This document shows, in pieces, positions 1 through 37,710 of a stretch of DNA of 37,710 nt (its first letter is position 1; each line of letters opens with the position of its first letter). The translations under genes and the position numbers were made by a program. Below the pieces are notes generated by a model that ran no database searches, was not told where the DNA came from, and was given only the letters and a program-made list of their open reading frames with translations. Source of the stretch: Chloroflexota bacterium (GTDB taxonomy: Bacteria; Chloroflexota; Anaerolineae; 4572-78); contig DUEH01000012.1 of assembly GCA_011192195.1 (NCBI GenBank), positions 4,345 through 42,054 of the forward strand. The letters are read 5' to 3'.

Positions 1-425
1 TTGCCGAGCAGCCCGACAGCGTATTCGATCTGAAATTTATCGGCCCGGAAAAAGAGCCGCCGCAGGGCGAACTGGTACTGGTTGCCCCGCGCGTGTTGTA
101 CGACGGCGGAACTCTGATTGGCGAGGCCGAAATTGTTGCCGCGCGCATTCAGCAGCCGCAAGTTCACCTCTCTCGCAGCGACGCCAAACGCCTGACCCTG
201 AACGATGGTGACGAAGCAAGCTTCAGCGTCAATGGCGTATCGCTGATATTGCCGGTGCGCGTCAATCGTCTGGTTCCGCAGGGCGTGGCGCTGCTTCCGC
301 GCAATTTAAAGGGCGCGCCCGCCGAAAAACTATTGGACGGGCAGGGTCTTGTTGCGGAGGTAGAGAAGGTCGAGAAACCGGAGAGCATCTCCTCTCCATC
401 ACCTGAAATTAACGTTCCGGGCTAA
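1..425 (+). CDS. nuoG: NADH-quinone oxidoreductase subunit G / molybdopterin oxidoreductase, C-terminal part (partial at window start)
   Basis: Frame open from nt 3 (AEQPDSVFDLKFIGPEKEPPQGELVLVAPRVLYDGG...); position directly upstream of nuoH; molybdopterin-dinucleotide-binding-like C-terminal segment. Confidence 0.7.
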   Translation, partial: AEQPDSVFDLKFIGPEKEPPQGELVLVAPRVLYDGGTLIGEAEIVAARIQQPQVHLSRSDAKRLTLNDGDEASFSVNGVSLILPVRVNRLVPQGVALLPRNLKGAPAEKLLDGQGLVAEVEKVEKPESISSPSPEINVPG

Positions 426-497
426 TTCTTTCATTCCCAAATTTCGTCCTGAGAGAATCCGAAGAATCAGTTCAGATACGAGATAAAGAGGTGCCAG

Positions 498-767
498 ATG
501 ATAGATTTGAAGGTTGTTAAGCAGATACAACAAACATCTATAGCAGAGCGCATCCAAATTGTAGAGTATGTTCTTCAATCACTCAAACGTGATATAAAAA
601 CAGAAACTACTGATGAAAAACCTGAATTTAAGTCTTTCAACGTTCGTCAAGTTAATTTAGGCAAAGATGTTCAGGTAGACCGTGATATAGTCTATGCCGA
701 AAGATTAACTGGCGAGGAATTTGATTTTTTGGAAGTCATCAATCCATTGCAACAGGAGTCTACTTGA
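498..767 (+). CDS. Small antitoxin-like protein (89 aa), no toxin partner visible
   Basis: MIDLKVVKQIQQTSIAERIQIVEYVLQSLKRD resembles the N-terminal helices of small addiction-module antitoxins; between nuoG and nuoH. Confidence 0.4.
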   Translation: MIDLKVVKQIQQTSIAERIQIVEYVLQSLKRDIKTETTDEKPEFKSFNVRQVNLGKDVQVDRDIVYAERLTGEEFDFLEVINPLQQEST

Positions 768-1777
768 TGGACTGGATTCAATATCTACTCATTCCACTCA
801 TTTTAAGCGCCTTTATGGTGGTCATTTTATTGGGCGGCTTTGCTTATTTGAGCTATTTTGAACGCAAGGTGGTGGCTCGTTTCACGATGCGTTACGGCCC
901 CAACCGCGCCGGGCCTTTTGGGTTGCTGCAACCCATCGCCGACGCCATCAAAATGGCCTTCAAGGAAGAGCTAATGCCCGCCCACGCCGATAAAACCGTC
1001 TACATCCTGGCGCCGGCTCTGGCTGTTTCTTCCGCGCTGCTGGCCTGGGGAGTCATCCCCATCGCCAGCCAGGGATTTCAGCTTTTTGGTTACTATGTTC
1101 CGCCTTTCATTGCCAATATCAACGTGGCGCTGCTCTATATTTCTGCCGTTACCAGTATTGGTATTTACGGGATAGTGCTGGCGGGTTGGGCATCAAATAA
1201 CAAATACTCGCTGCTGGGCGCGCTGCGAACCAGCGCCCAAATGGTCAGCTACGAACTGCCGCTGGGCATCACGCTGGTCAGCCTGCTGCTGGTTGTGGGC
1301 AGTATGCGGATGACCAACTTCATTGATTATCAGGTCAACCACATCTGGTTGATCTTTTTGCAACCGCTGGCGTTCATCATTTTCTTCATCGCCGGGTTGG
1401 CGGAATTGAATCGCTCTCCCTTTGACTTGCCGGAAACGGAGAATGAACTGGTTTCCGGCTTTATGACCGAATACGGCGGTATTCGCTTTGCCCTCTTTTT
1501 TATGGGCGAATACATTCATATGATCACTGCCAGCGCCATCATTGCCACGCTATTTTTGGGCGGCTGGCACGGGCCTTTTGCTCAGGAAGTTCCTTTTTTG
1601 GGCGCGTTTTACCTGATTGCCAAGATTGTACTGATGCTTTTTCTGATGATCTGGGTTAGAGCCAGCGTTCCCCGCGTGCGCTATGATCATTTAATGAGTT
1701 TTTGCTGGAAAATCCTGGTTCCGCTATCGTTATTAAATGTGGCTGTTACAGCAATTGTAGTGACGGTTGCAAATTAA
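764..1777 (+). CDS. nuoH: NADH-quinone oxidoreductase subunit H
   Basis: FERKVVARFTMRYGPNRAGPFGLLQPIADAIKMAFKEE and LNRSPFDLPETENELVSGFMTEYGG signatures. Confidence 0.97.
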   Translation: MMDWIQYLLIPLILSAFMVVILLGGFAYLSYFERKVVARFTMRYGPNRAGPFGLLQPIADAIKMAFKEELMPAHADKTVYILAPALAVSSALLAWGVIPIASQGFQLFGYYVPPFIANINVALLYISAVTSIGIYGIVLAGWASNNKYSLLGALRTSAQMVSYELPLGITLVSLLLVVGSMRMTNFIDYQVNHIWLIFLQPLAFIIFFIAGLAELNRSPFDLPETENELVSGFMTEYGGIRFALFFMGEYIHMITASAIIATLFLGGWHGPFAQEVPFLGAFYLIAKIVLMLFLMIWVRASVPRVRYDHLMSFCWKILVPLSLLNVAVTAIVVTVAN

Positions 1778-1814
1778 AAGTTCAATAATGAACGAGTGAC
1801 AAAAGGTAACATAT

Positions 1815-2099
1815 TTGAGACTGACAAAAGAGGAAGTTACAGCTATAAAAGAAGCGGTTGCTTATTATGACGTAGAAGCAAAAACATATTTGTTTGGCTC
1901 CCGCGTTGATGACAAAAAAAAAGGGGGCGATATTGACTTGCTGGTGATGTCGCAAGTCCTGGGCTTTGACGAGAGAAGAAAAATACGGCTGAATCTTTAC
2001 GAGAAGCTGGGCGAACAAAAGATTGACATTGTTTTGTCCAAAGATAAATCTGATCCCTTTACCAGAGTAGCGCTGGCTGAAGCAGTAGAGTTGAGATAG
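1815..2099 (+). CDS. MNT-type minimal nucleotidyltransferase (antitoxin of HEPN/MNT module 1)
   Basis: GSRVDDKKKGGDIDLLV = GSx(n)DxD nucleotidyltransferase motif; TTG start; followed by HEPN protein. Confidence 0.75.
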   Translation: MRLTKEEVTAIKEAVAYYDVEAKTYLFGSRVDDKKKGGDIDLLVMSQVLGFDERRKIRLNLYEKLGEQKIDIVLSKDKSDPFTRVALAEAVELR

Positions 2100-2103
2100 A
2101 ATT

Positions 2104-2562
2104 GTGCAGAAGAATTACCTTGAACTTCTTGAACTAGAACTTGATTTACTGAACAAAGCAGCCCAAGCATTGCGATATTCCTGCGATCGCTGTAATCAAA
2201 TTGGCGTGAAAGACGTCTACTCTCAGGATGAACAAGAAAAATTCGAGGCTTTGACTGGACGTTTTGCCCGTCTCAGCGATATTTTGATCCAGAAAACATT
2301 TCGCTTGATTGACGCCATTGATTTAGACGCCGAAGGGACAGTGAGGGACAGGATAAACCGGGCAGAGAAAAAAAACTTAATTCAAAGCGCCTCTGAGTTT
2401 ATCGAAGTCAGAGAGTTGCGTAATGAAATTGCCCACGAGTATATTCCAGATGCTATTGTAGTGATTTTCGAGAAGGCGTTGTTGAAGGCTCCATTATTAT
2501 TTGATTCAGTTGAGCGCGTGCAAAGGTATTGTGAACGCTATGGTCAGGCAGATGTTAAGTAA
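2104..2562 (+). CDS. HEPN-domain protein (toxin of module 1)
   Basis: RNEIAHEY matches the RX4HXY HEPN RNase motif; helical; GTG start 4 bp after MNT stop. Confidence 0.65.
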   Translation: MQKNYLELLELELDLLNKAAQALRYSCDRCNQIGVKDVYSQDEQEKFEALTGRFARLSDILIQKTFRLIDAIDLDAEGTVRDRINRAEKKNLIQSASEFIEVRELRNEIAHEYIPDAIVVIFEKALLKAPLLFDSVERVQRYCERYGQADVK

Positions 2563-2983
2563 TCTGGGCGCAGGAATAGATGAAGAAGTAAAATTTGCCT
2601 ATCTTTTTGGCTCACAGGCCACCGGCGACACAACGGCTTTGAGCGATGTTGACATTGCCGTATATTTGGATGACGAAGTAAATGATCTGGACAAACATCT
2701 TGAAATACACCACACTTTATCCAAACAATTGAAAAAAAATGTAGATTTGATTGTGTTGAACAACTTAAAAAATTTTAACCTGCTGGAAAACATCTTGACA
2801 GAAGGCAGGGTGATCGTAGATCGGGACACAGACTTTAGAAAGATTTTCGAAGTAGAAAAACAGCACCAAATTTTAGGATACAAGGCATTTAAAAGGTATC
2901 TCGATGTTGCCTGGAATAGAAAAGAAGATAAAGCGAATAGAGAATGTTCTGGCTATTCTGGAAGATTTGAAGCCGAATTGTAA
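2542..2983 (+). CDS. MNT-type nucleotidyltransferase (antitoxin of module 2)
   Basis: FGSQATGDTTALSDVDIAVYL motif; start likely at MVRQML (2542) inside the longer ORF 2501-2983. Confidence 0.8.
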
Positions 2984-3323
2984 AAAGAAATTCCTGATTG
3001 ACCCTGTTTATCAGGGAGCGCTGTTGCACTATCTGTACCTGATGGCGGATAACTGCGTATCTCTGGCCGAAATGGTGATCAAGCGCGATGACCTTGAAAA
3101 ACCGGAAAGTTACCACGAGGCTATAGATATTTTGGGAGAACACAAGATTCTGCCACCCGAATTTGCTTACGAGTTTGCCAGGATTGCATCGTTTAGAAAC
3201 TTTTTGGCCCACGACTACGAAAAAGTTGATTATCTGGTCATCTGTGAACAGACCTTGAACAAATTAGACGATGTGAAAGCGTATCTTGGTTTTGTGAGAA
3301 ATCATCTGGGATTGACAAAATAG
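2904..3323 (+). CDS. HepT-like HEPN ribonuclease (DUF86-type, toxin of module 2)
   Basis: RNFLAHDY = RX4HXY motif; overlaps the upstream MNT gene by 80 nt in another frame. Confidence 0.8.
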   Translation: MLPGIEKKIKRIENVLAILEDLKPNCKKKFLIDPVYQGALLHYLYLMADNCVSLAEMVIKRDDLEKPESYHEAIDILGEHKILPPEFAYEFARIASFRNFLAHDYEKVDYLVICEQTLNKLDDVKAYLGFVRNHLGLTK

Positions 3324-3369
3324 AAATCACGGCGGTCGGCGGTCCGTGGTCGTATTTACGGAGTATCAA

Positions 3370-3882
3370 ATGGCAATTATAACCGACGTTGTAAGCGGCA
3401 CAATTGAAACTGCTCGCGCAATGGGCGTAACCTTCAAGCATCTTTTCAAAAAGCCGGTTACTAACCAGTTCCCTGATGAGCCGGTGACGGTGTATCCCCG
3501 TTTTCGCGGACGACACGTGCTAAAACGGCACGAAAACGGCCTGGAAAAGTGTATTGGCTGCTCCTTGTGCGCCGCTGCCTGCCCCACCCAGTGCATCCAC
3601 GTGGTAGCGGGCGAAAATACGGATGAAAATCGCCGCTCACCCGGCGAACGCTACGCCGAAGTCTACGAGATCAACATGCTTCGCTGTATCTTCTGCGGTT
3701 TCTGCGCCGAAGCCTGCCCCACCGAAGCCATTGTACTGGAACACGATTTTGCCCTGACGGAATATGATCGCTGGGACGCCATTTACACGCAAGACAAACT
3801 TCTGGAACCTCACCAACCCAAGCACATTCGCATACGAGACGATAAAGTCTTTGTGCCGCAAGAAACGTGGGGAAACAAATAA
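3370..3882 (+). CDS. nuoI: NADH-quinone oxidoreductase subunit I, 2x[4Fe-4S] ferredoxin
   Basis: CIGCSLCAAACP and CIFCGFCAEACP clusters; ATG at 3370 preferred over upstream GTG. Confidence 0.96.
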   Translation: MAIITDVVSGTIETARAMGVTFKHLFKKPVTNQFPDEPVTVYPRFRGRHVLKRHENGLEKCIGCSLCAAACPTQCIHVVAGENTDENRRSPGERYAEVYEINMLRCIFCGFCAEACPTEAIVLEHDFALTEYDRWDAIYTQDKLLEPHQPKHIRIRDDKVFVPQETWGNK

Positions 3883-3966
3883 GAATTTACGATTTCAGAT
3901 TTACGATTTACGATTGGTTTTCAAGCGCAATTTTAATCGTAAATCCAAAATCGTAAATCCAAAATC
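3883..3966. repeat. Heptad hairpin, family GATTTAC/GATTTTG (nuoI-nuoJ junction)
   Basis: GAATTTACGATTTCAGATTTACGATTTACGATT ... AATCGTAAATCCAAAATCGTAAATCCAAAATC. Confidence 0.9.
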
Positions 3967-3977
3967 GGACACTGCTT

Positions 3978-4532
3978 ATGCTCTTAGCCAATTTAGAACT
4001 CTACCTCTTCTTCATCTTCGGCGGTGTGGCCGTTATTGCCGCGTTTGGCGTGGTTTTTAACAAAAACGTCGTTCACAGTACGCTCTTTTTGCTGTTGGAT
4101 ATGGTTATGCTGGCCGGTTTGTACGTGCTGCTCAACGCAGAATACATTGCCGTCATTCAAATTTTGGTCTACGCCGGGGCCATTGTGGTGCTGATTCTCT
4201 TTGTCATTATGTTTTTGGGCGCAGAACTGGGCGAGCGTATTCCCACCTGGCTGACCATCAGAAATGTCATTGTGGTCTTTTTGGCGGCTGTCTTTCTTAC
4301 CGTCACCGGCACCGCCGTCTTTGAGTGGTTGGGCGTGGGGCAGGCCATTCACGGTAACATTACGCCGGAACTCATTGCTCAAAATGGCAGCGTAGAGATG
4401 GTTGGCGCGGCAATCTTCACCGATTATATTCTACCCTTTGAGTTTGCGTCGGTCATATTGTTGGTGGGCATTGTAGGGGTCATCACTCTGGGCGGCTGGC
4501 GAAAAGTGCAACACCGGAAAGACAGTGAATAG
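3978..4532 (+). CDS. nuoJ: NADH-quinone oxidoreductase subunit J
   Basis: VHSTLFLLLDMVMLAGLYVLLNAEYIAVIQILVYAGAIVVLILFVIMFLG. Confidence 0.95.
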   Translation: MLLANLELYLFFIFGGVAVIAAFGVVFNKNVVHSTLFLLLDMVMLAGLYVLLNAEYIAVIQILVYAGAIVVLILFVIMFLGAELGERIPTWLTIRNVIVVFLAAVFLTVTGTAVFEWLGVGQAIHGNITPELIAQNGSVEMVGAAIFTDYILPFEFASVILLVGIVGVITLGGWRKVQHRKDSE

Positions 4533-4584
4533 TGAATAGTGAATAGTGAATAATTTTTCATTCTTCACTATTCATTTTTCACTG
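4523..4584. repeat. Heptad hairpin, family GAATAGT (nuoJ-nuoK junction)
   Basis: CAGTGAATAGTGAATAGTGAATAGTGAATAA..TTCATTCTTCACTATTCATTTTTCACTG; includes the nuoJ stop codon TAG. Confidence 0.9.
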
Positions 4585-4601
4585 CTTTTAAGGAGTTTAT
4601 A

Positions 4602-4904
4602 GTGGTACATACATCTTATTATCTATTACTGGCAGCAATGCTCTTTGCCATTGGCGCGGGGGGCGTGTTGCTGCGTAAAAACGCGCTGATCATTATGATG
4701 TGCGTTGAAATTATGATGAACGCTGTCAATCTGACTCTGGTAGCCTTCTCCCGCCAATTGGGATCGCTGACCGGGCAGGTATTTGTCTTTATGATCATGG
4801 TGGTGGCTGCCGTTGAGGTAGCCATTGGTCTGGCAATTCTGGTAGAACTTTACCGCCAGATCAAATCAGTAAACATCGATGATTTTAGTTCCTTGAAAGG
4901 ATAA
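4602..4904 (+). CDS. nuoK: NADH-quinone oxidoreductase subunit K
   Basis: GGVLLRKNALIIMMCVEIMMNAVNLTLVAF; GTG start. Confidence 0.96.
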   Translation: MVHTSYYLLLAAMLFAIGAGGVLLRKNALIIMMCVEIMMNAVNLTLVAFSRQLGSLTGQVFVFMIMVVAAVEVAIGLAILVELYRQIKSVNIDDFSSLKG

Positions 4905-4906
4905 AA

Positions 4907-4976
4907 CGATTTTGGATTTTGGATTTACGATTGAATGTGTCGCTAATCGTAAATCCAAAATCGTAAATCCAAAATT
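4907..4976. repeat. Heptad hairpin, family GATTTAC/GATTTTG (nuoK-nuoL junction)
   Basis: GATTTTGGATTTTGGATTTACGATT-loop-AATCGTAAATCCAAAATCGTAAATCCAAAAT. Confidence 0.9.
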
Positions 4977-4990
4977 GTTATGGAGTTTTT

Positions 4991-6892
4991 ATGAGCAATT
5001 ACATCTGGCTCGCTATTGTTTTCCCCCTGTTGGGGGTATTGATAAACGGGTTTTTCGGCAGGAAATTGGGCCGCAGGCTGAACGGTTGGATTGGCGTGGG
5101 AACGGTGGCGCTTTCTTTTGCGCTGGGCGCGCTGGTTTTTATGCAGGTTCCCGGCCTGCCGGAACACGCGCAGCGCGTAAAATTGTGGGACTGGATCAGC
5201 GTTGGCAGTCTGCAAATCAGCCTCAGCTTTCTGGTTGACCCCCTTTCGATGATCATGACGCTGGTGGTAACGGGCGTGGGAATGCTCATCCACATCTACG
5301 CCATTGGCTATATGGAACACGATAAGGACGTAGCGCGATTTTTTACTTACCTCAACCTCTTCATCGCCAGTATGCTAATGTTGGTGCTGTCCGACAACTA
5401 CTTTGGCCTGTATGTGGGCTGGGAACTGGTGGGCTTGTGCAGCTATCTGCTCATTGGCTTCTGGTTCCATAAGCCCGCCGCTGCCGATGCAGGCAAAAAA
5501 GCCTTCATTGTCAACCGGGTGGGCGACTTTGGCTTTGCTCTGGGCGTTTTCTTGATCTGGACAACCTTTGGCACGCTGCAATACGCCGAGGTCTTTGAGA
5601 TGGCTCCGGCGATTTCTACCACTACGATCACCATCATCACCGCGCTGCTCTTTGTGGGCGCCATTGGTAAAAGCGCGCAAATTCCCTTGTACGTCTGGCT
5701 CCCCGATGCAATGGAAGGCCCCACGCCGGTTTCCGCCCTTATTCACGCGGCAACAATGGTGACGGCGGGCGTTTATATGATTACCCGCAGCAACATCCTC
5801 TACACCCTGGCTCCAACTACTTCGGCGCTTGTGGCAACCGTTGGCGCGGTGACAGCGTTCTTTGCCGCTACCATTGCCCTGACGCAATTCGATCTAAAAC
5901 GCATTTTGGCCTACTCTACCGTTTCGCAGCTTGGGTATATGATGCTGGCAGTGGGCGTGGGCGCGTACAGCAGCGGTATTTTTCATCTGGCAACGCACGC
6001 TTTTTTCAAGGCGCTACTCTTTATGGCCGCCGGATCGGTGATGCACGCTATGCGCAATGTCATTGATATTCGTCGGTTGGGCGGCTTGAAGTCGAAGCTG
6101 CCCGTCACCTACTGGACATTTCTCATCGGCGGGCTGGCGCTGTCCGGCTTCCCGCTGACCGCCGGATTCTTCTCCAAAGATGAAATTCTGGCAAAAGCTT
6201 ATGAGTTCAATTTCCTGCTTTACGCTATCGGCCTGTTCACCGCTTTGTTGACCGCCTTCTACACCTTCCGCGCCATTATTTTGACCTTTCACGGTCAGCC
6301 CAAAGATCGGAAGCTTTATGATAGCGCGCACCGCGAATCTTCGGTGATGACCACGCCGCTGGTCGTTTTGGCCGCGCTTTCGCTGCTGGGCGGCTTGATG
6401 GGTCTGCCCGCCGCTTTGGGCCTGCCCAACTGGATAGAAGGCTGGCTGGAGCCAATTCTGGAAGCCGGGCAATCGCTGACCGGCGAAATGCACCACGCCG
6501 CGCTGGGAACGGAAGTGATGCTGATTTTGGCCTCCAGCGTCATTGCCATTTTGGGTATTACCGCTGCCTGGTGGGTCTACGTTAAAAACCCGCAAATTGC
6601 GGAGCGCGTCGCCGCCAAATACCACAGCGCCTACACTGTGCTGTTCAATAAATATTATATCGATGAAATTTACAACAAGCTCATTGTTGAGCCGGGCAAG
6701 GCGCTGGGGCGATTCTTCTATCGCGTTATTGACAAAGCCTTCATTGATGATGTAATGGTAGACGGGTTGGCAAAAGTTACCAAAGGCTTTGGCGCTACGG
6801 TTTCCGGCTGGCAAAGCGGCTACATTGGCAATTATGTGATGGGTATTTTTGTGGGCAGTGTGGTCATTGTGGTGTACTTCTTTTTACGGTAA
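4991..6892 (+). CDS. nuoL: NADH-quinone oxidoreductase subunit L
   Basis: WELVGLCSYLLIGFWFHKPAAADAGKKAFIVNRVGDFGF; LPDAMEGPTPVSALIHAATMVTAGVY. Confidence 0.97.
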   Translation: MSNYIWLAIVFPLLGVLINGFFGRKLGRRLNGWIGVGTVALSFALGALVFMQVPGLPEHAQRVKLWDWISVGSLQISLSFLVDPLSMIMTLVVTGVGMLIHIYAIGYMEHDKDVARFFTYLNLFIASMLMLVLSDNYFGLYVGWELVGLCSYLLIGFWFHKPAAADAGKKAFIVNRVGDFGFALGVFLIWTTFGTLQYAEVFEMAPAISTTTITIITALLFVGAIGKSAQIPLYVWLPDAMEGPTPVSALIHAATMVTAGVYMITRSNILYTLAPTTSALVATVGAVTAFFAATIALTQFDLKRILAYSTVSQLGYMMLAVGVGAYSSGIFHLATHAFFKALLFMAAGSVMHAMRNVIDIRRLGGLKSKLPVTYWTFLIGGLALSGFPLTAGFFSKDEILAKAYEFNFLLYAIGLFTALLTAFYTFRAIILTFHGQPKDRKLYDSAHRESSVMTTPLVVLAALSLLGGLMGLPAALGLPNWIEGWLEPILEAGQSLTGEMHHAALGTEVMLILASSVIAILGITAAWWVYVKNPQIAERVAAKYHSAYTVLFNKYYIDEIYNKLIVEPGKALGRFFYRVIDKAFIDDVMVDGLAKVTKGFGATVSGWQSGYIGNYVMGIFVGSVVIVVYFFLR

Positions 6893-6898
6893 AGCAAA

Positions 6899-7186
6899 AT
6901 GGAATTTGACGAAATAAAAGTAAAACGCGCCGAAATCCTGAAAATTGCCGCCAACTACGGCGCGCGCAACGTGCGAGTGTTTGGTTCAGTGGCGCGGGGA
7001 GAAGCGGCGCGAGATAGCGATGTTGATTTTCTGGTAGATATGGAGACTGATAGAAGTTTGTTGGATATGGGCGGACTGTTGATGGATTTTCAGGATTTAT
7101 TGGCGTGCAAAGTAGATCTTGTAACAGAAAATAGTTTACACTGGTATATTCGAGACAAAGTTCTACAAGAGGCCATTGCTTTATGA
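6899..7186 (+). CDS. MNT-type nucleotidyltransferase (antitoxin of module 3)
   Basis: VFGSVARGEAARDSDVDFLVDM motif; 4-nt overlap with downstream HEPN. Confidence 0.85.
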   Translation: MEFDEIKVKRAEILKIAANYGARNVRVFGSVARGEAARDSDVDFLVDMETDRSLLDMGGLLMDFQDLLACKVDLVTENSLHWYIRDKVLQEAIAL

Positions 7187-7527
7187 AAGATGACCGTCTT
7201 TATCTTGTTCATATCAGCGAATGTATTACGCGCATTGAAGAGTACACAGACGGCAAAGAGCAGAAAGATTTTTTGGATTCTTACCTGATACAAGATGCTG
7301 TTTTAAGAAATTTGCAGGTTTTAGCCGAATCAACACAGAGGCTTTCGCCTGAAATAAAAAACGCTCATCCTGATATTCCCTGGCGGCAGATAGCCGGTTT
7401 TCGTAATATTTTGGTTCACGATTATCTGGGTATCAACTTGAAACAAATTTGGCTGCTTGTGGAAAAAGATTTACCTGACTTGATATCTAAAATAGACGTA
7501 ATGCGCCGGGAATTAGGCGCTGAATAG
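7183..7527 (+). CDS. HepT-like HEPN ribonuclease (DUF86-type, toxin of module 3)
   Basis: WRQIAGFRNILVHDYLGIN: RX4HXY motif. Confidence 0.88.
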   Translation: MKDDRLYLVHISECITRIEEYTDGKEQKDFLDSYLIQDAVLRNLQVLAESTQRLSPEIKNAHPDIPWRQIAGFRNILVHDYLGINLKQIWLLVEKDLPDLISKIDVMRRELGAE

Positions 7528-7568
7528 TTCTTCTTTGTTGCCGTTTAACGCAAAGCAAGGTTTAAATT

Positions 7569-9068
7569 ATGAATCAACTTGGTTTTCCCATTTTATCCAC
7601 CCTCTTGGTCCTGCCCGTCATTGGGGCGCTGATTGTGCTGTTCATCCCGAACAAGCAGGAAAAGCTCATCAAAAGCGTAACCTTTGCCACCACTCTGGCG
7701 ACTCTGCTGCTCTCATTGCCGCTCTACTTCAGCTTTGTCACCGGCGAAGCGGGCTTCCAGTTCGAGGAAAATATCCCCTGGATACCTGGTTTGGGCATCA
7801 ATTATCATCTGGGCATTGACGGCATCAGCCTCTTCATTGTGCTGCTGACTACGCTGCTATCGGCCATTGCCGTGTTAAGCTCCTGGACGGCCATCAAAGA
7901 TCGGGTTAAAGCCTATATGGTTTTGATGCTGCTGATGGAAACGGCTATGTTGGGCGTCTTTGTTTCGCTGGATTTATTCCTGTTCTACGCCTTCTGGGAA
8001 GCCAGCCTCATCCCCATGGCCTTTTTGATTGGCGTGTGGGGATCAGACAAGCGAATTTACGCGGCAGTCAAGTTCTTTATGTACACCTTTGTCGGCAGCG
8101 CCTTGATGTTGGTGGCAGCCATTTACGTTTACCTGCAAGGCGGAACCAGCGATTTACCCGCGCTGCTGGACGCGCTTAGCCTCTCTACCAACGCGCAAAT
8201 CTGGCTCTTCTTCGCCTTTGCGCTGGCCTTCGCTATTAAAGTACCGCTCTTCCCGCTGCACACCTGGCTGCCTGCGGCTCACGTGCAAGCGCCTACCGCC
8301 GGGTCGGTGATCTTGGCCGGGGTGCTGCTAAAAATGGGAACTTACGGCTACTTACGCTTTGCCAACCCGCTTTTTCCGCAGGGAATGGCCTTTTGGGGGC
8401 CGCTGCTCTCTGTGCTGGCGATCATCGGCATTATTTATGCGGCGCTGGTGGCGCTGGTGCAGGAAGATGTGAAAAGCCTGGTGGCGTATTCGTCGGTGGC
8501 GCATATGGGCTATATTATGCTGGGAATTTTCAGCGGCGGATTGCAGGGGACCAGCGGCGCGGTGATGCAAATGGTCAATCACGGCCTTAGTACCGGCGCG
8601 CTCTTTATGCTGGTTGGCGTGCTGTATGAGCAGCGCCACACGCGCCTGATGTCAGAATACGGCGGCATTTTTGCCAAAGTGCCTGTATTTGGCGCCTTCT
8701 TCCTCATTTCTGTCCTGGCCAGCGTGGGGCTGCCCGGATTGAACGGCTTTGTGGGCGAGTTTGTGATTCTGATTGGAACCTTCAAAGTCAACGCGGCTTA
8801 CGCTGCCTTTGCCACCTTTGGAATTATTTTGGCCGCCTGGTATCTGCTCACCGCCGTGCGCCGCGTGATGTTTGGCCCCTTCAATCCGGCCAACGAAAAT
8901 TTAAAGGATATGAACGCCCGCGAAATCATCGCCGCGCTGCCGCTGGTCATTTTCTTCTTTGTTCTGGGGATATTCCCCAACCTCATCTTCGATAAGGTCA
9001 ACCCAACGACAGAAGCGCTGGTAAACGCAATCGACAGCGCGCAAACAACAGCAATTGTCGAAAGATAA
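7569..9068 (+). CDS. nuoM: NADH-quinone oxidoreductase subunit M
   Basis: HLGIDGISLFIVLLTTLL; FPLHTWLPAAHVQAPTAGSVILAGVLLKMGTYGYLRF. Confidence 0.97.
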   Translation: MNQLGFPILSTLLVLPVIGALIVLFIPNKQEKLIKSVTFATTLATLLLSLPLYFSFVTGEAGFQFEENIPWIPGLGINYHLGIDGISLFIVLLTTLLSAIAVLSSWTAIKDRVKAYMVLMLLMETAMLGVFVSLDLFLFYAFWEASLIPMAFLIGVWGSDKRIYAAVKFFMYTFVGSALMLVAAIYVYLQGGTSDLPALLDALSLSTNAQIWLFFAFALAFAIKVPLFPLHTWLPAAHVQAPTAGSVILAGVLLKMGTYGYLRFANPLFPQGMAFWGPLLSVLAIIGIIYAALVALVQEDVKSLVAYSSVAHMGYIMLGIFSGGLQGTSGAVMQMVNHGLSTGALFMLVGVLYEQRHTRLMSEYGGIFAKVPVFGAFFLISVLASVGLPGLNGFVGEFVILIGTFKVNAAYAAFATFGIILAAWYLLTAVRRVMFGPFNPANENLKDMNAREIIAALPLVIFFFVLGIFPNLIFDKVNPTTEALVNAIDSAQTTAIVER

Positions 9069-9149
9069 ATTTACGATTTACGATTTTGGATTTACGATTA
9101 AACATGTATACGAAAACAATCGTAAATCCAAAATCGTAAATCCAAAATC
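9069..9149. repeat. Heptad hairpin, family GATTTAC/GATTTTG (nuoM-nuoN junction)
   Basis: TTTACGATTTACGATTTTGGATTTACGATT-loop-AATCGTAAATCCAAAATCGTAAATCCAAAATC. Confidence 0.9.
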
Positions 9150-9165
9150 ATAAAGAGACTAATCT

Positions 9166-10635
9166 ATGGACATCCAAATTCCATACCTGAACTTTGCAGC
9201 CTTACTCCCCTTGCTCATTGTCGTTGTCACCGGCATCATCGTTATGATCGCCGATTTGTTTATAGCGGATAAGCGCTCTTTGGGCTGGGTCAGCTTGATT
9301 GGCGTGTTATTGGCGGCGGCGGTGGGCGCAATGCAGCAGGGAATGCCCGGTTTCGATCCTGCTTTCCAGAATATGGCCGTTACTGACGGCTACGCGCACT
9401 TTTTTAACCTGATCTTCCTCTCCGCCGCTGCCCTTTCCATTTTAGTGGCTTTGGGGTATCTGGGACGGGTCGGTTTGCAAAAAGGGGAATACTACGCCCT
9501 GCTCCTTTTTTCTATTGCCGGGATGATGATGATGGCCGCCGCTACCGACTTGATCCTGATCTTTCTGGGCCTGGAAACAATGTCCATGGCCCTGTACGTG
9601 ATGGCCGCATTCAATCGCAACCAGCGCGCTTCCGGCGAAGCGGGGATCAAGTATTTTCTGATGGGGTCTTTTGCTTCGGCCTTTTTCCTCTACGGCGCGG
9701 CGCTGCTTTACGGCGCAACGGGCAGCGCCAATTTAAGCGTCATCGGCGGCGTGTTGGGCGGTGGAGGTAATCCCATTGCCTTGTTGGGCTTGGGCTTGCT
9801 GTTGATTGGCTTTGCCTTCAAAATTGCGGCGGTTCCCTTCCACTGGTGGACGCCCGATGTTTACACCGGCTCGCCTACTTCTGTGACCGCGTTTATGTCG
9901 GTGGGCGCAAAAGCCGCCGGATTTGCCGCGCTGCTCCGCCTGCTGATGGTCTCCTTCCCTCCCCCCACCCTTGCCGGCGATTGGCAAGCCGCCATTGCCG
10001 TACTGGCTGTATTGACAATGACTTTAGGCAACATTGCCGCGCTGGCGCAAAAAGACGTCAAGCGAATGTTGGCCTATTCCAGTATTGCCCACGCCGGTTA
10101 CATTCTGCTTGGCGTAGCCGCCGGAAGCGCCGCGGGCATCAGCGCCGCGCTCTTCTACCTGCTGGCCTACACCTTTATGAACATCGGCGCCTTTGCCGTC
10201 ATCGGCGCGCTGGAGCGTCAGGGAGCGGTTGGTTCAAACCCTTCGGCTACGCTCAGGACAGGCATCAAAGATTACGCCGGACTGGCTTCGCGCAATGTAT
10301 GGCTGGCGCTGGGAATGGCAATCTTCCTGCTATCGCTGACCGGCTTCCCGCCCCTGGCCGGGTTCTGGGGGAAACTGTACCTCTTCCGCGCGGCCGTGCA
10401 GTCTAACCTGACCTGGTTGGCCGTCATCGGCGTGCTGAACAGCGGTATTGCCGCCTATTACTACTTGAACGTCATTGTTCAAATGTATATGAAACCCGTC
10501 AGCGACGAAGCGCCCGCTATCAATCTAAATCTTGTTACGCAGGTGGCGCTGGGCGTAGCCGCGCTCTTCACCGTTATCGTTGGCTTGTGGCCCTCGCCGG
10601 TGATAGAGATGACCTTGCGCAGTTTGTTTGGCTAA
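9166..10635 (+). CDS. nuoN: NADH-quinone oxidoreductase subunit N
   Basis: GLETMSMALYVMAAFNRNQRASGEAGIKYFLMGSFASAFFLYG; VPFHWWTPDVYTGSPTSVTAFMSVGAKAAGFA. Confidence 0.96.
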   Translation: MDIQIPYLNFAALLPLLIVVVTGIIVMIADLFIADKRSLGWVSLIGVLLAAAVGAMQQGMPGFDPAFQNMAVTDGYAHFFNLIFLSAAALSILVALGYLGRVGLQKGEYYALLLFSIAGMMMMAAATDLILIFLGLETMSMALYVMAAFNRNQRASGEAGIKYFLMGSFASAFFLYGAALLYGATGSANLSVIGGVLGGGGNPIALLGLGLLLIGFAFKIAAVPFHWWTPDVYTGSPTSVTAFMSVGAKAAGFAALLRLLMVSFPPPTLAGDWQAAIAVLAVLTMTLGNIAALAQKDVKRMLAYSSIAHAGYILLGVAAGSAAGISAALFYLLAYTFMNIGAFAVIGALERQGAVGSNPSATLRTGIKDYAGLASRNVWLALGMAIFLLSLTGFPPLAGFWGKLYLFRAAVQSNLTWLAVIGVLNSGIAAYYYLNVIVQMYMKPVSDEAPAINLNLVTQVALGVAALFTVIVGLWPSPVIEMTLRSLFG

Positions 10636-10722
10636 GGCCTGAGCCATTTGTTATGCTCCGAAGTGTAAACACGTAATTTTTGGCATCGTTCAAGAGTTGA
10701 ACAAAGCAGGTTGCAAAATTCT

Positions 10723-10798
10723 GACGAAGGACGGAAGACGAATGACGAATTTGGCTGTAGCGCCAGCAAATTCGTCATTCATCTTCCGTCCTTCGTCG
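10723..10798. repeat. Heptad hairpin, family GACGAAG (downstream of nuoN)
   Basis: GACGAAGGACGGAAGACGAATGACGAATTTGGCTG-tagcg-CCAGCAAATTCGTCATTCATCTTCCGTCCTTCGTC, near-perfect inverted repeat. Confidence 0.9.
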
Positions 10799-11101
10799 TT
10801 TTGTGTGTGATTTTTGTAAAACGGCGACCCCTCTCTTTAAGCAGCATTTTTTTAATTCCGTTTCAACTCCCCAAGCCACATAAACCGCTTCGCAGGCAAA
10901 TTCCTGTTAGTTTGTAAAAATCCCCCGAAAATATTCTCTCCAAATCTGTGGGTAGTGCAGGGATGAGGCTAGTAAAGGGAGGCAAATGGTTATTGGCTTG
11001 GGAGATTTTTGAAGCCGTAGGGCTGAAAGCGGGTCAAGTCAAACATTGGGAGAGTGTCTGCTTTACCGAGGCGCATCATGCTCCGACACGCTATTTTTTC
11101 C

Positions 11102-11141
11102 AAAAAAAACAGGAGTGAAAAAGTATACTTTTTCACTCCTG
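11102..11141 (-). terminator. Rho-independent-like hairpin (second, distal) for ppdK
   Basis: CAGGAGTGAAAAAGTATACTTTTTCACTCCTG perfect palindrome followed by a T-run on the minus strand. Confidence 0.7.
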
Positions 11142-11183
11142 TCAAAAAAACCCTTCCCGGAAGTTTCAACCTTCCGGGAAGGT
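11142..11183 (-). terminator. Rho-independent terminator of ppdK
   Basis: Minus strand: CCTTCCCGGAAGGTTGAAACTTCCGGGAAGG then TTTTTTT, 14 bp past the ppdK stop. Confidence 0.85.
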
Positions 11184-11196
11184 AAGCGTAAAAATC

Positions 11197-13902
11197 TTAC
11201 TTAACCGAAACGCCTTTCTCTTTCAGCGCGGCCTGGGCGGCAGCCAAGCGAGCGATAGGCACGCGGAAGGGCGAGCAGCTTACGTAGTCGTTGCCGATGC
11301 TGTGGCAGAACTCTACGGAAGACGGATCGCCGCCGTGTTCGCCGCAGATACCAATTTCCAGGTCGGGGCGGGCGCTGCGGCCTTTGTCAATAGCCATCTT
11401 CATCAGTTGGCCCACGCCGTTGCGGTCAATGGTCTGGAAGGGGTTTTCGGGCAAAATGCCATCTTCCACGTATTTCAGCAAAAAGCCCGCTTCAGCGTCG
11501 TCGCGGGAGTAGCCAAAGGCCATTTGGGTGAGGTCGTTGGTGCCAAAGGAGAAGAACTCGGCTTCTTTGGCAATTTCATCGGCGGTGACGCAGGCGCGCG
11601 GGATCTCGATCATCGTGCCGAATTTGTATTCGACTTCCACGCCTTGTTCTTCCATCACGGCTTTGGCAACCTCTTCCAGTTGCGGCTGGATGACCTTCAA
11701 CTCGTTGACGTGGCCGGTGAGGGGGATCATCACTTCGGGCTTCGGCGCCAGACCTTCTTTCTTGATCTGGCAGGCGGCCTCGAAGATGGCCCGCACTTGC
11801 ATTTTGACCATGCCGGGGAAGACCACGCTCAGGCGCACGCCGCGCATGCCCATCATCGGGTTGCTTTCGTGCAGGCTGGTGATGGCGGTCAGCAAATCTT
11901 CGTCTTCGGCCAGACCGTCGCTTTCGCCTTTGACGCGCTTGGTGATGACGCGCTCAAAAACTTCGTCGTGATCGGGCATAAATTCGTGCAGCGGCGGGTC
12001 AATCAGCCTGATGATGACCGGCTTGCCCGTCATCACGCGGAAAAGGCCGGCGAAATCTTCGCGCTGGAAGGGGAGCAGTTTGTCCAGAGCAGCCTGACGA
12101 ACCGCTTCGTCATCGGCCAAAATCATTTTCTGCACGGTGGGCAGGCGATTTTCCTCGAAGAACATATGCTCGGTGCGGCAGAGGCCGATGCCTTGCGCGC
12201 CGTAACCGAGAGCGCGCTGGGCGTCATCGGGATAGTCGGCGTTGGCCCAGACTTCCAGGCGGCGGTATTCGTCGGCCCAGGAGAGGAGGGTCAGCAGGTC
12301 TTCTTGCTCTTCCAGTTCGGTCTCGACGGTGGAGATTTGACCGGCAAAGGCTTCGCCGCTGGAGCCATCGATGGAGACCCAGTCCCCTTCTTTGACGGTA
12401 ACGCCGTGAGCGGTGAACTGGCGTTTTTCCTGGCTGATGACCACATCGCCGGCGCCAACCACGCAGGGAACGCCAAACTGTCGGGCCACAACAGCGGCGT
12501 GGCTGGTGGCTCCGCCTTCGCTGGTGAGGATGCCTTTGGCGGCCAGCATGCCGTGAACGTCGTCCGGGCGGGTGAAGGGGCGAACCATAATCACGTCTTT
12601 GCCCGCTTGTCCCCACTCTTCGGCCAGGTCAGCGTCAAATGCTACCACGCCGACAGCAGCGCCGGGGGAAGCGTTGACCCCTTTAGCCAGCAGATTGCCT
12701 TCAGCGGCGGCAGATTTCTTGGCTGCAATGTCGAATTGCGGGTGCAAGAGCGTGTCCACATCGTTCGGGCTGACGCGCAACACGGCCTGCTCTTTGCTGA
12801 TCAGCCCTTCGTTAGCCATATCCACCGCAATTTTGATGGCGGCGGCGGCGGTACGCTTGCCGTCGCGGGTTTGCAGCATCCACAATTTACCCTGCTCGAT
12901 GGTGAACTCAACGTCCTGCATTTCGCGGTAATGTTTTTCCAGTTTATCGCAAATATCAAGGAACTGGGCGTAGGCTTCGGGGAGTTCTTTTTCCATCTCG
13001 GCGATGGGGTGGGGGGTGCGGGTGCCGGCTACCACGTCTTCGCCCTGAGCGTTGAGCAGGTAATCGCCGTACATAATATTTTCGCCGGTGGCCGGGTCGC
13101 GGGTGAAGGCTACGCCGGTGCCGGAGGTGTCGCCCATATTGCCGAAAACCATCGTCATAATGTTGACGGCGGTTCCCAGATCGTGGGCAATGCCGGCGGC
13201 GTTGCGATAGTCAATGGCGCGTTTGCCGTTCCAGCTCTTGAAAACGGCTTCGGTGGACAGCTTGACCTGCTCGATGGGGTCCTGGGGGAAATCGCTGCCG
13301 GTACCGGCTTTGTAGATTTTCTTGAATTCTTCGGTCACTTCCTGCCACTGTTCGGCGTTCAATTCGGTGTCTCTTTTGACGCCTGCTTTGGCGCGGGCTT
13401 CGTCCAGCACCTCTTCAAAAGCGTCGTCATCCAGGCCCATCACCACGCTGCCGAACATCTGCACCAGGCGGCGATAAGAGTCGTAGACAAAGCGGGCGTC
13501 GCCGGTCAGTTTGACCATCCCTTCCGCGACTTCGTCGTTCAGGCCAATGTTGAGGACGGTGTCCATCATACCGGGCATCGAGAATTTGGCCCCGGAGCGG
13601 CAGGAGACCAGCAGCGGCTTTTCAGCGTCGCCGAATTTCTTGCCGGTCAGTTCCTCGACCTTTTTCATCGCTGCCAGTTCTTGTTCCCACATGCCTGCGG
13701 GAAAATTTTCGCCGGCGTCCAGATAAGCGTTACACGATTCAGTGGTCACGGTAAAGCCGTGCGGCACGGGAACGCCCACGCGGGTCATTTCGGCCAGATT
13801 AGCGCCTTTGCCGCCCAGGAGCGCGCGCGTGCTTTCCCAATCGCCGGCGTATTTTTCGGCCTCGGCTACTTCTTCAAATGCGTAAACCCATTTTTCACTC
13901 AT
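11197..13902 (-). CDS. ppdK: Pyruvate, phosphate dikinase
   Basis: GGKGANLAEMTRVGVPVPHGFT; GGATSHAAVVARQFGVPCVVG; FGTNDLTQMAFGYSRDDAE; ~900 aa. Confidence 0.98.
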   Translation of the reverse strand: MSEKWVYAFEEVAEAEKYAGDWESTRALLGGKGANLAEMTRVGVPVPHGFTVTTESCNAYLDAGENFPAGMWEQELAAMKKVEELTGKKFGDAEKPLLVSCRSGAKFSMPGMMDTVLNIGLNDEVAEGMVKLTGDARFVYDSYRRLVQMFGSVVMGLDDDAFEEVLDEARAKAGVKRDTELNAEQWQEVTEEFKKIYKAGTGSDFPQDPIEQVKLSTEAVFKSWNGKRAIDYRNAAGIAHDLGTAVNIMTMVFGNMGDTSGTGVAFTRDPATGENIMYGDYLLNAQGEDVVAGTRTPHPIAEMEKELPEAYAQFLDICDKLEKHYREMQDVEFTIEQGKLWMLQTRDGKRTAAAAIKIAVDMANEGLISKEQAVLRVSPNDVDTLLHPQFDIAAKKSAAAEGNLLAKGVNASPGAAVGVVAFDADLAEEWGQAGKDVIMVRPFTRPDDVHGMLAAKGILTSEGGATSHAAVVARQFGVPCVVGAGDVVISQEKRQFTAHGVTVKEGDWVSIDGSSGEAFAGQISTVETELEEQEDLLTLLSWADEYRRLEVWANADYPDDAQRALGYGAQGIGLCRTEHMFFEENRLPTVQKMILADDEAVRQAALDKLLPFQREDFAGLFRVMTGKPVIIRLIDPPLHEFMPDHDEVFERVITKRVKGESDGLAEDEDLLTAITSLHESNPMMGMRGVRLSVVFPGMVKMQVRAIFEAACQIKKEGLAPKPEVMIPLTGHVNELKVIQPQLEEVAKAVMEEQGVEVEYKFGTMIEIPRACVTADEIAKEAEFFSFGTNDLTQMAFGYSRDDAEAGFLLKYVEDGILPENPFQTIDRNGVGQLMKMAIDKGRSARPDLEIGICGEHGGDPSSVEFCHSIGNDYVSCSPFRVPIARLAAAQAALKEKGVSVK

Positions 13903-13925
13903 TGCTTAAAAAGCCTCCTGTATAA

Positions 13926-14035
13926 GGTAGTAAGTAGTATGGTCATCGGTAGACGGTAGACGGTAGACAGGGGTGGGGGAAAACCCCTGTCTACCGTACC
14001 CAAAAAGAGGGGCATACCATCTACTGTCTACCATT
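13926..14035. repeat. Heptad hairpin, family GGTAGAC (upstream of ppdK)
   Basis: GGTAGACGGTAGACGGTAGACAGGGGT...ACCCCTGTCTACCGTACCC...ACTGTCTACC. Confidence 0.88.
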
Positions 14036-14181
14036 TTAACAAACCTGAATATTATAGAAGTGGGAATTGGTTTTGGCAAATGTTGTGAAGGGGGGAACAG
14101 GATTTTGACACGCCCTTGCCCATTCACTACAATAAATTCGTCCCGCCCCTGAGCGGTGGATAGATTGGAAGGTAAGGAAGT

Positions 14182-14326
14182 AATTCTCATTTTGCGGGAT
14201 AGGCGCGGGGCTGAAGCCACCGCGCTAAAAGGGCAAAGCTCTTCGAGCTATAAATTTAGCCCGACAGGGCTTCGCTCTTTTAGCGCGACGGCTTTAGCCT
14301 CGCGCTTTTTGGTCAAAATGAGAATT
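14182..14326. mobile_element. 145-bp MITE-like long imperfect palindrome
   Basis: Perfect 13-bp ends AATTCTCATTTTG/CAAAATGAGAATT; inner arms GCGCGGGGCTGAAGCCACCGCGCTAAAAGGGCAAAGC pair with the right arm. Confidence 0.6.
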
Positions 14327-14330
14327 GCTG

Positions 14331-14510
14331 TCAAGGCTCGCAGTCCAACTCCTCGAACAAGAATTGCGCCCGCTCTTGACAACTCAACCCCCGCGAAACC
14401 TGCTCGCGGGCGATCTCCAGCAGCGCGCCCGGATCGGCGACGTAGATATTCACCGACCCGTCGGGCCCGGCGGCAATGACCCGGTCCCCGGATGGGCTGT
14501 AGTTCACATC
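14331..14510 (-). pseudogene. C-terminal remnant of a WD40-repeat protein
   Basis: Minus frame reads DVNYSPSGDRVIAAGPDGSVNIYVADPGALLEIAREQVSRGLSCQERAQFLFEELDCEP*. Confidence 0.55.
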
Positions 14511-14538
14511 TCATCGTAGCGATCTCGCAAGAAAACAG

Positions 14539-14682
14539 TCAATCTACAGCAAAAAATTGATTATAAGGCAGCAGCACGTAAACCCGCGATGAACTCCCTT
14601 TGAACATAAAGCCGTTGTCAAACACTTGCACTACGCCGACATTCTTTAATCTGCCTGAGCTGTTATCAAAACCGTATTCCTT
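14539..14682 (-). pseudogene. Remnant of an unidentified protein
   Basis: Minus frame YKEYGFDNSSGRLKNVGVVQVFDNGFMFKGSSSRVYVLLPYNQFFAVD*, cut at the C-rich palindrome. Confidence 0.35.
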
Positions 14683-14784
14683 GTAACCGTTCACCCCCAC
14701 CCCCCTCAATCCCCCGTTCACGGGGGGAAGTTCAAAGACTCTCCCCCTTTGTGAGGGGGGAGTTGGAGGGGGGTGAACGGTTAC
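14683..14784. repeat. C/G-rich palindromic element, copy 1
   Basis: GTAACCGTTCACCCCC..CCCCCCTCAA ... TTGGAGGGGGGTGAACGGTTAC, complementary ends with an internal CCCCC/GGGGG hairpin. Confidence 0.85.
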
Positions 14785-15283
14785 CAATATTCCGGCCCTA
14801 AAAACTCTGGAATACGTGGGGATTGACGCCGTCAAAGAGATGGCAAAGCGTCTGGGGATTACCTCGCTAACGAGAGACGACTACGGACTGGCATTGGCGC
14901 TGGGCGCCGGCGAAGTATCGCTGCTGGAAATGACCGGCGCGTACCAAACCCTGGCCAATGTCGGCCAACGAGTTCAGCCTCATGCTATTGCCCAAATCCT
15001 GGATGCTGCCGGCAACGATCTGACACCGCCCCTGGCGCGCCAAGAACAAGTTGTACGCCAGGAACACGCCTATCTGATCACCAATATTCTGCGGCAGAAT
15101 GACCCGCAGGCGTTACCTCAAACCATGACCCTGTCACGTCCAGTTGCATTTAAAACCGGCACGACCAACGATTTCCGCGACAATCTGGTCATCGGCTGTA
15201 CGCCTGATTTGGTAGTTGGCGTTTGGCTTGGCAATGCCGACAACTCATCAATGAAAGGGACAACAGAATTTCCCGGAAGCTGA
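14784..15283 (+). pseudogene. Transpeptidase-domain fragment of a class A penicillin-binding protein
   Basis: VTNIPALKTLEYVGIDAVKEMAKRLGI...ALGAGEVSLLEMTGAYQTLANVG...VAFKTGTTNDFRDNLVIGCTPDLVVGVWLGNADNSSM; lacks the N-terminal glycosyltransferase part and the usual C-term. Confidence 0.85.
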
Positions 15284-15791
15284 ATTTAAGGCCAAAATCG
15301 TCTCATACCCAAAATGCACCCGACATAACACGACGGTTTGACATTATGTCTACTTTAGTTTAAACTTAACATATCGCATTCGTTAAGGGGTACGCTTTGA
15401 ATTTGGTATTGATTATGGCGGCGCAATCGCTTTCTGGCGACCTGATTTCTGACCGCCGTCAATTTTGCCGCGCAATTTATCTTTGGCGGTCTACGATTCT
15501 CCGTCTGCCCTGAAATACTTTCTGAGAGCTTCCTGAACACTTCTGCTGCGTTCACCTTCGGCAGGCTTGTTGAAGCGCCTGACGAAGGGGTCGGCAGACA
15601 AGCAGAATTGTGACTCTGGCCTTGAGTGTGGTAAAATTACGGTGTGCGTCTTTTTGTGACCACAATAAAAATAGATGGCGCTTAAGTTTAAGTGGCGGTT
15701 CCGGAATTCCAAACTATAGTTTGGGACTCCACCACTTATTCTTTCATCGCCACCCAAAAATATACTATGTAAAGAAGAGAGGATTTGTACA

Positions 15792-17150
15792 TTGAAGGTT
15801 ACAACAAAAACACTGGATAATTGTGAAGTATTGATGACCGTTGAAATTGATGATCGTCAGAGAGATGAGATTCTTAAAAAAGCCGCTCGTCGAATTGCCA
15901 GAGAGGTCAGAATTCCCGGTTTTAGGCCGGGGAAAGCGCCTTACAGGTTGATTTTAAATCGTTTTGGCGAAGAGGCCATTCAAGAAGAAGCGATGGATCA
16001 TCTGACGCAAACTATTTACAAAAGGGCCATCAAAGAAGCGGAGGTAGAACCTTACGCTCCGGCTACTATGGAAGAGATTGAATGGAATCCGCTGGTGATG
16101 CAGATCAAGGTTCCCACCGACCCGGTGACTGAGTTGGGAGACTATGGCGCTATGCGTCTGGAAACCGAAGCGGTAGAGGTCAGCGACGACGAGGTAGCGC
16201 GCCAACTGGAGCAGTTGGCAGAACGCTATATCACTTTTGAGCCGGTTGAAAGAGCCGCGCAATGGGGCGACATGGTCTCTATCACCATTTCTGAAAAAGA
16301 TATTGCCTCTGGCGATATGCTGGATGAAGACCGGGAAATGGAAATTACGCTGGCAGAGCGAGACGATGACGCCCCTGAACTTGATCTGCATACGCCCTTG
16401 ACAGGGATGTCTGAAGACGAGGAAAAGACCTTTACGCAGACCTTTAGCGAAACCTATCCGGAGAAAAAATACGCCGGTAAAGAAATTGAATTCCACGTGC
16501 TGGTCACCGCAGTCAAAGCCAAAGAAGAAGTTGAATTGGATGATGACCTGGCCACTATGGTTGGCGATTTTGATACTCTGGATGAGTTGAAAGAAAAACT
16601 CAGAGAAGATATTGCCGAGCAAAAACAGTATGAAATTGATGGCGGATTAATTGAAGAGGCTATGGAGAAATTGGTCGCGGAAGCGAAAACCATCAAATGG
16701 CCTTCTGCTATGGAAGAAGATGAACTTGATAACGCCATCAAAAATCAGGAATTCAAGCTTGAACAGAGCGGCTTGAATTTGAAGGCAATGCTAAGCGCCG
16801 AACAAAAGACGCTTGAAGAGTACCGCGAAGAAACGCGAGAGAAGGTCAGAGAGAATCTCAAGTACAGTCTGGCTTTGAGTAAACTGGTTGAACTGGAAGG
16901 CTTAACCGTAGATGGCGATGAAATTGCTCAGCAAGTGGAATGGATGATAGCAATGTCCGGCGGCAGTCAGGAAGCCAGAGACGCTTACACCTCGTCGGAA
17001 GGCGCGCGCGTAGTTGCCAACAATATCCTGACAGACAAAGCGCGACGGCGATTGCTGGCAATTGTCAAAGGCGAAGCCGAAGAAGAAGCTGATGAGGCCG
17101 AAGCCGAGGAAGCCGTCGTTGAAGAAGAAGCTGTCGTTGAAGAAGAATAA
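15792..17150 (+). CDS. tig: Trigger factor
   Basis: VRIPGFRPGKAPYRLILNRFGEEAIQEEAMDHL; upstream of clpP-clpX; acidic C-terminal tail. Confidence 0.95.
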   Translation: MKVTTKTLDNCEVLMTVEIDDRQRDEILKKAARRIAREVRIPGFRPGKAPYRLILNRFGEEAIQEEAMDHLTQTIYKRAIKEAEVEPYAPATMEEIEWNPLVMQIKVPTDPVTELGDYGAMRLETEAVEVSDDEVARQLEQLAERYITFEPVERAAQWGDMVSITISEKDIASGDMLDEDREMEITLAERDDDAPELDLHTPLTGMSEDEEKTFTQTFSETYPEKKYAGKEIEFHVLVTAVKAKEEVELDDDLATMVGDFDTLDELKEKLREDIAEQKQYEIDGGLIEEAMEKLVAEAKTIKWPSAMEEDELDNAIKNQEFKLEQSGLNLKAMLSAEQKTLEEYREETREKVRENLKYSLALSKLVELEGLTVDGDEIAQQVEWMIAMSGGSQEARDAYTSSEGARVVANNILTDKARRRLLAIVKGEAEEEADEAEAEEAVVEEEAVVEEE

Positions 17151-17152
17151 TC

Positions 17153-17194
17153 AGCGCTTACTCTTCACCATAAAGCGCTTACTCTTCACCATAA
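17153..17194. repeat. 21-bp tandem duplication x2 between tig and clpP
   Basis: AGCGCTTACTCTTCACCATAA repeated exactly twice, followed by AGGAGTT. Confidence 0.9.
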
Positions 17195-17209
17195 AGGAGT
17201 TTTAACATC

Positions 17210-17866
17210 ATGACAATCCCTCTCCCCCAGGCAATGGTTCCTATGGTCATCGAGACCACCGGGCGCAGCGAGCGAGCCTACGATATTTTTTCCTTGCTGC
17301 TCAAAGAGCGTATCATCTTTTTGGGAACCGCCATCAATGATCAGATAGCCAACTTGATTGTGGCTCAATTACTTTATCTCAACCAGCAAGACCCGGAACG
17401 CGACATTTCTATGTACATCAACTCGCCCGGCGGCATTATCTACGCGGGGCTGGCTATCTATGATACTATGCAGTCCATCGCTAACCCCATCAGCACCTTT
17501 GCCGTTGGCGTAACCGCCAGTATGGCTACCGTTCTCCTGGCCGGGGGAACCCCCGGCCAGCGATACGCATTGCCCCACGCCACCGTGCATATGCACCCGG
17601 CCGGCGGCGGCGCTCAGGGTTATACCCCCGATGTTGAAATTCAATTCAAAGAAATGAAACGCCTGCAAGACACCATGCATCACATCATTTCCAGGCATAC
17701 CGGGCAGAGCGTAGAGAAGATTGCCGATGACTTTGAGCGTGACCGCTGGATGGATGCGCTGGCAGCCAAAGAATACGGTCTGGTTGACGAAGTAATGGGC
17801 GCGCCTATTTTGGCCGAAGTAGCCGAAAAAAACAAAGAAGCCGAAACAAGCGCAGAAACGGAATAA
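17210..17866 (+). CDS. clpP: ATP-dependent Clp protease proteolytic subunit
   Basis: RIIFLGTAINDQIANLIVAQLLYL; YINSPGGIIYAGLAIYDTMQ; TASMATVLLAGGTPGQRYALPHATVHMHPAGG. Confidence 0.97.
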   Translation: MTIPLPQAMVPMVIETTGRSERAYDIFSLLLKERIIFLGTAINDQIANLIVAQLLYLNQQDPERDISMYINSPGGIIYAGLAIYDTMQSIANPISTFAVGVTASMATVLLAGGTPGQRYALPHATVHMHPAGGGAQGYTPDVEIQFKEMKRLQDTMHHIISRHTGQSVEKIADDFERDRWMDALAAKEYGLVDEVMGAPILAEVAEKNKEAETSAETE

Positions 17867-17869
17867 ATT

Positions 17870-19174
17870 ATGGTCAACAGGTTTCGAACTGACACCCAAA
17901 CCTGCTCATTTTGCGACCGCAATCAAGACGATGTGAATCGCCTGATTGCGGGGCCTGCTCACGTTTATATTTGCGATGAGTGCGTTTATTTGTGTAAAGA
18001 CATTCTGGAGAAAGAAGAAAAAAAAGCCGCCACAAAGAATAAATCAACGGCGGTTAGACTCCAGCGAAGCCTGTCGCCCAAAGATATTTATGAGCGATTG
18101 AATGAGTGGGTTGTGGGTCAAGATAGAGCCAAGAAAGTATTATCCGTAGCTGTCTACAATCATTACAAACGCATAGATGTCAAAAGCAAAAGCGATGATG
18201 TTGAATTGCAAAAAAGCAATATTTTGCTGGTTGGCCCCACCGGGTGCGGTAAAACCCTATTGGCCCAAACCTTGGCGCGTATTCTGGACGTTCCCTTTTG
18301 CATAGTTGACGCCACCGCGCTTACCGAAGCCGGTTACGTGGGCGAAGATGTAGAAAATATCCTGCTGCGTTTACTGCAAGCGGCGGATTTTAATGTTGAA
18401 TTAGCCCAAAAAGGGATCATCTACATCGATGAAATAGACAAAGTGGCGCGTAAATCCGGCGAAAACCCCTCCATCACCCGCGACGTATCCGGCGAAGGCG
18501 TTCAACAGGCGCTGTTGAAGATCATCGAAGGCACAACAGCCAGCGTACCGCCTCACCTGGGACGCAAACATCCCGGTCAGGAATATATTGAAGTAGATAC
18601 CTCTAACGTCCTCTTTGTCTGCGGCGGCTCCTTTGATGATGTTGACAGCATTGTCTCGCAACGCATAGGCGCTAGAGGGCAATTTGGCTTTCCACAGCAG
18701 TCCGGGAAAACGCTCACCCTGCAAAAACGCATCTCCAGCGACGAACTTCTGCGCCAGCTTATACCCGATGACCTGATTGAATATGGCCTGCTCCCCGAAT
18801 TTGTGGGCCGCTTGCCCGTACTTGTCACCGCCGACGCGCTGGACAAAGCTGCGCTGATGAGCATTCTGGTTGAACCGAAAAACGCCCTGGTCAAACAATT
18901 TCAGCGCCTTTTCAAACTGGATGACGTGGAACTGGCCTTCACCACCGAAGCGCTGGACGCCGCAGCGGAAGCGGCTTACAAGCAAAAAACCGGCGCGCGC
19001 GGCTTGCGCACCATCATCGAAGACACCTTGCTGGACGTTATGTACGAAATCCCCTCCCGGAAAGAGATCAAGAAATGCGTCATTACCAGAGCGGTTATCC
19101 TTGGCGACAGCGAACCTGAGTTGTATGACGGCTACGGGCGAGCGCTCAACGCGGAACTTGATATGGCCGCTTGA
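17870..19174 (+). CDS. clpX: ATP-dependent Clp protease ATP-binding subunit ClpX
   Basis: [27 protein letters not shown] zinc finger; [22 protein letters not shown]; Walker [10 protein letters not shown]. Confidence 0.98.
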
Positions 19175-19206
19175 GCAAACCCTGACGACATCTGCCTTAA
19201 GTAGTT

Positions 19207-19239
19207 TCAAAGCGCCTCCACAAATGAGGCGCTTTTTTG
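19207..19239. terminator. Terminator hairpin between clpX and the convergent 56-aa ORF
   Basis: AAAGCGCCTCCACAAATGAGGCGCTTTTTT. Confidence 0.85.
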
Positions 19240-19240
19240 T

Positions 19241-19411
19241 TCAGCGTTTTCGCCTTGTTGCTTTGGCGCTTCCATTTCTGGTGGCTTCCAGTTTCAGCAA
19301 TCGTTGATTGAAACTCCATAACACCAGCAGAATTTGACCGATAGCTTGTTCGGTTGTGATGCCATCTCTTTCCCAAAGTCTTAGTAGTTCCTTCAAGTCG
19401 TGATGAGCCAT
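19241..19411 (-). CDS. 56-aa small protein, absent from the ORF track
   Basis: MAHHDLKELLRLWERDGITTEQAIGQILLVLWSFNQRLLKLEATRNGSAKATRRKR*; GGAGGA Shine-Dalgarno 5 nt upstream; ends at the shared terminator. Confidence 0.65.
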   Translation of the reverse strand: MAHHDLKELLRLWERDGITTEQAIGQILLVLWSFNQRLLKLEATRNGSAKATRRKR

Positions 19412-19693
19412 AATTCCTCCAAAATAGTACGCTGCTATAGTTGATTGATATAACGCTAAACCGGATAGACTTCTGCAAAAAAAGACGAGTACACTAATTG
19501 CTGACTCGTATTGGTATTATAACACTTAACCGTGTGTTTGTCAACTGCCAATATCGACAATGATGCCCCGTCATTATTTGCATCTTGTCTTATCAAAAGT
19601 ATACTTTAGTCGCAACACCGCAAAAGCTACACAAAGAAATTGTGTGCGCTAATAATTTTGCATCGAATTACGCCGATTTCACGAATTTTTATT

Positions 19694-19821
19694 GGTAACT
19701 ACTCACCTACCCTCCTCAATGCCCGGTAAAGCGGGGGCAGGCTCTCCCCCCGTTAACGGGGGGAAGTTTAAAAGCCTCCCCCTGATTTCGGGGGGAGGTT
19801 TGGAGGGGGGTGAACGCTTGC
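19694..19821. repeat. C/G-rich palindromic element, copy 2
   Basis: GGTAACTACTCACCTACCCTCCTCAA ... TTTGGAGGGGGGTGAACGCTTGC, same plan as 14683-14784 with extra internal CCCCC/GGGGG modules. Confidence 0.8.
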
Positions 19822-19854
19822 ATCGTAAATCGTAAATCCAAAATCGTAAATCAT
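19822..19854. repeat. Heptad array (single arm), family AATCGTA/AATCCAA
   Basis: ATCGTAAATCGTAAATCCAAAATCGTAAATC abutting the C-rich element. Confidence 0.85.
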
Positions 19855-19879
19855 TTAGTTGCTTTTTCGAGAAGAATCT

Positions 19880-22800
19880 ATGCCAAACTGGCGTCGTTTT
19901 CTATTCAATTCTACTGTCATCTGGGTAATCCTCCTGTCCTTGGTCAAGAGCGCTGTGCCGGCGGCAAAGGCTCAAGAAAATCAACCGTCCATCAACCCCC
20001 AGGTGGAAGCCGTTTTTGAGCAATTATCTACGGACGAGAAGATAGGCCAGCTTTTCATTGTCACCTTTGAGGGCAATGATTTGAGCGATGACAGCCGGAT
20101 AACGCGCCTTGTCCGGGACTATCGCGTTGGCGGCGTCTGGTTGCAGGCAAGCAATAAACTGACTGTGAATGAGGACGTCAGCAGTCAGGATGCGCTGCCG
20201 GGTACGCTCGATATGGTCAATCGCTTGCAGGGGGGCATTTACCACCCTTCGCAATTGCAATTGGGCGTCATTACAAGCGCCGTATCGCTGACAATTACAG
20301 AGAGCCTGTCGCCTACCGATACACTGAGCCGTACGGTTGCGCTGACCCAACCCTTAATGGGGGGCGCTACGCCCATCCCTCTTTTTATTGCGGTTGACCA
20401 CGAAGGCAACGGCTATCCCCACACCCTCCTTTCGCCGGAACTGAGCGATGCGCCCAGCGGTATGGTCTTGGGCGCAACCTGGAATCCGGCTTACGCCGAG
20501 CAAGTGGGTGATACGGTTGGGCGCGAATTAGCTGCGCTGGGCATCAATATGCTCTTTGGTCCGGTGCTGGACGTGGTAGATAATCCCAGACCGGAACTGA
20601 TTGGCGGTATTGGCGTGCGATCCTTTGGCGGAGACCCCTACTGGGTCGGCTCGATGGGCCGCGCTTATATCAGAGGCGCCCACACCGGCAGTAACAATCA
20701 GCTTTTGACCATTGCCAAGCATTTCCCCGGCGCAGGGAGTATTGATCGCCAACTGAATCAGGATGTACCAACTATTCAGAAACTATTGGGACAATTGCAA
20801 TTGGTGGAACTGGCTCCCTTTTTTGCCGTAACTTCAGTTGGCGTCACCGCGCCGGAAGAAACCACCGATGGCTTGATGACCGCTCACATTCGCTACCGGG
20901 GGCTGCAAGGCAACATCAGGGATTTAACCAAACCAATCAGCCTGGACCCGCAAAACCTGCCCGCTATTTTATCCGACCTGTCGCCCTGGCGAGACGCCGG
21001 CGGCTTGATTATCAGCGGACCCCTCGGCGCGCCGGCGGTTGTAAAAACCTACAAAGCCGACGAAGGCGACTTCCCTGCCCGTCGAATTGCGCTGGATGCC
21101 TTTTTAGCCGGCAGCGATGTCTTGCTTCTGTCAAACTTTGGCCCTTCTGACGATAGCAGCGAAGAAACGCAATTTGATCACATTGTCACTGCTATTGAGT
21201 TCTTCAAAGATAAATACGAAAGCGATCCTGCTTTTCAGCAACTGGTAGATACCTCTGTTCGGCGCATCTTGCAGGCCAAACTGAAATTGTATAACGATTT
21301 TGCCCCGGAAAAGGTCATCAAATCCAGAGACAATCTGACTGCGCTATCAGGCAATGCCGACAGCTTGAGCGATGTAGTGCGCGATGGGATAACGCTTGTT
21401 TACCCTGACCCGGCTGAATTGGCCGACCGCATCCCCAGTCCCCCGCTTGGAGATGAAATAATCCTGATCTTCACCGATGACCGGCAAGCGAAGCTGTGTC
21501 CTGACTGCGAAGATTTCTACCTGATAGACCCGGCATCGCTGGAAAAGATGATGCTGAATTTGTACGGCCCTGACGCCAGCGATCAGATTGCGCCGGAGCG
21601 CATTGCCAGCTTTACCTTCACTGAACTGGCCGACGCTTTGAACGATAATCCGGATACCATTGTGCGTAACGCCCAGCTATCCGCTTTGCTGCGGCGAGCG
21701 GGCTGGATAATTTTTGCTATGCTGGACATAGACACTGTCAACTACCCCGGTTCCGGCGTGGTAAAACAATTCCTGGATGCGGGATCGCTTGATTTGCGGG
21801 ACAAGAAGGTGATTGTGTTGGCTTTTGATGCGCCGTACTATCTGGACAATACAGAGGTGAGTATTTTAACGGCCTACTACGGCGTGTATAACAAAACCCA
21901 AAAGCACATCGAAGCTGCGGTCAGATTGCTTTTTAAGGAATTTAGCGCTGCGGGACACTCGCCGGTGAATATTGACGCAGTTGAATACAAAATCCCTGAT
22001 GTGCTGGAACCGGACCCTAATCAGGTCATTACCCTGGAATACTTCAAAGAGACGGCAGACGCCGCAGAAGATGAGACGACGCCAACGCCAGAACCTGTCA
22101 TTGAAGGAACGCCTGAAGCTGTGGCTATAGAGATTGAGGTAGGTGATCGCCTGGTTATACGTACCGGCGTGATTGTGGACAAAAACGGAAATCCGGTTCC
22201 GGATAACACGCTGGTTTCATTCAATAGAGCCTATCCCCAAGAGAGTTTGGAACTGGCGCCCATCATTGTGCCAACACTTAATGGCGTGGCGCAAACTGTG
22301 ATTGACGTTGACCGGGAGGGGATGCTGGAAATTACGGCAGAGAGCGGCGAAGCTACTGAATCAGGCAAAATCATCATCGAAGGCTCCACCATCACCATCG
22401 AAACGCCCACGGCAACCAGCACGCCTACATCTACGGCAACCAGCACGCCCACGGCAACCAGCACGCCTACCAACACGCCTACCCCCACGCCTACAACAAC
22501 CAATACACCTACACCCACGTCTACCCCCACATCTACGCCCACGCCACCGCCGCCTCAGCCGCCTGTCTTGCGTTCGCCGGATTTACTTTTTTCCGTGTTG
22601 GTTTTAATTGCTTTAGGATTTATTGTCTTTGTCACAATGACATCGCTAAAAATGCCGCTGGAAGCGCGTTTGTGGCCGGCGTTAATGGTGGCAGCCTTTG
22701 GTCTGGCCGGCTATGTACTCTACGGCTTCTTTGCCGTACAATTGGCTGAAATGAGCATGGTGGGCGATTGGGTGAGACAGAATACCAAAACGCACTGGCT

Positions 22801-22906
22801 GACGCCTTTGGTCACATTGCTCTTTGCTTTGCTGGGTGTTGGTGGCTTGAAACTTTTTGAAATGATCAGCCGGGCGCGTAATAGCGCTGAAAACAACGAC
22901 GAATGA
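19880..22906 (+). CDS. Glycoside hydrolase family 3 (NagZ-like) protein, probably non-catalytic, with TP-rich linker and C-terminal TM helices
   Basis: RELAALGINMLFGPVLDVVDNPRPELIGGIGVRSFGGDPYWVGSMGRAYIRGAH...IAKHFPGAGSID; linker TPTATSTPTSTATSTPT; start ATG 19880 preferred. Confidence 0.85.
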   Translation: MPNWRRFLFNSTVIWVILLSLVKSAVPAAKAQENQPSINPQVEAVFEQLSTDEKIGQLFIVTFEGNDLSDDSRITRLVRDYRVGGVWLQASNKLTVNEDVSSQDALPGTLDMVNRLQGGIYHPSQLQLGVITSAVSLTITESLSPTDTLSRTVALTQPLMGGATPIPLFIAVDHEGNGYPHTLLSPELSDAPSGMVLGATWNPAYAEQVGDTVGRELAALGINMLFGPVLDVVDNPRPELIGGIGVRSFGGDPYWVGSMGRAYIRGAHTGSNNQLLTIAKHFPGAGSIDRQLNQDVPTIQKLLGQLQLVELAPFFAVTSVGVTAPEETTDGLMTAHIRYRGLQGNIRDLTKPISLDPQNLPAILSDLSPWRDAGGLIISGPLGAPAVVKTYKADEGDFPARRIALDAFLAGSDVLLLSNFGPSDDSSEETQFDHIVTAIEFFKDKYESDPAFQQLVDTSVRRILQAKLKLYNDFAPEKVIKSRDNLTALSGNADSLSDVVRDGITLVYPDPAELADRIPSPPLGDEIILIFTDDRQAKLCPDCEDFYLIDPASLEKMMLNLYGPDASDQIAPERIASFTFTELADALNDNPDTIVRNAQLSALLRRAGWIIFAMLDIDTVNYPGSGVVKQFLDAGSLDLRDKKVIVLAFDAPYYLDNTEVSILTAYYGVYNKTQKHIEAAVRLLFKEFSAAGHSPVNIDAVEYKIPDVLEPDPNQVITLEYFKETADAAEDETTPTPEPVIEGTPEAVAIEIEVGDRLVIRTGVIVDKNGNPVPDNTLVSFNRAYPQESLELAPIIVPTLNGVAQTVIDVDREGMLEITAESGEATESGKIIIEGSTITIETPTATSTPTSTATSTPTATSTPTNTPTPTPTTTNTPTPTSTPTSTPTPPPPQPPVLRSPDLLFSVLVLIALGFIVFVTMTSLKMPLEARLWPALMVAAFGLAGYVLYGFFAVQLAEMSMVGDWVRQNTKTHWLTPLVTLLFALLGVGGLKLFEMISRARNSAENNDE

Positions 22907-22979
22907 CGAGTTACCAAGCGACGAATCATCATTCGCCATTCGCCATTCGCCATTCGCCATTCGCCATTCGCCATTCATA
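22896..22979. repeat. Heptad array, family CATTCGC (6 exact units plus variant)
   Basis: ATTCGCC x6 at 22931-22972, then ATTCATA; left flank GACGAATGACGAG includes the GH3-gene stop TGA. Confidence 0.92.
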
Positions 22980-22986
22980 AATTGGC

Positions 22987-24003
22987 TTAGGGTTGGGGGA
23001 GTGTGGGGGCAAAGAAGGTAACAATCATCGCCAGAGCCAACAGCAGCCCCACAACTGCCAGGAGCGTTTTGTTTTCCAGCAGCGCGCTTTGTACGTTATG
23101 AAGTTGCAGCCACCAATCACTATTTGCGCCCATTAAGGCAAAACTTCGGCCTTTCAACAGTTCTTCGTTGAAGTCTGCGGCGGTAGCGGGGCGTTCATCG
23201 GGGTGCATTGCCAGCGCGTGTAAAATGGCCTGTTCTGTTTTTGAACTGACAGAGGGATTGAACTCTCTGAGCGATAGTTGCTTGTTTGGATACAGAAAGC
23301 GTTCTTTGGCTTCTGTGGGTGGGCGCAGCGCTAATAGGTGGAACAGTGTGGCGCCCAAAGAATAAATATCAGAACGAGCGTCTGTGTGGCCTGTATCACC
23401 GCCGTATTGCTCCAGCGGCGTGTATTGAACCGTCCCTTTTCCTTGCAGCACGGTAACTGTTCGGTCATCGTCCGGGGCCATTACTTTTACCAAGCCAAAA
23501 TCAACTAACTTCAGCGGCCCGCTTTCCGTTAATTTGATATTGGCCGGTTTGATGTCTCGGTGTAAAATGGGCGGGTCTTGACTGTGTAAGTAAATGAGCG
23601 CGTCAAGTATCTGTTTTGCCCACTCAAGCACTTTCTTTTCCGTGATGTGTACACCTTTTACTTTGGCTTCTTCAATCTTTTCTCGCAGATCGCGCCCGGA
23701 TACAAAGTCCATCACCAGATAATCGCGGCCATTGTAAAGGAAAAAGTCAGATACTTTGGGCAGATTAGGATGATCCAGACGGGCCAGCACATTGGCTTCG
23801 CGGTGAAATTGAGCCTGAATCTGCTCTTGATAGCTTTTTGACGCGCCAATATCAGTAATTACTTCTTTGATGGCGCATAGACGGCCTGACAGTCTCAGGT
23901 CTTCAGCTTTATAAATGGACCCTTGACCGCCTTTGGCGACCAGTTCTACAATATGGTATCTGGACCACAAGGTGGTTCCAGGGGATAGCGGCTCAGACAT
24001 CAA
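22987..24003 (-). CDS. Serine/threonine protein kinase with one C-terminal TM helix
   Basis: YHIVELVAKGGQGSIYKAED; HRDIKPANIKL; DFGLVK; terminal TM LLAVVGLLLALAMIVTFFA. Confidence 0.95.
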   Translation of the reverse strand: MMSEPLSPGTTLWSRYHIVELVAKGGQGSIYKAEDLRLSGRLCAIKEVITDIGASKSYQEQIQAQFHREANVLARLDHPNLPKVSDFFLYNGRDYLVMDFVSGRDLREKIEEAKVKGVHITEKKVLEWAKQILDALIYLHSQDPPILHRDIKPANIKLTESGPLKLVDFGLVKVMAPDDDRTVTVLQGKGTVQYTPLEQYGGDTGHTDARSDIYSLGATLFHLLALRPPTEAKERFLYPNKQLSLREFNPSVSSKTEQAILHALAMHPDERPATAADFNEELLKGRSFALMGANSDWWLQLHNVQSALLENKTLLAVVGLLLALAMIVTFFAPTLPQP

Positions 24004-24012
24004 TCCTCATTC

Positions 24013-24074
24013 AATTTACGATTTTGGATTTGCGATTGGTTTCGGAGGCCATCTTAATCGTCAATCGCAAATTA
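24013..24074. repeat. Heptad hairpin, family GATTTAC/GATTTTG, in the divergent kinase/FHA intergenic region
   Basis: AATTTACGATTTTGGATTTGCGATTGG-loop-CTTAATCGTCAATCGCAAATTAG. Confidence 0.85.
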
Positions 24075-24165
24075 GATAGAAAAACCCAAGACATTACGCA
24101 AGAAATTTAACCCAACTATGAACATAAGTCAAGTATGACACCTTCAGGAAAGGAGCGCTTGAACA

Positions 24166-24816
24166 ATGAATGAGGAATTTGCTATATTGCTGGTTCAGGA
24201 AGGGGATAGCCCCAGAAATATCTGGGAATTGGATAAGCAAGAGATCATCATTGGGCGCGGCGATGACTGCGATGTGGTTGTTAATGACCGTCAATCGTCT
24301 CGGCATCACGCAAAAATAGTCCGCGAAGGCGAACGCTATAAGGCGCTGGATTTGAACAGCAAAAACGGCACTTTCCTGAATGGTACACCAATAAGCGCCA
24401 AACCGCAATACCTGAGCGATGGCGACCAGATAGGGATTGCCTTGAGCAGCCGCCTGGTTTTTGTGGATGCCGGGGCTACCGCGCCCTTGTTTGCTGAACA
24501 TAAATTTAAAGCGGAAATCAGGATAGATCAGGCTGCCAAACGGGTTTGGGTGACGGGGAAAGAATTATCGCCGCCCCTGTCATTAGCGCAATACAGGCTT
24601 CTGGAATTGCTCTTTTCCAGACGGGGAGGCGTGGTGAGCCGGGATGAGGTTGTGTCTCAGGTCTGGTCAGATGAAGAGGCCGAAGGCGTATCTGAGCAGG
24701 CCATAGACGCTCTGGCCCGCCGTCTGCGCGAGCGCATTGCAGAAGTTGACCCTGATACGCAGTATGTACTCACCGTGCGCGGACATGGATTCAGACTGGA
24801 GAATTTTGCCAAGTAG
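24166..24816 (+). CDS. FHA domain plus C-terminal winged-helix (OmpR/trans_reg_C type) DNA-binding protein
   Basis: IIGRGDDCDVVVNDRQSSRHHAKI...LDLNSKNGTFLNG; LSLAQYRLLELLFSRRGGVVSRDEVVSQVW...TVRGHGFRLE. Confidence 0.92.
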   Translation: MNEEFAILLVQEGDSPRNIWELDKQEIIIGRGDDCDVVVNDRQSSRHHAKIVREGERYKALDLNSKNGTFLNGTPISAKPQYLSDGDQIGIALSSRLVFVDAGATAPLFAEHKFKAEIRIDQAAKRVWVTGKELSPPLSLAQYRLLELLFSRRGGVVSRDEVVSQVWSDEEAEGVSEQAIDALARRLRERIAEVDPDTQYVLTVRGHGFRLENFAK

Positions 24817-24817
24817 A

Positions 24818-24893
24818 GCGAATTACGAATGACGAATGACGAGTTACGAAATTCTCCCAAATTCATTCGTAACTCGTAATTCGTAACTCGTCA
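24818..24893. repeat. Heptad hairpin, family GAATTAC/GAATGAC (convergent junction)
   Basis: GAATTACGAATGACGAATGACGAGTTACGAA...ATTCGTAACTCGTAATTCGTAACTCGTCA; 3' end is the minus-strand stop codon. Confidence 0.9.
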
Positions 24894-27404
24894 TTTGCTC
24901 ACCTCTACTTCGGTTAAGGTAAAACTCACGCGCGCCGGGTTTCCGGCGACATCCAAAATATCCAGGCGCTTTCCATCTTCCGGCGAGTATAGCCCCACAA
25001 CCAGTGGATGCGCGCCAGACGGCGTATCCGGCGAAAGGTGCAGAGCGTGCGCGTCGGGGATAATTTGGCCGGGGCGCCAATCATTGGTGGGATAACGCGC
25101 GCAAACCGGCAGGCTATCGGCTTGCGCGTATTTGTGTTCAGAATCCAGATGGACAAAGGTTTTGTAGCTTTCTTCCATCGGAACCAGCGATTGCCAGTAG
25201 AGCGTGAGAACAATTCGCCCGCCGGGATGGGCGCGCCGCGCATCCAGATCATACCCCGCCAGCTTGATTTTTCCCCCAAAATTGACATCACTTGAAAATT
25301 CCCACTGTGAGTTACGGCTGAACGCGGCGGGCGAGGCGCTTTCATTAAAAGCGTTTTCCAGTTCAACCTGATTCAGCGTTTCCAAATTGAGCGTCGTTGG
25401 CTGTCGCTGGTGGATGGTCAGGGTGTTGCCGTTAGCCTGCTCAATGCGCCCCACCGCAGTGTAGCTGGTTGCCAGCAGGTCTTTCGGCAACGGAACCGGG
25501 TCAATCACGGTAGAAGCTGCGTAGAAGAATTCCGAGCCGGGGTCGCAGGCGCGGGGAGCGTGGCGCGTGTACCAACTTGTCACATCCTCTTCCTCATTGC
25601 TGTCGTAGTCGCCCGCCAGCGCGCCGTCGGCAATCAGCGCTCCCACCGATTTCCAGCCCACGCGATGCGCAAAGCCAAAAAAGCCGGTCTCCGGGCGGTC
25701 ATCGAAGGGTGTATAGAAAATAGCCGGATTACTGGCGGGGTAACTGGGCAGAAATTCTACGTCGTGGCGCGCAAAGGCGTTCCACAGGTAAAGCGTAGAC
25801 AGCGCCAGCAGCAGCGCGTTAGCAGCCAACCGCGCGGCAGGGTTAAGGCGAATTTCCCCCGCCGACCAACCCGCCAGCAGCGCCCAGCCGGGTAGTACCG
25901 TGTAAATGTGCGTCAGCGGCGTGGCAACGGCAAAATTATAGCCCATAAACGGCGCGGCGAACCAGAGCAGGGCGGCTTGCTGGGGCAGACTAAGAGCCGG
26001 CGACAGGAAGACGGCCAGCAGAACCAGCCCAAAAGGAATTGCCGTCCAATTTCCCAGCGCATCCGGCCAAAGCGCCAACCCGATGATAATTACTGCCGCT
26101 GCCCCCCCCGCCCAGCGACGCCCCCATTTCACCTTCCACAGCGACCAGCCCACAAAGCCCGCCAGCAGCAGTCCCGCTATCAAAACGTAATAAAACGAAC
26201 TGTAGAAGCTGTTGAAGTGCAAAAAGTCCAGCAGGTTATTTTTCAGCAGCCCCTCGCCGATGCGGTCTTCCAGATAACTTCCGGTGCGGCCAATTTGCGG
26301 ATCAAGAAAGTAGGGCAGGTAAAAGAGAAACGCGCTGCCCAGAAAAGCGGTTAACCAAAGGATGAAGGATGAAGGGTGAAATCGAAAGGTGGAAGGGTGA
26401 AGGATGAAAGATGAAGGATGAAGGGCTTGTCCTGAGCCTGTCGAAGGGATGAAGGATGAAAATCCCGTTCCAAAACTCTGTTTGGGAACAAGACCTTCCG
26501 CCTTCATCTTTCTGCCCTCATCCTTCACAAAAAGCCAGCCGATAGCTGGAATGACCAGAATAGCGTCGTAGTGAGCCAGCAGGCCAACGCCCAGAAAGAG
26601 GCCGGAAACAAAGGCCCAGCGTCCTTCTTTGTTTTGTCGCCATTGCCAGACTGCCCACAGGGAAAGGGCGCTCATCCACAAGACAATGGTCTGGTACTGC
26701 ACAATTCGGCTAAAACCGAGCGTAAAGCCGCTGGCGGCCAAAATTGCCGCGCTGTAGAGGGCGGCGCGTTTGGAGAACCAGCCTTCGGCCAGCAAGTAGA
26801 GGGTGAGAATGCCGCCCATTCCGGCGATGGCAAAGGGCAGTCGCGCCGCGCCTTCGGTGATGGGGCTGCTTAAGCGCCACACGGCGGCGGGAAGCAGGAC
26901 TTCGCCGGGGCCTTTGCCGCGTAGAAAGAGAGTGTTGTCGTGCCCGTCAATGATTTCGGCGGCGGTGATCATCGCCAAAGATTCATCGCCTTGAAATTCG
27001 CTATAATTGAGATAAGTAAATCGAAGGAGAAAAGCCAGTAGAAAGACAATCGCGATAAACCCGGTTTGTGGTTTCAGGTTTCGGGTTTCGGGTTTTACAA
27101 CCTGAAACCTGAAACCCGAAACCACAAACCCCAAACCCGAAACCACATTCAACAGCGCCAGCAGATGCCACAGGCGCAGCGGACCGGGCAGGTAGTGCAG
27201 CGCCAGCGCGCCCAGCGACGTAATCGCGTAGCTCAGCCCCAGCGAGAGAACGATGAGGGGGAGGATTCGCTGTTTTGGCAGGAGCCGGTTAGCCCAGCCC
27301 CAGCCGGGCAGAACCAGCGCCAGTAAAATTGCGCCCGGCAGTTGCAGGGGAGGGATGAGCAGGCTGAAATTGGCTATGAGTAAAAGGGTGAGATAGACGG
27401 TCAT
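24891..27404 (-). CDS. Large integral membrane glycosyltransferase-like protein (PMT/ArnT-like, GT39/GT83-type fold)
   Basis: LLRFTYLNYSEFQGDESLAMITAAEIIDGHDNTLFLRGKGPGEVLLPAAVWRL..., many TM helices, soluble C-terminal domain; two in-frame repeat insertions. Confidence 0.7.
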   Translation of the reverse strand: MTVYLTLLLIANFSLLIPPLQLPGAILLALVLPGWGWANRLLPKQRILPLIVLSLGLSYAITSLGALALHYLPGPLRLWHLLALLNVVSGLGFVVSGFRFQVVKPETRNLKPQTGFIAIVFLLAFLLRFTYLNYSEFQGDESLAMITAAEIIDGHDNTLFLRGKGPGEVLLPAAVWRLSSPITEGAARLPFAIAGMGGILTLYLLAEGWFSKRAALYSAAILAASGFTLGFSRIVQYQTIVLWMSALSLWAVWQWRQNKEGRWAFVSGLFLGVGLLAHYDAILVIPAIGWLFVKDEGRKMKAEGLVPKQSFGTGFSSFIPSTGSGQALHPSSFILHPSTFRFHPSSFILWLTAFLGSAFLFYLPYFLDPQIGRTGSYLEDRIGEGLLKNNLLDFLHFNSFYSSFYYVLIAGLLLAGFVGWSLWKVKWGRRWAGGAAAVIIIGLALWPDALGNWTAIPFGLVLLAVFLSPALSLPQQAALLWFAAPFMGYNFAVATPLTHIYTVLPGWALLAGWSAGEIRLNPAARLAANALLLALSTLYLWNAFARHDVEFLPSYPASNPAIFYTPFDDRPETGFFGFAHRVGWKSVGALIADGALAGDYDSNEEEDVTSWYTRHAPRACDPGSEFFYAASTVIDPVPLPKDLLATSYTAVGRIEQANGNTLTIHQRQPTTLNLETLNQVELENAFNESASPAAFSRNSQWEFSSDVNFGGKIKLAGYDLDARRAHPGGRIVLTLYWQSLVPMEESYKTFVHLDSEHKYAQADSLPVCARYPTNDWRPGQIIPDAHALHLSPDTPSGAHPLVVGLYSPEDGKRLDILDVAGNPARVSFTLTEVEVSK
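26358..26530. repeat. Intragenic nested heptad hairpin, family GATGAAG, containing two other repeat types
   Basis: GGATGAAGGATGAAGGGTGAA..., GGGCTTGTCCTGAGCCTGTCGAAGGG, CCCGTTCCAAAACTCTGTTTGGGAACAAG, then CTTCATC/CCTCATCCTTCAC. Confidence 0.9.
27063..27146. repeat. Intragenic heptad hairpin, family GGTTTCG
   Basis: GGTTTGT GGTTTCA GGTTTCG GGTTTCG GGTTTTA CAACCTG AAACCTG AAACCCG AAACCAC AAACCCC AAACCCG AAACCAC. Confidence 0.92.
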
Positions 27405-27526
27405 AATGGCGAATGGCGAATGGCGAATTGGCGAATGGTGAATGGCGAATGGTGAATGGTGAATGGTGAATGGCGAATGGTGAATGGTGAATGGCGAAAG
27501 ATTATTTACTATTCACTCTTCACTCC
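27403..27526. repeat. Heptad array, family AATGGCG/AATGGTG, about 13 units plus short 3' arm
   Basis: AATGGCG x3, AATTGGCG, then AATGGYG x9, AAAGATT, ATTTACT ATTCACT CTTCACT; includes thioesterase stop. Confidence 0.93.
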
Positions 27527-27990
27527 TTTTCCCGGCGCAGGCGTTCTGCCTGACGCTCTTTGGCCGCATCCCAACGACGGCGTTGGGTGTCGTTTTCCAG
27601 AATCAGGCCGGGGACTTTTGTGGCGCGGCCATTGTCGTCCAGGGCTACGTAGACCAAGCGAGCGGAGTTGGTGTGCGTTTGTTCGCCGGTGATGGGGTTT
27701 TCGGCGGTTACGCGCACGCCTACCTCCATTGATGTGTTCCCCACGTAGTGAATACTGGCTTTTAGCGTAAGCAGATTACCCACGTGTACCGGCGAATGGA
27801 AGGTCATTGAGTCAATGGCAATGGTGACAGCGGGGCGCTGCGCGTGGCGCATAGCGCATAAGCCGCCGGCTTCGTCAACCAGTTTCATAATGATACCGCC
27901 GTGAACGTTTCCCAACGGGTTAGCGTGTTGCGGTAACATAAATTGGTGCAAACTTACTTCTGAATCGGCTACCCGTTTTTTGTCAGGCAT
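27520..27990 (-). CDS. Acyl-CoA thioesterase (hotdog fold, YciA/BFIT type)
   Basis: HQFMLPQHANPLGNVHGGIIMKLVDEAGGLCAMRHAQRPAVTIAIDSMTFHSPVHVGNLL. Confidence 0.93.
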   Translation of the reverse strand: MPDKKRVADSEVSLHQFMLPQHANPLGNVHGGIIMKLVDEAGGLCAMRHAQRPAVTIAIDSMTFHSPVHVGNLLTLKASIHYVGNTSMEVGVRVTAENPITGEQTHTNSARLVYVALDDNGRATKVPGLILENDTQRRRWDAAKERQAERLRREKE

Positions 27991-28008
27991 TTTAACATTC
28001 CTTGCAAG

Positions 28009-28072
28009 TTGGAGATTAGGAAATCAGGAGATTTTTAATCCCAATCTCTAATCTTTAAGTTCCAATCTCTAT
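28009..28072. repeat. Octad-type hairpin, family GGAGATTA
   Basis: TTGGAGATTAGGAAATCAGGAGATTTTTAATCCCAATCTCTAATCTTTAAGTTCCAATCTCTA. Confidence 0.75.
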
Positions 28073-28290
28073 TTTACGCGACGCGCGTGAAAACAATACC
28101 CGTGCCAGTTATGAACCACTATTGACGCGCGTTTGCGACCATCTTCCAGTTCTACGGTAACGTGTTCTATCTTCACCGGCTCACCATAGCGTAATTCAAC
28201 CTGATTGGCGGCGCTTAGAGCATCAGGCGCTTCTACTGTGTGTTCGGCAACTACAGAGCCTTGACTTTTGACGGTGATGAGGTATTGCAT
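28069..28290 (-). CDS. Conserved-looking small protein (73 aa)
   Basis: MQYLITVKSQGSVVAEHTVEAPDALSAANQVELRYGEPVKIEHVTVELEDGRK...; track ORF start (28413) lies in repeat DNA, so start reassigned to 28290. Confidence 0.6.
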   Translation of the reverse strand: MQYLITVKSQGSVVAEHTVEAPDALSAANQVELRYGEPVKIEHVTVELEDGRKRASIVVHNWHGYCFHARRVK

Positions 28291-28436
28291 AAGGCGAATG
28301 GGCGAATGGGCGAATGGGCGAATAGCGAATAGGCGAATGGGCGAATGGGCGAATAGCGAATAGGCGAATAGCGAATGGACAAACTCGCAGCTCGTAAATT
28401 CGCAAATTCGCAAATTCGCTCATTCGCTCATTCGCG
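28291..28436. repeat. Heptad/octad hairpin, family GGGCGAAT/AGCGAAT
   Basis: GGCGAATGGGCGAATGGGCGAATGGGCGAATAGCGAATAGG... ; 3' arm AAATTCGC x3 TCATTCGC x2; contains RNase H stop. Confidence 0.92.
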
Positions 28437-29325
28437 CAATTTCTCCGGCAATTTTTTTGCCTTGTTTCAGGGCGTCCGGCATGTTTTCTTTGCCTACAAC
28501 GTGCCAGCGAACCTGATAGCTTTGCAGCAGACCACTCAACTTTTGCCACAAGTCTTTATTGCTGACCGCCTTGCCCGTTTTGGTTTGCCAGTTGTTGTTT
28601 TGCCACTGTTTTACCCAGCGCGTGGCGCCGTTTTTCAGATAATCAGAAGGGGTGTAGATGTGGATGGGCAATGGTTTTTTGATGGCGCTTAAGCCCTGAA
28701 TGGCGGCTTGCAGGTGCATTTGATTGGCCGAAGCGGGCGAAACCGATCCGCTGAGACTTTTTTCCGCGTCTTTGTAGCGCAGGGTGGCGCACCAGCCGCC
28801 CTTTTTGCTTTTACCGGAATAGGCGCCGGCGGCAAAGAGATGAATGCTTTGCGCGTCGTCCAGCGGGAGGGCGGCTTTCTGGATGGCGGCGCGCGCCAGC
28901 TTGTCGGCGCGTTCGTTCCATTTGTTGCCGGCGTGGCCTTTTGTCCAATGCCAGCTAATTTGGTGGCGTTGAATTTCGGCGTTCAGTTGCTGCCAGCGCG
29001 TTTTGTTTTTTAGCGGCTGGTTGTTGCTGCTGCGCCAGCCATTGCGCTGCCAGCCCGCCAGCCATTCGGTGACGCCCCGGCGCAGGTATTGAGAATCGGT
29101 GTGCAATTCAATCTGGTGCGGGCCGGGCAGCGCTTTTAGCGCTTCGATGGCGGCTTGCAGCTCCATCTGATTATTGGTGACATTCGCTTCGCTGCCGCTG
29201 AGTTCTTGCGGTTTCTGTCCATCCGAAGGGAGCAGAATCGCCGCCCATCCGCCGGGTCCGGGGTTCGGGTTGGCGCCGCCGTCTGTGTAAATGGTTACTT
29301 TGTTTGTTGATGCAGGTGACGTCAT
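28420..29325 (-). CDS. Ribonuclease HI-family protein with two tandem RNase H domains, second lacking catalytic residues
   Basis: Domain 1 IYTDGGANPNPGPGGWAAI, QMELQAAIEAL, HTDSQYL, TKGHAGNKWNERADKLA; domain 2 LFAAGAYSGKSKKGGWCATL, QMHLQAAIQGL, YTPSDYL, VVGKENMPDAL. Confidence 0.9.
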   Translation of the reverse strand: MTSPASTNKVTIYTDGGANPNPGPGGWAAILLPSDGQKPQELSGSEANVTNNQMELQAAIEALKALPGPHQIELHTDSQYLRRGVTEWLAGWQRNGWRSSNNQPLKNKTRWQQLNAEIQRHQISWHWTKGHAGNKWNERADKLARAAIQKAALPLDDAQSIHLFAAGAYSGKSKKGGWCATLRYKDAEKSLSGSVSPASANQMHLQAAIQGLSAIKKPLPIHIYTPSDYLKNGATRWVKQWQNNNWQTKTGKAVSNKDLWQKLSGLLQSYQVRWHVVGKENMPDALKQGKKIAGEIARMSE

Positions 29326-29693
29326 TAGATTAAATTATGTTTAATGAGAATTTTTTCAACCTCTGCCAGAAATTGATTGATTGGGCGTAAAGATACGCCA
29401 TCGGGGGTAGCTTCGTGTTCTTCGGGGCGTCCAAAAGGATGCCGATGCCAGAAACCGTATTCTTTGTCTCGTCCGTAAAGTCGGCCTGATGCGCCTATTA
29501 ACACCAAATTAAAGCGCCCGCTGCGTTGGCTGAAGAATATCTGTATGAACAAATCTGTTTCAATGATGAAGCGTAACGTTACGGTGGCGTCTGTGCGAGC
29601 CGTAATTTCAAATGATTGTATGAACCAAAAGCGGTCTTTTGCCGTCAGCGCTTCTACAATAAGGTCATCAATTGTCATCAACTGCCCCTTCAT
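29325..29693 (-). CDS. TumE-like toxin family protein
   Basis: FSQRSGRFNLVLIGASGRLYGRDKEYGFWHRHPFGRPEEHEATPDG (HRHPFGRPEEH motif). Confidence 0.6.
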   Translation of the reverse strand: MKGQLMTIDDLIVEALTAKDRFWFIQSFEITARTDATVTLRFIIETDLFIQIFFSQRSGRFNLVLIGASGRLYGRDKEYGFWHRHPFGRPEEHEATPDGVSLRPINQFLAEVEKILIKHNLI

Positions 29694-30003
29694 CAGACAA
29701 TCCGGCTAATTGACGTTGAACGGTTGTGATGCCGTCTACAGCCTGCTCCCATTCCATTGCATCAGATTCTACTTCCCAGGTGTACCCCCGTTGCTTGGTA
29801 ACTTGTTGACGCTCAAATTCTTCAAAGCTTGTATTGTATTTTTGGCTGAGTTGACGGTTAGTTAGGTTATAACGCGCCAATCGCCGGCGATATTCAGCCT
29901 CCAAAAGGATGCGTAGTTTTTGATTGGCGTTATCGGGGTGTCCAAATGAAAGGGCATTCAAATGATGCGCTACCCTGTTTGAAATGGTAATTGTGGTACT
30001 CAT
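29668..30003 (-). CDS. TumA-like antitoxin candidate
   Basis: Overlaps downstream TumE-like gene by 26 nt; 111 aa, N-terminal MSTTITISNRVAHHLNAL and helical body. Confidence 0.5.
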   Translation of the reverse strand: MSTTITISNRVAHHLNALSFGHPDNANQKLRILLEAEYRRRLARYNLTNRQLSQKYNTSFEEFERQQVTKQRGYTWEVESDAMEWEQAVDGITTVQRQLAGLSDEGAVDDN

Positions 30004-30036
30004 TTTCTTGCTCCGATTTTTTACTTACGAGGCTGT

Positions 30037-31431
30037 CTACGCCACGCCCGCTTGAACCAACATTTGATGGCTGATCTGGTTGTGGCGTTCGATGGTGGGG
30101 CCGAGGTCAAGGGTGAGCAATTGCCCGTCTTCTACCACGATTTTACCGTTGATAACGGAAAGCCAGACGGTGGCGGGGGTACACGTTACCAGACTGGCAA
30201 CAGGGTCCGCCAGACCGCCGGCGTGGGGCAGGTCATCCACCCTGAAGGCGATGAGGTCGGCGGCTTTGCCCGGTTCCAGTGAACCGATGTCAGGACGGCG
30301 TAATACTTTAGCTCCGCCCAGCGTTGCCAGTTCCAGCGCTTCGCGGGCGGTGAAGCGCTCGGCGGTAGATTCAAAGCCGGGCCAGCCTACGCGCTGCAAG
30401 AGCATTGCTTGTCTGGCTTCATCCAGCAAGTGGCCGGCGTCGTTGCTGGCAGAACCGTCTACGCCCAGAGCTACATTCACGCCCGCGTCCAGCATATCAC
30501 GCACCGGAGCGATGCCGGATGCCAGGATCATATTGCTATTGGGACAGTGGCACACGCCGGTGTGACTTTTTGACAGGCGGTCAATTTCGTCTGTGTTGGG
30601 ATGCACCATGTGAGCAAACCACACATCGTTACCCATCCAGCCGACGGATTCGGCGTATTCTATGGGGCGCATCCCGAACATTTCCTGACAGAAGCGGTCT
30701 TCGTCCTTTGTTTCAGAGAGGTGGGTGTGCAGGTTGACCAGCGGATACTGCCGCGCCAGGTCCGCGCTTTCTTTCATCAGCTTGGTGGTAACGCTGAAAG
30801 GCGAGCAGGGCGCCAGACCGATGCGCAGCATAGAACAGGGTTCCGGGTCATGGAAGCTTTCGATGACCCGGATAGAATCTTTGATGATGTGGTCTTCGGT
30901 ATCGGTAACGCGGTCAGGGGGCAAACCGCCTTTGCTTTCGCCCAGACTCATACTGCCGCGCGTGGGGTGAAAGCGTACGCCAATTTCTTGCGCGGCGCGG
31001 ATTTCGTCATCCAGTTTTGAGCCGTTGGGGAAAAGGTAGAGATGGTCGGCTACGGTGGTTGCGCCGCTGAGAATTAGCTCTGCTAACCCGATTTTGGCGC
31101 TGACGTATACGGCTTCCGGCGTCATTTCCGCCCAGATAGGGTAGAGGTATTTGAGCCAGTCAAAGAGAATTTTGCCGTCGCCGGTGCCAATGGTGCGGGT
31201 AAGGGTTTGGTAAAGGTGATGGTGACAGTTTACCAGCCCCGGCGTCACCACTGTGCCGCGCCCGTTGATAATGCGATCCGGCTTCAGGTCAGGGTTGGCT
31301 TCCAGTTCTGCGGTGCTGCCTACCTGGCTGATGACGTTATCTTCCACGTAGATGGCCCCGTCTTTTATTTCGCGGCGTTGGACGTCCATTGTGACCAGAA
31401 CGTCAATATTTTTGACCAGTAAAGTTGACAT
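30037..31431 (-). CDS. Amidohydrolase, 8-oxoguanine deaminase / hydroxyatrazine hydrolase-like
   Basis: VTPGLVNCHHHLYQTLTRTI; LHTHLSETKDE; CHCPNSNMILASGIAPV; GVDGSASNDAGHLLDEARQAMLLQRV; start MSTLLVKNIDVLV at 31431. Confidence 0.9.
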   Translation of the reverse strand: MSTLLVKNIDVLVTMDVQRREIKDGAIYVEDNVISQVGSTAELEANPDLKPDRIINGRGTVVTPGLVNCHHHLYQTLTRTIGTGDGKILFDWLKYLYPIWAEMTPEAVYVSAKIGLAELILSGATTVADHLYLFPNGSKLDDEIRAAQEIGVRFHPTRGSMSLGESKGGLPPDRVTDTEDHIIKDSIRVIESFHDPEPCSMLRIGLAPCSPFSVTTKLMKESADLARQYPLVNLHTHLSETKDEDRFCQEMFGMRPIEYAESVGWMGNDVWFAHMVHPNTDEIDRLSKSHTGVCHCPNSNMILASGIAPVRDMLDAGVNVALGVDGSASNDAGHLLDEARQAMLLQRVGWPGFESTAERFTAREALELATLGGAKVLRRPDIGSLEPGKAADLIAFRVDDLPHAGGLADPVASLVTCTPATVWLSVINGKIVVEDGQLLTLDLGPTIERHNQISHQMLVQAGVA

Positions 31432-31489
31432 AAAGCACCTCCGTGTTTGCAATAAAAGTCTTGTCGGGCGCGGATTGATGAGGGTGAAA

Positions 31490-31900
31490 TTATTCTTCGG
31501 GATACAATCCAACCGCTTGCAGGCGTTGGCGTTCCTCTATTCGCAGAGGGTTATTGATGCGTAAAATTTTAACCGTTACCCTGCCTTTCGGCGTAAGCGG
31601 ACGGATAAAAGCGCTTTCCAGTTGAAAGTGGTTCTGCCAGGATTGCGTCCGCGGGTTGAAAAAGGGGACCAAACTTTCGGTTTGCCAGTCAATAGAACCA
31701 ATGTTTGGCCCTTTATAGCGGTTGCAGCGCAGACAGGCTAACGCCAGATTGTCGGCGTTGGTTTTGCCTTCGTGCTGAACAGGAATGATGTGGTCCGGTT
31801 CATGCCGGTACGCGCTTGCGCCTTGAGGGTGCAAGCAATATTCGCAGCGTCCCTGAGCGCGTTTAAAAACCAGGTTTCGTAAAGATGCAGGTATGTTCAT
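31490..31900 (-). CDS. HNH endonuclease family protein
   Basis: RCEYCLHPQGASAYRHEPDHIIPVQHEGKTNADNLALACLRCNRYKGP. Confidence 0.9.
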   Translation of the reverse strand: MNIPASLRNLVFKRAQGRCEYCLHPQGASAYRHEPDHIIPVQHEGKTNADNLALACLRCNRYKGPNIGSIDWQTESLVPFFNPRTQSWQNHFQLESAFIRPLTPKGRVTVKILRINNPLRIEERQRLQAVGLYPEE

Positions 31901-32250
31901 TTGGCAACGGGCATTAGTTGTTGTTGAACCCGGGCTTTTAACAAAATCATCAGATGTTCAATTTTTTCAATTTCATTCAGTTCTGCCTGTTCTTCCGGCG
32001 AAAGCAGACCGGACTGGTTTAAAGCCAGCAGGCGATGCAGACGCTTCTGGCGTTCTTCAGAAACAGTGTAGCCCATTACTTCAAGCGGGGTGGGTCCCGT
32101 GGCTAAAAAATCTATAATTTCCGAAGCGGTTTGCGCGGCGGGCGTTTTGAATCCCGCCAAACTTAGTTCCAGCACAAAAGGGAGCCAGGGGCGCATAGGT
32201 TGTATTTTTTGAGCCAGATCATTGGGCATTGTTAATAGCATTTCAACCAT
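31897..32250 (-). CDS. Small partner protein overlapping the HNH gene by 4 nt
   Basis: 117 aa, LHRLLALNQSGLLSPEEQAELNEIEKIEHLMILLKARVQQQL; translational coupling to HNH. Confidence 0.6.
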   Translation of the reverse strand: MVEMLLTMPNDLAQKIQPMRPWLPFVLELSLAGFKTPAAQTASEIIDFLATGPTPLEVMGYTVSEERQKRLHRLLALNQSGLLSPEEQAELNEIEKIEHLMILLKARVQQQLMPVAK

Positions 32251-32307
32251 TTGTCATTCTCCGTATAAGCGCACCGCCAGGTTTTACACCTGAATTAGGG
32301 CATCCAC

Positions 32308-32371
32308 TTAAGGCGGGACAGAGACTTTGCAGGACAAGCTAACAGTTTGTCCTACAAGTGTCCCGCCTTAA
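32308..32371. repeat. Palindromic element
   Basis: TTAAGGCGGGACA...GCAGGACAAGCTAACAGTTTGTCCTAC...TGTCCCGCCTTAA, perfect 13-bp outer arms. Confidence 0.8.
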
Positions 32372-32403
32372 ACAGATACCCCTGAATTATACACGTAAAC
32401 GCA

Positions 32404-32511
32404 CAAAGGACGAAGGACGAAAGACGAAAATTCTCTCGTCTAAACCCCTTCGTCCTTCGTCGCTCGTAATTCGTAATTCGAAACTCGTAATTCGTAATTC
32501 GAAACCCGTCA
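32404..32511. repeat. Chimeric heptad array: GACGAAG hairpin fused in register to a CTCGTAA/TTCGTAA arm
   Basis: GGACGAA GGACGAA AGACGAA ... TTCGTCC TTCGTCG CTCGTAA TTCGTAA TTCGAAA CTCGTAA TTCGTAA TTCGAAA CCCGTCA. Confidence 0.92.
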
Positions 32512-33219
32512 GTGTCCCAAATACGCCTCACGAACCATTTTATTGCTCTTCAAAGATTCGGCGTTGTCGGTGAGGACGATTTCGCCGGTTTGGATGACGT
32601 AGCCTCTGTGAGCAATTTGCAAGGCCATTAGCGCGTTCTGCTCTACCAACAAAATGGTGGTGCCTTCTTTGTTGATGTTGACAATGGTTTCAAAGATGCT
32701 GTCAACCAAAATGGGGGCCAGCCCCATCGAAGGTTCATCCATTAGTAACAGTTTTGGGCGCGCCATCAGCGCCCGTCCGGTGGCTAACATCTGCTGTTCG
32801 CCGCCGCTGAGCGTGCCGGATACCTGGTTTTGGCGCTCTTTCAAGCGAGGGAAGAGGGAAAAAACGTGATCGATGTCGTCGTTGATCTCTTTTTTATCCG
32901 TTCGCACAAAAGCGCCCATTTCCAGGTTTTCCATCACCGTCAATTGGGCAAAAACGCCGCGCCCTTCCGGAACTTGAGAAATGCCCAGATTTACAATTTT
33001 ATGGGCCGGATACTGGCTTAGGTCCTGGCCTTCAAATGTTACGCTGCCTGCTCTATGGCGCAAAATGCCGCTGATGGTGCGCAGGGTGGAACTTTTTCCC
33101 GCTCCGTTTGCGCCAATAAGGGTGACAATTTCGCCCTGTTCTACTGTCAGCGAAATACCTTTTAAGGCGTGGATATTACCGTAGTAACTGTGTACGTTTT
33201 CTAGTTCAAGCATTGCCAT
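32509..33219 (-). CDS. livF: Branched-chain amino acid ABC transporter ATP-binding protein LivF
   Basis: GANGAGKSSTLRTISGILR; LSGGEQQMLATGRALMARPKLLLMDEPSMGLAP; adjacent livG. Confidence 0.95.
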   Translation of the reverse strand: MAMLELENVHSYYGNIHALKGISLTVEQGEIVTLIGANGAGKSSTLRTISGILRHRAGSVTFEGQDLSQYPAHKIVNLGISQVPEGRGVFAQLTVMENLEMGAFVRTDKKEINDDIDHVFSLFPRLKERQNQVSGTLSGGEQQMLATGRALMARPKLLLMDEPSMGLAPILVDSIFETIVNINKEGTTILLVEQNALMALQIAHRGYVIQTGEIVLTDNAESLKSNKMVREAYLGH

Positions 33220-33225
33220 AAGCGA

Positions 33226-34026
33226 TTACTCCGCAATTTGTTCTGCTGAATCTACCTGTCCGGCGGCGCCGGTTCCCAGATAGGCTTCGATGACTTTGGG
33301 GTTGTTGCGTATGTCTTCCGGCGTCCCTTCGGCAATTTTGGCGCCGTAGTCCAGCACGGTAATCCAGTCCGAAATGCCCATTACCACGCGCATATCGTGT
33401 TCAATAAGAAGGACGGTAATGCCCAGATCATCTCTGATATGCTGGATGAAGTCGGTCATTTCGGCGGTTTCGTTGGGGTTCATTCCGGCGGTGGGTTCGT
33501 CCAGTAAGAGCATTGTGGGTTTACTGGCTAAAGCGCGGGCAATTTCCAGCCGGCGCTGCGCGCCATAAGGCAGGTTTTTAGCCAGATAGTCGCCAAAGCC
33601 GCGCATACCCACAAAGCGCAGCAAGCGGCGAGCTTCCTGATGCGCTTCTTCTTCTTCGCGGCGCGTGCCGGGGCTGGCAAAGATGGCGCCAATCCAGCTT
33701 GATTTGAGCTGCGGTTCCTGACCCACCAAAATATTTTCGATGGCGGTCATATTGGAAAACAGCCGAATGTTCTGGTAGGTACGCGAAATACCTTGACGGG
33801 TGATTTGGTCGGTGGGGATGCCTTTGATGTCTTCGCCTTGAAAGATAATTTCCCCTTCTTCCGGTGTATAAAAGCCGGTGAGGCAATTGAAGAAGGTGGT
33901 TTTTCCGGCGCCATTGGGTCCAATGACGGCGAAGATAGTTTTCTCGTCAATATCAACGCTAACGTTGTTTACGGCTACCAGGCCGCCAAAGCGTTTGCTT
34001 ACGTTTTTTGCCGTTAAAATTCCCAT
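33226..34026 (-). CDS. livG: Branched-chain amino acid ABC transporter ATP-binding protein LivG
   Basis: GPNGAGKTTFFNCLTGFYTPEEGEI; LPYGAQRRLEIARALASKPTMLLLDEPTAGMNPNET. Confidence 0.95.
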   Translation of the reverse strand: MGILTAKNVSKRFGGLVAVNNVSVDIDEKTIFAVIGPNGAGKTTFFNCLTGFYTPEEGEIIFQGEDIKGIPTDQITRQGISRTYQNIRLFSNMTAIENILVGQEPQLKSSWIGAIFASPGTRREEEEAHQEARRLLRFVGMRGFGDYLAKNLPYGAQRRLEIARALASKPTMLLLDEPTAGMNPNETAEMTDFIQHIRDDLGITVLLIEHDMRVVMGISDWITVLDYGAKIAEGTPEDIRNNPKVIEAYLGTGAAGQVDSAEQIAE

Positions 34027-34037
34027 AGCAACTCCAA

Positions 34038-34164
34038 AGACAGTGAATAGTGAAAAATGAAAAATGAAAAATGAATAATGGGGGTATTTTCACTCGCTCT
34101 CAAACAGAGTTTGGGAACGAGTGAGCGGGAGAACTTTTTAATTTTTCACTTTTAATTTTTAATT
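34038..34164. repeat. Heptad hairpin, family GTGAATA/ATGAAAA (livG-livM junction), with a palindrome in the loop
   Basis: GTGAATA GTGAAAA ATGAAAA ATGAAAA ATGAATA ... TCAAACAGAGTTTGGGAACGAG ... TTTTTAA TTTTTCA CTTTTAA TTTTTAA. Confidence 0.88.
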
Positions 34165-34167
34165 GTT

Positions 34168-35898
34168 TTACGCCGGTGCGGGTTCAATGCCGCTTTCATC
34201 CTCTTCGTGGCCGTGCAGTTCACGTTTTTGAACGGCTGCCGGCCAGATACCTTCCGGTTTGACCAACATCATTGTGACCAGCAGCGCGCCAAAGATCAAC
34301 ATTCTATATTCTGAAAACTCGCGCAGTAGTTCGGGCAGGCCAACCAGTACAAAAGCGCCCACTACTACGCCGGGCAGGCTGCCAATACCGCCAACGATGA
34401 TCAGCGAAAGCACGTTGATAGAGATGAGCAGGTTGAAGCTGTGCGGGTAGATGGAGCCTAGTTTGGCGGCAAAGATGGCTCCGGCCAGACCGGACAGCGC
34501 CGCGCCGGTGGCAAAGGCCAGCAGTTTGGTTTTGATCAGGTTGATGCCCATTGCTTCGGCCACGTCTTCATCTTCACGCATTGCCATCCAACTGCGTCCG
34601 GTGCGAGAATCGCGCAACCGCCAGGAGATAAAAGCGGCCAGAGCGGCGGCTATAATCACCAGATAATATAATTCCTGAGAGGTTTTCAGTTCAAAGCCAA
34701 AGACGATTGGCTTGGGTATGCCCAAAATACCCTGCGCGCCGCCAATGAGTGGCTGTAAAAAGTTCGACAGGGCCAGTACGCGAATGATTTCGCCAAAACC
34801 CAGCGTTACAATTGCCAGATAGTCGCCTCTCATACGCAGCACCGGCACACCCAGCAGAATTCCCCACAACACCGAAGCGCCCACCGCAAAGGGCAGCGCT
34901 GTCCAGAAGGTCATCTGCACCCCGGTCAATCCGGTAGTTTGAGGCAGTTGGATAGAGGTTAGCAAGCCCATTGTGTAGGCGCCAATGGCAAAGAAGGCTA
35001 CATATCCCAGGTCCAGCAAACCGGCAAAGCCAACCACAATGTTCAGACCAAATCCCATCAGGGTGTAGATGGCTACAATAACCAAAATTTCTGATAGATA
35101 GGACCCTATTATCTGCGGCATAAAGATAGTAATCAGAGACAGGATGACCAGAGTGGAGATTTTAGCGCTCTTTTGGGTGGCGGGCGGGAGTTTATTGAAG
35201 GATGTTTTCATTTTCTGACTGCGTAATTTCCATAGTGTGGAAATTACAGCGGCAGAAACAAAAGTAATAACGCTCCCCTGAAGCGATAGCCCTTCTTTGG
35301 CGAAGAAAATTCCGGCAAAGGATTTTCCCGCTTTTTTGGCGTCAAACAGTTTGAAGATATTGACAATTACATCGCTGATCAACTCTTCCAGAGTTCCTAC
35401 GGTAATGACCATTATAATTCCGACCAGAATAGCGCTTCTGGGAACGGGGGGAAGCGTGAAGATAATGGCGCCCAGCAGGCTGGCGACTGCGCTTAGCCCC
35501 ACCAGGGTCATCAGTCCCGGGATCATTTCCTGCCCAAAAGTGAGCGCTTCAATCAACGCCGGCGAGGCGTTGACAAAAACAGCCCGCAAGGTGAGCGGTT
35601 CAATGGCGTAGACCAAAATAGCCAGCATTGCAGAAGCAACAAGTCCGGTGATCAACCCTGCTGCAATGCCAACGCTGCTTTTAGCATTTCCGTTTCTTTT
35701 GGCGCTCAGATAACCAAAGATAAAGATAACGCCAAACACCAGGGCAATGCCCAGAGAGAGACTTTTATAAATAATATCTCTTTCAACAAAACTTTCTACC
35801 ATGCCAAAGAGCGATAGAAGAATCAATATCACGCCGCCTGTAGCGCCTAATTGAATCATCTCTTTAAGATTGAAGTTTGTATCTGCTTGTTGTTTCAT
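34168..35898 (-). CDS. livM: Branched-chain amino acid ABC transporter permease LivM with N-terminal membrane extension
   Basis: YTLMGFGLNIVVGFAGLLDLGYVAFFAIGAYT; GDYLAIVTLGFGEIIRV; 576 aa. Confidence 0.93.
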   Translation of the reverse strand: MKQQADTNFNLKEMIQLGATGGVILILLSLFGMVESFVERDIIYKSLSLGIALVFGVIFIFGYLSAKRNGNAKSSVGIAAGLITGLVASAMLAILVYAIEPLTLRAVFVNASPALIEALTFGQEMIPGLMTLVGLSAVASLLGAIIFTLPPVPRSAILVGIIMVITVGTLEELISDVIVNIFKLFDAKKAGKSFAGIFFAKEGLSLQGSVITFVSAAVISTLWKLRSQKMKTSFNKLPPATQKSAKISTLVILSLITIFMPQIIGSYLSEILVIVAIYTLMGFGLNIVVGFAGLLDLGYVAFFAIGAYTMGLLTSIQLPQTTGLTGVQMTFWTALPFAVGASVLWGILLGVPVLRMRGDYLAIVTLGFGEIIRVLALSNFLQPLIGGAQGILGIPKPIVFGFELKTSQELYYLVIIAAALAAFISWRLRDSRTGRSWMAMREDEDVAEAMGINLIKTKLLAFATGAALSGLAGAIFAAKLGSIYPHSFNLLISINVLSLIIVGGIGSLPGVVVGAFVLVGLPELLREFSEYRMLIFGALLVTMMLVKPEGIWPAAVQKRELHGHEEDESGIEPAPA

Positions 35899-35911
35899 TT
35901 GCGCACCATCC

Positions 35912-36973
35912 CTACATCTTCTTCTCTGACAAGGTTTGCCCCAAAATACCCTGCGGGCGGAAAATCAGGATCAGCACCAGCATGGTAAAGGCAATAACGT
36001 CTTTAAGCTGGTAGGCCGCCGGAATGCCCAGTCCTTCCAGAACCAGACTGGGGCCAACAGATTCAATGACGCCCAGAACAAGCCCCCCCACCATTGCGCC
36101 GGGAATGTTGCCAATACCGCCCAACACCGCCGCGGTGAATGCCTTAATGCCGGGGATGAAACCCATAATGAAGTCAACTTGTTTGAAGAGCAGCCCGTAC
36201 AGCACGCCGGCCACACCGGCCATTGCTGCGCCAACGACAAAGGTGGTCACAATTACCTGATCCACATCAATCCCCATCAAACGCGCCACGTCTTTGTTTT
36301 CGGCAACGGCTCGCATTGCTTTGCCGGTTTTGGTTTTTTGTACAAAGTAGTAAAGAATAAACATCATCGCTACGGCGGTAACAAACACCACTACCTGCGT
36401 CTTCAAAACAGGCGCGCCCAAAATAATCCACTTACCGGACAGGATGGCCGGTTCCGGGTACACTTTTTTACCGGAGCCGTAAAGGCCGCGGAAGGCGTAC
36501 TGCAAAAAATAAGACGCGCCGATGGCCGTGATCAGGGGTACCAGTCGCGGCGCGCCTCTAAGGGGGCGGTAGGCAATTCGTTCTAATAGCGCGGCAATGG
36601 TGATTGACATAGCCATTGATACCAGCATCACAATGCTCAGGGCAGCAATGGGGTTACTGTTCAGAAAGCCGGATTTGTCGAAGGCGTCGGCCACAAAATA
36701 GGCCGTGAACGCGCCGGACATAAAGACTTCGCCGTGAGCAAAGTTAATCATGAACAGGATGCCGTACACCAGCGTGTACCCCAGCGCAATCAGCGCGTAA
36801 ATGCCTCCTTGAGCCAGGCCAAAAATGAAAAAATCTCGCCAGACTTCAGCCGTGTATTTGCCGGATGTCAGCCCTTTGTAAGACCCCCAGATAACCAGAA
36901 CGATGATGCCTACTCTGAACAGCCAGAGCAGGCTATCCACAATGGAAAGATTTTTGAACCTGCCTGAACGCAT
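35912..36973 (-). CDS. livH: Branched-chain amino acid ABC transporter permease LivH
   Basis: QGGIYALIALGYTLVYGILFMINFAHGEVFMSGAFTAYF; AVLGGIGNIPGAMVGGLVLGVIES. Confidence 0.95.
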   Translation of the reverse strand: MRSGRFKNLSIVDSLLWLFRVGIIVLVIWGSYKGLTSGKYTAEVWRDFFIFGLAQGGIYALIALGYTLVYGILFMINFAHGEVFMSGAFTAYFVADAFDKSGFLNSNPIAALSIVMLVSMAMSITIAALLERIAYRPLRGAPRLVPLITAIGASYFLQYAFRGLYGSGKKVYPEPAILSGKWIILGAPVLKTQVVVFVTAVAMMFILYYFVQKTKTGKAMRAVAENKDVARLMGIDVDQVIVTTFVVGAAMAGVAGVLYGLLFKQVDFIMGFIPGIKAFTAAVLGGIGNIPGAMVGGLVLGVIESVGPSLVLEGLGIPAAYQLKDVIAFTMLVLILIFRPQGILGQTLSEKKM

Positions 36974-37014
36974 TATGTTTTCTCCTCAACGTTATGAATT
37001 GGATACGGTAGGAT

Positions 37015-37060
37015 ATGGTAGACGGTAGACAGGGAGCGCTCCCTGTTTACCGTCTACCAT
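37015..37060. repeat. Heptad hairpin, family GGTAGAC (upstream of livH)
   Basis: ATGGTAGACGGTAGACAGGGAGC/GCTCCCTGTTTACCGTCTACCAT, one mismatch. Confidence 0.92.
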
Positions 37061-37167
37061 AATCCCCCACGTTCTTTGTGGTCAAAATAACACCTTGTCT
37101 TTGAAAGATATTCAAGTATAGCATGGCGTAGTCAAAGCGCAAAAAATGGGCGAATAGTGGGTGTAGA

Positions 37168-37212
37168 ATGACAAAAACTCGTTCCCAAACCCAGTTTGGG
37201 AACGAGTTTTTT
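37168..37212. terminator. Bidirectional terminator-like palindrome
   Basis: AAAAACTCGTTCCCAAACCCAGTTTGGGAACGAGTTTTTT. Confidence 0.75.
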
Positions 37213-37223
37213 CATCCTTCATC

Positions 37224-37387
37224 CAGGGCTGTTCAGTTCTCCGTACAGAGTAGGTGCAATGCACTTTCGCACCGCCTTACAAGGCAAAATTAACTTGTTT
37301 TACGCAGTAAATTGCAGGAGAAGACAGTGCGTTAAGTGCATCGCACCTGATGTTTGCGTCTCTGCTTTTTAGAACTGAACAGCCCTG
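37224..37387. mobile_element. 164-bp MITE-like element
   Basis: Perfect 17-bp terminal inverted repeats CAGGGCTGTTCAGTTCT/AGAACTGAACAGCCCTG plus subterminal AGGTGCAATGCACTTTCGCAC pairing with GTGCGTTAAGTGCATCGCACCT. Confidence 0.75.
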
Positions 37388-37406
37388 ATCCTTCATCCTT
37401 CCCTGG

Positions 37407-37710
37407 TTACCACGTCCGCTGAAACGTGATGTCCCAGGAATAGTGACTGAAGCAGAGCGCGTTAGTTTCTGTGCGGAATTGGCATTCTTCAACCGTGGCG
37501 CAGTAATGCGCGGCAATGAGCATCTCGATGGGGATTTGAGAGGCGTTGCCCCCCAACACCGGGCTTTGTTCGCTGCTAACGGGGCGCCCGGCGCCGATAT
37601 ACTCTTTGATAAATAACTCCCATCCCGTGCCGTTGTAAATCAGAAACTCCGCCCGTCCGGGGCCTTTAGAGCCGGAGATTTGCGCCGTGTTGCCGTAAAT
37701 ATCGCCAATG
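37407..37710 (-). CDS. C-terminal part of an unidentified protein (partial at window end)
   Basis: Minus frame ...IGDIYGNTAQISGSKGPGRAEFLIYNGTGWELFIKEYIGAGRPV...HYSWDITFQRTW*; open to window edge. Confidence 0.55.
   Translation of the reverse strand, partial: IGDIYGNTAQISGSKGPGRAEFLIYNGTGWELFIKEYIGAGRPVSSEQSPVLGGNASQIPIEMLIAAHYCATVEECQFRTETNALCFSHYSWDITFQRTW

Follow-up and report, generated by a model that had tools for sequence, protein, structure and literature searches.

In the stretch of 37,710 nucleotides analysed here (hereafter, the window), we found a gene encoding a large protein related to family 3 glycoside hydrolases (GH3), which is followed by a convergent gene for a Ser/Thr protein kinase and then by a divergent gene for a regulator with an FHA domain (Table 1). 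The open reading frame of the GH3-like gene counts 1015 codons when opened at a TTG at 19859, the better start being the ATG at 19880, and it stops at 22906. Directly upstream lie tig, clpP and clpX (15792-19174, forward strand). Among the loci read, this position is also occupied by clpP-clpX, together with tig where the contig reaches that far, in three relatives belonging to the window's own family and nowhere else, so that these genes were rejected as part of the module. Further upstream (14816-15283, forward strand), a stand-alone ORF of 155 aa carries a partial penicillin-binding transpeptidase domain (PF00905, E=4e-10).

Table 1. Features of the GH3-like gene and of its two downstream neighbours, in window coordinates.
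Feature	Position	Strand	Basis or remark
GH3-like gene (predicted pseudoenzyme)	19880..22906	+	1008 aa from ATG; sequence, PF00933 and hhalign
N-terminal signal/anchor hydrophobic segment (residues 15-33 of the 1015-codon ORF)	19901..19957	+	hydropathy
GH3 barrel, PF00933 (residues 140-464 counted from the ATG)	20297..21271	+	E=1.3e-37; hhalign
NagZ dyad loop KHFPGAGSIDRQLNQDVP	20717..20770	+	BsNagZ Asp232/His234 replaced by Gln298/Asn300; Lys287/His288 kept
Nucleophile segment GLIISGPLGAPAV	21002..21040	+	Asp column is Gly387 (codon 21017-21019)
Second domain, alpha/beta-sandwich-type (GH3 C-terminal-like)	21416..21994	+	hhalign to NagZ C-terminal part; boundaries approximate
Ig-like (Big_1-type) domain	22037..22399	+	weak match
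Thr/Pro-rich linker	22403..22573	+	sequence
Three C-terminal hydrophobic (TM) segments, then a short charged tail	22583..22867	+	hydropathy
Ser/Thr protein kinase, HRD/DFG intact, one C-terminal TM (about 23008-23064), no ectodomain	22987..24003	-	convergent with the GH3-like gene
FHA + winged-helix (Trans_reg_C) regulator	24166..24816	+	divergent from the kinase gene

The GH3 scaffold assigned to this protein in the preliminary description is clearly kept. First, the protein reached 130.3 bits against PF00933 (E=1.3e-37), far above the gathering cut-off of 27. Second, a profile-profile alignment (hhalign) between ten members of its clade and four NagZ-type sequences gave a probability of 100% and an E-value of 3e-47, with the KHFPG and nucleophile motifs in register and free of gaps, and it ran on through the second domain. 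Third, the best PDB sequence matches were GH3 β-N-acetylglucosaminidases, namely 4zm6 (5e-24), 6k5j and 3bmx. Against the NCBIfam model for β-N-acetylhexosaminidases (NF003740), the protein scored 55.9 bits, under the cut-off of 207. AlphaFold models built from two-sequence alignments only had a pLDDT of 33 for the extracellular part and of 29 for the barrel alone. In the second domain, which gives a weak PF01915 match in the genome's own paralog, Cys547 and Cys550 are invariant across the compared groups. The Thr/Pro-rich linker described earlier is also there, followed by three hydrophobic segments (residues 909-927, 942-960 and 985-1003) which, with the N-terminal signal/anchor, replace the two TM segments counted previously. 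These segments back the placing of the protein at the cell surface, also proposed in that description, and support the prediction that it is exported and membrane-anchored.

In NagZ-type enzymes, the catalytic dyad consists of the Asp and His of DSH in the motif KHFPGHGX4DSH (PMC4974736). In the window protein, these two columns are occupied by Gln298 and Asn300 (KHFPGAGSIDRQLNQ), so that the dyad is lost, though at residues other than the His of PGHG. Indeed, the sequence KHFPGAG previously pointed out at 20717-20737 is encoded in frame, but the His that it lacks is not the dyad residue it had been taken for. This position varies among relatives, with Ala in family f1, Phe in family f3 and His in 15 of the 16 proteins of group B (the group of the paralog copy), and we rejected it as a catalytic residue. 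The nucleophile segment, expected to read (V/I)(S/T)D(A/S)L in the NagZ type, is GLIISGPLGAPAV in the window protein, encoded in frame and free of Asp and Glu, and the column of the nucleophile (Asp318 of BsNagZ, Asp268 of RmNag) holds Gly387. Thus, the absence of the nucleophile from its segment was correctly noticed, and the claim that both catalytic elements are gone stands even if the acid/base had been read off the wrong histidine. In comparison with the β-glucosidase type of GH3, the Asp nucleophile of the barrel is likewise replaced by Gly387, and the α/β-sandwich domain, from which that type takes its Glu acid/base, is present in the window protein.

The pocket of RmNag (4zm6) is formed by Asp80, Arg149, Lys179, His192, Met229, Asp268 and Met297, and replacing either the dyad residue His192 or the nucleophile Asp268 by Ala abolishes hydrolysis (PMC4680927). 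Asp180, Arg254 and Lys287 of the window protein match the -1 contacts Asp80, Arg149 and Lys179, and His288, which adjoins Lys287, is kept as well. In the dyad loop, D296-R297 is conserved and Asp302 stands where the family near-invariably has Glu; this D-R pair is near-invariant in, and specific to, the GH3-like family. Together, the alignments support well the loss of the catalytic residues and, since both the Asp-His dyad and the Asp nucleophile are absent, we predict that the protein is unable to cleave glycosides in the manner of GH3 enzymes.

To place these losses in the family, we surveyed 249 genomes of the class, with membership set at E<=1e-60, and found the GH3-like family in 171 of them; in a phylum-wide draw, it was present in 21 of the 25 genomes of the class (own genome included) and in 1 of the 176 outside it. 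A total of 158 members were aligned and placed in a single tree with FastTree. None of the 158 has a D[ST]H motif, and the absence of the NagZ dyad is therefore a trait of the family and not peculiar to the window gene. The nucleophile column holds Asp in 125 members, Ala in 12, Gly in 8, Glu in 5, Pro in 3, Gln in 3 and Asn in 2, so that the Asp is missing in 33. On the 158-member tree, parsimony requires at least 11 state changes at this column, and a maximum-likelihood tree of 72 rows at least seven. The nucleophile Asp is missing from every protein in the clade of the window protein (17 members in families f1 and f3, with a support of 100; A12 G4 P1 at this column), and Asn occupies the dyad His column in all 17. 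As read from these sequences, the loss of the nucleophile is thus clade-specific and recurrent, while that of the dyad is family-wide. The full set of four -1 contact residues is found in 18/18 members of group B, in 21 of the 107 other nucleophile-bearing members and in 4/17 members of the window's clade; in the sister genus g3, the sugar-contact Asp, Arg and Lys are all replaced.

Two positions past the dyad His column, 138/158 members have a conserved Glu, including 120 of the 125 that bear the nucleophile. It may act as an alternative acid/base in Asp-bearing members, but this is only a suggestion because none of the 16 members that lack the nucleophile outside the window's clade has lost this Glu. 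This loop Glu speaks for the view that the window protein is still an enzyme, using either unconventional residues, such as D296-R297 and D302 in the loop, or another type of chemistry: Asp302 would be a conservative substitute for it, and the pockets of the paralog copies are apparently intact in 18/18. Such activity nevertheless appears improbable to us, because the nucleophile segment of the window protein has no acidic residue and its clade only Ala, Gly or Pro at the nucleophile column, because the loop Glu is kept in 2/17 members of the clade and lost or changed in 15/17, and because Ala at the equivalent Asp abolished the activity of RmNag (PMC4680927). Since most members outside the clade keep both the nucleophile Asp and the near-invariant loop Glu, catalytic activity may be the ancestral state, and the module may formerly have worked with an enzyme. 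The tendency of these two residues to be lost together was rejected as a proof of ancestral catalysis and is only a weak argument for it, given that the Glu stays in those 16 members.

Then, we estimated dN/dS for pairs of family members, of which few were compared and several were near saturation at synonymous sites. For whole genes, the ratio was 0.08-0.20 in five nucleophile-less pairs of the window's clade and 0.10 in one nucleophile-less pair outside it, which indicates that the protein is maintained by selection despite lacking the nucleophile. The barrel/whole-gene ratio was about 0.8-1.0 in the five clade pairs and about 0.3-0.75 in six Asp-bearing pairs; in the former, the barrel evolves with roughly the same freedom as the protein at large, whereas it is the tighter part in the latter. 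A decaying pseudogene, or an assembly or sequencing artefact of a metagenome-assembled genome, could be imagined from the fragmentary state of the genome (301 contigs, 74% complete). We nonetheless consider this extremely improbable and rejected both sequencing error and pseudogene: the open frames are long throughout the clade and shortened only where contigs end, the low dN/dS speaks against decay, and an assembly error is excluded because independent genomes, 17 in two families, show the same loss. With its fold kept, its catalytic residues gone and purifying selection acting on it, the window protein has the marks of a GH3 pseudoenzyme, its inactivity being predicted.

We found the strongest functional clue, which the preliminary description had overlooked, in the conserved kinase and FHA neighbours. 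Downstream sequence of 3.5 kb or more was available for 94 members, among which a kinase gene was found in 66, an FHA gene in 61 and both in 59, these counts depending on score cut-offs and contig ends, and the orientation of the trio was the same at 57 of the 59 complete loci. One or both partners were not next door at 35 of the 94 loci, including one (L086) in the window's own family. The adjacent kinases keep HRD and DFG in 96/97 cases and have a single TM after the kinase domain in 93/97, mostly with less than 30 residues beyond it; the window's kinase has six. In families f6, f37 and f100, the GH3-like gene is kept, mostly with its nucleophile, and no kinase/FHA pair adjoins it, so that these lineages offer a natural control for the proposed module.

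The genome (G000) carries a second GH3-like copy (contig C236, locus L034), which keeps the nucleophile Asp and the sugar-contact residues. This paralog and the other members of group B resemble the window gene in belonging to the same GH3-like family, in having the same kinase/FHA trio in the same orientation and in lacking the dyad. They differ from it in that the nucleophile Asp, the loop Glu (column 236) and the four -1 contacts are invariant in 18/18. In the kinase tree and in the FHA tree alike, module copy A is set apart from copy B, a single change per tree being needed inside the order, so that the trio was duplicated and diverged as a unit. The module duplication took place in or before the window's order.

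Because relatives across the class adjoin the same kinase and regulator genes, the GH3-like protein may be a sensor or docking protein, and we infer a signalling role for it. We favour, with a probability of about one half, a pseudoenzyme ectodomain that serves as sensor or co-receptor for the tail-anchored kinase, with the FHA regulator as output. The ectodomain would sense or dock a ligand in the envelope, be it a glycan, a muropeptide or a protein, and its membrane segments would hand its state on to the kinase. By phosphorylating the FHA regulator, or else one of the partners of this regulator, the kinase would then change transcription. After the duplication, the C236 copy would have kept its nucleophile and sugar contacts while the window's copy drifted to a non-catalytic role. 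Binding of glycan or peptidoglycan, proposed in the preliminary description, is possible for such a protein. The kinase/FHA pair could also control the GH3-like gene, rather than take input from its product.

A less probable but still credible reading is that of a non-catalytic protein which binds or scaffolds the envelope or cell wall, with the kinase and FHA genes only controlling its expression or sharing an envelope pathway. The Big_1-like domain, the Thr/Pro linker and the membrane anchor would suit a surface scaffold, the sugar-contact Asp, Arg and Lys are kept in the window protein, and some lineages hold the GH3-like gene without adjacent kinase and FHA genes. However, the clade at large does not conserve these contacts (4/17), and a kinase devoid of its own ectodomain, in a trio passed on and duplicated as a whole, points to physical coupling more than to co-regulation.

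We then compared the window protein and its module with known systems. The window protein is like NagZ-type GH3 proteins (BsNagZ/YbbD 3bmx, RmNag 4zm6 and LpqI) in its barrel, as judged by profile, its KHFPG motif and its export, and it shares with them a BsNagZ-like α/β second domain and the Asp/Arg/Lys of the -1 contacts. Unlike them, it has neither the DSH dyad (Q..N) nor the Asp nucleophile (G), and it adds an Ig-like domain, a Thr/Pro linker, three C-terminal TMs and conserved kinase/FHA neighbours.

Klotho is an animal protein of the GH1 type. Together with β-Klotho, which has a pseudoglycosidase region (PMC12665127), it offers a likeness in architecture only, that is, a membrane-tethered dead glycosidase partnering a signalling kinase. 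In the Klotho system, however, the partner is a receptor tyrosine kinase that has an ectodomain itself, and binding is demonstrated, whereas the role of the window protein is deduced from gene context. There is no homology to GH1 Klotho either, as Pfam assigned GH3 and matched no other glycosidase family. It is conceivable, though we think it rather unlikely, that the module is a counterpart of Klotho by convergence, in which a dead GH3 protein would be the ligand-binding co-receptor of a tail-anchored kinase with an FHA-winged-helix output, class-wide and repeatedly stripped of catalysis. In bacteria, the pairing of a Ser/Thr kinase with an FHA-containing DNA-binding regulator recalls PknH-EmbR of Mycobacterium tuberculosis, where the regulator is of the OmpR type (PMC4601284). 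However, the sensor domain is part of PknH itself, EmbR combines a BTA domain with an FHA domain at its C-terminus, and that system has no GH3-like partner. Klotho would be the nearest mechanistic analogy and PknH-EmbR the nearest bacterial signalling analogy, neither implying family membership. Among open-licence papers, we found nothing relevant on this module or on GH3 pseudoenzymes; such work may exist elsewhere.

If the favoured reading is true, it would account for how extracellular signals reach Ser/Thr kinases that have no ectodomain. It would also provide, within one module, a natural series for the change from enzyme to receptor, made of a copy with an intact pocket, half-decayed relatives and a fully dead copy. 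As they pass the Pfam GH3 cut-off, genes of this family would be counted as sugar-degrading enzymes in genome descriptions. In the genome studied here, 2 GH3, 12 kinase and 11 FHA genes exceeded the cut-off, and both GH3 genes adjoin a kinase gene and an FHA gene. These two are the only GH3 genes found and both belong to the family; the NagZ dyad is missing from both, and in one of them the nucleophile is missing too, so that no canonical GH3 NagZ was seen in this 74% complete genome. A third kinase/FHA pair lies on contig C179, with the FHA gene at 27022-27192 (reverse strand) and the kinase gene at 27960-28352 (forward strand), divergent as in the other pairs; the kinase open frame is only 148 aa long, and this may be another module cut by the contig end.
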